Source: Mytilus galloprovincialis (lineage: Eukaryota; Mollusca; Bivalvia; Mytilida; Mytilidae). Taken from it: a stretch of 64,000 nucleotides of DNA. The notes under the pieces were generated by a model. It did not search any database, was not told where the DNA came from, and saw only the letters and a program-made list of their open reading frames with translations. The DNA is taken from NCBI RefSeq assembly GCF_965363235.1, contig NC_134839.1, positions 96,801,743 through 96,865,742 on the forward strand. The letters are read 5' to 3'. This document shows, in pieces, positions 1 through 64,000 of the stretch (the first letter of the stretch is position 1; each line of letters opens with the position of its first letter). The position numbers and the translations under genes are program-made.

Positions 1-35
1 AATTGATTTGTTCACTTTGTTGTTATATTGTGCTT

Positions 36-165
36 TTACACTGCCGCCCACAGTTAGGGAGAGGGTAGATCGCATACAAACATGTTCAATCCCGTCACAT
101 GATATTTTCCTGGCTGAAGTTAGGAGTCTGTAGTTCATTGGTTGTAGTTTGTTGCTGTGTCATTG
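36..165 (+). repeat. Degenerate R1 / PLE-3'-tail fragment
   Basis: The stretch contains a diverged form of the segment that in better copies (4250-4370, 32630-32730) reads from acatgtttaaccc to aagtcaggag. Order and spacing of the short blocks are kept. No coding content is seen. Confidence 0.5.
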
Positions 166-1468
166 AAAATTCAAATACAAAGAAGTTTAAAATTGTTACT
201 GTTTTGTTCAATACAATGGGATAAACGTATTTGAGGTTTATCTATAATTTTTTTTTAAATAATATGAAAAATGTATAATATTGTGCATTAAATTGATAGA
301 TGAGCCCTATGTTTATATGTTCACTTGTATAACGGACATATTTGCACGTTAGAAAATCACTGATCAGTTAAAAATCACCCAATGAATAATATTCATCTTT
401 TAATTTTAAGAGGATGAAAACAATAATGATTAAAAACTCGTATGTAGTTAGTGCGAAATCTTTTCTAGATAATAATATGGTAGCTGCAGTTGTGATGTGT
501 GAGCATTTGAAAGACAGGATTGAACGAACAAAATGTTAGCAACAACAGGCTATACACACTAATTTCCGGCTATTGGTACGGCAGACACGATATAGATTTT
601 GTCTGAATTTCCAATTGCCATTGTAATACGACAGATTGTGCAATCGTCTAAATTTTGTTCTAATAGCATATTACCTCTCTAGTTATTACTTCTGTGGTAC
701 CGATAGACGGTAATAGGGTGATTGAGTTATGCGAATTTGTTAAAAATAAAGGATCATAGAGTCATGTATTAGCGGAGTTAGCTTAGTACTTAGTCATGCA
801 GGCATTGTTAGTTTCGTGATGTTTTACCTGAATACACCACCACTGGAGTTGGGGTGGTTAAACTCGGGCTTTCTGAAATATCTGTAAAAAGTAATCAAAT
901 ACCACCGAATGAACATTAATCAAGGCCGAGTGAAAAAGCTTTTAAATTCATCATTTAACCTACCAGTGTTTTTGATATTTACATGTACAATAGCTAAAAG
1001 GAGATTTATATTTATATCAAACAAATATATTTTTTTTATAACGTCATAATTTTAACTGCAATCAAAACTTTTGCAAGACATCAATTGTGTGTCACAATGA
1101 TGCGATTTGTTTTAGCTAGTAAGCCAAACAGCAATATGTAAAAGAACATTGAGTAGAGCAGTTCATATACAGAAGAAGAGTTGATTGGTTCTTGTAAAAC
1201 GTATCAATGTTGGATATACATATATAACGACGATGATGATTCTGGGTCAAAGTTAGTATATGAAACAGGTCCAACATCTTCGAGGACACACAAAAAAAAG
1301 AGGATTTTACGATAACCTTAGAAGATTGAAATAGGGAACACAAAAGTTCGTTCCCCGTCTGGTATTTGCGAAATTTGTTTATTTTATAGATGTTTTGTTT
1401 ACAAAGGGAAGTCCGACAAGATTAATTCTCTATATAATATAAAAAAATCTGTAACTGTATAGTCTTAC
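166..1468. other. AT-rich non-coding stretch downstream of the coiled-coil exon
   Basis: No convincing coding exon was found on either strand. The remaining exons of the minus-strand coiled-coil gene must lie here or beyond the left edge, but none could be recognised. A minus-strand open frame at 1116-1343 is AT-rich, without known motifs, and is not supported. Confidence 0.4.
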
Positions 1469-2861
1469 CTAGTGTGCCTTTTCGTTTGCCTTTTTTGTTT
1501 TTACTATGACTAAGTGGCATATTGTAAAATAATTTCTTTAGCACCTCAGGACTAGTTTTATAACGATGAATTTCGCGAAGTTTTAAAACAGCATTTTGAA
1601 GTCTTTCATTTTCTTTCTCTCGTTTTCTTAGTTCTTTGTCTGCAGCTGTATAATCAGCCGTTATTTCCTTCAATTGCTCTTCACGTTTGTGTTTCAATTC
1701 ACGTCGAAATCTCAGAAATTCTAATTTTCTTTTAATATCGTCAGCTTTTCTCTCCAAGCCGGGTTGTTTTGTCTTTAAACTTTCTAGTTCACTAATTAAA
1801 CGATCATATTTTTCACGTTCTTTCTTAGTTGCATACTGAAGTACTTTTTTCCTTTCTTCTTTCCGAATTTCCTTCACCTCGATGTCCATTTCAATGTCTC
1901 TGAGCTCTTCAAGTATACATTCTTCTTGAGATTTAAGCGATTTTTCTTTATTTGCCAACCGTCTTAATTCACTTACACATTCACTTATATCTCTCTTACA
2001 AACTTTACGTCTGTGGTCGAGAGCTGAACACCTAACTTGAAGATCTCGTAAAGTCCGTTGAACTTCATCACGTTCTTTCTCCTTTTCTACGATGTCTAGT
2101 TGGATATATGTAGAATAACTATCGTCTTCTTGTATCCATCTACGCACTTCCGCTATACTATCTTTGACATTTTGAACGGCTTGAACAAACATGAACAAAT
2201 ATGGCGCATATTTCGCTTCCATACGTTCAGCATAACCACGAGCAACGGAACCAAAGTCTGACAACTTTATTCCATTTTCAGATTCAAATTTGTCAGCCAT
2301 AGCGGAAATATCTGTTAAATTTGTACTGACAGCCAAAACAAATTCTCTTCTTGTTTTTTCATAGTTAATGGCGGTTTCTAGTAATGAGTCGCCCTTCACA
2401 CTGCAAAAGCTTAAACAGTATTTCTTCATGAAATTTAAAATAAGTGACAAACTATCTACTACTTCTTCAAACCCACTTCGTAAAAAATTTAGAATTTTAT
2501 TTACACAATCCTGCACTAATCTAACTGATTCCATATCAAATTTGACTTCCATGGTTGGATCTCCAAGAGCCTGCTCATAAGAATCAAACAAGTCTTGTAC
2601 ATCTACTTTGGTTAAGATTACCGGTTTCTTGATGTATCGCATTATCGTTTGTATCGATGGTAAGTACTTCCGTACTTCTTCCTCATATCGTTTATCGGAA
2701 CCACTAAACGAATTTTCTAATCGTATAAGTCGGTATTCGATTCTTTTGAGACCAAGCTCAACCGATTCATAAAATCGCTGCAGATCCTGGGGTCGTTCCA
2801 ACGACAGTTGATCGATGGTCTGTTTCTTCCGATTAAATGCCAAATGTGTTGTCGGAGGCAT
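1469..2861 (-). CDS. Coiled-coil protein, 5' coding exon (partial gene)
   Basis: The frame opens at an ATG at 2861 and runs 464 codons plus one base to a perfect donor (AG|GTAAGA, exon end 1469). The open frame continues into the intron to 1422, but that tail should be dropped. Residues about 1-250 are helix-rich and without a recognised domain. Residues about 255-450 are dense in E, K, R and L with heptad-like spacing, typical of a long coiled coil. A basic patch (KNKKGKRKG) lies just before the donor. There is no signal peptide or membrane segment, so a cytoplasmic, cytoskeletal or ciliary role is possible but only a guess. I do not recognise the family. The large open frame and biased composition make it a confident gene; the 3' exons are missing from view. 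Confidence 0.8.
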
Positions 2862-4214
2862 TATGTTTCTAGTCTATGTTGTCAATATTCAAATCATTTC
2901 CTGATGTTTTACATGACACGACACGCAGGAATACACGAATCTGAAAATATGTTTATTTAATGTAGTGGTTAAAGATAAAAAAAAATATGTAACTTTAAAA
3001 GAAGCATGTTTCCTATTTATATCTTATTTTTATATGATGTATTAATTTATTCTATCCTTTTACCATATGCAGTATAAATCGAACGGTAATTTCTCCAGTG
3101 TATGTTGTAAATATAATGTGTTGTTCTATGGTCTGGTTGTCGATTTGACACATTTCCCATTTCCGTTTTCTTTCCATTCTCAATTTTATTGAGTTTAATA
3201 GGACTTGTTTTATTACTAAAGTAGACTATTGTAGAAAACACATGTCAAGAGCTGAGAAATAAAATGTACCACATCGCACATGCTACGATAGATGAATGTC
3301 TAACGATTGTGACGACAAAATGAAGATAATAGTAGGTTTTTTTTAATTTTAAAATTTTTTTTTTTTTTTAATCAATTCAAAGCTAAGGTGCAAAACTTAA
3401 ATGAAAAAAACACATTTTGTTATAATTTATCTAAATAACAAATTTGGATAAAAAAGAACACTCATAATAAACATAAATATACCGTAATCAATCGTTCGGG
3501 GAATACTTGCATTAAATTTTGGAAAAATTGTAAGAAACAATTACATAAATGTGTAATATTTTCATTTCATTTATGTTCATCTGTGTATGTGATTAAAGAT
3601 GAATAGTATGTTATATTGTGCTACCAAACATAAGTTGTAACATTATTATTGAAAAGTGTCTTCTTCAGACATTTCTACATCTTATGGTATTTATATTATC
3701 AATACCACTCAAACAGTCACTGTGTCCTTTTTTTTAATATCGATTTTACTTGAAATGATAGGACATATTTTGAGTGGGAACTCACTTTTGTCCAATGACT
3801 GTAGGTCTGTAATCATTAATACTAGTACCGTATTTACCTGTGTTATCGCCGCTAATGAAAATTAATGAATTATTTTTGCTCATTTGAAATATGATTAGTG
3901 GTACATATGAAATACCATGGTATTTGGCGCAAATGAATTATTTTATTTTAGCCCTAATGGAAATGAAATGTAAATCGAGGTAAAACTAAAGCACCGAGCT
4001 AAATTATTTTTATTGATGAATTAGTGTAGACATCCGGTTTCCTGATCTCATCGGTGCTCTTCCTTGAAAGAAAAAGTGACTTATTCGATTTATAATTCTG
4101 AATATAATTTCTTAGTTTTTGGAATGTACAAGTATTCGTCCACGTCCACTCTGTGTTTTAGTTAGATGTATTTCTATTTGTATTTCTCTGATGAAGCCAT
4201 TCATAGCTGATTTT
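2862..4214. other. Non-coding stretch upstream of the coiled-coil gene
   Basis: AT-rich sequence with a poly-T run near 3355-3372. At 3118-3194 (plus) lies a short copy of the 3' tail of the Penelope-like element, ending in ccattctcaattttatt. Promoter and 5' UTR of the coiled-coil gene should lie at about 2862-3000, but no motif was recognised. No supported genes. Confidence 0.4.
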
Positions 4215-4575
4215 TAAATTGTTTTTTTATGTTGTACTATTACACCACTGTTCCAGGTAACTCCAGGTAAGGGGAGGGTTAGGCGCCCCGCTAACATGTT
4301 TAACCCTGCCACATTCTATAGGTGTCTGTCTCAAGTCAGGAGTCTGTTATTAAGTGGTAGTTTTTTGTTGCTGTGATACATATCGATTTTTCATTTATTC
4401 CTTGGTACACAAATCAGGCTTTTGGTTTTCTCGTTTGAATCGTTTTACATTTGTCATCTTGGGGCCTTTTATAGCTGACTATGAAGGCCGTACTGTGAAC
4501 TTTTGTTTTCAATTTCATTGGCATGTTGTTCTCTTGTAGAGAGTTGTTTCATTACGCCATGATACCACATCTTCT
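4215..4575 (+). repeat. R1 SINE-like dispersed repeat, near full length
   Basis: The blocks appear in the order seen in other copies: acatgtttaaccctgcc, caagtcaggag, ggccttttatagctgacta, then a diverged reverse complement of the gccaatgagacaac core and ataccacatcttctttt. Related copies occur near 14005, 18215, 20119, 22679, 24353, 26027, 43740, 53143 and 59105. It is probably a non-autonomous mobile element; the class (SINE or MITE) is not decided from sequence. Confidence 0.7.
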
Positions 4576-4654
4576 TTTTTTTTTTATATATATATATAAA
4601 TCATAATGCATGTGATACTATCGGGAAAGAAACTACTACGATCAATAACATCGA

Positions 4655-4834
4655 CGCCAGGTTTGCAATATACTCATCATAGATACCAGACTTAACATTT
4701 CGTACGTCAGACGCGCGTGTTTTTTCTACATAAGACTCTTCTGTGACGCTCGAATAAAAACAGCGCAAAATGCATAATAAAGTACGAAGTTGAAGAGCAT
4801 TGAACCCCCCCCCCCCCCCAAAAAAAAAAAAAAA
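4655..4834 (+). repeat. Repeat A fragment with C/A homopolymer tract
   Basis: The blocks atactcatcatagatacc, cagacgcgcgt, gtgacgctcgaat and aaagtacgaagttgaagagcatt match the A copy at 11985-12110. It is followed by a run of C and then a run of A at 4806-4834, which may vary in length. Confidence 0.65.
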
Positions 4835-5622
4835 GTACTTTGAATATTGTCTCATACACACCTTACCTTCGTAGAACATAAGTAATATTTTTTGTTATTC
4901 CATAATGAAAAAAATGGTCATGTGACGTAACAACAAGACTATATTCAACATGAAATCTCCTAACTTGTATTGAAAATAGAAAAATAAGTTTATATAAATC
5001 ACGACTCTACAGAGATATTTACCATCACATGTTTTGTCAAGTCATCTTCTTATTTCTCTTTCAAGAATCATGTAAACTTTGTAAATAATTCCAATAAAAT
5101 ATCGCCATTACAAAATGTTAATATTGCGTCGTTGTTGGTAACGTAACGTAATCGCACGTTTGACTGCATGAATAGAAAAGATTTACTTTTCTTTTAGAGA
5201 AAGGTATCCATTTCAGTCTTTTGTTTTATCAAATGAAATGCAATGGACTGTATGTAATGAAGTTTAATATATACCCTTTGACTCTACTTTCATAGATCGA
5301 AGCCGTATTTTAATGATTTTCAACAGTTGAAACATTATTCATATTTTGCTATCTGACAATATTTTTTTTGTTAATCATTATACACTATCATTAACATACT
5401 GGTTATATATGAATTTATATCAGTTAAATGACACTAGCGATGAGGAAAAAAAAAACAGTAGTCAAATGCTATGATAAAATGAATCCAAAAAAAATCATAG
5501 ATTTTTCACATTTTTGCTAACATCATTTAGTATTATACGCTCGCATGACGTTCGCTCTATTTTCAATCACCCCCCTTCCCCTACCCCATTTCGATATAGA
5601 TGACGTAATATTGTTGTGACTT

Positions 5623-5652
5623 GTGTGTGTGTGTGTGGGTGTGTGTGTGTTC
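5623..5652. repeat. GT microsatellite
   Basis: An interrupted (GT)n tract with a GG interruption, in otherwise non-coding AT-rich DNA. Confidence 0.8.
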
Positions 5653-5979
5653 ATATTTTAATATCACGTGGTTTGAGGACAGTTACAACAGAATTAATAT
5701 CGAAGATATCATATTATAAGTATATTTATTTGTCTAATTGACAAGGACTCATTCTGGATGATCAGTTTTAAATACCAATGGTGTAAATTGATTTATGGAA
5801 GAATGATTCCCTTTATTTAATCGAAATTCTAATAAACAATTACATTTTCGTATATTTCATAAGTTCAAAATGAAAGCATTTTTTTAGTTTCTGTGCATAA
5901 AACTTAATTTTAAAGATGTTTTATTTAAAGCAATAATTCGTCAGGTATCAATCAACAAAATGAAAAGTAAATTCACAAA

Positions 5980-6280
5980 AATAATGAACTCCGATGAAAA
6001 TTCAAAACGGAAAGTCCTTAAGCAAATGTCAAACTTAAAAACTCAAAAACATCAAACGAATGGATAACAACTATCATATTCCTGACTTGGTACAGGCATT
6101 TTATTATGTATAAAATAGTGGATTAAATCTGGTTTTATAACTAGCTAACCTCTTACTTGTATGAAAGTCGCATCAAATTCCATTATATTGACAACGATGT
6201 GTGAATAAAACAAACAGACACAATGCGTAAAAGTGTCAAAAACAGGGGTAACAGCAGTCAACATTGTGTTATAATCCCAA
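5980..6280 (+). repeat. R2 dispersed repeat
   Basis: Blocks: gaactccgatgaaaattc, aaacggaaagtcc, aacatcaaacgaatggata, ttggtacaggcatttt, tgtgaataaaacaaacag. Other copies lie at 9025, 10435, 12935 (inverted), 46983, 47635 and 57935 (inverted). Confidence 0.7.
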
Positions 6281-7744
6281 TCACTATAAAACAAACAAAT
6301 ATGCAACAAAAAAGCGCAAACAAGCATACAGACAAAGCACACCAGCAAAAATGAAAAGCAATAGATATTTTTCATTTACATAGGAACGCATCACAAATAT
6401 ATAAGAATAAATTTACATTTTGGAGATCATCTCTTGTTTCTGCATTCGGAACTTATACTCGACAAAAATATATCTCATGTATCGATAGTTCACCAAAACA
6501 GATATAAGTGAATAAGATGAAATCATATCTAATACATCCTATGTAATCTCATTATATTATGTGCATCTTTTATCAGTATCGTTGCACTCATTTTAAACTT
6601 GTAAAAATTTGATAATGAATAATGCTCAAATTAATAATATCTAGACATAAACTTCATAAAATATATTAATTACATCATTCTAGTGACCAGGATCATAATC
6701 TGAAATGAGTGAAGACCACTACGTCAGTTTGCAGCATTGACTACCAACACAAAAGATACAGAGAAGCAAGCATACTCACATTCATTGATAATTATCAAAG
6801 CAAACACATACATGTACTGCAATCCAGTCTAATCAATAACATAAGTTTATTAAGATTACAATCACTAATACGGGGTAATACCACACACATAACCAAGTAT
6901 ACTAAACAATACATCTTTTATTTCTTTCAAAACAATTAAAAGTTTTTTCAATCTAAATCTGATTAAAATGAATAAGCTGCACAAAAGAAACCTCAATGTA
7001 CGACATATGGGGGTATAAATGAAGACAGGGGATTAACATTTAAACATTCGAATCAGTTTGATAGTTAAAAAATAAAACAAAATCTCCTTAATACGTTTGA
7101 AAACTGAGTTTGCTCATACGAAACATAAAGAGATCTTAAGTGATAAGCAGATTATGTTATTTTAAAAAAGAAGACGTCCCCTTTAAATATATCCTTCTTG
7201 CTATTATCACTGAACATTATGTCTATTATAAGATACGGAGAATTTTAATCCAACAAACAACTCACGTTAACCTTTCCCTATTATCATTCATATCGTTGTT
7301 TTTAATATGGTATACATAGTTGAAACTATGTTAACCGATGCAGACCCCCAAATTTAATTCATGAATTACATATACAATACACATAAAATTGCCATAAATG
7401 GAATATAAAATTACATTAAAACAATTTTGATGAAATCAAATACTCGTATCAATCATTATTTAAATGGTATGCCGTTTGTCAAATATATAGTATGTATACT
7501 ATGCCATCGTCAGCGCAAAGTCTGTGTAATTTTAATGTTGAAATGCAATTATTTGAAAATAGATGATGTTTTTTTAACTGTTATTTGAAAATAGTTTTAT
7601 GAAAATTGAAATAAAAATCATTTTCATGATTTTTTTGCGGATGAAATTAAACTGTTCAAAGAATAAGTTGCAATAATCTTGCAATAGTATTAAATCATTT
7701 GACTCCTCTACACTTTACACAAGTAAACCCCATTTCAAACTAAA
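6281..7744. other. AT-rich stretch, nothing recognised
   Basis: Short spurious frames only; no splice-supported exon and no known repeat block recognised. Confidence 0.4.
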
Positions 7745-8460
7745 AAACAAATTGAAAGAGTTGGTATTACTTTGTTTCATTAAAAAGAATGTCGAACGTA
7801 GATACAAGTATCTTGTCTTGGGGAGGGATACATTCTATTTTGTAAAGAATCACTCTGATTCAATCAAAAAATCTCTGAAACTGACATTGTCAAGATATTC
7901 CAGCAGCACCTGCATACGGGCTATATGTTTCCCAATTGATACGATATTCCCGTGCTTGCATTTCCTATCATGATTTTCTTGATAGAGGGTTGCTGCTCAC
8001 AAGGAAGCTATTAAACCAAGAGTTCCAAAATGGTGAAGATGAAATCATCCCTTCGTAAATTTTACGTACGCCATCACGAGTTGGTTGATCGTTATGGAAT
8101 AACCGTTTCACAGATGATATCGGATATGTTCCTTATGTCGTAACCACAATAACCTTCCCTTTTCACGATTGAGACTTACCAAATTAGACTTTTTACTGGA
8201 TTTGTAATAACATAAGCAGCCCGACGAATGTCACATGTGGAGCAGATTCTGCTTAACCTTTTCACGCACCTGAGATTACCCCCAGCTTTTGGCGGGGTTC
8301 GTGTTGCTTAGTCTTTAGTTTTCTATGTATTGTCTTCTGTTCTATTATTTGTCTGCTTGTCTTTTTATTTTTAGCCATGGCGTTGTCAGTTTATTTTCAA
8401 TCTATGAGTTTGTTTGTCCCTCTGGTATCTTTCGTCCCTCTTTAGCAATTCGATTTGAAA
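7745..8460 (+). pseudogene. Internally deleted Penelope-like reverse transcriptase remnant (family B)
   Basis: The conceptual translation carries the phrase YLVLGRDTFYFVKNHSDS, typical of bivalve Penelope-like RT proteins. It then jumps directly, within about 7890, to a C-terminal phrase (IPAAPAYG..VSQLIRYSRAC) in another frame. The central RT core, including the catalytic aspartates, is therefore missing. A further C-terminal block (KSSLRKFY..HHELVDRYGI.VSQM) follows near 8040-8130, then a family-specific 3' untranslated tail to tttcgtccctcttt at about 8442. Several stops and frame changes make it non-functional. Family assignment is from recalled motif phrases. Confidence 0.7.
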
Positions 8461-8814
8461 CTTGGTAAAACGAAGCTCTTTCGTAACTATTTTTGAACTG
8501 TATGTGAGGAATTATAGCTTCCAAACCATATTAGAAGTTAATTAAGATCTTAACATCGGACTAGATGCATTGCAAGAGCCTCCGGTACACCTGTCATCAC
8601 CCGGTTGAATATATGACCAATCGCAAAGTTTTTAGTGTTGTATATACGTCTCAATACTTATTTTCTTTAATCTTTGCTATAAGGAGAGACGGAAGTTTTA
8701 GATACCAAAGAAATATTCACTGACAATGTCATGGCAGAAAAAGAGATAAACGATAATAAAAACAAAATCATCAGTCTACAAACATGAACATCAATAACTA
8801 AAGACTGAACAAAA

Positions 8815-9015
8815 CGAACCCCATCAAAAGTTGGGGTGATCTTGGGTGCGATCTAAAAAGTAAGCAGATCCTTATCCACATATGGCACCTGTCGTGTTGT
8901 TCGCGTATGAAAAAAATGGTTTTCGGTAATAATGTCACATTCAAGGAAAAGAGGACTACATTCTGGTAACGACGTTTGAAATATATCCGACATCAGTAAA
9001 ACAGATTTCCCATTA
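8815..9015 (-). repeat. Family B retroelement 3' fragment, inverted
   Basis: Read on the minus strand, it repeats the blocks found at 8100-8300 of the RT remnant (gatgtcggatatatttc, a cacatgtggagcag-like block, gatcaccccaactttt). It is directly followed by an R2 fragment at 9025-9122. Confidence 0.55.
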
Positions 9016-9024
9016 AAAAGTAAA

Positions 9025-9122
9025 AACATATACTGAACTCCGAGGAAAATTCCAAACGGACAGTCCCTAATCAAATGGCAAACTCATAAGTTCAAACACA
9101 TCAAACGAATGGATAACAAATT
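9025..9122 (+). repeat. R2 fragment
   Basis: Carries actgaactccgaggaaaatt and acatcaaacgaatggataac, as in the other R2 copies. Confidence 0.65.
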
Positions 9123-10434
9123 TTTAATGGTGACCGTGGTATTTTCGAAGTGATGACTTCAATGTCACCACTTGGATTTCTTATTTTCAATTGCTATCTT
9201 GCCCTATTAACAGCTATCTTGATAGGAAACATGCAAGTCAAGATACGAGGCAGACTAACAGTATTTGTTGTTGTATCCTTTATTTTAAATTCGATTGGAT
9301 GGATGTGTTCAAATAGTCACCAAACTTTGAATTAATTTGTAACAGGATATTATCTATTTATCAGAACGCGAAGTACCGGATAATTCTAGCGTCCTTTGAC
9401 TGTCCCTTTGGTATCTTTCGTCCCTCTTTCATTGTTCATAAGAAGCTACTTTATGAAGAAAACGTGCACAGTTGGTGCCCATTTAAACTCATTGTTTGCT
9501 GAAAAAAACACGTGATCTAAACGTAATAAATATTTTGTCTATCAAAAAATTAAGCATGTTCAGATATTTTTGGGGAATAAGAATTAATTTTTTACAAAGT
9601 ATTATTTATCCATTCTCAAAACAAGATACTTTTATCTACGTTTGCCATTCATTTAAATGAAACAAAGCTGAATCAATTCTTTAAAGTTGTTTCAATTTGT
9701 TTGTATTTAGGAAAACTTGTGTGATGGGAAGAAAAGTCAAATGTTTTTCTATACTTTTGCAAGAGAAAAAAGATCTAGATAATATGTAGTCTAACATATC
9801 TTGGGAATATGAATCTCATCCCCGTTAAAGACAATAATCCTGAAGCCAGGGTTTGGTTGCTGATACAATGAATATAGATTATAAAGACGTTTCATGGAGT
9901 ACTTGGAAGACCCAGAGATTGCAAAGACACGTATGTGATACAGGAATCAGATACAATGAAGGGAGACACAGTTCTTTATCTTTTGTTGAAATTCCAAAGT
10001 AACAGACCTATGATAGTACAGGATTTGGTCATTTTTTTTTGGACAACATGTGTTAGTTAAGTTTAAACATATTTTATTGTTCAAAAAACGACAAATGGAT
10101 TAGACACAAGTTTTTGCAACATATATTTGTTATTGAATCTTGTCGAAATTGGTTTGAGATGAAAGGTACATACTGATCTTTAAAGTAAACCTAGGAGAAA
10201 TGTACGTTTTGACTTATATTAAAATATATTGCCGAAGCTGCTGGATCGAACACTTCGTTGTCAAAGGAACGTTTTAGAAATGATCTTTTAGCTGATTCAT
10301 CTTTTCCAATGCCAACTAGTCTGATTAATTTGGTAGTATCAGAAATGATAGCTGTAAGTTTGTATTGGTTTGAAACGGGAATTGTAACAATGGATTCCAA
10401 ACAAAAGTTGCCAAAAAGAAAAAAGGTAAAGAAA
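9123..10434. other. Non-coding stretch with one family B tail
   Basis: At about 9395-9435 lies a copy of the end block ccctttggtatctttcgtcc seen at the 3' end of the RT remnant. Open frames at 9150-9335 and 10258-10545 have no recognisable features and are not supported as genes. Confidence 0.4.
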
Positions 10435-10730
10435 ACAAATTACCGAACTCCACGGAAAATTCAAAACGGATATTTCTTTATCAAATGGGGAAAATCAATA
10501 GATGAAACATACGGAAAACAACTTGGTACAGGCATTTTCTCATGAAGAAAATGTTGGAATAAACCTGTTTTTTGCTTGCTAAACCTCTCACTTTTATGAA
10601 CGTCGCATATATTTCTATTATATTGACAACAATGTGTGAGCGAAATAAACATAATATGTAAAATTGTTAAAAAGGTGAGTACAGCAGTCAACATTATGTT
10701 ATAATTTTAATCAGTTTAGAAATATACAAC
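10435..10730 (+). repeat. R2 dispersed repeat
   Basis: Contains gaactccacggaaaattc, acttggtacaggcatttt, cgtcgcatatatttc and acagcagtcaacatt in the R2 order. Confidence 0.65.
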
Positions 10731-11138
10731 TATTTCAAAAAAGGAAAGCGAAATGGTATTAAGACACTCTAAAGACAAAATTACATAGCAAAAAGTAAAG
10801 ACAAGTATTCAAAAATGAGCATAGGACAATAACGCGATGGCGGAATATATAAAAAAGGCATATTGAATTAAACTTCAACGAATAAGAATTATACACAACG
10901 GCTTATGTACGTCATTAATAGAGTAAACATAGAGAGGAGGTAATGAATAATGACGATTTACTTGCCTGCGTCTAAGTTGCGAGGAGTAGAGTTAAAAATA
11001 TTCATCACATTTTTGTAAGATAAGGATTGTTAATCCTGTGGTAAACTTTCGATGATAAAAACTCACGCAGAAGGGATCAAATGATTAGATTGACAAATAA
11101 AAAATGTTTTTAGAAAATCGTTTATATTAATAAAACTA
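10731..11138. other. AT-rich stretch, nothing recognised
   Basis: No gene or repeat block could be supported. Confidence 0.4.
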
Positions 11139-11348
11139 CTGTAAACCATCTTAATTTCGCGGATACTATACTAGTATTTCGCGTTTAGCTCGTTATAGAA
11201 CACTTCGCAGCGATTTAATTTCGCGATTTTCAAATTAATTTGATGTAGCCAAATAGAGAAAAATAAAAACGTTACCTTTTCGCGACGACTAATATTCGCT
11301 TTTTTTTTTTAATCGCAAAAGTCGTGAAAATACGTTATATTACAGTAT
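11139..11348. mobile_element. MITE-like element rich in ttcgcg motifs
   Basis: It starts with ctactgtaaaccatcttaat and ends with ttatattacagtat. The outermost bases can pair as short imperfect terminal inverted repeats (tactgtaa with ttacagta). Inside are repeated ttcgcg blocks, partly in inverted orientation. The shape fits a small non-autonomous DNA transposon; no transposase is present. Confidence 0.55.
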
Positions 11349-11984
11349 TGTTAATGTCTGAGCTATGACCGCATATATGTTGAGTAAGCCGTCCTTTCGT
11401 TTCACCGACATATACCAATCCGCAATTGTTACATTTTAAACCGTACGAGATGATTGATTTCAAATTACGATCACCGAACCTCCTGGTAGGTATATTGCTG
11501 GTACGTTGACCATCTGTTAGTTTTGTTCATTTGTTTTAATGTTTTCTGTCTTGTATCATCTTATCTTTTTTACTCGTTTTGAATTTTTGAAAAGCCATGT
11601 ATTACTTATATATGTTTAGTCTTTATATAAGTATTTCAGCAAATGAAGAAAACAATGAACGGCGAAGACCATAATTACGGTGCTGTTTTGAGGAAAGGAC
11701 ATTTTAATGCAATTGTTGGGTAAAACGTCGAATTTGAACCCTCCAAACCTTGGTTCCAAGGACGACGAGTTATGGACTTAGAAGTGCTGGCAAGGTCTAT
11801 GAATTGTAAAAAATGTAATTCATGGCTCTGATTGTTTTACATAAAGGATAAGATGATTTATGGTATGGCTAGCCTTTTTATATATCTAGTGCTCAAACAG
11901 ATTTTTTATTTCTTGTAAAACCAAGTTGATGATATAAAATAAGATGTGTTACATAGAAGAACATTCTGCGCATGAAAAATGTGC
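11349..11984. other. Non-coding stretch, nothing recognised
   Basis: Short frames only; no motif or repeat recognised with confidence. Confidence 0.35.
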
Positions 11985-12240
11985 ACAATAAACTCATCAT
12001 AGATACTAGAATTCAATTTTGTTTTTACGACAGACACGCGTTTCGTCTACAAGACTCATTAGTGACGCTGCTAAAAAGACCAAATAAAGTACGAAGTTGA
12101 AAAGCATTGCTGACCAAAATTGACTATATCAATGATAGTTTATGTCAGCACAGAAGTGCTGACTACTGGGCTTGTGATACCCTCGGGGAATTAAAACTCT
12201 ACGAGCAGTGGCATCGACCCAGTGATTATAAAAAAAAAAC
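11985..12240 (+). repeat. Repeat A, plus orientation
   Basis: Blocks include aaactcatcatagatact, cacgcgtttcgtctac, tagtgacgctgc, cagcacagaagtgctgac, gataccctcggggaa and gtggcatcgacccagtg. An inverted copy lies at 13182-13515 and another fragment at 15938-16050. Confidence 0.7.
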
Positions 12241-12934
12241 TCATCATAGACACAAATAAATAGATAAGCATAAAAAGCTGAGAAATTAATGATATACCTT
12301 GAGAACTAGCTTGTGAGATAATAATTCTGATTAATTTACCGTACAGTGTTTGAAAAGCCCTTCTGTCTCCCGTTAGACCTGTCCTTCATCTATCTCTTTG
12401 GAAAGAGTTGCACATTACGGTACTTTTCCTGTCTACCAATTCTGATCCATCTATCAGTTTCATAACTAAACAGTCCGAGATGATACCAGTTCTAAATCTT
12501 CATAGAGGTATATCATCTTTGAAAGGTAAGAGATATTCTTCGAACTCAGTTTTTCTTTAAATTTTTCGAACTTATTTTTTTTGGAGAATTTGCCGTTCTC
12601 GAATTCAAACATTTCTGGAATGTTGTCGAAATATTTTCTTTTGATTGCTCAACAGTTATCATATTTAATAACAATTGTAACCCTGGTTATTCATCCTTAT
12701 ATATTAAAAAACTCTATTTATTCTAGAATATTTGATACAAATCAACCATTTAAAAATTTGCCCATTATCTTCGTTTGGTTGGTAAATATATCTTTACACA
12801 ATATTTGACATTGTTCCGAACAATAAACAATATTAGACCAACAAGACACCATAAGGTTTCACATATACTGACATATGATTGTCACGAGCTCTCTACAAGT
12901 GAGAGATTTAGCTAGCTTTAAAAGTAGGTTTAAT
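12241..12934. other. Segment between inverted A repeats
   Basis: AT-rich sequence lying between two opposed copies of repeat A. A plus open frame at 12581-12808 shows no recognisable features and is not called. Confidence 0.35.
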
Positions 12935-13085
12935 CCAACATTTTCTAAATAAGAAAATGTCTATTCCAAGTCAGGAACATGACAGTTGTTATCCATTCGC
13001 TTGATGTGTTTGAGCTTTTGATTTTGCCATTTGATTTAGAACTTTCCTTTTTGAATTTTCCTCGGAGTTCAGTATTTTTGTAATT
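12935..13085 (-). repeat. R2 fragment, inverted
   Basis: On the minus strand it reads the R2 blocks (actgaactccgaggaaaatt, caaacacatcaagcgaatgg, atgttcctgacttgg). Confidence 0.65.
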
Positions 13086-13181
13086 TAACTTTCTCTGTTA
13101 ACCATAAAACATAGTGCCCATTTTTTCCCTTCATATCTAAAAAAAACTATACAGAACTTCAAATGGACTCTGTACCTTTGA

Positions 13182-13515
13182 TAACTATTTACACCACTGG
13201 GTCGATGCCACTGCTGGTGGACGTTTCTTCCCCGAGGGTATCACCAGCCCAGTAGTCAACACTTCGGCGTTGACATGAATATCAATGATGTGGTCATTTG
13301 TATGAATTTCCTGTTTACAAAACTTTGAATTTTTCGAAAAACTAAGGATTTTCTTATCCCAGGCATGGATTACCTTCGCCGTATTTGGCACAACTCTTTG
13401 GAATCTTGAATCCTCAATGCTCTGCAACTTTGTACTTGTTTGACTTTATAAATATTTTGATATGAGCGTCACTGATGAGTCCTATGTCTCATCAGTGACG
13501 CTCAATCCTGGTACC
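13182..13515 (-). repeat. Repeat A, inverted copy with terminal hairpin
   Basis: It is the reverse complement of the A copy at 11985-12240 in its key blocks (cactgggtcgatgccac, cccgagggtatcac, cagtagtcaacacttcg). It ends in a perfect hairpin at 13464-13503, with 16-bp arms gagcgtcactgatgag around an 8-base loop. Confidence 0.7.
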
Positions 13516-14004
13516 TTTGATAACTATTTATTGCATCAGTATACTAAAAACACCATTTATTAGCCATATAGAAGCATTGGTTTGACGATTTAAAAGGATC
13601 GTAGTGACACATAACTATCATGTCATATAAATACCTCATAATTCCTAAATATGAGATATTAGTGACAATTTATGTTTCATTAAAATTAATTCTAGGTTCA
13701 AGTTACTATCAATGTGTACTTCTTCATGTATTTTATGTGTCAGTATTTAATGACCGACGGAGATATATTTTCTTTCTGTATAACACCAATAACAACGAAA
13801 AGTATTCACTAGTTTCGCCATTATAAGAAATACACAATTTAATAATCAATATTATACATTTTTATCAATTCTTGACATAGGTAATTTCTACAAAGTTTGT
13901 TTAAAATAAGCAAAGAGGGATCAATATTTCGTGGCTTCCTTCTTCTAAAAGTACATTTGTTCTTGATGCAAAACATACATTAAAAGATATAACTATAGAT
14001 ATAG
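13516..14004. other. AT-rich stretch, nothing recognised
   Basis: An open frame at 13620-13826 has no recognisable features and is not called. Confidence 0.35.
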
Positions 14005-14345
14005 GAAGATGTTGTAGGAGTGTCAATGAGACGACTATCCATCCAAGTCACAATTTATAAAAGTAAACCATTATAAGTCAAGTTACGGTCTCTTACACGG
14101 AGCATTGGGTCACACCGAACAGCAAGCTACAAATTGTATAAGGTGCCCACAAGAAATACTAGAGTAAACCATTCAAACGGGAAAACCAACGGTCCAATCT
14201 ATAAAAAACAACGAGAAACACTCATGAACCACATCAACAAACGACAACTACTGAACATCAAATCCCTGACTTCAGCAGGTTTAAACGTTTTAATGGTACC
14301 AAACCTTCATCCTTATCTGGAACTAAAGTGTAACATCACAGCATA
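14005..14345 (-). repeat. R1-like repeat, diverged, minus orientation
   Basis: Blocks gaagatgttgtaggagtg, tcaatgagacgactatcc, ccattcaaacgggaaaac and caacaaacgacaac match an R1 copy read in the gccaatgagacaac direction. The open frame over it is incidental. Confidence 0.6.
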
Positions 14346-14790
14346 GAAAGACAAACCATAAAATGTCAATTGGAATTGCTAAACTCCATCAAAAGCCGTA
14401 GTAACATAAATGAACATACATTGGACAAACAAATTTGATCTATGATACAATGTAAATACATGTACACGTATTACTTCAGCTGTTGAAATTACGTTGTTTA
14501 ATGGGTTTATTTAAATGAGTATTAGTTCATGTTCAACGATAAAAACTTTTCATGGTCAACTGTCAAACGTTAAAAACTGTCCATGAATAACTCTCAAATC
14601 TTGCTGTATCCTTTTCCTGTAACTCGAGTTAACGCAAACATAGATCCTTCCTGAAATGAAAGAATAAACATATATAATTCCACCATGATGGCATGACAAA
14701 ATTGTATGTTCTATGCTATGATAACAAGTTTATAAATGCATTCTTTTTAAGTTCATATAATGTATCATACTGTATCTATGGGTTACAATA
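14346..14790. other. AT-rich stretch, nothing recognised
   Basis: No supported feature. Confidence 0.35.
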
Positions 14791-15592
14791 AACTAAAGGC
14801 TCTAAAGAACCTGTGTCGCTCACTTTGGTCTATGTGAATATTAAACAAAGGACGCAGATGGATTGATGACAAAATTGTGTTTTGGTGATGGTGATGTGTT
14901 TGTACATCTTACTTTACTGAACATTCTTGCTGCTTACAAATTATCTCTATCTATAATGAACTTGGCCAAGTAGTTTCAGTGGAAAATGTTAGTAAAAATT
15001 TACAAATTTTATGAAAATTGTTAAAAATTGACTATAAAGAACAATAACTCCTTAGGGGGTCAATTGACCATTTTGGTCATGTTGACTTATTTTTAGGTCT
15101 TATTTTGCTGTACATTAATTGCTGTTTACAGTTTATCTCTATCTATAATAATATTCAAGATAATAACAAAAAAACGGAAAAATTTCCTTAAAATCACCAA
15201 TTCAGGGGCAGCAACCTAACAACAGGTTGTCCGATCCATCTGAAAATTTCAGGACAGATAGATCATGACCTGATAAACAATTTTGCTCCATGTCAGATTT
15301 GCTCTAAATGCTTTGTTTTTTGAGTTATAAGTCAAAAACTGCATTTTACCCCTATGAACTATTTTTAGCCGTGGCAGCCATCTTGATTGGATGGCCGAGA
15401 CACCGGATATATTTTTTAAACTAGATACCCCAAATATGATTGTGGCCAAGTTTGGATTAATTTGGTCCAGTAGTTTCAGAGGAGAAGATTTTTGTAAAAG
15501 TTTACGACGCGACGACGGACGACGACGACGGACGCCGGACGCAAAGTGATGAGAAAAGCTCACTTGGCCCTTCAGGCCAGGTGAGCTAAAAA
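14791..15592 (+). repeat. Repeat C, near full-length copy
   Basis: It starts near aaggctctaaagaacctg and ends at ccaggtgagctaaaaa. Characteristic internal blocks are tcaggggcagcaacct, ccatcttgattggatggc, tgattgtggccaagtttg and a gac/acg-rich tract (15507-15540). Related fragments lie at 33215-33580, 34005-34040 (inverted start) and 49675-49800. The minus open frame 15249-15944 crosses the end of this repeat and a minisatellite and is not a gene. Confidence 0.7.
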
Positions 15593-15627
15593 CATTAAAC
15601 ATACAAGAATTGCTGATTTCTATGTTT

Positions 15628-15750
15628 GCATTTACAAGCATAGTTAACATGGTTCGCATTTTTGTGAACATAGTTAACATGGTTCGTATTTTCGTGAACA
15701 TAGTTAACATGGTTCGTATTTTCGTGAACATAGTTAACATAGTTAACATG
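15628..15750. repeat. 30-bp minisatellite
   Basis: About three and a half copies of a 30-bp unit beginning catagttaacatggttcgta, with a shortened last unit. Because 30 is a multiple of three, both strands stay open and give spurious 10-residue peptide repeats. Confidence 0.85.
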
Positions 15751-15937
15751 GAAATATCTTCAAAACATTCCTGTGTTCTTTCAAGTAATAAGTCTGGTAC
15801 TGTCGTTTGGTTTATTTGTAAACATTGTAAACATTGACGTTCGTAGCTTCTGGTTTTTTTAAAAAAAAATTTGCACATGTATTTGTTGTTAGGATTTAAC
15901 CAGAGCAGAGCTGTGTCATATTTAAACATGTGGTTAA

Positions 15938-16050
15938 ACACCACTGGGTCGATGCCCGAGGGTACAGATCACCAGCCCAGTAGTCAGCACTTCGGTGTTG
16001 ACATGAATATCAATTATGTGGTCATTTTGATAAATTTCCTGTTTACAATA
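15938..16050 (-). repeat. Repeat A fragment
   Basis: Blocks cactgggtcgatgcccg, cagtagtcagcacttcgg and ttgacatgaatatcaatt are in the same orientation as the copy at 13182. Confidence 0.65.
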
Positions 16051-17088
16051 TGATACCACTGGTGTTCCGTATTTTTTTCTCGAAGAATACACAAAATAGG
16101 GAAAAACGGGTAGCAGTTTCTGTTACTAAAAATGCCAGTGTTGCATTACAACCAAAAAATATATGGGGTCATGCGGCAGAAATTGAGTTAAAATACAGTT
16201 AAAAAAGATCATATTTTTAATGGCTCCGACGTGCAGAAATGGAAGATATTTTCTATACTTCGTAAAATGTGAATATGATTTTCTGCAATTTTCAAACCTA
16301 ATTGGATAAGTTTTCGATTAAATGTAATTACAATCCCGCATCATCCAATCAGAAGCTGTAAAGGATTCTATTCTGAGTACCATCTTGGGGGGTAAAATGT
16401 AAACAAATAGTTCCGCATTTGTAACCGTATGGGAGAAAAACTAAATGTTTCTATTATATTTTACCTTCACTAATGATGGCAAACTAGTCCATAATGTATA
16501 ATTAGGTATTCTCTCTATTCCAACTGCTTTTTTATAGAACGTCTGATACAGAATTCCGCCGATAAAGTATGTTAAAAGTAGACATACCAATCTATAAGAA
16601 AGAAAAAAAAACCCATGACGACATTCAGTTCGAATCTATAGTTTACAATAAAACAAAATAAGGGAAACTTCAAAGCTAATCTTGTAAATAAAGCAAAGTT
16701 TAAACTTCCAGAAAGCTTAATCATGACCATTCATATATTTAGATTAATTTGATGATTACTATGTTTTTATATCTAGTGCTTAACCTACAGCGTTCTTTAT
16801 ATGTATTATTATAATTTTATCGATAAAACTTAATTGAATTGATATGAAAGTCAGGCAGGTTTCGAATTTATACCTGTTGTTGGTTATTTGTGGGAAAATT
16901 ATACAACAAATGTCAAATAAGAACATATCACAGATCTAAATAAAAGGCTTATATTTCAGTTGTATTCTCCTCATATATAACGCAGAAAACCGATTGCACA
17001 TATTTCAACCTCCTCGCATATATTAAACGTAAAAATAAACATTACCAATATTTGTGACGAGTTTAAACTTTTGAATTATAAAAAAAAA
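16051..17088. other. Non-coding stretch, nothing recognised
   Basis: AT-rich, no supported exon or repeat. Confidence 0.35.
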
Positions 17089-17208
17089 CAAGAATGTGTC
17101 CAAAGTACACGGATGCCCTACTCGAACTTTCATTTTCTATGTTCAATGGACCGTGAAATTGGGGTCATAAGTCTAATTTGGCAATAAATTTAGAAAGATC
17201 ATACCATA
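17089..17208 (+). repeat. Repeat D, left part, interrupted by the foldback element
   Basis: Contains acaagaatgtgtccaaagta, ttctatgttcaatggacc, gtgaaattggggtc and tagaaagatcatacca, ending in TA at 17207-17208. The continuation resumes after the foldback element at 21298 with TAgggaacatgtgtacta. Joining the two restores the order I recall for this common mussel repeat. Confidence 0.7.
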
Positions 17209-18362
17209 GGTATGGAACGCCACATGTGTCTTATGTGGAACTCTGATATTACTTGATATTGTTTTGTCTTTACTTAATATAGTTTTGACATTACGTAATG
17301 ATGTTTTAATATAACTCTGAGTCTCAATATGGAATAGTCATTACTTAATGATATTTAGATATTACACGATATGGTTTCGTTTTGACTTGATATAGTTTTG
17401 TCATTACTCAATATGGTTCTGTCATTACTCGGTGTGGTTTCACCATTATTTAATATGGTTGTGTCATTAGTCAATGTGGTTTTAACATTACTTGATGTGT
17501 ACATTATGTGACTTAACGTAATGTAGTTGTTCCCTTAGTGATACATGATGTGGTTTTGTTATTTCGTAATGATGATTTGTCTATTTTCTTTAAATGGTTT
17601 TAACATTACGTAATGATGTTTTAAATTTGACGATTCTACACTACTTGATGTGTTTGTTTCATTATTTGATGTGGTTTTGTCATTCTTTGATGTGGTCCTG
17701 TCATTTTTTGATGTGGTTATCCCATTACTTGATGAGGTAAAACCACGTGACCAATTCGGAAAAACCTATTTTGTTCTATTTTTAGATAAATTTCCATGTT
17801 GTATGTGCCTTGAATGATCTAATTAGTGTTCAAATTCAAATTCGGGTTTCTGTTTGAGTTAAACTTTGAGTTAGTTTTCGAATTCAAGTCATGCTTAGAA
17901 ACAAAATTTTAGTTAGCATTGAGTTTCGAGTCACATTTAAAGGCAGAGTTCTAGTTACAACTTTGAATTTGAGTCACTTCTTGAGGTAGAGTTTGAGTAA
18001 GATTCGAATTTAAGTCTCATTTAGATTAATTAAGATTTCGAGTTGAAATTCGAGCTATTATATATGTCTTTTTGAGTTCGTAATTAAATGTTCTATCGCG
18101 GAACAACGGTTTTTGCTCGGGCTTCCGAAAAGAGGGCTCCTGGATATGCGTACTAAATAAACAAATGTTGCAGTATATATATACAAAACGCAACATAGGA
18201 GTTGAAATAAAGTTAGATGTGGTGTGATTGCCAATGAGACAACTATCCACCAGAGTTTAAATGCAGTGGATGTAAGACATCATATAAAGGCAATCGTACA
18301 GCATTCAACACTCCGTATAGTCAGCTACAAAAGGCCACTATGTACTATGTGAAAAAAAAATT
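17209..18362 (+). repeat. Left inverted arm of the foldback element
   Basis: In order: a unique end with tatggaacgccaca and ttatgtggaactctgatatt; a tandem array of 21-bp units (about 17243-17745, cattacttgatgtggtttt-like); a unique block with gaggtaaaaccacgtgac; a second degenerate array with gagtt/gagtc motifs (17825-18060); a unique block with gttctatcgcggaacaa; and an R1 piece from about 18215. Confidence 0.75.
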
Positions 18363-20118
18363 ATTTTTTAACAGATTTCACTATGTCGTTTGTGTAGTGT
18401 GCTTTGAATGGTTATCGCCATAGTTAAAGTTTGAATTAAAGTTCGAGTGGTTGTTCAGAGTTATTTGGTATGAAAAAGGGGAACGGCAGATAATAATAAA
18501 AAAAAAAAAAAATCCTAAAAAATTTACAGTATTTCGGACATAATTGGGATATCCCCAAACCACTTGGTCCTGTTATTTGATCCGAAGTTCTCAAATAGAA
18601 GCAGTATTATAATAAATTTGTAAAATAGTCCAAGGAACACTGTGTCTCGCCTACTATTGCTGCTTTCAGTATAAAAGCGTAATGTTGATCGGCTGTACAT
18701 TCATTGGTCAAAAAAATAAAAAAAAAAATATTTTTCTGTAGATGCTTTTTCTAGATATTGAGGAAAAACTCCTATACAAGTTTTAAAACACTTCATGGAG
18801 GTAATAAATGTATCATGTCAAAACAGTTTAATTCGGTTTTATTTAACTAAAACAAACCTGTATGGTTTTCAACAATGAGTAAAACCCATACCCCATAGTA
18901 AGCTATAAAAGGTCCCGAAATGACGCCACTTTCGACGACGTTGTTGTGTCTTACTGACGCTACATTGATGTCGCAGGCTGGACACAAATCAAAAACTAAT
19001 ACTTTTTTCTTAACAAACGAGACACTTCAAATCAACTCACACTTAAGTCACAGGAAAATCGGGGGAGGGGGATCGGACTAAGCGACAAAGCATCAATACT
19101 ATAAAATAAGAATTCTCCGATATTTTTTTTAGCGTTAATGATCATTTGAACATACATACGAATATCAATCTTTTACTTTTAATAAATTGTATTCTCTGAT
19201 CTACCTCGCACTATTTGAAAAATAAACTTTTTGGAATATCTGTTTCACATCTGACGACGAACATGTTCCAGTTGTCGTAACCATAATACCTTCATCTTTT
19301 ACTCGAATGTGAACTTCCAAATAAAACCAAATCACCGGTTTTGAAATTTCGCGAATAACACGATGGGTGCCACACGTTGAGCAGAATCTCCTTACTTTCC
19401 ATGCGGAACCTGAGATCACCCCGATGGATTTAGATTACCCAGGCGTACCGATCTATTGAGTCAGTCAATTGAAACTGTTTTTTAAGCCACCACAACTTTA
19501 CCGCAACTGACAGTTGGGGGCATAGTGTTTAACCTCTGTCCGTCCGTCCGTCTTTCCGTCCCATTATGGGTATATAGTTATTCCGCATAACTCCTCAAAC
19601 AGTTTGAATCCTAGTAAGTTTTCTCTTTAGTGTCTGTTTGTACATATATTGAAGTTGTGCTGCATGTGGTCAGGGTTTAATTTTTTATTAATATGTGCTC
19701 TTTTAGGAGAAAGTTGATCTTTTTGGGGAAATTTACTTGCATAAGTAGGGCGTTTCCAGATAACTCCTCCTACAGTTTGAATGCTAGGAATTTATCACTC
19801 AGCTAGTTGTTTGTACATGTATTGAAGGTGTGCATGTGGTCAGGGTTTTTATCTTTTTATTATTTTTCCTCTTTTGGGAGAAAAATTGAACTTTGTCCTT
19901 TTTGTGTGTAAGCTTTTAAAAGAGTGGAGTGCGGGGGCATCACTTTATCTAGTTACAGTCTGATGTTCGAATCGCTCATATACATGTTAAACTCCGCCAC
20001 ATGCACTTTCTTTATGTACCTGCCCCAAGTCAGGAGCATGCAGTTCAATTGTTGTCGTTGTACATACATATGTGTCATATTTGTTTTTTGTAAAATACAC
20101 CGTTAGTTTTTTCGTTTG
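18363..20118. other. Spacer of the foldback element
   Basis: Holds an R1 fragment near 18885-18920 (aacccataccccatagtaag), a family B 3' fragment at about 19215-19440, and a locally duplicated repeat at about 19500-19920. In the last, blocks with taactcctc, acagtttgaat, tgtttgtacat and catgtggtcagggttt occur twice. An R1 piece begins near 19925. No transposase or other gene was recognised. Confidence 0.5.
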
Positions 20119-21297
20119 ATTTTTTTTCACATAGTGCATGGTGGCCTTTTGTAGCTGACTATACGAAGTGTTGAAGGCTGTACGGTTGCCTACATATGAT
20201 TTCTTACATCCACTGCATTTAAACTCTGGTGAAAAGTTGTCTCATTGGCAATCACACCACATCTAACTTTACTTCAACTCCTATGTTGCGTTTTGTAAAC
20301 TGCAACATTTGTTTATTTGGTACGCATATCTCGGAGCCCTCTTTTCGGAATCCCGAGCAAAAGCCCTTGTTCCGCGATAGAACATTTAATTACGAACTCA
20401 AAAAGACATATAAAATAGCTCGATTTTCAACTCGAAATCTTAATTAATCTAAATGAGACTTAAATTCGAATCTTACTCAAACTCTACCCCAAGAAGTGAC
20501 TCAAATTTAAAGTTGTAACTAGAACTCTGCCTTTAAATGTGACTCGAAACTCAATGCTAACTAGAACTTTGTTTCTAAGCATGACTTGAATTCGAAAACT
20601 AACTCAAAGTTTAACTCAAACAGTAATACGAATTTAATTCTTTTGAACACTAATTATATGGATGGCCACACGCATTCAAGGCACATACAACATGGAAAAA
20701 TAGAACAGGTTTTTCCGAATTGGTCACGTGGTTTTACCTCATCAAGTAATGGGATAACCACATCAAAGAATGACAGGACCACATCAAAGAATTACAAGAC
20801 CACATCAAATAATGAAACAGACTCATCAAGTAGTGTAAAATCGTCAAATTTTGAAACATCATTACGTAATGTTAACACCATATAAAGAATAGATAAATCA
20901 TCATTACGAAATAACAAAACCACATTAGGTAATGAAACAACTACAATACGTTAAGTCATGTACACATTAAGTAATGTTTAAACCACATTTAATATTAATG
21001 TCACCATATTAAATAATGGTGAAACCACATCGAGTAATGACAAAACCATATTGAGCAATGACAAAACTATATGAAGTCAATACGAAACCATATCGTGTAA
21101 TATCGAAATATCATTTAGTAATGACAAGGAGGTTATATAAATTCCTTGGTAATGACTATTCCATATTGAGTTATATTAAAACATCATTACGTAATGTCAA
21201 AACCATATTAAGTAAAGAAAAAATATCATTAAGTAATAATAAAATAACATAAAATAATATCAGAGTTCCACATAAGACAGCTGTGGCGTTCCATACT
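20119..21297 (-). repeat. Right inverted arm of the foldback element
   Basis: Reverse complement of the left arm in the same block order, diverged by substitutions and small indels. The R1 piece at its inner end continues further inward (to about 19925) than on the left side, so the R1 copy is longer here. Open frames at 20229, 20586 and 21058 are incidental to the array. Confidence 0.75.
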
Positions 21298-21511
21298 TAG
21301 GGAACATGTGTACTAAGTTTCAAGTTGATTGGACTTCAACTTCATCAAAATCTACCTTGACCAAAAACTTTAACCTGAAACTCGCACTTTCAATTTCTAT
21401 GTTCAGTGGACTGTGAAATTGGGATAAAAACTTTAACCTGAACGAACGGACGCACAGTCCAGAAAACATAATGGCCCTCTACTATCGGAGGTGGGGCATA
21501 AAAATGAATTT
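21298..21511 (+). repeat. Repeat D, right part
   Basis: Starts with TAgggaacatgtgtacta, continues through ttcaagttgattggacttca and aactttaacctgaa, and ends near ggaggtggggcataaaa. It is the second half of the repeat split at 17208. It also contains a second short copy of the block ttctatgttcagtggact. Confidence 0.65.
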
Positions 21512-21830
21512 ATTTGATATTTTTTAGATTTCATTATTTGATAATTTACTGCTTATAGAAAACTACCGTACTTACACAATGATAAGAATGGACCCAGCCG
21601 ACAGTAATGATGGTGTAAACGGACATGCATATTTACTTGTTAAGGTCATCAGCTGAAAGAAAACAAATATATTCAAAGTAAAAAAAAACAAACTACAATT
21701 GTTTATCAAATACTTTTAATAAAAAAAAAACTTTAAATCTCCTCATCAAAGCCTGAAAATAAAGGCTTTTTTTTATTCTCTCACTTTGAAGTATTTTAAG
21801 TCTCAAAGTTGCATGTATGTATGATACGAT

Positions 21831-22092
21831 GCTTTTTGTCCGCAATTTGCTTTTTGTCCGATAATTTTGCTTTTTGTCCAACACTTTTGCTTTTTGTCCG
21901 TTGCTTTTTGTCCGTTTTGCTTTTTGTCCGATAATTTTGCTTTTTGTCCGACACTTTTGCTTTTTGTCCGTTGCTTTTTGTCCGTTTTGCTTTTTGTCCG
22001 ATAATTTTGCTTTTTGTCCGACACGTTTGCTTTTTGTCCGTTGCTTTTGGTCCGTTTTGCTTTTTGTCCGCTGATTTTGCTTTATGTCCAAT
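21831..22092 (+). repeat. Minisatellite of a 12-bp motif in higher-order array
   Basis: About 15 copies of GCTTTTTGTCCG (few with one change) are separated by linkers that recur in the order ataatttt, acactttt, tt, tttt. This gives a higher-order period of about 70 bp. The open frames here (lysine- and glutamine-rich peptides on the minus strand) are artefacts of the repeat. A second array in opposite orientation is at 33573-33815. Confidence 0.9.
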
Positions 22093-22368
22093 ATAAAAAC
22101 GTGTATAGTTTTGCAGGTTTTATTTTCAACTTCGAAAAATCATCATTAGGGTATCTTATTTAAAAAGAAATATGTCTGATTACCTCACCTACCAACCAAG
22201 ATGGCCAACATGACTGAAATAGAACATACGGGGTAAAATTAAAGTTTTGTCTATTATTTTGAAAACCATTAAAAAGAGAGAAAATCTGACAACAGCAGGA
22301 TGTTGAGCTTTACCAAATGTCAAAACTGTCAGATGACGTCCGAAATTGGTTTCCATTCTTTAACTATA

Positions 22369-24041
22369 ATTCGCCCCAAACCAATGTTATGGAACTTAAA
22401 CGCAATGCTTATTACCACACATTCCAGATCAAGTTTGAATTTTGATGGCGTCACTTTTACTGCTCTAGAGTTTGGAAATGGAAAAACTGCTGAACTTTTT
22501 ATATTCGTTCTTTAACTGCAGTTTGCCTTAAAAAAAAATGGCATGCAGCTTATACGCAATTAGTATACCATAAAACACAGGTCAAGTATGAATTTGTATG
22601 GCCTCACTTTTCCTCTTATGCCCTATACAAATGGGGAAAATACTGACTTTATCGTTTGTGTTTCTTAACTTAATATAAAAAAGAAGATGTGGTATGATTG
22701 CCAATGAGACAACTCTCCACATGAGACTGAATGACACAGGAATTAACAACAATAGGTCACCGTACGGCCTTCAACAATGAGCAAAGCCCATACCGCATAG
22801 TCAGCTATAAAAGGCCTCGAAATGACAATGTAAAACAATTCAAACGAGAAAACTAACGGCCTTAAGCAAATTTTTTGAAACTTATACACAATACTTATTA
22901 CAACATAAGTTAGATCAAGTACAAATGTGGGTAGTGTCACTTTTGTCGTTATCAAGTTATGTCCCTTTCTAAAGTAATATGCGAGAGGGGGCATTATCTG
23001 TGTTCCATGGACTCATTTCCCATTTTAATATAGGATTAATTGCCCTAAAATGACAAATTGTTTTGCCTACTATCTTGCAAATTATAATAGATACAGAAAA
23101 ACTTAATGGTGATCAGCAAGATCAGTTCTACAAATGAGACAACATAATCGAAGTCGTTAATCGACTCCTTAATACAGATAATGTCCATTGATGATGATTT
23201 TGACCATTTTTTTTTGGCGGGGGTTGGGGGGGGGGTGGGGGGGGGGGGGGGGTTACCTTATATCTTGGATTGTAAATAACAAGAAAACCTAAGGTCTAAT
23301 TTTTAATCATTGTAACAAAATTCAACTGATAAATATTAATATTTTTACAAACGTAGATTTTATTTGTTTAATTTTTAATGTTTTTAAATTGGCATTTTTA
23401 TGGGACATAGTGCATTTTTGAAAGAATCTACATGAACTTTTTCCATCTTAAAATTTAGCAGGAAAAACGCACGGTGACCCTATTGTATCTATTGATATTC
23501 TCAAAGCATTTTCTAAAAGCTATCTTCTCGCATTTTGTTTTTCAATTCTATAACTTAGCTTCTGGTCACATAATGCTGTTTTTCTCCGTATAATCCATAC
23601 AAATACCGCACTGAACTTAAGTACGTCCATTATTCATTTTGCATTATTCAAAATTCAATAATGAATAATGAAATAGTTCATTATTCACTATTCAACGTTA
23701 AATGTTGAATAATGAAAAATAAAATATTTTAGATTTCAGTATTCATATTGAAATGTGAATAATGAAATAGAATTAGATTATTTGACTGTGACACTATATC
23801 CCGTATTTCATAATTCGTCATTTTCGTATGATCTAACTAATTTTCAAATTAAATAATATACAATTTTGTAAGAAATAAATCAAAACACTATGTGAAATAA
23901 TGCCGGATCTTTTTAATTTATTTATTTTGTTTCGGGGGATAAACTAGTGGGTTTTCCTAACTTTTTTTTAACAGAAATTCCTTGGTTTGATGTATGGACG
24001 ACTTGAATACCAAAACATATATAAAAATTAAAATACTAAAC
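22369..24041 (+). repeat. Tandem triplication, copy 1
   Basis: A unit of 1,673 bp beginning attcgccccaaaccaatg. Inside are two related A/T-rich blocks, an R1 copy (22679-22862), a poly-G tract with a T interruption (23218-23252) and a 3' part rich in cattattc/gaataatg motifs. Copies are nearly identical apart from homopolymer length and a few substitutions. The small open frames repeated in each copy are incidental. Confidence 0.95.
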
Positions 24042-25716
24042 ATTCGCCCCAAACCAATGTTATGGAACTTAAACGCAATGCTTATTACCACACATTCCAG
24101 ATCAAGTTTGAATTTTGATGGCGTCACTTTTACTGCTCTAGAGTTTGGAAATGGAAAAACTGCTGAACTTTTTATATTCGTTCTTTAACTGCAGTTTGCC
24201 TTAAAAAAAAATGGCATGCAGCTTATACGCAATTAGTATACCATAAAACACAGGTCAAGTATGAATTTGTATGGCCTCACTTTTCCTCTTATGCCCTATA
24301 CAAATGGGGAAAATACTGACTTTATCGTTTGTGTTTCTTAACTTAATATAAAAAAAGAAGATGTGGTATGATTGCCAATGAGACAACTCTCCACATGAGA
24401 CTGAATGACACAGGAATTAACAACAATAGGTCACCGTACGGCCTTCAACAATGAGCAAAGCCCATACCGCATAGTCAGCTATAAAAGGCCTCGAAATGAC
24501 AATGTAAAACAATTCAAACGAGAAAACTAACGGCCTTAAGCAAATTTTTTGAAACTTATACACAATACTTATTACAACATAAGTTAGATCAAGTACAAAT
24601 GTGGGTAGTGTCACTTTTGTCGTTATCAAGTTATGTCCCTTTCTAAAGTAATATGCGAGAGGGGGCATTATCTGTGTTCCATGGACTCATTTCCCATTTT
24701 AATATAGGATTAATTGCCCTAAAATGACAAATTGTTTTGCCTACTATCTTGCAAATTATAATAGATACAGAAAAACTTAATGGTGATCAGCAAGATCAGT
24801 TCTACAAATGAGACAACATAATCGAAGTCGTTAATCGACTCCTTAATACAGATAATGTCCATTGATGATGATTTTGACCATTTTTTTTTGGCGGGGGTTG
24901 GGGGGGGGGGGGGTGGGGGGGGGGGGGTTACCTTATATCTTGGATTGTAAATAACAAGAAAACCTAAGGTCTAATTTTTAATCATTGTAACAAAATTCAA
25001 CTGATAAATATTAATATTTTTACAAACGTAGATTTTATTTGTTTAATTTTTAATGTTTTTAAATTGGCATTTTTATGGGACATAGTGCATTTTTGAAAGA
25101 ATCTACATGAACTTTTTCCATCTTAAAATTTAGCAGGAAAAACGCACGGTGACCCTATTGTATCTATTGATATTCTCAAAGCATTTTCTAAAAGCTATCT
25201 TCTCGCATTTTGTTTTTCAATTCTATAACTTAGCTTCTGGTCACATAATGCTGTTTTTCTCCGTATAATCCATACAAATACCGCACTGAACTTAAGTACG
25301 TCCATTATTCATTTTGCATTATTCAAAATTCAATAATGAATAATGAAATAGTTCATTATTCACTATTCAACGTTAAATGTTGAATAATGAAAAATAAAAT
25401 ATTTTAGATTTCAGTATTCATATTGAAATGTGAATAATGAAATAGAATTAGATTATTTGACTGTGACACTATATCCCGTATTTCATAATTCGTCATTTTC
25501 GTATGATCTAACTAATTTTCAAATTAAATAATATACAATTTTGTAAGAAATAAATCAAAACACTATGTGAAATAATGCCGGATCTTTTTAATTTATTTAT
25601 TTTGTTTCGGGGGATAAACTAGTGGGTTTTCCTAACTTTTTTTTAACAGAAATTCCTTGGTTTGATGTATGGACGACTTGAATACCAAAACATATATAAA
25701 AATTAAAATACTAAAC
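24042..25716 (+). repeat. Tandem triplication, copy 2
   Basis: A unit of 1,675 bp in direct orientation with copy 1. The R1 core begins near 24353 and has one more A before gaagatg than copy 1. The poly-G tract is longer and arranged differently. Confidence 0.95.
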
Positions 25717-27394
25717 ATTCGCCCCAAACCAATGTTATGGAACTTAAACGCAATGCTTATTACCACACATTCCAGATCAAGTTTGAATTTTGATGGCGTC
25801 ACTTTTACTGCTCTAGAGTTTGGAAATGGAAAAACTGCTGAACTTTTTATATTCGTTCTTTAACTGCAGTTTGCCTTAAAAAAAAATGGCATGCAGCTTA
25901 TACGCAATTAGTATACCATAAAACACAGGTCAAGTATGAATTTGTATGGCCTCACTTTTCCTCTTATGCCCTATACAAATGGGGAAAATACTGACTTTAT
26001 CGTTTGTGTTTCTTAACTTAATATAAAAAAGAAGATGTGGTATGATTGCCAATGAGACAACTCTCCACATGAGACTGAATGACACAGGAATTAACAACAA
26101 TAGGTCACCGTACGGCCTTCAACAATGAGCAAAGCCCATACCGCATAGTCAGCTATAAAAGGCCTCGAAATGACAATGTAAAACAATTCAAACGAGAAAA
26201 CTAACGGCCTTAAGCAAATTTTTTGAAACTTATACACAATACTTATTACAACATAAGTTAGATCAAGTACAAATGTGGGTAGTGTCACTTTTGTCGTTAT
26301 CAAGTTATGTCCCTTTCTAAAGTAATATGCGAGAGGGGGCATTATCTGTGTTCCATGGACTCATTTCCCATTTTAATATAGGATTAATTGCCCTAAAATG
26401 ACAAATTGTTTTGCCTACTATCTTGCAAATTATAATAGATACAGAAAAACTTAATGGTGATCAGCAAGATCAGTTCTACAAATGAGACAACATAATCGAA
26501 GTCGTTAATCGACTCCTTAATACAGATAATGTCCATTGATGATGATTTTGACCATTTTTTTTTGGCGGGGGTTGGGGGGGGGGGGTGGGGGGGGGGGGTG
26601 GGTTACCTTATATCTTGGATTGTAAATAACAAGAAAACCTAAGGTCTAATTTTTAATCATTGTAACAAAATTCAACTGATAAATATTAATATTTTTACAA
26701 ACGTAGATTTTATTTGTTTAATTTTTAATGTTTTTAAATTGGCATTTTTATGGGACATAGTGCATTTTTGAAAGAATCTACATGAACTTTTTCCATCTTA
26801 AAATTTAGCAGGAAAAACGCACGGTGACCCTATTGTATCTATTGATATTCTCAAAGCATTTTCTAAAAGCTATCTTCTCGCATTTTGTTTTTCAATTCTA
26901 TAACTTAGCTTCTGGTCACATAATGCTGTTTTTCTCCGTATAATCCATACAAATACCGCACTGAACTTAAGTACGTCCATTATTCATTTTGCATTATTCA
27001 AAATTCAATAATGAATAATGAAACAGTTCATTATTCACTATTCAACGTTAAATGTTGAATAATGAAAAATAAAATATTTTAGATTTCAGTATTCATATTG
27101 AAATGTGAATAATGAAATAGAATTAGATTATTTGACTGTGACACTATATCCCGTATTTCATAATTCGTCATTTTCGTATGATCTAACTAATTTTCAAATT
27201 AAATAATATACAATTTTGTAAGAAATAAATCAAAACACTATGTGAAATAATGCCGGATCTTTTTAATTTATTTATTTTGTTTCGGGGGATAAACTAGTGG
27301 GTTTTCCTAACTTTTTTTTAACAGAAATTCCTTGGTTTGATGTATGGACGACTTGAATACCAAAACATATATAAAAATTAAAATACTAAACATT
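25717..27394 (+). repeat. Tandem triplication, copy 3
   Basis: Third direct copy, ending at ctaaacatt, where the sequence changes to gtctttttta instead of cgcccc. It has a private substitution in gaaacagttc (27020-27030; copies 1 and 2 have gaaatagttc) and a private T in the poly-G tract. Its last ~435 bases also form the outer part of the left arm of the inverted structure at 26958-29035. Confidence 0.95.
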
Positions 27395-29035
27395 GTCTTT
27401 TTTATTTTAGCTATAACATGTCGATTGTGCCGCAATGACCATTAGAGGGGTTACGGAGATTTGAATGCCAAAATACGCGTGAAATTAAGAAATAGCCAAT
27501 TTTGAATACTGAAATGGATATTTTGAATAATGGAATGGACTGCTGCGACCCTTCAGCCCCTAATAACAGATTATACCTTATCACTCATTCGAAAGCTAAC
27601 GTATTGCTACCTTATACGTCATTCAAAAGCGAACCAACAGAGAAACAAGAGATAAACATGTATACAGCCTATAGCTATACAAAGTGGAATAAAATGGTTA
27701 CAGACAGTATGTTCCGCATTAACCATTAGAGGGGTTACGGAGGACGTAAATTCCAAAATGCGCGTATTTTTTTTGGTAAAATACTTCGTGTTGAAAAAAA
27801 AGACTTTTTTAAAAATTTATTTACATTAATTTCCGGACCTATATGGCCAGTCTAGCTATGAAAATACGGAGAGTCAAACAGTAAATAGGCCATAAAACAT
27901 GTAAAAAATAATCTCCATGTTCTTATTTACCGTATTTGAAGGCTAAATTAGTACTCAGCTGTCTAAAATGAATTTTATTGCACTATAACTTTCATATCCA
28001 CCGGGTCCAAAATACGAAACCAAACTCCTTACTGTGTATTGCTACCTTATACGTCAATCAAAAGCGTTCCAACAGAGAAACAAGAGGTATATAGCCTATA
28101 GCTATACAAAGAGGAATAAAATTGTTATAAACAGTATGTCCCGCAATGACCATTAGAGGTGCCAAAATACACGTTGTTAAAACAGTTTTGTTACTCTATC
28201 AAGGTTTCAAATGATGTATTAAGGTTTCTTGAATTAGAGGCTGAAAGGTCGCAGCAGTCCATTCCATTATTCAAAATAAGCTATGTCTTTTAATAGTCAC
28301 ATTCATTTCGATATTTAGGTCATTCGTTTCTCCTCTAAAAGGCGACGAGGAACACACTGACTACATACCTTTTGCTCCTCTATTAATAAGCTTTCGAATG
28401 AGGTATAAGGTACAAGTGTAAATAGGGGTTGAAGGGCCGCAGCAACCATTCTATTATTCAAGTTATCCGATTCATTATTAAAAATTGGCTATTTCTTAAT
28501 TTTCACGCGTATTTCGGCATTTTGGTCCTCCGTAACCCCTCTAATGGTCATTGCTGTACAAATAGCATGTCATATCTATAATCAAGGGATGAGGAATAGC
28601 AAAGGTCCAGTGAAAATAATAAAAGACAACGTGAAGTTTTTGAGTCTTTTTTTATATTTATGGTATTCAGGTCGTCCATACATTAAACCAAGAAACTTCT
28701 GTTAAAAATAGTTAGGGAATCCCTCTAGTTATTCCTCCGAAACTAGATAAATAAACAAAGTTAAAAATTTCAAAGAGTGTTTTGATTTTTTGTCTGATAT
28801 TAATTTGAATATTTGTAAGATCAAAATTACGAATTCTGTAATACGGGATATAGTGTCACAGTCAAAAAATATTATTCTATTTCATTATTCACTTTTCAAC
28901 TTGAATACTGAAATGAAAACTAGTTCATTATTCATTATTCATCACTTAACGTATAGTGCTTAATAAACTATTTCATTATTCTTTATTGAATTTTGAATAA
29001 TGGAAAATGAATAATGGACGTACTTCAGCGCTGTC
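26958..29035. mobile_element. Second foldback-like inverted-repeat structure
   Basis: The left arm (about 26958-27598) is mirrored by the right arm (about 28388-29035). Outer ends share gtacgtccattattcat and its complement. Inner ends share cattcgaaagct and its complement. Further in, caatgaccattagaggggtt pairs with aacccctctaatggtcattg. The spacer (27599-28387) has its own direct repeat of a block with attgctaccttatacgtca (27604 and 28033) and ccattagagg motifs. No transposase frame is present. Confidence 0.65.
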
Positions 29036-30866
29036 ATACAAATTGTGTCATTTTGTCACAACCTGTAACTTGCGAAAAATGCTCGGTGACCTACATTGTA
29101 TCATATTTATTAAATTTTTGAACATTACACAGTTCATATATACATTTTTGAACTACGTTTTGGCAAATTCTATCATTTTTAATCTAAACTTCCATACCAC
29201 CTTAAAGAAGATTTTCATCTATCTTGTTTTAAGTTTTGTCATATATTATAGAAAATTATAATAGATTAAGATACACTTTAAATCACAAAAATGATCAGCA
29301 AGTCAAGATCTACTAACAAATCAAATGGTGTCGACAAAGTTAAGTAGACTGTGAATCTTTATAGAAGTAATTGCAATTAAATGAGGATTTTTTTTATCCT
29401 CTTTTGTGTTTTGAGCAAAACTAAACAAGATAGAAGGAATCTAAACAGCACATGATCAGCAATACAAGATCAACAAAACAGATTTTGTCATGAATTATAT
29501 TCTTGTGTACAATGTTGGAGAGTGTCCTTTGTTGAATATGCACATAGACCCAGGAGATCACAAAGGCTATTTAGAGCCTTTAGTTTATTATTATTAGAAC
29601 TATGCATAGTTGGTCAAAAATGACTGTTAAGACTAATGTCGAATACTTTACGCTTGATAGATTTTTGGAACATATGTGAGGGACAAGGGTTATTTGAACG
29701 GACGCTTGTAGACTGTATAATTATTTACCCTCTACAGTATACCAAATAGTCCACAAATCCCCAAAAGGGACCTTTTAATGATAGGCCATGTCAAGGGAGA
29801 TATAAAGCAACAAACGCCCAGCAGGATCGATGCATTTGTCTTAAACATCTCCGACATTGATTCCGCGTGGCTTTCAAATCGACACGAGTATACATTGGTG
29901 TTCATGTAAAACCTTTGGGGCTATATCAGTTTCATGGAAATTAACAAAGAGCATGGCAACCTTTCCTTGGTGATGTTTTAATGGCTGTCCGGCGTATTAA
30001 AAAAATATCTGTTAACCAATAAAATAAAATATCTTATGTGTACCAAAAGCCGTCAGCGATGGTCACACAGACAATTTGCTACCTTCGTGGACCAAAGTCA
30101 GACTTTTCGCGGGATCCTATTAAACATCTAGTGGTGTCACTACATGTACCATGTGCTGTAGAGATTTCGTTGCACAACATGACAGAAACATTCTTTGTTA
30201 GGACTTTTATAGATTATCATTTTGAATATAGATTTTGTTTTTGAAAAAGCAAGTGTTGGACTCACTCTTTTATTGGCACTTATTTCATGTTAGCTGTCAT
30301 TTTTTAAATGTACTTATCTGAGACCAGGAGTGCATTCCAGCGGCTTTCTTTCGTTTACTTTTGCGTACATTTTATACAGACCAGTATTTTTTTGTAATTG
30401 TTTCACCAATCTTAGCTGCATGTAACATCTAGAACACTTAGAACAGCAAAACAAAATTTAGATTTCAGAAATAAATAGCATTCAGCCATCAACGAATAGC
30501 TTTTCGAGAGATGTTTTCGTTAAAGTATAAATCCATTATTTTTGTGCAATTTTAAGTCTTGGCAATCATACCACATCTTCTTTTTTATATAAACGACCAA
30601 AAAAAAGATAAACAGCACATTACGTAAAGTATTAAGTATTACCTATAGTATTTTATAACCTTCATTGGTAGTAGTTCATATATATTTCTGCTGTTATTTT
30701 TGGATATAAGTTATTGTCCTGAATAAACATCTTTATGCGTTTGTGTGTTTTTCCGCATTCGTTTCAGTTTTTATCATGAAAATTTCTTCTATTAACCAAG
30801 ACAAAACTTTAAATTCGGCCGTTATAAATGTTTTCGCCAGAAATCCATGCTAAACTAAAAACTAGC
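29036..30866. other. Non-coding stretch upstream of the Penelope-like remnant
   Basis: AT-rich, with an aattataatagatta block and gatcagcaag motif near 29250-29310 shared with the triplicated unit. An R1 end fragment (ggcaatcataccacatcttc) lies at about 30560-30580. Open frames at 29007-29261 and 30038-30244 show no known features. No host gene supported. Confidence 0.4.
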
Positions 30867-32359
30867 CAAGGAATTTGTTTTTGTCCCGGCTGATATAGAC
30901 GCTAATAATATCATTATTGTTTGATGTAAATTTTACAATGAGGTTCTGCAATAGGAAATCACGAATTCACCAACATTCCAACAGACTTCATTTTTAGAAA
31001 ACGACATCTGTAACAATCACAAACTTTTAGCTACATAACAACCAAATACAATGAAAGTCCCAACTATGTACTGGCTTCCAAAGCTACACAAAACACATTA
31101 CAAGTATAGATTTATTTCATCTTCAAGCCATTGTTGCATTTCTAAATTGTCTATTCTACTTACAGATACACTTGGTACAATCAAAAACCTGATAATAAAT
31201 TGTTCAAATAAGGCCTTTGAAAATAGTGGAATTAATTACTTTTGGAGTGTCAAAAACTCGTTGGAAGTACTTGATAAACTGCATGCATATATTGGTGATT
31301 TTGAATCTGTTCAAAGTTATGATTTTTTTACCCTATATACCACTTTGCCTCATATTCATATTAAGAAAAAAAATCACATCCCTAAATAATTGGGCATTTA
31401 AAAAGTCAGAATGCCAATACATATGTTCAAACTCTTTTCGGTCATTTTTTAGTAGCAACAAACAAATTAACTATGTCAATTGGACATGCTTTGATACTAT
31501 ATTTCCGCTTGAATTTTTACTTGATAACATTTTTGTTCGCTTTGGAGATTCCCTATATCGTCAAGTTATTGGAATTCCAATGGAGACTAACTGTGCACCA
31601 CTTATTGCGGACCTGTTTTTGTATTGTTACGAGTTACTAACTATGACTAAAATCAGCAAATACCCATCGAAACAACATTTGATACAAAAATTTTACAATA
31701 CTTTTAGATTTTTGGATGATATATTGGCTCTCAATAATGACGACTTCAGTATGTATACTAAAGAAATTTATCCTGTTGAACTTACTTTAAATATAGCTTA
31801 TACTAACAATGACCAATGTCCTTTCCTCGATCGTGATATCTATATCATTAAAGGGAAGCTTAATACAAAAATTTATGATAAAAGAGATGAATTTTCACTT
31901 CCTATCGTTAATTATTCATTTTTAGATGGCTACGTTTCCTTGTCACCATCTTATGGTGTTTATATATCTCAACTTGCACGATTCGCTCGTGTATGTATTG
32001 ACGTATTAGATTTTAGCGAGAGAAATTTATGTATTACTGAAAAATTATTACACCAGGGTTTTCGATATCACAAACTAGTCAAAACATTTACTAAATTTAT
32101 CATCGGTACAAGGAAATAATTCGTAAATATAACTCAACATGCAGATATCTTATACGTTCAGGTATTTCACATCCAATGTTTTATGGTAATATTCTTTACA
32201 AAGCACAAAAATGTCAGTATTCACCTCAAAAGCTAACAAAACCTTTAAACAGACTTATTAAGAAGGGATAATAGTTACGATACTGTTGTCAGGTCATTAA
32301 AGATTTCATATTTTGGCTTTAATATTGATTCACTTATAGGGTCTTTGCATCGGATTTAA
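30867..32359 (+). pseudogene. Penelope-like element reverse transcriptase, frameshifted
   Basis: Starting near KEFVFVPADI and continuing through MYWLPKLHK, FFTLYTTLP, GIPMETNCAPLIADLFLYCY, FRFLDDI, YDKRDEFSLPIVN and YGVYISQLARFARVC, the translation follows the order of a Penelope-like RT. FLDD occupies the catalytic YxDD-type box. The reading frame is broken by a TGA near 30930, a shift in the A-run near 31370, a lost base near 32095 and another shift at about 32268. The final frame ends at TAA 32357. No GIY-YIG endonuclease was seen in the part that remains. It is a dead copy; assignment rests on motifs and remembered bivalve relatives. Confidence 0.8.
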
Positions 32360-32972
32360 ACACATTTATTCTAAAACCAGTTGTTGGCATGTTCTTCTCA
32401 TATGTTTCATGATGGTATAATACTAAACCCCTTACAGGAGGGATTGTACCTGATATTCATATGATGAAGACATAATCTTTCAATCAGTTTAATTGAGGTC
32501 TGGAGCTGGCATGTCAGTAACTGCTAGTAGTCTGTTGTTATTTATGTATAATTGTCATTTTGTTTATATTTTTTTCTTTCATATTCTGACATCGGACTCG
32601 GACATCTTAAACTGAGTTTTACTGTGCGTATTGTTGTGGTTAGAGGTATAGGGGTAGGGTTTAGATCTAAAAAAATCATGTTTAACCCCGCCGCAATTTT
32701 GCGCCTGTCCCAAGTCAGGAGCCCCTGGCCTTTGTTAGTCTGGTATGCTTTTTAATTTTAGTTTCTTTTGTATAATTCAGAGTTTAGTATGACGTCCATT
32801 ATCACTGAACTAGTATGCATATTTGTTTAGGGGCCAGCTGAAGGACGCCTCCGGGTGCCGGAGTTTCTCGTTACATTGAAGACCCATTGGTGGGCTTCGG
32901 CTGTTGTCTGCTCTATGGTCGAGGTTGTTGTCGCTTTGACTCATTCCCCATTTCCATTCTCAATTTTATTTA
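32360..32972 (+). repeat. 3' untranslated tail of the Penelope-like element
   Basis: Conserved blocks include ggttagaggtataggggta, cgcctgtcccaagtcaggag, gggccagctgaaggacgcct and ccatttccattctcaatttt. Truncated copies of the last part occur at 3118-3194 and 41864-41972, as expected for 5'-truncated insertions. Confidence 0.7.
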
Positions 32973-33214
32973 TTATCTAATAGCAACACATTTAATCATT
33001 ATATTATTATCAAACATCACATAAAAATTGTGTAGTAGTTTTTAAGTAAACAAGTTAGACAAGTGGTTTAAACGAGTTACATTTTGTAGTTAAGTCGTTA
33101 AAACAAGTTAGCTGTGTTGTTAGTTAAGTCGTTATAACAAGTAAGCTTACTCGCTATAATGACTTTAAAATAAAACTTCAATCAAATTAAAACTATAAAA
33201 TGCTAATTTACCTT
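32973..33214. other. AT-rich stretch, nothing recognised
   Basis: Contains short repeated ttaagtcgtta and acaagtta words around 33060-33140 but no clear element. Confidence 0.35.
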
Positions 33215-33580
33215 AAAATTGAAATATCAGGGGCAGCAACCCCAAAACGCGTTGTCTAATGTAACTGAAAAATCTCGGGCATATAGATTATGACTTGATG
33301 AATATTTTTATCCCAGAACTAAATGCTTTAGTTGTAGAGATATAAGCTAAAATCTACATTTTACCACAATGTTCTATTTTTAGACATGACGGCCATCTTG
33401 ATTTTTTGGGCGTGCTCATTGGATACCTTTTTTAAACTATATACCCTAAGGATGATTGTGGCCATATTTGCTTTAATTTTGCCATTAGTTTCAGATTTTC
33501 TGAAAGTTATCGACGACGACGGATGCCAAGTGATGAAAAAAGCTCACTTAACCCTCTGGTCCAGGTGAGCTAAAAAGGCA
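33215..33580 (+). repeat. Repeat C, right half
   Basis: Matches 15200-15592 in blocks aggggcagcaacc, ggccatcttgatttttt, gattgtggccatatttg, gctcactt and ccaggtgagctaaaaa. The minisatellite starts directly after it. Confidence 0.7.
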
Positions 33581-33815
33581 AAACGGACAAAAAGCAAAAG
33601 TGTCGGACAAAAAGCAAAATTATCGGACAAAAAGCAAAACGGACAAAAAGCAACGGACAAAAAGCAAAAGTGTCGGACAAAAAGCGAAAATATCGGACAA
33701 AAAGCGAAACGAACAAAAAGCAACGGACAAAAAGTAAAATTGTCGGACAAAAAGCAAAATTATCGGACAAAAAGCAAAAGCGGACAAAAAGCAAATTGCG
33801 GACAAAAAGCACCGT
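33573..33815 (-). repeat. Minisatellite of the same 12-bp motif, opposite orientation
   Basis: About 13 copies of CGGACAAAAAGC (complement of GCTTTTTGTCCG) with the same linker order and ~70-bp higher-order period as the array at 21831. The outer flank (aaattgcggacaaaaagcac followed by cgtatcat) is the complement of the flank of the other array, so both derive from one element. Confidence 0.9.
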
Positions 33816-34360
33816 ATCATATGTAAGAACTTCAATACCCAGAGTATTGTATCAGCTGGAAGATAATTACTCCGTATGAGGTGGCTGTTGGAATGATTAT
33901 TGCTAAACAGAAAAAGAAAGGTCATTTTGGGGAAAATTGAAATCATTATTAGGGTATAATTCATCTTATTTTTACTTGATTTCCAAAATTAAAGTAAAAA
34001 CAGTTGAGCGACACAGGCTCTTGAGAGCCTCTAGTTATTTTTTTAACTGAACTAATACTATTTTAAGAGGTTGTGACGTTATTTTTATTTTGTAAGTTCC
34101 CCTCTACATTGTTATGCTGGTGTGCTAGAAACATAATTGTTCAAAAGTGGTAGCTTTCAGGAACTAATATCATGCTCAGAGAGGAACACGATGTTAGTTA
34201 CTGTACAGGTCTATCATTTTACTCTATTTGCTGTTAAATTAAAGGTAGTATTGATTTAAAGGCTTTTTATGTGAAGTTGGAATCTTTTTTGCGTGATTTT
34301 GTGATCTCTTACACCATATCATTTACATACATATGTTGACTCTGTGATCTCTCCTTGTAC
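33816..34360. other. Non-coding stretch with inverted start of repeat C
   Basis: At 34005-34040 the sequence gagcgacacaggctcttgag is the reverse complement of the beginning of repeat C. Together with 33215-33580 this gives a rearranged C element around the minisatellite. Further 3' exons of the MRH gene were looked for here without success. Confidence 0.45.
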
Positions 34361-34412
34361 CTGGAGGTCACCCTCTGTGCTACTATCGCACGTTAGATAA
34401 AGCACTGTTGTT
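34361..34412 (-). CDS. MRH-domain protein, exon 4
   Basis: Acceptor tttcag before 34412 and donor cag|gtacaagg at 34361-34359. The 52 bases start with the last base of a codon split after exon 3 and encode 17 further residues. The junction reads KRTTVLYLTCDSSTEG, the MRH signature in which an arginine precedes a beta strand ending in cysteine. The exon ends in phase 0; the next exon was not found. Confidence 0.7.
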
Positions 34413-34977
34413 CTGAAATAAAATGAAGGAACAAATAATAACGATGACGAAGATGTAAACGTTTTTAAGGGTCAAAATGCACATATTACATACATATAAG
34501 GACAAGAACATATGAATGTGATATGATTCAGAATATGACCTCTGAATTCTTAGTATACCTAACCGACATTGCTGAGCCAGATTTAAACGTGTTATCTCAC
34601 ACTGAAGAAAACTGTAGGAATTAGTCTCATTGGTATGTGTTAACTTCTACATCAAACATGTGGTCGTCGAGTTTTGTAATTCTGTGTCAAACTTGCTTTA
34701 TAATTCTCGATATAAATAGTCTCCGTGGTTTTGTTATAAATTCAACATTCTACTGTAACATGTACATGCATAACTTTCTGTGAATATAAACTGTATTTAT
34801 GAGGATGTAAATCTTTCACCTAATATGGAAAACGAATACGATTGTTTACATACTAAAATCGCCATATTATAAACGGACCTTTTTATATTTTGTTTCTTCA
34901 CATTTATGAAAATCTAATACAAATATTTACATAATAACTTCGCCATAGAGAAAATTGTTATCTTACTATATTAGTAC

Positions 34978-35108
34978 CTTTTTACATTTTGTATCATAAC
35001 TGGAGAATCGGATGTATAAACGATGGATATTCCTGTATTATCCTGAAAACAAACAGCTCCTTTCTGGTCCCCAGCATTATAATTATCTGTACCTCTGGTC
35101 TGACACAC
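34978..35108 (-). CDS. MRH-domain protein, exon 3
   Basis: Acceptor tttctag before 35108 and donor aag|gtacta at 34978. The 131 bases encode VCQTRGTDNYNAGDQ, then KGAVCFQ and SPVMIQNVK. The VCQ follows directly on ..CSDVA of exon 2, giving the C-x4-C pattern of MRH domains. The acceptor and the first bases of this exon lie in a 72-bp tandem duplication (35079-35222). Confidence 0.75.
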
Positions 35109-35222
35109 CTAGAAATATAAAACATATCACAATATTGTACTAAAGGCAGTATAATAATCTCAACCTCTGGTCTGGCATGCCTAGCAATATATAAAAATAA
35201 CACAATATTCTACTATAGGCAG
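35079..35222. repeat. 72-bp tandem duplication over a splice acceptor
   Basis: Copy 1 (35079-35150) carries the working acceptor of MRH exon 3. Copy 2 (35151-35222) repeats it with differences. On the minus strand copy 2 offers a second acceptor (exon start 35180) followed by codons A C Q T R G and then TGA. Confidence 0.8.
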
Positions 35223-35689
35223 TATAATTATAGGGTTTCATAACAATATTTTGAACTCGGTTTACCTAAACTCTTTGGCACCTTATCAATAGGATATTAT
35301 AAGCCCGCTTCTACTTTCAAACATTAACGTTAGAGGTTTTCAAGCTATTGGTACGTCTCATAATGGAATCTAACTGGACAAAAAGAATGTTTTCAGATGA
35401 TACAGGTGAGTGCTTTGTGTTTTATTGAAGAAATTACGACGGGGAAAATAGTCTGTGTAATTATGTGATGAGATCCTGATAAAATATTGAATTTGAATCT
35501 GAATATGACTGTGATCTTCGACAGTTATCTTAACCTAACAAATAGCCAATGGAAATGCCGAAACTTTGTAGACCATTACCGGAATCTCAGAATACACCAA
35601 TCAAATTAAAAGCATTTTCGTAACACTGTAATTCTATACCACAATTCATGCCAAGCTCCGTCTATTCAGATACCAGTAATATGATCTCC

Positions 35690-35925
35690 TCAAACTGTAG
35701 AGGCATGGTGGCTTGTAAACACAGAGGTTGTAAGTTCGAATCCTGCACGGGGCAGGTTCACTCGACTTCAATTTTAATTGACTAGGATCGTCATATTTTC
35801 TACCAAAAATCTGTTACAGTAGTTCTCTCTGGCCACTCCTGTCTCCTTCACAAATAAAAATCTAACCGCCACGAAATAATGCAATATTTCTGACAGTGGC
35901 GTTAAACACCAACCAATTATTCAAT
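35690..35925 (+). mobile_element. tRNA-derived SINE candidate
   Basis: The head carries a B-box-like gttcgaatcctg about 30 bases after a weaker A-box region (catggtggcttgtaa). The tail has aatatttctgacagtggcgt followed by taaacaccaaccaattattc, a 3' end I recall from mollusc SINEs. It lies in the intron between MRH exons 3 and 2. Confidence 0.6.
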
Positions 35926-36132
35926 TTTCAAGCGGTAAATAAGAACAAACCCAAATCAAAAGGTATCGGGTCAGGAATTAAGTCCTACAATATAGTTAAT
36001 CTGACATATACATCTCAGCTGGATTTGAACTCATATTTCAGCGACATCGTTGTCATACCCTTTTAACTTTTCTGTTAATATGTGTTTTGCTCAGTGTGGG
36101 AACACTTTAAACAATTTGGATCAATAAATAAT

Positions 36133-36261
36133 CAGTGACGGATCCAGAAATTTTCATAAGTGGGCCCACTGACTGCTTAAGGGACCGCTCCGGTCATGCT
36201 TCAGTGATTCCCTATATGATCAACCAAATTTCCCCCCTTGCCCCCTCTAAATCCGACTCTG
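36133..36261. mobile_element. Small MITE-like element, degenerate terminal inverted repeats
   Basis: Starts cagtgacggatccag and ends ctaaatccgactctg, imperfect inverted repeats of about 15 bp. Internal blocks ggtcatgcttcagtgattcc and atcaaccaaatttcccccc are familiar from a common mussel element. No clear target duplication. Lies in an intron of the MRH gene. Confidence 0.5.
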
Positions 36262-36470
36262 TTAATTGAATGAAAAGATCAAATTGATATTACGTAAGAA
36301 CGATAATGTGAAAATGTCACTGAGCACAGTAGTAGTTAAGAACAATTTGCAGCTACAATATGTCGATAATGCATAGTGGTAATCCAACTTAAAGATAAAA
36401 ACAAAAATAATAGACATGCGCAATAACAGTAATATGTACTAATTATTTTCATAATGGCTTTTAGTCCTAC

Positions 36471-36561
36471 CGCAACATCACTGCAGGATCCTTGACTAAA
36501 TCCTTTACATGGATTGTACGAAAATGTATCAGACCCCAGACCATCATGAATATCAACAAAT
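36471..36561 (-). CDS. MRH-domain protein, exon 2
   Basis: Acceptor ttgtag before 36561 and donor gcg|gtagga at 36471. The 91 bases complete an arginine codon split after exon 1 and encode FVDIHDGLGSD, then TFSYNPCKGFSQGSCSDVA. The YNPC..F motif is the hallmark of the mannose-6-phosphate receptor homology fold. The exon was found by translating the minus strand, since it is too short for an ORF scan. Confidence 0.75.
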
Positions 36562-36738
36562 CTACAAAATAGGAAAACATATTGTAGATCAGAAATACAA
36601 AAGCAAAATATTTAGTTTTAATTTGACAAACTTAAGCTTATTGAAAGGTGTGTGTGAGCTATCGAAAATAAAAGAATCTTCCAAAGTATAAAAGAAATAA
36701 TACTCGTTTAATGAACAAACAACAATATCCGAACATAC

Positions 36739-36890
36739 CTTGCTGATCCGTCTTTCTTGGCCAATTTAGAAAGATCGATAACTTGTCCGTCTTCTAAATC
36801 ACATTTACAAGAATTCACAGTCTTTATTGCATCACAATTAAGTGCGAAAAATAAAAACGACAAGTATATCAAAAATAAGAATAAAACCAT
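36739..36890 (-). CDS. MRH-domain (mannose-6-phosphate receptor-like) secretory protein, exon 1 and gene overview
   Basis: The ATG at 36890 lies in a good context (aatATGG). Residues 1-21 form a strong signal peptide (MVLFLFLIYLSFLFFALNC), followed by SCKCDLEDGQVIDLSKL, the start of an MRH domain. The exon ends at a consensus donor (AAG|GTATGT). Exons 2, 3 and 4 (36471-36561, 34978-35108, 34361-34412) join in phase to give 142 codons of one MRH domain, in the correct order of motifs. MRH domains bind phosphorylated or high-mannose glycans in ER-Golgi-lysosome sorting and quality control. The protein could be a cation-dependent M6P receptor, a fragment of a multi-domain receptor, or a secreted lectin; the missing 3' exons would decide. 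No similar gene is adjacent. Confidence 0.75.
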
Positions 36891-39164
36891 ATTTCTAACA
36901 TTACATATGTATCTATTTACAATTTAACATGATTATACAAATAAAATTAATGATAATGAAAATATGTGATTAGATTTTACTATCAGTTTGACACAGTTTT
37001 GATTTGTTGCTGATAAAGCTAACGGAAGATAAAGGTAAGCAGTTACTTTCATTGATAAACTCAACTTCAATGTGGCGCATTAAATCTACAATATACAGTT
37101 ATGACACACAAAGATTCTGGATTGTTACTGAACTGAAAACAAAAACGTTTCTTGTCAAAACGGTTTTTTTCACTGTATAATAATATAATGTTATGAATTT
37201 AGCGAAAAGAATGTATATTTTTAATGTCTATTACCAATATGTATAACGTGCTTGACCTAATGTTAATTTCTGTGTCATTTTGGTCTCTTGTGGAGAGTTG
37301 CCTCATTTGCAATCATACCACAGCTTCTCTTTTTATATTAAAAAGTGTTTTCTGTGCAGTTTTTTTTTTACTTCTCTGTCCTTTTTGCAGGTTTCTTTCA
37401 AGAGCTTTGTCTAAACTGTACTTGTTCTGCGCCTATTGAATCCTTAAAGGTTTTATTTATCCATTCTTGATGAAAGATTATATTATATGTACATGTGAAG
37501 CAGACCTATCCATTCAATGATTGTGATTATATATATTGTGTGCCTTTTTGGTTCCTTAAAGATATAGATGTGTTTAATATTGAACATTAATGCAGTAAAC
37601 TTTCGGCAAAGAACTAGTGTCTTTCAAACAAAAAAAGTACACAATTTAAATAAATCAATAAACATAGCTAAGTTAAAAGTAAAGTTTTCTAGTATCAATT
37701 GTAGAAATTGATCACATACCAGACTTCAATTTCTAATTTTTTGAAATAAATAATTTAAACTATATTGTATTTTATTCATCAGCACCAGGTCTCAAAAGAA
37801 CGAGCGTTCGAGAAGATAGACACACTAGAAATAAGAATTACATAGACAATAAATGAGTGGGATAAATTCCCCGAAAAATGCGAAAATTCTTAAAGATATT
37901 CGAATAGAAGCTACAGATCACCATACACGAGTTATGTCCAAGCCCCTGTGATTATAACAAAGAATACAAATGTATTTAGTAATTAACATTTTGGAGGGAA
38001 GATCAGCGCTCAGTCATCCCTTTTCCGTCATAAAAATATCTTCAAGTAAGAGGGAGGGTCAATTTGTCATGAACTGAGTTCCAACCAAGACCAATGACCT
38101 TTAGACTTTAAATTACGCAAATTCACAATATCATATCTTTCAGATTCCAACTGCATTTTGGCTTGATCAACGTGGACGTGTTTTACTTTAGGACAGACAT
38201 GGCCTTGAATTTTAATGGATCCATTTCAAAAGCCTTACTTCTTTGTTACAATACATCACTCCGTAAGACTACAGTTTAGCTTTAAGATGAGCACATTTTG
38301 GATATATTGTCATACATAATACGATGGATTTCAACATTTTTCGGACCTAAAAGCTAAAGGAAATCCTTGGCCACAATCAAAGTGTTCTGTAACCAGGAGC
38401 TACGAATGATGGTATTGATTCCCAGACAGAAACAACTTCTGAATCTTGAGTGGCGGCCAAAGTTAATTATTCTAAAAATGTTTAGAATTGTTAAAAATTT
38501 AACAAAAACTGACGTTTCAACTATAATATAATGCATACTTAAAAAATCAAATAATACTTTGTCATTTTTAAAATGTGTCAAAAAGAAGTTGTTTTGTATT
38601 AACAGCATTATCATACTAACTATTTCTATGGGAAATTTGTAGTATTATGATCTAATTAAAACCATCAAAACCGTAGGGACATTTTTAATCCTTCGTGAGC
38701 ATACTACTGCTTAAATTTCTCATCTTTTCAACAACTGAAACGAACAAAACAATAAAACAAAACAAATAACCAAACACATCCATACATTTATAATATACAT
38801 GTATATCCCTTTATGATAGTTCGTTATGGCAATATAAACCTGAGACGTGGTTATTGACATCGTCTTATAGAAAGTGTATTCAACCAAGCTATATTTTACG
38901 ATTTTATTACTTTATTCTATTTAACAACAAAACATTTAAAGTCGTGGTAATAATGATCAAAATACCTGTCTTATCGGGGTATTAAAGGGATGGTCAAACG
39001 GCTATGCATGTACATGAAAAAATCATCGACCTACATTTCTGGTTACAAAACACAATGATTTGACAGTTTCTTTTCTGAATCATTGCTGCAAATAACAGGA
39101 AGATTACATAATTAGACAGCTGTGTGTGACATACAATTAACTGAATTCGCTGACAGTGAGAAAG
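36891..39164. other. Intergenic stretch between the divergent MRH and Yellow-like genes
   Basis: The two genes are transcribed away from each other, so both promoters should lie here; no core promoter element was recognised. An R1 end fragment (tcttgtggagagttgcctc, aatcataccacagcttctc) is at about 37285-37335. A minus frame at 38354-38614 has no recognised features. Confidence 0.4.
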
Positions 39165-40448
39165 ATGGCAAACTATCTAGCGTTCGCCTTTTATTTTCAA
39201 GCTTTTGGAATATTTACTGTGCTATGCTCTGTTGAACCAAATATTGTTTACGAATGGGAGACCGTGGATTTAGTATGGCCTAATTCTTCAGTTAAAGATG
39301 AATATGTACAAAGCAAGAAATTTATCCCTGAAAACAATGCAATTAATGGAATAAAAATGTACAAGGATAATATCTACTTGACAATTCCTAAGCTAAAAGA
39401 TGGCGTGCCGTTTTCGTTGGTAAAAATTCAGAATGATACATCTAAAAATCCGCTACTTATTCCATATCCTAATTGGGATATTCAACTTGAAGGAGATTGC
39501 TCAAAGATGCGATTAATTCAAAGTATGGAGATAGATCCTTATACAGGATATATGTGGATCATCGATACAAGCTTTGTTCCGCGTGCCGGTATTAACATTG
39601 CTGATCAGTGCCCAAGTAAAATCATTATATGGGACCTGGAAAATGACGTCGAAATCCATCGACATACATTCCCTTTTTCTGTGACCGGGCCAGGTATGTT
39701 TTATTTGAATGACATCGTTCTTGACTTCAACAGTAATAAAACAGCAAGATGGGCATACATATCAGACACCTTAGGGCATAGATTAATTGTTTACGACAGG
39801 GAACTTGACATTTCTTATGCATTTAGTCATCCATCAATGAAGCCAGTACAAGAATATGCCAGTATAACAATAGGTAATGTCACGAACGCTTACTCCCCTC
39901 TTGGAATAAATGGTATTGCAATGTCATCTGATCTTAAAAACGTTTATTATTGCCCTCTAGCCGGAGTAGGTTTATACCGGATCCCAACAGCTTTATTGCG
40001 CAAAAACTCTTCGAATACTGATTTTGGAAGGGAGGTAATTCATGTGGGAAACAAAATGGTTCAGAGTGATGGAATATATTATGGTAAGAAACATAACCTA
40101 TATTATTCAACATTAGGACCAAGAAGTGTTTACCAGTGGTCGATGACACCAATATCAGACAACGTCAAACCTGGCAGACAGACAGAGATTGCTAAGGACG
40201 ATAGGATCGAATGGGTTGATTCCTTTGCTTTTGATGAAAGTGGCTATTTATGGTTTGTTTCTAATAATTTGAATACGCACTTTTCCAACGATACGACAAA
40301 GGGCTCGTCGAATTTTTTCGTTTGGAAACTCTTTGTCGACGACAGCAGTTACTTGAAGTTTTCTGATGATACTAGCTCAGCTCCATCATATTCTCTTGAC
40401 GTTTTTGTTTGTATGTTTATATTGTTGTGTTCTTTTAATTTTTGGTAA
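39165..40448 (+). CDS. Yellow / major royal jelly protein family member, single exon
   Basis: The start is the ATG at 39165 (AAGATGG, strong context); the frame can be extended only to a GTG nine bases upstream. The 427-residue product opens with a signal peptide (MANYLAFAFYFQAFGIFTVL). The mature part follows the MRJP/Yellow order: YEWETVDLVWP, GIKMYKDNIYLTIP, YPNWDIQLEGDCS, SMEIDPYTGYMWIID, CPSKIIIWDL, LNDIVLDFN, ISDTLGHRLIVYD, GINGIAMSSD, VYYCPLAGVGLY, WVDSFAFDESGYLWFVSN. The family folds as a six-bladed propeller; some insect members act in pigment formation or bind amines, but the role here is unknown. Several NxS/T sites suggest glycosylation. The C-terminus is a serine-rich stretch followed by VFVCMFILLCSFNFW at the very end, which resembles a GPI-anchor signal. 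No intron interrupts the frame. Confidence 0.92.
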   Translation: MANYLAFAFYFQAFGIFTVLCSVEPNIVYEWETVDLVWPNSSVKDEYVQSKKFIPENNAINGIKMYKDNIYLTIPKLKDGVPFSLVKIQNDTSKNPLLIPYPNWDIQLEGDCSKMRLIQSMEIDPYTGYMWIIDTSFVPRAGINIADQCPSKIIIWDLENDVEIHRHTFPFSVTGPGMFYLNDIVLDFNSNKTARWAYISDTLGHRLIVYDRELDISYAFSHPSMKPVQEYASITIGNVTNAYSPLGINGIAMSSDLKNVYYCPLAGVGLYRIPTALLRKNSSNTDFGREVIHVGNKMVQSDGIYYGKKHNLYYSTLGPRSVYQWSMTPISDNVKPGRQTEIAKDDRIEWVDSFAFDESGYLWFVSNNLNTHFSNDTTKGSSNFFVWKLFVDDSSYLKFSDDTSSAPSYSLDVFVCMFILLCSFNFW

Positions 40449-40527
40449 CTGTTTTTGAATCTAAAATGAATACAGGCCAAACTTACTGCGCTTTTAGCAC
40501 AATGTTTCTATATTTAATATTATTATT

Positions 40528-40533
40528 AATAAA
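40528..40533 (+). promoter_or_regulatory. Polyadenylation signal candidate of the Yellow-like gene
   Basis: AATAAA 80 bases after the stop codon, within an AT-rich 3' region. Further AATAAA words downstream (about 40592, 40636) could also be used. Confidence 0.5.
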
Positions 40534-41863
40534 CCTAGTATAAGTTGTGTATTTGTTTTATGTCGACTGTCTGTCGATTATTACTTCTACAATAAATCAA
40601 TGTATTTTTATTACACTACAAATCATATACAAAGAATAAAGTATAGAAAATAAAACACAAGTGATACATGTATGTCAATACGTATTATAAACTTTTATAT
40701 TAAGTATCGATTTTCTCTTATGAGTGCCTAGGTTTTCAAACTTGAAATGTATAAAACAGTTGAAACATAAGGAAAGTGGTTTTATTGCAAATGAGACAAC
40801 TATCTATCAAAGACCATAGGACAAGGATTTAGAGGTGTATTTGAAGAATAAAACTTGGAACGACAAAAATAAGTATTGAAAAACATTTTCTTATTACACA
40901 CTGTTTTTCACATATAATGAAAAAATCTTCAGATTGCCGTATAATTGTTAGGATATTGCCCTCAATCTTGTTTTTATAAACGATTTTAAGTCACGGACAA
41001 GACAATACCAGGTCTAGTATTACATTAAACAGTTGAATATATATCACTAAAAACATATGACATGACATATGACTTTGCTGTTATATATTCAGGAGTAAAT
41101 AAATAATAACGATAATGCTTTTATTTATTTTTAAACAACCTACAATTTTGTGATTTATTAGACATATTATCTGAATAAATTAAAGTAAGACTTTTGTTTG
41201 TCATATGTTATTCTATGGAATAAAAATGTATTTTAAAAAATCAAATAGTTTTGAGATTAGGCTTCGGGGCTGTTTATTTTCTGTTCATACCTTTACATAA
41301 TAAAACTCTTATCTAAGATTTTCTTCCTCTGGAGAAATTTCCTTTGGAATGATTTCTTTTGATATAGATAATCTTTCTTTCTACAATTTTTAGCTCAAAT
41401 AGATTTTCAGTTTTATTTAAATGCTATTTTCCTTTTTGATAACGCCGATGATAATATTTTCGTAACTTCTGCTGTCTGTATTACAATAATGTAGTTCTTT
41501 GTTGTTATTTTCACTCGTTAAATGATAAATGATAATTGAGTCCAGTGACAAGTGTTCAGTTCACATTATAGACAAAATGAATGTTACAAATCCGGCAATA
41601 GATAGGTTCTGAGTAGTGGGTCGGCAACTTGAATAAACCATTATAACGGTATCACAAACGGACTTTTAAAATTGTGATATATTTAATACCTTATGTATTT
41701 TTTTATTTAATTTAAATTTTGTATGATGCTATTTTTTCAATGTCTGTTGTCTCTCCCGGTAAAGGTCTGATTTATCCTTTTCCTTGTTTTCATTTCACAC
41801 GTTAACATTTGGTCTAAAAATATTGGTGAATGAAGATTCATTCAGAAACAGTTTTTGGGTTTT
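40534..41863. other. AT-rich intergenic stretch
   Basis: An R1 core fragment (tttattgcaaatgagacaac) lies at about 40780-40805. Nothing else recognised. Confidence 0.4.
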
Positions 41864-41972
41864 TTTCGCTGGCTGTGTTGAAGACCAATTGGTTAACTTC
41901 TGTTGTTTTCTGCTCTTTGGTCAGGTTGTTGTCTCTTTGACACATACCCCATTTCCATTCTCAATTTTATTC
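41864..41972 (+). repeat. Truncated Penelope-like 3' tail
   Basis: Blocks tgaagaccaattggttaact, aggttgttgtctctttgac and ccatttccattctcaatttt match 32870-32972. Confidence 0.7.
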
Positions 41973-42059
41973 GTTATTGTTTGTCTAAGGGTGAGACAAT
42001 AGACATTTAACAATTCGCCATTTGATAATGCCTTTACATTGACTTTTCATCCCTTTAAA

Positions 42060-42187
42060 GTAACTACATGGATGTCACATGTTAATAAAGAACTGATGAT
42101 GACCCTTCTGAAGCCTGAGTACAAACCTGGATTTTGGTGAGCTTCGTGTTGCTCAATCTTTGGGTTTCCGTGTATTGTTCTGTTATT

Positions 42188-42224
<37 letters not shown>

Positions 42225-42785
42225 ATTCATTAATTACCAGGGTGTTGTCTGTTTTTTATTGGACCCCCAACCCATTGCAATCTTTTATCTATTTGTTAAG
42301 ACAAATATATCACCTAGTTTGTTAATAAAATAATTAATTAATTTATGAAGTTCAGAACTAATGCTGGAAAAGAACTTTAAAATGTTAATCTATGTTATCT
42401 TTACATCTTGATATAAAAAAAACATTGTGATACTTTTGGTCGCGTTAAGAGATGGTATATATATATATGTAGTTTGAGATTTTGAAAAAAAAGTATCTTG
42501 TTTATGTCTTAAGATTAATTTAATTTGTGATTGGACATGAAGAAATGCTTCAAACACCAAACAAACTTTTAATAAATATCATTAGCTAAAAAGGAGGTGT
42601 CAGAGATAATAGAGGGACAATCAAACTCATAGATCGGAAGGGCCTCCAGAAGGGTACACAGATCCTGCTCCGTATGTGATACCCGTCGTGTTGCTCATGT
42701 TTTTACAAACCCGGTTAATTAGTCTTATTCGGTAGGTCACATTCGTGAAAAGGGAAGGGGATTGTATTTACGACATAAGGATTAT
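42060..42785. repeat. Family B fragments in opposite orientations around a poly-T tract
   Basis: At 42070-42180 (plus) and 42640-42785 (minus) lie pieces of the family B 3' region. Examples are gtgagcttcgtgttgctca, and on the other strand acacagatcctgctc and cccgtcgtgttgctcatg. A poly-T tract of about 32 bases is at 42188-42220. Confidence 0.5.
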
Positions 42786-43474
42786 AATTGTGTTTTTAAA
42801 ATATCGACGATACTCCCATGTGTACAATTAAGTTTACAAAACCCCTATCAGCAACGCTTCTGCAATTCAATTATATAAAAAAAATATTTTGTAATTTAAA
42901 ACGCCAGTGTTTCTATCATATAACGTTCCTTTACTGACAGTGCCACGTTTAAATGGAATGTCAAATGTATGGTGTCTGTAGAACATCATTTGTTGTTAAA
43001 ATTATACATAATTCTCGGCGAAAATTCGATTCCATGGAAACGATTCTGTGTCATCTCATTGGACGTATTGAAGACACAGAATTATGCAATTTGTTATTTT
43101 CATTTTCTATTTCACTGTTTGAGTCAATGATTCTTGGATTTAATACATGAGTGCAGACGATATTTAAAAATGTTTCAAAAGAAAGAAATTGAAATCAAAG
43201 AGTAAAACGATTACTTTGCTGACAAATTCTGTTTTAAAGCCAAAACCATTTCCCCCTGACTTCCACTGACCCGAATTTTGCATTTCATTATTTCTTTTGG
43301 TGTGAATTTATAGCTGAAATATCAATAACATATGCCAGTTTTGTGTTTCTAATAATATGGAAATAAGAAAATGTTGTAGGCCAACTTCTGCCATTTTATC
43401 TATTATAGTTACATGTGTAGTTTAAACATATTTATTTAAATTGGATTGGGAAACAAGTTTTGCAACTTATATTA
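42786..43474. other. AT-rich stretch, nothing recognised
   Basis: No supported exon. A frame at 42953-43150 has no recognisable features. Confidence 0.35.
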
Positions 43475-43590
43475 ATCCCTTTCCACTTTGCGGGTGCGAG
43501 TGCTGCCTTGTAGCGGCATTAGCCTGCTCTTTTCGAAATCTACAAGGGTGTCTTTAACGTGCAAGAGACATGGCTCTCTTATAGTTTATA
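43475..43590 (+). mobile_element. SINE-like fragment
   Basis: Contains ccactttgcgggtgcgagtg, ctgccttgtagcggcattag and caagggtgtctttaacgtgc, a block order I recall from bivalve SINE-type repeats. It is an isolated fragment without a visible tRNA-like head. Confidence 0.45.
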
Positions 43591-43739
43591 TACTATCCAA
43601 TAAATATGTTTATTCATGTATGCTGATAAAATTATTATACATAATTTTACTCATATTGTATCTGGAGAAGCCTAAAAAAGTAGGATTTACATATGTCTCA
43701 TTCAAAAATCATTTTGCCTACAGTTAGTAATTACAATTA

Positions 43740-43895
43740 TATTTTTTAACTAATTAGACAACTATCATCCAGTGACAACATAAAAACGAGGATAAAAAAA
43801 AAAACAATTATAGGTCACAACCTATCAACTTTGAACAATGATCAACACTCATTATCGTGTAAAAATATAAAGCTATAAAAGTCCCCTGCGTAAAA
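43740..43895 (-). repeat. R1-like fragment, diverged
   Basis: Blocks attagacaactatcatcc, ttataggtcacaacct, ttgaacaatgatcaacac and agctataaaagtcccc follow the R1 order. Confidence 0.55.
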
Positions 43896-44712
43896 AATTA
43901 TACCATTTTATATCATTATTTTGCATTATTACTTGTACATCCGTTTTCATATTCTATAAATGTGCGTTGAAAGATTATTTTTCCAGAATTAGTTTAAACA
44001 ATATTTTATTTTTTCAAAAGTGCACGAAATATAATTATACAATATAAATACTTGGATTCGGAAACAAGAAAAACTTATATAAATCCGCCTCCCTTTCCAG
44101 AGTTGAGGATGGTTCAGCTGCAGCTGAATAAAAACAACTAATTTTAAATGGCGATAATGGTCTTGTAATCGCCGTAAGCTTATGTCAACAGAACGGCTCA
44201 ACAAATATTCTCTAACTCGTAGATTTAGTTTCCATTTTCGGGATCTTGGATGATGAGGGGTTCATATTTGATCGGATCATCCCTTTCATTAAAAGTCGCA
44301 TACAGGAGTTACCTTATGGTGTATCGTTTAAGTTATCGTAATGTATTGTGAATCCGTTGCAATATACGGTACATCAAAGGCAATATCCATGTATAAGATT
44401 ATACAGGGTTATTTTTTGCCATCGAAATTTCTGATTTATTGATATCAATTTACACAGTGAATTGCACATTATCTTGTTTGCTTTGTAAGCCATATAAGTT
44501 TGTGTAGTGTCTTTTTTTAAAAAGGGTTGCTGTTACTAGCAAAGAAAATCAAATCACTAGAGATAAAAAAAAAAATGAAAGGAGATGTCATTTAAGGTTC
44601 AGAATTACCGTTTTTGTCTTCTCAAAATTATGTTCGTTAAATATGTACTCAGGTGCGTTCAATTACAAAAACAGCAGATCACTTTACTATCTCTAAACTA
44701 TACTTATAATAA
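43896..44712. other. AT-rich stretch, nothing recognised
   Basis: No supported gene; frames at 43989 and 44585 show no known features. Confidence 0.35.
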
Positions 44713-44807
44713 ATTATCATTGATCATCTCAACGAGATTGGATTTCTCGCCTGAGCCGGTACGGCGAAAGCGAGAAAAGCAATCGAGTTCAGATGACCAA
44801 TGATAAT
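44713..44807. mobile_element. Palindromic hairpin element 1
   Basis: A near-complete palindrome starting attatcattgatcatctc and ending agatgaccaatgataat, with gcgagaaa/tttctcgc inside. A second copy lies at 59836-59930 in an intron of the receptor gene. This is the size and shape of a hairpin MITE. Confidence 0.7.
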
Positions 44808-44827
44808 CAGGGTTAATATCGTAGAGG

Positions 44828-44957
44828 CTACATAGGGCTACGTAGATGTATGACCACTGAACGTGTAGTTAGCCTAGCTGCTATGTAGATTTTGATAGCA
44901 GCTAGGCTAGCTACACGTTCAATAGTCATAACATTAATCTACGTAGCACTACGTAAC
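44828..44957. mobile_element. Palindromic hairpin element 2
   Basis: The left arm (with ctacgtagatgtatgac, gaacgtgtagttagcctagc) pairs with the right arm (gctaggctagctacacgttc, aatctacgtag). Arms are about 60 bases with a short loop. Confidence 0.7.
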
Positions 44958-45243
44958 ATTATTTAGCTGATACGATGTTGATGTTATCGCTATTTTACCT
45001 ATGACGACGTTGTTAATTTCATGATAACGGGCACGTGCGTCCTTAGTTTAAGCGATAATTTTCATATCATTCGACTCCACTGAGAAAGAAAATTTTCAGC
45101 CAGTAAGATAATTTTTTTTTCGTAAATAGCGATAACAAATATTCTCTATAGTAGAAACTATTTTGTTGTTGTTGTTGATTTCAAATAAATTTTCAAATGA
45201 AACACCATGCAATGTTCGAGGGGACCTTTTAAATAGCCTAAGA

Positions 45244-45379
45244 GATTAATACATGGCCTTTTCCATATCAGCCTGGGTATCATCCCTCGACCCATATCAG
45301 CACCTCGACTACGTCTCGGGCTGATATGGGGGTCTCGGGATGATACACAGGCTGATATGGAAAAGGCCATGTATTAATC
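45244..45379. mobile_element. Palindromic hairpin element 3
   Basis: Outer arms gattaatacatggccttttc and its exact reverse complement, continuing through catatcagcctg with only small differences. A related, non-palindromic segment with gggctgatatgggttatcag lies at 46050-46105. Confidence 0.75.
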
Positions 45380-45539
45380 GCTTTATCATATACTTCCGAC
45401 AATAGTTTTATGTAAGACAAATAAACAAATGCAATAACTAAAACAGTCAAAAACTGTATAAAGAAGTTAAATTATGAATCAAATATACTATAATTGTCCA
45501 ACAACAGCATCACTACCTCCATAGTGGGTCTCATTGGGG

Positions 45540-45770
45540 TCTAAGCGCGACGCGGGATTGCCGATTGTTTATAAGCGTGAAACGTGAAAGTCGAATTATT
45601 GTGCCGTGAAAACGGGAACTGAAGTCTAGCGGGACACGGGAAATTACAAAAAAAAAAAAAAAAAAATGAAAGTTGTTTACGTACATAGCGTAAGCGGGAT
45701 ACGGGAATCTGACAAAAAAGTAAGCAGGACCCGGGATCAGAAGCCCCCAAATGAGACCCCCTCAATATAT
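45540..45770. repeat. Repeat rich in cgggat/cgggaa words
   Basis: Words gacgcgggatt, gcgggacacggg, gcgggatacgggaatc and gacccgggatcag recur around a poly-A tract. A relative lies at 63160-63310. The minus open frame 45541-45837 over it is incidental. Confidence 0.5.
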
Positions 45771-46982
45771 ATGTATGGTAACATTTCCTATAGAGGCATT
45801 TTGAAACATTGAAAATTTGGAAGAGTTTTATGATCATTATAACTCCCTGTTTGTTGTACTATAAAATGATTCTTAATTGTCAATGGGATTTGTTAGCAAG
45901 TACTAAACTATCCCCACAAAAGTTCCCGTAAATTTTGACGTCGTCATAAAAAATATCTGACGTCACAATGGAAAAGTAAACAATCGATACCAGAAACACC
46001 GGAAGTAACTTGCACGAGAAGCACTGTTATGGGTTTTTGCACGAGACGCCCCTGATATGGGTTATCAGACCGGGCTGATATGGGTTATCAGCCCGGATGG
46101 GAAATTATGGCTTGTGTACTTCCGCTCATTTCACATATGGAAAAGCTATCATATCAATGCTAAGTATATGATAAATTTGTATAACTACCGAGCGAATTAG
46201 CCTTCGGCTCAGGGGATATAAACTCTAAGCCGGGAATGTTACAGTATATACCCTGTCTGAGACTTAAATAACATATAATATCTTGTTTATGAAGCATTTG
46301 GAAATAGAGTAAAATTTAAAATTAAAATTAGAATTAAAAAACACGATTTTTGTAAAGGTAAAATGGCATGTCTTTTTGTGGATTTCTATCGTATGAGTTA
46401 TCGTTTTCAGTGTCTCGTACAACGTAAGGTGTATTAAAAGGAAACTGACAAGTCATCGTTCTAAATATGCATGTTATAATTGAGTTATCACATAAGTGTA
46501 TTTCTTACACTTGAAGAAATGTTTAACTAGATATCTGTCATCTTATCGCATATGACACGTCATTGGCTTTCAAAATTGAATAGAAGAATAGTTTTTCAAC
46601 CCAATAAGATATCAATATCTTTGTAATATCTGATTTCGTTTTGAAATAGTACTAGTATTGTAGTTTTCCTTGCTTTTGTATAAATATGTGCGTTTTTTTA
46701 TTGTTTCAACTTATTGTCGATATGGCATGTTTCGTATGCTTTTTTCCACACTGATTTAGTATACTATCTGATATTATACTAATATTCACTTCTGATATTT
46801 AATGTTCTAAAAACTCAGAAAGTAGTATAGCTATTCATATATATGTTTTAAGTGTTTAAAATTTAAATTTTTTTTTCGGCTAAGTGTCATTTGGGGAAGG
46901 GTGACATCCGCTATTGCTTGCAATGACAAATCTAGTTTTCCTTGCTTTTGATTACATATGTCTCATTTTATTGTTTCAAATA
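45771..46982. other. Intergenic stretch
   Basis: Contains the gctgatatggg-related segment at 46040-46230. Otherwise AT-rich and unrecognised. Confidence 0.35.
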
Positions 46983-47260
46983 GTAAAATCACAAAAATAC
47001 TGAACTCCGAGGAAAATTCAAAACGGAAAGTCCCTAATCAAATAGCAAAATCAGTTGATAAAACACATCAAACGAATGGACAACAACTGTCATATTCCTG
47101 AATTGGTACAGGGATTTTCAAATGTAGAAAATGGTGGATTGAACCAGGTTTTATAGCGCTAAACCTATTATTTGTGTACGATCGTCGCATCAAATTCTAT
47201 TATATTGACAATGATGCGTGAACAAAATGTCACAAATAGGGGTTCAACAACAACTCGCAC
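46983..47260 (+). repeat. R2 copy
   Basis: Good match in blocks actgaactccgaggaaaatt, acacatcaaacgaatgga, tcctgaattggtacag and attatattgacaatgatg. Confidence 0.7.
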
Positions 47261-47600
47261 CCCATCAAAACTGGGGGTGATTTCAGGTGCTCCGGAAGGG
47301 CAAGCAGATCCTGCTTCACATGTACACCTGTCGTGTTGCTAATGTTATTACAAATCCAGTAAATAGTCTAATTTGGTAGGTCACATTTGTAAAAAGTGAA
47401 CTGGATTGTAGTTACGACAATGAGAACATATCTGATACCATATGTACAATGTATAAGAGATATTTCATAACGGTCAACCAACTCGTGATGGCGTCCGTAA
47501 AATTTACGAAGGGATTTAGAACTGTTGGTTTAAAAATGAAAAGGTCACAATTGGGAAGCTGACATCATCTCTTTAGTCGTAAAGTTTAGTTTTCAACCGA
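47261..47600 (-). repeat. Family B retroelement 3' fragment, minus orientation
   Basis: On the minus strand it reads the end of the RT frame (cacgagttggttgaccgtta) followed by the B 3' region with gtgaagcaggatctgcttgc. A second R2 copy follows at 47635-47870 and a repeat A fragment at 47905-47960. Confidence 0.6.
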
Positions 47601-47634
47601 CCCTCATAGTCAATTTCTAGATATCAAATGGTGA

Positions 47635-47870
47635 AATCAAAAACTCAAACACATTAAACGAATGGATAACAACTGTCATATTCCTGAATTGGTACAGGCA
47701 TTTTCATATGTAGAAAATAGTGGATTAAACCTGGTTTTGTAGCGCTAAACCTCACACTTACATGCCAGTCGCATCAAATTCCATTATATTTACAAAGATG
47801 CGTGAACAAAACAGACATATAATGGGTTTAGCAGTCATCACTGTGTCACAATCTCAAAACAAACAAAATC
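47635..47870 (+). repeat. R2 copy
   Basis: Contains acattaaacgaatggataac, cctgaattggtacaggca and gtcgcatcaaattcca. Confidence 0.65.
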
Positions 47871-48231
47871 TTTAACAAAGAAGCACAAAAAACTTATTGT
47901 CGATAAATAAACTCATCATAGATACAAAGATTAAATTTTGTTTATACGCAAGACGTGTATGTGATGTTTCGTATGCTTTTTTCCACATTGAACAGATAAG
48001 TATACTATCTGATATTGTACTAATTTTCATTTCTGATATTTGAAAGTATACATATATATGCCACAAACAGTACTATCGTTCAATAAATGCCACCATTAAA
48101 CTGGAACAGGTTATCTTAACATAATATGCGTAATCTTGTGTTCACAATTTTTAATAAACTTTGGTGGTTAAAGAATTATTTTTTTAATTATACACGAGAA
48201 ACATATCAGTAAAAACTATTCAACATCGAAT

Positions 48232-48605
48232 TTATAAAGACTGTTTTTGCATAGTTGAACTCAATGGTGGTAAAGGAGGCAAAGTTTTGGCTCTTCCTTT
48301 CGGTAAACTGATATCAAATATGTTTGTTTGCAATCTCTTGTTTGCTTTTTCTAATGATGGACTTTCTGGAATTGAAAGAGCACTTATGGACAATTTCCTT
48401 ATGATAGAAGGTGATACTTTAATCATCGGTGCTTTAGCAGCATTGTTTATAACATCCGGTTCGGAGATTGGTCCAACACACAAATTCCGATGTCGTCGTT
48501 TCAGGAAATACAGTGTCGCTAAAATGGCTAGAATGACAAGTAGAATAAATCCGATAACTGACCCTACAATGATGGGGACCAGATTCAAGCTGCTACTTTC
48601 TTCAT
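48232..48605 (-). CDS. Receptor, last exon: membrane segment and cytoplasmic tail
   Basis: Acceptor attttcag before 48605; TAA at 48232. After SSSLNLVP comes a hydrophobic stretch IIVGSVIGFILLVILAILA, then the stop-transfer KRRHR. The tail of about 90 residues ends with LPPLPPLSSTMQKQSL. This gives an N-out type I topology. The shadow frame on the plus strand (48287-48625) is not a gene. Confidence 0.9.
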
Positions 48606-51600
48606 CTGAAAATAATCATATGTAACGACATTGCATCTCTTGAAGAAAATAAAATTTGCAAATACAAAATATTCAGCTACAAAGACACATTATAGTAAGA
48701 TGATTTTTTGAATTTTCTTCAGAGTACGGTATTTTTTTGTGATTTTTTTTATGATACTTGGTTTTCTTCGTTTAATCTGACTTTATTTTTTTATATTTGT
48801 TTTGTCCATTGGAATATAGAAATTGTTCTTGAGAGTGGCTTAAATTGTACTTAAGCCATTTCCATTATGTTAAAACAAATCTATAATGTAGCATCCTGCC
48901 CTATTCTGTATAAGTCTGTTCATTCAGAAGCCTGTGATGCAGTGGTTGATGTCTGTTATTGTATATCACAGTTGTTTTTCGTTTGCTGCTTTGTATGTAT
49001 AAATCCCACTGTTGGTTTTCTCGTATGCATTGTTTTACATTTTGTCACGTCGAGGCCTTTAATGTCTCTCTATGCGAAATTTTAGTAGGCTGTACAATTA
49101 CGTATGTATGCTAACATTTACGTCTTTTTGTCTCTAGTGGATAGTTTTCTCATTTGCAAATCATATCTCATGTCCTTGCTGTTTTAGTAAAACAAGTTTC
49201 TTAATTCCTTAACAATTTATAATGTTACCTGGGTCTGATGTATCGAACTGTATATATACTGGGTTTACACTTCTAACAGAGTAAGATATATTTCCATACT
49301 CGGTATACATTTCTACACTGTAGGACACACCAGATGATAAACCTGTTATGGTAAATGATGTATCGTTCGGACTGATCTCAAACTCTATGGTAGAATTGTG
49401 TGGTTGTAACAGATGTATGATATATCTGGTCGGTTCGTAACATGTAGGCGGGTGGATCCATTGTAAAGTCACGGCTGTCTTTGTTTTGTTAATGAACGAT
49501 ACTGATGATGGACTTGAATCTGAAACGAAAACAAGGTACGTAAATGAGCAGTATTTTGATTTCAAGAAGAATAGAGTATGCATTTCAAACTTATTCAAAT
49601 ATGTCTTACGACCTGATTTTGAACAACATTTTGGAATTTTGATTTAAGTCCTACTAATGAGTTTTGCAGACTAGATACCCATAGGATGATTTAGGCCATG
49701 TTTGATAATATTTTTGTTAAAGTTAACAGACGACGACGACGACGACAGACGCCAATCGATGAGTAAAGCTCACTTGGCGAAAAGGGCCACTTGATCTAAT
49801 AAGGCCATTATCATATCATCAAAACAGAATTGGTAAAAGAAATTTTTAAAAATATCGTCAAATAAAACTTTAAATCAAGATTTCGTGAATCGCAATTCGA
49901 TAAAAAGACAATTCATTAAGACGACTGTTTTTCGTGCATAAACTTCAAGACCACTGTTTAAAATGGCTGGATCTCTGACAGGCAAATGCTCCATATATGA
50001 GGTTTTTTTTCAGATATATTTCATACTAAAAGTTGCACGAACTATATCATTCAAATCCCATCAAAAATATGACTTTATTTTCAGTGCACTGACTTTTAAG
50101 AAAATCAGAAAAGAATCAAACAATATTATGAAACGGTATACATGTAAAACAATGTTACGAAAAACGAAACGAAATGAATATAAAAATCTAACAAACGACC
50201 GAAAACACATGTATTAATTCAAACTGTTGGGTAAAACACTTTTATAAATTTCATGCGTCCGACGCGCTTTTCTTGAGTTACTTCATTAGTACCGGTTAAA
50301 AGGCAAGGATGTAAATGAAACAAATCCTTTAAAGAGTTTTATAACAAAAAAGAATTTAAAATTATAGTCAAAGCCAATTTATAAGTCATACTGAAAAGGC
50401 TCAGTAAAATTGGATAAAAAAGTCAATCACATAGTACAAAGTTGTAGTATCACAGCATTATCCATTTTGACACTGTAAATTTCTGACTCTATAGGGTTCT
50501 ACTATCTGTAAGACAAACTTGACGCACGGTGTGTGTACATAACAATTTATATGTACACGGACTTTGGTTTATTTGTTGTTTTCCCCCAAAATCCGATAAA
50601 TATATTACAAAAAAACGGCTACAAATGGGTCTAGTGACACCAAATAGGTAAGTAAGTTTGTAAGTGTGAGACTAGAAAATAAAAGCAATTGAAATGAAAA
50701 CCTTACGCATGCTTTCAATATATTGCATATGCCATTCATACTTACATTCGTTAATTCCAACGACATTCTTAACATCAATCTGAAAAACAAAACACGCTAT
50801 GTCAGTGCCTTTATAATATGATCAGAGACATTGTATTATATGTCTCTGATATGATCAAAAAAATCTTTACACTTTGAGTTGTTTTACTTTTAACTAATTT
50901 AATCATAAACGAGTGGTGAAGTATTAACTGCAAAATTAATTGCAATTTATATAGAACTGATTGCCCCTGAAAAATACCACATGTACCAGAGTATATTTAA
51001 TATGTAAGAACTGTTTACATTATACATTACATGAACAGAAAATAATGATAAATTGTAAAGAAATGTCAATATGTGTTTACTTCGAACATAGACGTCGTAT
51101 TCAGACCAGCTGTGTTAGAGGATGACACAACCAGAACATATTTGCTGTTATCTAATAGCTCGGATGACACTGCAAGGAGACAGTTGTCCACATCAAATTG
51201 TATTTTGCGCAAAAAACAAAGTCCCATTGGCACACAGTAACAATCTGGGTCTTGATTACAATACGTTTTATTCTGTAAAAAACAAATACATGAATTATAA
51301 ACAATGTGAATAATTACAAATTCAAATAATTGAATCTTTAATGCACCATGTGGTATACTTTTCCAAAAGAGGCAATTGAATACAATGAAATGAACAAATC
51401 ATAAAACAGTGGGCATACACTGTATAATTGTAAGTCTCTTCTACGTATTCAATAAACAAATGAAAATCATAGCAATCATAGCATCCGGATTCTTCGTATG
51501 GACATTCTAATTATATCTGGTTGTTATCATTGAATGAAGAAAATGTCGCCTTTAATTTCTGTTATTTCTAAAATATAAAAATTGCTCAATTTGATACTTT

Positions 51601-54600
51601 TACCATATATACTATCTCTAAATATTTGTTCAAGTTGTTGTAAATATTTACCGTAATTTCCATTATTTTTTCGGTTTCGTATTTAATATCATCAGAGTTT
51701 TCAAGTTTCAGTTGAATAGAGACGTTTGTACAGCCACTGTGTAAATCTTGAGTGATAACTGTAAATCTGTAATAAATTAACGACATTATGCATTCTTGAT
51801 TATATGAAATAATCTTAAATTATTTATGGTAACATAATTATCATTGATAAGATTACAAATAAGACTTGTCTGCCTTTTTTTTTCTGAATTTGACGCATTC
51901 GTTGTTTTGTATTTTTCTTTTCTCTGGCGATTGCAAATACTTATAATTTAATTTTGGATGTAACACGTCTTCTGATTAGCTGAAAGTGTTTTGTTTATCA
52001 GCTCATGGATATAATTTTGTCACGTGACCATGACATCATGAACGTTCTATCATGACATACTCTGGCTTAAAATGAAATTTAGAATTAAATTATAAGGAAT
52101 GACTATAATACTTTTCTGTCTATTCGAAATAACCTAAAAAATTGTAGTGCACACTTGAAATTACCCGCTACGCGGGTTATTCAGTGGGCACCACATTCTT
52201 AATGTGATTTCTTCATAGACAGAAAAAATATAACATTCATTCCTTAAATAAAGCCTCTAATAATTACTGCCTATTTCAGTTATGTTCTATAATGTTGCTT
52301 CGTGGCTTCTTTGCTGACCAAACATTTTGGTTTCCCGAGCTAGCTTCAAGTAGGAAAAAAAAAAAAAATTTAATCCGGGTTTTAAATATGTTGTTCATCG
52401 TTTTTGGTTGTTGCAACGTGTAGATGTTTCATTGTCGGTTTTACATTTCAGATATATGGTCAATATATTTAGGACTTTTCCTGATGAAGTTTGGTGCTGG
52501 TGCCGTCTGTGGAACTGAACAATATTTTATGATTCCTTCTACGCTTTTTGTGTATAACAGTTGTTATTGTGTGATAAATAGAGCTAATTTAAAATGAAAA
52601 TGACCATTAAAGAAGTTTGGAATGCCTTTAGCGGTTTTCTTAATTTAGCTTCATAATTATCGTTCTAACACATGTATTTTAATGCCAATACTGTATACAT
52701 ATCTGAGTGAGTGAGAAGCTAAATTACCAATGGTGACCTTTCAGTTAAACAATGTTAAAGGGGTAGGGAAAAGTTGAAATTAAATCATTTCTAAATTGTG
52801 CAACGGAGAATATTTTATTATAAATATCTTGTTTGAACCAAAACACTAATAATTTATCGTAAAATACTTAACGCGAAGAACACCATTTTCCCAGTTATTA
52901 ACACACTTTAATTTAAAAAAAAATTAAAACATTGCTTCGGCCATACTTCTCTTTACTTGCCTATTGACCAATGAGATACATTTGTTCTATTCATTTGCTC
53001 TGAAGTCTGTAGTTTTGAAAATATATAAAGGAAAATCAAACAAAAAAAAATAGTGTAAAATAAATGCTATGGATATAATCTACGAAATTTATGTGTATAT
53101 TGAAATAACAGTGAAATAACATAGATATAGATACAAGAAGGTGTGGTATGAGTGCCAATGAGACAACTATCATTACCTGCTTGTAAATTTATAGAGCTAT
53201 TTTTTAAACAAAAAGACATTTAGTGAAAATACAGTAAACATACCTGCTTGTAAATTTATATTGTCCGTCTGCATTATAGTCAGTACCAGTTAGATGATTA
53301 ACTGGACCACTCCTATCAAAGTAAACTATAGTTGTATCATAGTTACTATTGTTCATAATGTCAAAAGCTCTAATCCAAATCTGACGTAAGTCCCCGTCGC
53401 CAATGGTACGTTCTGATATTTGTAACGTATAGTTTTCAGCAAAAGGTACCACAGTAACCCATCCATTAGTTGGAAGATATGATTTCTTTTCAGTAACCTT
53501 TTCGTGTGCGATTTCAAATCTGACAATTCCATGAACGTTTGCTATAGAGCTTATAGTTCTGTCTCCATCTTTATCGTCATATTGTGGTAGTATGCGCTTA
53601 TAATTATTTCGCTTTATATTGTCACTTAGTCGGGGTTGATAGTCCAAAACTTTTGACAAAATATGTTGTTGCTCATGAAATGAATTGGAAAACAGACCCT
53701 GCCACTGTACTACTACAGGAGACGAAGCGTCAGAATTATAACTTATTTGCCATGTAAAATTTGTCGAGGATGAAGCTGACGATACATATAAACGACCTGT
53801 AGAATTTAATTTTTCCACATTAGAAGTTTTATCATAGACAACAATTCTTCTCACATATTCAGAATTATTTGCCTTATCGTTTATTTCTAAGATGCACGAA
53901 TAAACTCCAGCTTCTGTTGGTTCGTATTCCGGAAAAACAATATTAATCTCCTCGTTTATTATTGACGAAAATAACGGTATAGGATTCGAGTGATTAGTTA
54001 TGAGAGGTTCACGTAGTCCACCTTCCGATTGTACATACTCCATTTTCCATACTTCGAAAGTATACCTATAAACTCCGGAAAGTGTATCCATCCAATCAGA
54101 CCAAGATGGACGAAATTTTGTCTGTCAATGAAATAAAAAAGAAGTATGTTAAGATAACCTTAAAATTAAATTAAAAAATTACTTTAGTAACAATTTGGAT
54201 AGGAGAAAGTCCTCATCATGCAAAGAAGAAGTAAAAGCCATACACATAACAGAAAAGGATTATTATAGTGTATTCAGATTTTATACGTTAAGATAGAAAT
54301 ACAAAATTACAATGAAAAAATAAAACAACAATTGAACAAAACTGTCTTTATTGAAATGTCATGCCATACATATATATCTCATGTAAGGATCAAGCATATT
54401 TAATTATCAAACATGTAATACTAGTTCATCAATGCATAAGAATAAGCAAATCATGTGTATACCGTTGTAACATCCTTGATAAGCTCCATTGATGTCCCAA
54501 CACAAAGGGGGTTTTGTGTGCAATGGAAAGGTACATCAAAATCAAATTTATACTCCAGATTCTGTGTGACATAAGAACCGATATAAAATTCAGTTCCTGC

Positions 54601-57600
54601 ATCTGTCCCATCACCTATGTTGATCAGTTGCCTATTTCCACCTGATTTGACATTGAATGTTATAAGAAATCTAAAAAATAAAACCTAAAAATTATTCAAC
54701 ATGAAATATTGATTTTTAAGTTTCAAACCATCTTAATAAAACACAACTTGGTTTAAATAACCTAACTAAAGATCCATGTTATCCAGGATTATTAGTTTAC
54801 ATCCTGGATCTCGCTTTCTGTCGAAAGTTATATTTTGGCATTGCCTACAGGCTCTTGCCTTTTTTACAACTGCTTATGGCGTTTTTATACAAAATCAGTT
54901 GAACTTTTTCTGATTGACATTTTTAAAAAACACAGAAAAGATACAAGTAGAAAGGGATTTAAACTTGGTTTGAGTACTGTTAGTACACTTACAATACTGG
55001 CACTTTGTGTGTCTCGGTTTTAAATTGTTCTTGTGTTAATTTACAGTTTGTTTGAAAACTGTGTTGTTATACAATTGACACAAAAAGGATGTTTGGGCGA
55101 TCCCAAAATGTTAATTTTGACTACATTAATGTTCCTGTTGTAATGTCAATGTAGTTGGTTGCTGTTTACAGTATTAGTTTTTCATTTATTGTTGTAGCAT
55201 GAAGCAGGCTACTTGTTCTCTTTTGTTTTTGTTTCACATTTGGTCATACTAGTGCTGTTATTGTTTACTACATGTTACTTGTATGAATTAGTCTGTTGTC
55301 TTCCGTGGGAATCAAGTAAATAATGTGATAATAATAATACCTTAAACAATAGTAATACCAATGCCAATTGTTCAGCTAATCAAAAATAAAATCAGACAAA
55401 CCCAAAACAGAGGTTTACTTGTTAAACGCGGAATACAGTTATTGAAAATTAAGCTGAAAGGGTTTTTTCTAAACATATTATATAGAACAATATAAAGAAG
55501 CTTACGATTCTCCAGAGCTCAGATCAAATTGTTTCTCTAATTGAATAACACAATGCAATTTATCGACAGGGTTTAAATCGCTGATGTTACTGCATGGCAC
55601 AACTGTAACATTGTCTCCTGCAATTCAAAACAATTAAATCTTATGTTAATTTTTTTAATCATATATATTCAATTATGATAGGTCTAATTGTCCATATTTT
55701 CTGTACTTCCTATTATCCTTGTTGTGCACAATAGAAAAAAAATCAAAATATATATGTCTGTTCAACCATATTAGAAATTTTCAGACATGATAAAAATAAT
55801 GAGCAGTGCACCTTTACAGCTTTGTTATAACGCTTTGTAAGGGTACTGCAAGACCGAAACCAATTTTAGGATGAAAATGATGCATTAAACCTGGTGTTAT
55901 TGCTAGCTAAACCCAACAGAAGTTTGACATAAAAAGGCTACTTAACATCATATTTTCACTACATGATTTTGATGTTCCTTGCCTCCTGAAATTCATGCGA
56001 AACAAAAATGTAACGTAGCGCAACAAGAGTGAAAACATTATTCTTGAACACGTAGACCATATATATCTAAACGGTCATGGGCACAGCTCGAACACAGCAA
56101 AATGGAAATATTTGTTAAATACGAGAAAATATCAAAATGGTTTAATTGGTTTGAATCTGAACCATAGTGGAATTTATAAAGTAAACAAGTCAGAACCCTA
56201 CCTTTGCTTAACGATTTATGCATAATTTGTACATTTCCTTGAACTATTCCAAACCGAGCTGATTTCATGTAATTTGGGTAACTTGGTTGAGGTCCAATTG
56301 TCGAGTTGGTATGGATTTCAGCATCTATGTAGAGTTCAAGGATATCGAATTCGTCTAGATTAGACCATGTCGAGTTGTGTGTTGCATTAATTAAAACGGA
56401 TGATATATCATGCCCTGTAGTTGTATCTATGCTAGTCAAAGTTGATTTAATTCTTAGTAATTCAGGTCTATACACTTCGTCAACTGAAATGGAAGCGCAT
56501 ACGTCATTAGGTCGCACTATTTAAGTACGTTCTAAGGAAATAAATTGTATTAAATACAACATGCATGTATCATTTTATTTATATGATTAGGGTTTAAACT
56601 CGCATGTGAATAAAGTAGTAACTGCGAGTTTTATTGATATACGTATACCCTTTTGCAAGTTTTATCTCCAAATTAAAAATAGTCAATTAATAAATGTATG
56701 ATATGTCTTGTGGTTTAAATATATTGTGTCCAGTGTCTGTCTAATGTTTATGAAATTAAATATGATTAACCGATAAAGACATTAGTGCGCCAGCGCTTCG
56801 AGTTTGCAACAGGTAATTTACTTTAGCACATGCTTGGTGTAGTTCATATGTGTTTCTAGTTTCTAGTTTTTTATAAACATTAGACCTTTGGTTTTCCTTT
56901 TTGAATTGGTTTACACTAGTAATGTTTGGGCCCTTTATAGCTTGCTGTTCGATGTCCGCGTCTTCTTATTTATGTAAATTAAGTCATCTAAAAGTGTCTA
57001 GAATATGAAATAGTTTTTGTTCAAAATATTATGCATTAATTAACGTCGTTTGCTAATTAATTGACGTTATTTTCTATTGTCAACATCTTGTAAGTGATAC
57101 GTGTATCTTTTCAGTGATTTGTGTGTTCAAAAGAGCTAATTTATAATTTTACTTACTATTTAAACATGTATCGCCACCAAATCTACTGGAACACAGGCAA
57201 CCATCATTATCAATTTGACAATTACCGGGGTAGCATGGCTGTAAGTGGGAGCAGAATTGGTCTGCAACAGAGAAATTTGAGTTCAATGTCAATATTAAAT
57301 TACAAACTATAAAAGATAATATTGTATGTCAATAATCAATTTATTATTTGAAAGGGAGAAAAGCATATGATTTGAATACCATAGAGAGATTAATGTAGGT
57401 CAAGATACAAGACTAACAGATAGAAAGTCATACGAACATTTTGTTTGCATACAACCCATCAAATGAAGCAAATTAAAAGGAAAAACACTACAAAAAAAAT
57501 GTCGAAGGGAAAAAACCAATACAATTGTTCAGTGACAATGGAAGGCAAAATTTGACTATGTATAAAACATAGTACTTTTCGAAACTCGAAAGAGAGAGAG

Positions 57601-60600
57601 GTAGAGATATATCGATTATACTGAAAAAATATTTATATATATATATATATAAAAAGAGAAAATGTAAATCGACTAGTAATAAAGTTTTCGAACTTTACAC
57701 CAAAAGTGATGAATCTGAGAGTCCAACTTATTCCAATTTTTATGCAAAACATTTAGACGAATCTGTGTATGATTAAATATCTCAGTTGAATCGGTATTTC
57801 ATAGTTTATTTTTCGAAATAAGATTTTATTGATTAGGGGAAAGTGAACATGAAGATAAAGTTGAAGCAATCTCTTCAATATATTCATGAAAAGTGTTGGT
57901 TGATAGTTACAGAATGTAATGACACAAACGATAATACCAAGTCAGGAATATGACAGTTGTTATTCATTTGTTTGATGTGTTTGCGATTTTGATTTTGCCA
58001 TTTGATTTTTGACTTTCCGTTTTGAATTTTCCTTGGAGTTCAGCATTTTTGTGATTTGCCTTTTTACAAATATGTACCACTGTTTCAGATAAACATTACG
58101 TAGCCTTTCCTCATTTATAATTAACTGTAAAGATTTCAAAAGGAAATCAAAAACAGCTGACAAAAAAAGTACAGAGAAGAGAATATATGGGTATTTGAGA
58201 ATATCTTACTGGTTGTTACAGTCACAGAACGTGGCTGTAGACTCGTTGTTTGATGTGTTCCATTTCCATACTGTGTATATATATCAACATTATATTTTGT
58301 GCCAGGGGAAAGACCATCAAATGTGTAAAGAGTGGAATTTGCATCAACGTTGAATGTCTGTGAAGAATTGTCTGGTCGGGAAAAAATAATAACGAATACG
58401 TGTCTTATGTAACATGTTGGGTTATTTATCCACATAATTGTAATCTGGCTATTCGTTTTATTAACAACGGATATTGCAGAAGGACTTGCATCTGTAAGAA
58501 AATAATGGGTACATATATAAATATTTACATTATTCAAAATAATTTAAAATGATTCTCTACCAAAATCATAGATGGCTTATACATAATATAGCAAAAGTAC
58601 TGGCGATACGTCGTGTTTAATGTTTTTCAGTTTATGTTTTTCAATTTTGGAGTTGCTGTGGCTCAATTTTAGATTCATGTGCCACGAATGAGTTTGGCGT
58701 ACCATAGCATAAACCTGTTACTAGTATTATATATATTTTTACAAGGCTATGTATCGTAATGTCTTTAAAAAAGAGGCCGAAGATAAGAAGAGGACATTTA
58801 ATATTCATATTTTGAAAAGAAACTGACTACTCCATTGTACTAAAATGTAACATGACGACGAGAAGTATACACATAACTACATAGGGATGAAAGATTGTCC
58901 AACACGATCCCCACCTATTGCAAAGGTGATATACCTACATATTGTGTATAACACAGTACATACATATGCATTCATGTATTTAAATTTAAGTTTGAAAACA
59001 GATATTTTGACCAGTCAATTTACAAGATAAGTAAAAATGTTAAACAGTTAGTAGTACTTCCATACAATATTAAGTAACAGCTATATATATATATATACTT
59101 CAAGCTATTTGAGCTTGTAATCTAAAAGTAATAGGATTACCAGTGAGACAACTATCTGCCAAAATTAAAATAAAGTTAATGTAAACAATTATAGGCAACT
59201 GTATGGCCTGCAACAATGAGAAAAACACATACCGTATAGTCGGTTATAAAAGGCCCGACATAAAAATTATGAAACAATTTAATTTAGAAAACTGATAGCC
59301 TAATTAAAAACAAACGAATTAACGAGAAAAAAAAATCAGACAGACATGAATCAACGACAACCACTGACCACTGAACTACAGGCACCTGACTTTGGACAAG
59401 GACATAAAGAATGTTTACCAAATGAACATCATAAGAAATTGATGGTAAGCGGTTTTATGATTTATCAACAACTTTATATAATTTTGTTTCCAGCGATGGC
59501 AATTTGGAATATAAAAACCGCGAGAACATTACAGAATAAGTATTTGTCTATTCATATGTCTTTATCGCATATTTCCAATCAACGCAAAGTCTTCCCTATG
59601 AATAGATTTCATAAGCAGATATTTAATGCAGATGCAATTGAACTATTTTGTTGAGTGTGTATATCAACCGTCCAGATAACTTGATCATATTTACCTCGAT
59701 GAAATGAATTATCAAAACCTTTATAGAGTTTCAAGGTATAACATTTACAATTATATAGATTCGATTCGTTTCGTGTTGTGTAACAGGTTTGAGACATTAT
59801 TATGTCGTCGTTATAGGTAAAATAGCGATAAACAGATTATCATTGATCATCTCAACTCGATTGCCTTTCTCGCTTTCGCCGTCCCGGCTCAAGCGAGAAA
59901 ATCAATCTCGTTGAGATGATCAACGATAATCTATAAGTATATCGAAACTGTTTTTGAGTATATTTTGTGTGATAGTTACCATCAGTATTTGAAACGTTAA
60001 TATTCAATGAACAACAATATTTATGAGTGACTGAGTAATCAAATTAAAAATAAAAACTAAGTGATTCAACTATACTTACATTCATCTATTCCCTTAAACA
60101 ATTCCACTGCGCCTGCCTAGAAAAAACAAAAGAAATACACAATTAATAGAATTTAAATCACCTGAACTTAATGGGATCGTTGTAGCGTTTTCGCGTTGTA
60201 TGCCGAGATCTTAGATTCGATCCCCGGTAGTGTCAAACCGAAAAGTGTTTGCTGTTTCTTCGATTAGAACCTGACATTTAAGAGTAAGGACACAGGCGTT
60301 TCTGCCGGAATGTGTCTGAATAGGGCAACACGACTTCCTTGTTGATTTATGTAAACTAGTACATTGAAACTCTGACTCAGTGTGTCTGTATAGTTTAAAT
60401 CAAAGTTCATATCCATCTAATTACAATACATGTATGTTTCTAGCGAATCCGGTATTTTTATTGGATAACAACGCTTTCGCTTCATACTAAAATCAATGTG
60501 CTTTGGTCATCATCGTCATCGTTTGTCATAATTTCATTTTTTTCATGTGAAGTATTTTTGGAAGTCCCAAAAAACGATTATTGTAATATTTTGTAAATCT

Positions 60601-62637
60601 GGTGTCTAAGATCTTTTCTTGATTGTTTTTCATCAGGAAGCACAAACTCGTTTTTATTATTCATATTTATTTCATAAATACCTGAAATATAGATCTTGTA
60701 TATAAACTTGCTGTATTAACTGAGTTTACTAACAGGTTGAATGTTCCTTTGTTTAGCAAGGATAGTGGTACACCAAGGTCACAATTGTTAATTTCCAAAT
60801 TTACAGTACGCACAAAACATTGTCCATTTGATACACAATAACAGTCCGGCGTAGATGAGCAGGAGGTCTTTGTCTGAAAAATACATTAAAAGCTGCAACT
60901 AATATAAAAACGAACTCTTTTTGAAGAAACAGAAAGACTTCAGTATTTAAAGATAATGGTTTAAAAGAGTCCTTTTATTTATAAAAAAATATATTTTATA
61001 TTGAAAACATATACAATTGTTACCTTGTGAACTTTCTGAATGATATGTATTATAGAAATTTCATAACGTTAATATTTTTGTCACCTCTACTTATCGTTGA
61101 CAGTAAGTGGTTTGCTTAAATTTTGTTCGACGTGTGAACGGAACGTTATTTAGTATTGAATATTAACTCACCATCGAAAAGGAATCAACATGTGTTCTAT
61201 ATTTGATTTCACCAGTTTCATTTAATACAATTTCTATGGAAATATTTTCGATACCGCTGTGAAGATCTTGGAATATCAACGGAAATCTAAAAATGAAATT
61301 TCAGTTTAGAATTAACAAACATTTGTAGCAACAAGATGTAAACGTAACTATTACAGTGTGTCTCTTAAGTAATGACGAATAATATATACATATGTAAATA
61401 TTAATTTTTATATCAACTTAACATTCACACACACACAAACACACACACACAAGTATTTGGTACATAGAAACCTGGTTTTGAATTAATTATACTGCTGTTT
61501 GTACATATTTATTTTTCTTTTGGTTTATTGCAATAATGGTGTTTGTTTGTCATGAAATTATAGGTTTATTGCCCCTTGGAATGTCTCTTTCTTAAAATAC
61601 AATCAAACGACAAAATTAAAAAGCAGTTGATTCATTCATCCTTTCGCCTACATAAAAAAGTAATTTTTTTAAAAATTATTAAGCATATTTGCTTAAACTT
61701 AACAAAAACGCCTTTCATACTTTAAATAACAATATTGCAGCGTAATGCAATTTTAATACCTGGTTGAAAAAACTGTTTTACCATCCTCTATGTTGTACTG
61801 AATATCATTGATAAAATTATCAGGACCACTTTTATCAAAATGTAGCAATGAAGTCTTTGTTTGGTTGTTCCCCATAACATCAGAGGCTCGAATCCAAATT
61901 TGCAATATGTCACCATCGGATACTGTTCCAGTTGTCATGTGTACTGCTGTGGATTCCGTTAATGGTAATATTTCAAACCATCCAGTTGCTGGCGTCTGTG
62001 ATTTCTTTGAACCGACAACTTCATAGACTAATTCAAATCTGGTGATACCATTGATGTTATCAATAGCATCTAATGTTCTTGTGCCTTCGTGATCGTCAAA
62101 GTCAGAAAGAATACGTTTATATCCATGACGTAAAATGTTGTCACTTGCTCTTGGTTCATAATGTAACACATTAGCTAGAAAATGACCATCAGAATGATTC
62201 TGATTTGAGAATAGTCCTTCCCATGTAACGTTGATAATACTTATACCAGTAGGGCTGTAAACAGTCTGCCATGTGTAGTTTGTTTGAACCTCCGCAGATA
62301 AAACAAACAGTCGTCTGGACTCGTTTACAGAAACATCAGATGTTTTATCGTATATAACGATGCGTCGGACATATTCTGAATTATTGGCGTTGTCATTTAT
62401 TTCTAATATGCACGAGTAAACTCCTGATATATCTGGGGTGAATTGTAGGTTTGATAAATTCGACTCTGGTAAAAATTCTTTAAGAAATAAGGGTTTAGGA
62501 TTTGTTATGTTAGTAATTTGTGGTTCCATCAGTCCATCCTTATCCAACACGTAATCCAACTTCCAAACTTCGAACGTAAACTTATGAATTCCTGAAATCT
62601 TATCTTCCCAACCAGACCAATAAGGTTTGATAGGTGT
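48232..62637 (-). CDS. Large modular type I membrane receptor, 15 exons in window (gene span)
   Basis: Fifteen minus-strand exons with GT-AG borders join without a phase conflict to 4,095 coding bases (1,364 residues and a stop). From the N-terminal side: module A (exon 878 bp, 115, 192, 37, then a fibronectin-III-like exon of 282), an EGF-like exon (105), then exons of 282, 112 and 208. Module B repeats the pattern 878, 115, 192, 34, FN3-like 291, and a last exon of 374 carries a membrane segment, cytoplasmic tail and stop. Module exons have the same lengths, phases and motifs, so the gene grew by internal duplication. The extracellular part has many NxS/T sites. The tail is short, basic near the membrane and proline-rich at its end; no kinase or known signalling domain was seen. 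The start lies beyond the right edge. I do not recognise the family; adhesion or immune recognition is a guess from architecture. Confidence 0.85.
49229..49519 (-). CDS. Receptor, fibronectin-III-like exon of module B
   Basis: Acceptor gtttcag before 49519, donor ccag|gtaaca at 49229. 97 codons: SPSSVSFINKT, VTLQWIHPPTCY, ITGLSSGVSYSVEMYTEYGN, the W and Y/L positions of an FN3 fold. Phase 1 on both sides allows module shuffling. Same design as the exon at 58210-58491. Confidence 0.85.
49675..49800 (+). repeat. Repeat C end fragment in a receptor intron
   Basis: Blocks ctagatacccataggatg, a gacgac tract and agctcacttgg match the last part of repeat C. Confidence 0.55.
50746..50779 (-). CDS. 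Receptor, micro-exon of module B
   Basis: 34 bases between cag and gtaagtatg, encoding IDVKNVVGINE plus one base. Counterpart of the 37-base exon at 60080-60116 (AGAVELFKGIDE). Its phase links exon 51081-51272 to the FN3-like exon. Confidence 0.75.
51081..51272 (-). CDS. Receptor, 192-bp cysteine-bearing exon of module B
   Basis: Acceptor tttacag, donor gaa|gtaaac. Encodes NKTYCNQDPDCYCVPMGLC and SSSNTAGLNTTSMFE. Same length and cysteine pattern (YC..DPDCYCV..G.C) as the exon at 60682-60873 (SC..TPDCYCV..GQC). Confidence 0.85.
51652..51766 (-). CDS. Receptor, 115-bp exon of module B
   Basis: Acceptor ttacag, donor acg|gtaaat. Encodes FTVITQDLHSGCTNVSIQL and ends KIMEIT; it matches the exon at 61172-61286 (FPLIFQDLHSGIENISIEI). 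Confidence 0.85.
51767..53243. other. Receptor intron (module B)
   Basis: AT-rich intron. An R1 core fragment (gtgtggtatgagtgccaatg, agacaactatc) is at about 53143-53173, directly next to the duplicated 20-bp exon end. Nothing else recognised. Confidence 0.4.
53244..54121 (-). CDS. Receptor, 878-bp main exon of module B
   Basis: Acceptor ttgacag, donor gcag|gtatgt. Encodes 292 residues starting TKFRPSWSDWMDTLSGVYRY, with FEVWKM, GVYSCILEINDKANNSEYVRR, YDKTS, GLFSN, LPQYDDKDGDRTISSI and IWIRAFDIM. The first part, with a WxxW start and a YxC motif, may be Ig-like, but this is uncertain. Every landmark recurs in the same order in the 878-bp exon at 61760-62637. Just past the donor lies a 20-bp duplication of the exon end (see findings). 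Confidence 0.9.
54463..54670 (-). CDS. Receptor, 208-bp exon
   Basis: Acceptor ttttttag before 54670, donor acg|gtatac at 54463. Encodes FLITFNVKSGGNRQLINIGD, FYIGSYVTQNLEY, FHCTQNPLC and MELIKDVTT in phase between exons 55506-55617 and 53244-54121. The reading frame differs from the longest open frame at this place, which is a shadow. Confidence 0.8.
55506..55617 (-). CDS. Receptor, 112-bp exon
   Basis: Acceptor attgcag before 55617, donor aatc|gtaag. Encodes GDNVTVVPCSNISDLNP then KLHCVIQLEKQFDLSSGES. Two cysteines. Too short for an ORF scan. Confidence 0.8.
56202..56483 (-). CDS. Receptor, 282-bp exon after the EGF-like exon
   Basis: Acceptor atttcag before 56483, donor aag|gtaggg. Encodes DEVYRPELLRIKSTLTSID, SVLINATHNSTWSNLDEFDI and YMKSARFGIVQGNVQIMHK. 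Upstream open frame before the acceptor belongs to the intron. No family recognised; beta-rich and glycosylation-prone. Confidence 0.8.
57157..57261 (-). CDS. Receptor, EGF-like exon
   Basis: Acceptor tgttgcag before 57261, donor ata|gtaagt. 35 codons with six cysteines: FCSHLQPCYPGNCQ, DGCLCSSRFGGDTC, the C-C-C-CxC-C order of EGF domains. Phase 1 at both ends, as usual for shuffled EGF exons. Confidence 0.85.
57935..58060 (-). repeat. R2 fragment, inverted, in a receptor intron
   Basis: Complement of R2 blocks: atgacagttgttattcattt, ccatttgatttttgactttc, ttttccttggagttcagca. Confidence 0.65.
58210..58491 (-). CDS. Receptor, fibronectin-III-like exon of module A
   Basis: Acceptor cttacag before 58491, donor cca|gtaag at 58210. 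94 codons: SPSAISVVNKTNSQITIMW, PTCYIRHVFVIIF, FDGLSPGTKYNVDIYTQYGN. The same landmarks as the exon at 49229-49519. Confidence 0.85.
58492..60079. other. Receptor intron with R1 copy and hairpin element
   Basis: R1-like sequence at 59105-59330 (blocks accagtgagacaac, caacaatgagaaaaac, agtcggttataaaaggccc). Palindromic hairpin at 59836-59930. An (AT)n run is near 59080-59096. The frame 59346-59654 has no known features and is not called. Confidence 0.45.
59836..59930. mobile_element. Palindromic hairpin element 1, second copy
   Basis: Palindrome from attatcattgatcatctc to gagatgatcaacgataat with tttctcgctttcgcc inside. Same length (95 bp) and termini as the element at 44713-44807. Confidence 0.7.
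60080..60116 (-). CDS. Receptor, micro-exon of module A
   Basis: 37 bases between tctag and gtaagt, encoding AGAVELFKGIDE plus one base; pairs with the 34-base micro-exon of module B. Confidence 0.75.
60170..60430 (+). mobile_element. tRNA-derived SINE candidate in a receptor intron
   Basis: A B-box-like word gattcgatcccc follows a tRNA-like head (gatcgttgtagcgttttcg). Downstream is a body with ggacacaggcgtttctgcc and gaaactctgactcag. No clear tail repeat; family not identified. Confidence 0.5.
60682..60873 (-). CDS. Receptor, 192-bp cysteine-bearing exon of module A
   Basis: Acceptor tttcag, donor cag|gtattt. Encodes TKTSCSSTPDCYCVSNGQCF and CDLGVPLSLLNKGTFNL, ending SLYTRSIFQ; same length as its module B partner. 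Confidence 0.85.
61172..61286 (-). CDS. Receptor, 115-bp exon of module A
   Basis: Acceptor ttttag, donor atg|gtgagt. Encodes FPLIFQDLHSGIENISIEIV and ends VDSFSM; counterpart of 51652-51766. Confidence 0.85.
61430..61453. repeat. CA microsatellite in a receptor intron
   Basis: Interrupted (CA)n tract between exons 61172-61286 and 61760-62637. Confidence 0.8.
61760..62637 (-). CDS. Receptor, 878-bp main exon of module A (first exon visible)
   Basis: Acceptor ctccag before 62637, donor ccag|gtatta at 61760. Encodes TPIKPYWSGWEDKISGIHKF, FEVWKL, GVYSCILEINDNANNSEYVRR, YDKTS, GLFSN, ILSDFDDHEGTRTLD and IWIRASDVM. It begins in phase 0 at an acceptor, so an upstream exon (probably like 54463-54670) must exist beyond what could be recognised. 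The ATG-like start a few codons upstream lies in the intron. Confidence 0.9.
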
Positions 62638-64000
62638 CTGGAGTGAAGTCAAAATAAGTTATGATATCAGTTTTAATTCTATTTTTTTATGATAATGTTT
62701 TAATTATCATAAAGAATTGGTCTATCTTAAAGGCCTTTGGTGATTATTCTATATACATTTTGATTGGTTTTACTATGTTTGAAAAACAATTAAGGCACTG
62801 GCTACGGTTACATGGAAATGTAACAATAATAAAAATATTATTGTTACATTGGAGACTAAATGCCGGAATGCATGGTTGGATGAGGACCTGATTAATTACG
62901 AATGTAACAATAACTATTGAGGCTACGGTTACATAGCGTTATTGTTACATGAAAAACAGCAATGTACGATGGGGACTTGTAATATGTACTAAATAATAAA
63001 AGTTTAAGACATTTATTTTATATTTACAATACATACAATGTCTTTATTTTTTTTTATTTACAATGACAGTTTATAAATATCCAGTAAGTGGTTTTTGGAG
63101 CATGTTTAAGCCCGACACATCATTTTGACGAATCCACTCCAAGCAGCCATCACACACCAGTAATAAGGGGGCAGGACCTTTTTCGGGATGCGGGATCGGG
63201 TGTTGTTTTAAGCTCGGGATATCGAGATTGATCTTTCGGGATGTCGGGATTTATTTTTTTTTTAATTCGGGACCTCGGGACTTCATGTTTTTAAGCCCGG
63301 GATTTCGGGATCAGGACCCCTCCTACCCTCCGCTGTGAACGTCTGTATCGCATACCGTGCAATTCAATTCTGCGATATTCCTTTTAGAAGATCAGGAAAT
63401 CTTTAATGTTACAAATGGAAGTTTTTAACGACCTTGACTGGCTATACAGCCCTTGCACGGTCGGTCTTTAATGTTTGCCATGCTTTCGGTGAGAAATACT
63501 ATTTTACTCTCGCAATGTTGATATTCTCATCCGATCTTTTGGTTGAAAGCATGTGGTGTAGTTTCATGTTGTCTTTCAATATGATTGCATTGCCGTCCAT
63601 TACGGATGTTAGGTTTACCTCAGATTTCAGTATCCAACTTAGCAATTAACAAACTTTGCTTCAGTTGATGTATCAATTTTTTAGAGTTGCTTTTGTATAG
63701 AGCTATAGCTATAGAGCTGTATGAAATTTGTGTCTTGATATTGTTTCATTTTCGTTTCAAACGCATCCCAAGTTTTTCATCCAAAACTAAATTGGTAAAA
63801 TAAATCTCTGCATCCATTGTTCAAAGTATATAATGACAGTAATAAGAGAAGGTGTGCAATTAAATACTTCAAAAAGTGAACACTTTATCAGCCCAAGTTC
63901 TCAACAACAAACTATATTTTTCGCATTCATTTTGACACTGCTAATCTGAGGTATTTTTATTACCTTTAAGATTAATATGTAAAACTACTTAAACATCATT
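62638..64000. other. Upstream intron or flank of the receptor gene
   Basis: Contains a perfect 14-bp-arm hairpin (62817-62850), a cgggat-rich repeat at 63160-63310, and a segment at 63430-63650 that I recall as a dispersed bivalve repeat (cttgactggctatacagccc, atgctttcggtgagaaatac). No further receptor exon was recognised. Confidence 0.4.

Follow-up and report, generated by a model that had tools for sequence, protein, structure and literature searches.

The window, that is, the whole stretch of 64,000 nucleotides of Mytilus galloprovincialis DNA that was analysed (C2:96801743-96865742), carries a foldback element of about 4.1 kb whose parts are listed in Table 1. Its two arms are inverted repeats of each other: by blastn, positions 17204-18359 pair with 21302-20120 at 86% identity over 1,217 columns (E = 0), and a separate repeat search of the window returned the same inverted blocks. 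Both arms present their blocks in the same order, namely a 28-bp end, a 21-bp minisatellite and a unique inner block, and they enclose an unrelated middle; long inverted arms with tandem repeats around such a middle are the structure of a foldback. The lag-21 autocorrelation of the outer arms reaches 0.54 and 0.57, against a mean of 0.31-0.32. In these respects the locus agrees with a preliminary description, which had proposed reverse-complement arms of about 1.16 kb in identical block order; the terminal repeats proposed there are real as well, but the leading GG/AG assigned to them belongs to the flank. Also in line with that description, no transposase lies inside. Stop-to-stop frames reach 106 aa at most over the full element, the middle has no appreciable ORF, and an ORF check of the whole element revealed no integrase-like DDD/E transposase gene.

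Table 1. Parts of the foldback element and its insertion site in the window, and related stretches at other loci.
Feature	Sequence	Positions	Strand	Remarks
Foldback element proper	window	17211-21295		
Left arm	window	17211-18359		inverted repeat of right arm
Right arm	window	20120-21295		inverted repeat of left arm
Left half of repeat D (older interspersed repeat, insertion target)	window	17087-17204	+	joined-flank alignment
Left target-site duplication, CATAGG	window	17205-17210	+	6-bp length set by family data
Left 28-bp terminus	window	17211-17238	+	2 differences from the family 28-mer end
Left outer arm, degenerate 21-bp minisatellite	window	17244-17738	+	TRF rows within limits; lag-21 autocorrelation
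Left inner arm, without 21-bp periodicity	window	17739-18359	+	blastn arm alignment, repeat comparison
Interspersed-repeat piece in left inner arm	window	18205-18336		further copies elsewhere in the window
Non-coding middle	window	18360-20119	+	recurs in other family copies
Right inner arm	window	20120-20755	-	blastn and repeat search
Right outer arm, 21-bp minisatellite	window	20756-21259	-	TRF rows within limits; autocorrelation
Right 28-bp terminus	window	21268-21295	-	exact family 28-mer, listed at C2:96823010-96823037
Right target-site duplication, CTTAGG	window	21296-21301	+	1 mismatch; flank comparison
Right half of repeat D	window	21302-21505	+	joined-flank alignment
Partner element	L094	310-3414		termini 1/27 off foldback consensus; duplication AAGCAC, exact
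Partner element	L095	355-3790		termini 3/27 off foldback consensus; duplication CATATA, exact
Partner element	L096	1076-5692		termini 3/27 off foldback consensus; duplication TGAATA, exact
Partner element	L097	348-3739		termini 3-4/27 off foldback consensus; duplication CGATTC/CGATTT, 5/6
Empty-site homologue	L097	4073-4277		86%; 2-bp insertion before TAGGG at junction
Empty-site homologue	L067	6702-6433		76%; junction CATAGG
Empty-site homologue	L067	7274-7126		81%; junction CATAGG
Empty-site homologue, stray repeat-D copy in a bacterial MAG	L055			73%; junction CATAAG

The arms of the window copy are identical to each other in 93% of aligned columns and to the arms of other copies in 88% on average, with a maximum of 96%, which gives little indication that the arms of this copy were homogenised recently; within nine other aligned copies the identity between arms runs from 55% to 95%. 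Since the left inner arm holds a piece of an interspersed repeat that is also found elsewhere in the window, the arms seem to have grown through inverted duplication of adjacent internal sequence.

The element belongs to a large family in the window's own genome (1.385 Gb). A blastn query of 221 bp spanning the left end yielded 72 matches there, with 40 of the 682 first-look candidates scored. Apart from the window itself there are 39 long matches; 26 of them begin exactly at the position equivalent to 17211, and the start of the other 13 is shifted by 1-10 bases leftwards or by 1 base rightwards. This genome contains 214 exact copies of the 28-mer TATGGAACGCCACAGCTGTCTTATGTGG, 100 on the forward and 114 on the reverse strand, and none of its reversed control. 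Among the 100 of these 214 ends that were listed, all of them on C1-C4, adjacent ends closer than 10 kb form 15 +/- pairs, no -/+ pair and one same-strand pair. The middle is shared as well: with 18400-20100 as the query, all 39 other scored copies have a main match of 84-91% identity that spans it wholly or partly, and secondary pieces are at 78-90%. The 214 exact ends and the 21-bp arrays found by TRF bear out the earlier proposal of a foldback family with minisatellite arms and show that its copies are many. Small derivatives of the family also occur, such as L081 with 380 bp. Regarding coding capacity, tblastn (1e-3) with the transposase of L095, a co-resident element introduced below, gave no match in the 20 foldback loci L064-L083 or in the 8.6-kb copy L120, whose longest listed frame is of 132 aa, and no copy with foldback arms plus a transposase gene was found. 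The foldback is a real, high-copy, non-autonomous transposon. Outside this genome, a 15-mer of the end matched 54 stretches of viral contigs, which we take as chance because blastn of the element region against them gave nothing better than E 0.044, and neither phages nor plasmids gave a blastn match.

Removal of the element leaves a readable empty site. Joined with one 6-mer, the flanks give a string whose alignments span the junction in four stretches from three loci (L097, L067 twice, and L055; Table 1). This supports two earlier proposals, that the flanks are the two halves of one older repeat (repeat D) and, together with the dispersed family copies, that the element is a mobile insertion. 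A repeat-D 27-mer was not found in viral contigs. As the model of a TA duplication and that of a 6-bp duplication yield the same joined string, the empty site alone cannot separate them, and it is the family data that do.

In the window, the 6-mers beside the two ends read CATAGG and CTTAGG (5/6 matching), and not the TA duplication that had been proposed. We then compared flanks over the family. The search for further copies with the same ends, which the preliminary description had suggested, did return many of them, but with duplications of 6 bp and not of TA. Twenty copies were fetched, eight of which had no usable end pair in the stretch read (L064, L066, L067, L070, L075, L078, L080 and L082); the first set was thus composed of the window copy, 12 foldback copies with both ends and the four partner elements L094-L097 (n = 17). 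In this set, agreement between left and right flanks has its only peak at k = 6, with 0.77 against 0.30 for shuffled pairs, 7 of the 17 being identical and 12 of the 17 differing by at most one base. For the 13 foldback copies alone, the value at k = 6 was 0.72 against 0.30; k = 7 also reached p 0.0495 there, but neither over all 17 nor in the second set. Five of the 13 foldback pairs fall below 5/6 as anchored (L068, L069, L077, L079 and L083), and a manual correction for the mutated last base of L083 brings its pair to 6/6.

The second set consisted of 10 of 15 end-paired copies chosen by their ends and spacing with the flanks unseen (160 bp per end); L073, already in the first set, and four others including L120 were left out. 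Eight of the 10 match at 6/6, one at 5/6 and one (L108/L109) at 0/6, such that agreement at k = 6 was 0.88 against 0.30, a value reached by none of 5000 shuffles, whereas lengths of 2-5 and 7-10 did not differ significantly from shuffled pairs. The flanks of L120, outside this count, read GAATAT/TAATAT (5/6). By eye, L112/L113 and L120, about 0.5 Mb apart on C3, carry identical letters beside their ends, and so both trace to one insertion event. The foldback family duplicates 6 bp at its target, not TA.

Both the duplication and the termini lead to the IS3EU group. According to the available portions of the respective sources, IS3EU families have TA..TA termini and usually a 6-bp duplication (PMC10045372), and the ends of certain fungal members read TAYGG..CCRTA (PMC12730594). 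The TATGG...CCATA termini of the window element and of the family end fit both patterns, and 6 bp is the length that the family duplicates, with 5/6 in the window copy. These published termini and duplications were the reason to search the genome for an IS3EU-type transposase. As a model we picked Pfam rva_4, an integrase-core family, and its profile gave 154 matches in the window's own genome and none in 14 control genomes. The TATGGAACGCC end was present at four (L089, L090, L091 and L093) of the 10 rva_4 loci returned; these were chosen as partner elements because they showed the end, and were fetched again with their flanks as L094-L097. Of the other six loci, L088/L098 has a diverged end (8/27 mismatches) and five were without the end in the stretch read. 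The stretches read revealed neither TIRs for L084-L088 nor a left end for L098, and no end could be recognised in L099.

L094-L097 are complete elements of 3.1-4.6 kb with rva_4 genes, and their termini are nearly identical to those of the foldback (Table 1). L095 contains an open frame of 473 aa, and hmmscan confirmed rva_4 in L095 (E 2.5e-72) and L094 (4.4e-72), whose proteins are 60% identical over 405 aa. The L095 protein weakly resembles HTLV-2 integrase chains (E 5e-5) and has a candidate D-D-E triad at D230, D287 and E320 (numbering of the 473-aa frame), with 32 residues between the last two. L095-type ends occur 76 times and L094-type ends 51 times, with no occurrence of either control. 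Counting against the rva_4 matches listed, out of the 154, 13 of the 76 L095-type ends and 12 of the 51 L094-type ends lie within 6 kb of a match, or 8/71 and 10/49 when the ends of the pattern-defining elements are taken out by hand. No foldback end among the 100 of 214 listed lies within this distance of a listed match, the nearest being 38.6 kb away. This is the pattern that a non-autonomous family should show beside autonomous ones. Very probably, the foldback is moved by a co-resident rva_4 family; as no copy was found with both foldback arms and a transposase gene, the assignment of a partner draws only on the ends and the length of the duplication. The rva_4 families, in turn, are tied to IS3EU only by termini, duplication and integrase similarity.

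We consider it very probable that the feature is a non-autonomous IS3EU-type foldback DNA transposon moved in trans by a DDD/E integrase-like transposase of another element. Lacking an integrase-like gene, the window element can at most be a non-autonomous member of IS3EU; the rva_4 genes lie in the co-resident elements with near-identical ends, and non-autonomous membership appears well supported by the ends and the duplication. A DDD/E integrase-like transposase encoded elsewhere in the genome would bind the TATGGAACGCCACAGCTGTCTTATGTGG ends, excise the foldback element and reinsert it at staggered cuts 6 bp apart, which would give rise to the 6-bp duplications. The long arms combine an outer degenerate 21-bp array with an inverted copy of adjacent internal sequence, and the arrays, by analogy with the arms of Galileo, may offer the transposase repeated contacts along one face of the helix.

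Other classes of element explain the family less well. A foldback of the Mutator type or of the P/Galileo type would share the overall architecture of long arms with tandem repeats, and in the available part of PMC4079207 most foldbacks seem to fall in Mutator; yet such an origin is improbable here, as the duplication is of 6 bp and not of the 8-10 bp of Mutator foldbacks, k = 8, 9 and 10 being at the level of shuffled pairs, and the termini and the co-resident partners fit IS3EU. P/Galileo elements duplicate 7-8 bp, but at k = 7 or 8 flank agreement likewise does not exceed shuffles in either the full set of 17 or the second set. Similarly improbable is another group with 6-bp duplications such as Polinton/Maverick. 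Polintons duplicate 6 bp, may have long TIRs and start with AG at their ends; the duplication and the long TIRs would suit the family, but its ends read TATGG, the element has no long open frame, and the 3.1-4.6 kb partners are too small for a Polinton gene set.

A Tc1/mariner-type foldback with a TA duplication, as the preliminary description implied for the mover, is even harder to sustain. It draws on the TA that lies close to both ends of the window copy (17207-17208 and 21298-21299), which are part of the 6-mers; a TA is found at the corresponding place of the left flank in only 2 of the 17 copies (the window and L095). At k = 2 the flanks agree less well than shuffled pairs (0.18 against 0.25 for 17 copies, 0.15 against 0.24 for 10), while k = 6 stands far above and alone; the 6-bp duplications of many different sequences refute this model, and the rva_4 protein encoded by co-resident elements whose ends are nearly the same is of integrase type. 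Least credible of all, a local inverted duplication or palindromic amplification without any transposon could produce the arms alone and would suit arms closer to each other than to the average of other copies, but is refuted by hundreds of dispersed ends with sharp boundaries, copies with target duplications and the empty-site homologues.

TRF revealed that the arms of the partner elements are also minisatellites, beginning just inside the common terminus, with period 21 and 12-17 copies per arm in L094, L095, L096 and L097. It also gives higher-order periods of 41 and 62 bp in the arms of L095-L097, and by autocorrelation a lag of 41 or 42 ranks first in 2 of 13 arms. The four elements represent two families, L095-L097 and L094. 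Comparing unit consensuses picked by eye from the TRF output, we found the L094 and L095 units no closer to each other than shuffled letters. A relationship of the foldback unit to either of them was rejected (10-12/21, p 0.32-0.92 by shuffling). L098, a more distant and diverged rva_4 copy in which the 8/27 mismatches are at the right end, has a 21-bp array of about 21 units, and its unit matches that of the foldback at 15-16/21 (p 0.0014 and 0/5000 shuffles). In three cases, then, the 21-bp period is common where the unit sequence is not.

As 21 bp are two turns of B-DNA, the likeliest role of the arrays, judged by analogy, would be to present the transposase with contact sites in phase along one side of the helix. 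A 12-kb neighbour element in the window has minisatellite arms with units of 20/50/70 bp; period 21 is therefore not universal for minisatellite arms, which counts against a role as phased array. As a tentative and rather doubtful extension, the conserved feature of the arms might be the helical phase of two turns and not the sequence, so that they would form a phased scaffold for the assembly of an integrase-type transposase, and the foldback would have lost its gene and extended the scaffold.

The arrangement of the arms has known counterparts. TU elements of sea urchin have, like the foldback described here, outer short tandem repeats and a unique inner domain in each arm, but differ in unit and duplication length. 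Foldbacks in sea urchin are mentioned in the portion of PMC4079207 at hand, where Tetris/DAIBAM and Mutator foldbacks are non-autonomous and have flanking, tandem-repeat and inner domains as seen here; their duplications, however, are of 8-10 bp, no autonomous partner of Tetris was found, and the apparent membership of most foldbacks in Mutator has exceptions. In the Drosophila element Galileo (P superfamily), the tandem repeats of the long arms hold further binding sites for the THAP domain of the transposase, according to the accessible part of PMC3688188. Very long arms with tandem repeats are common to Galileo and our element, and termini, transposase family and duplication length set them apart. 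With IS3EU/GingerRoot elements, as far as the available text of PMC10045372, PMC12730594 and PMC10853768 extends, it shares TA..TA and TATGG..CCATA termini and 6-bp duplications, and partner elements in the same genome encode an integrase-type DDE protein; it differs in having no gene, arms of 1.15 kb and outer 21-bp minisatellites. In the part of the open-access literature searched, we found no description of an IS3EU foldback, and a catalogued non-autonomous IS3EU consensus may exist. The sole paper of this literature combining 'IS3EU' and 'foldback' has the words in a table and a reference title, with no such element, and the word IS3EU is absent from the main text of a bivalve transposon survey as far as available (PMC10294476).

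The usual assignment of foldbacks has been to Mutator, apart from some of P type, and certain foldbacks still lack a known mover. Given that the ends, the duplication and the co-resident enzyme family point to IS3EU, a superfamily unrelated to these appears to have evolved the foldback shape anew, and a foldback variant of the known superfamily IS3EU is our best reading of the element. The recurring 21-bp period makes the role of long repetitive arms testable at the bench, and the hundreds of copies in the genome could also seed ectopic recombination.

A second element adjoins the foldback, and it is bounded by inverted termini (TATGATACGRTGCTTTTTGTCCGC) that also begin and end in TA..TA. Its arms are built of a minisatellite with units TGCTTTTTGTCCG, and their complementarity reaches 95% over 213 bp. 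The flanks read TGTATG and TGTAAG, matching at five of six positions; a 6-bp duplication is suggested, on the basis of this one copy only. The exact ends were found 30 times genome-wide, including the element's own two, against 0 for the control. Three tandem copies of a unit of about 1.675 kb, 99.8% identical, lie inside the element.

Positions of the features described in this part (source genome)
Feature	Location	Position	Length
Element adjoining the foldback	window	21820-33821	12,002 bp
Tandem copies	window	22369-27394	
Two overlapping frames	window	31039-32119	
Frame matching PF03022	window	39141-40448	
Foldback copy L120	C3	34.23 Mb	8.6 kb
Foldback copy L112/L113	C3	34.78 Mb	3.5 kb
L095-type ends, first +/- pair	C7	71333319-71335630	
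L095-type ends, second +/- pair	C7	71335635-71337911	
Inverted rva_4 frames	C1	105983600 / 105998805	

The two overlapping frames, which resemble a broken Penelope-like reverse transcriptase, gave no match to Pfam at E 0.001. Another open frame of the window matched the major royal jelly protein family (PF03022, E 5.4e-38).

Elsewhere in the genome, the two foldback copies on C3 differ in length and share identical flanking letters; they are either a segmental duplicate or one allele placed twice in the assembly. A stretch matching repeat D, the older repeat that flanks the foldback, was found in contig CALHGQ010000637.1. Binning assigned this contig to an uncultured bacterium; it is probably host contamination because it contains this animal repeat.

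On C7, two +/- pairs of ends of the type found in the complete IS3EU-like element L095 abut with a gap of only 4 bp. Frames of rva_4, the integrase-core family encoded by L095, occur as inverted pairs, that on C1 and 11 similar ones among the matches listed. These frames are mostly of about 436 aa, one being confirmed by hmmscan. In the 12 pairs, among the matches listed, the adjoining 330 bp are 98-99% identical and the spacing is 14.5-15.5 kb; in a 13th pair, the values are 90-91% and 8.6 kb. The inverted pairs are apparently large young elements that carry a transposase gene in each arm.
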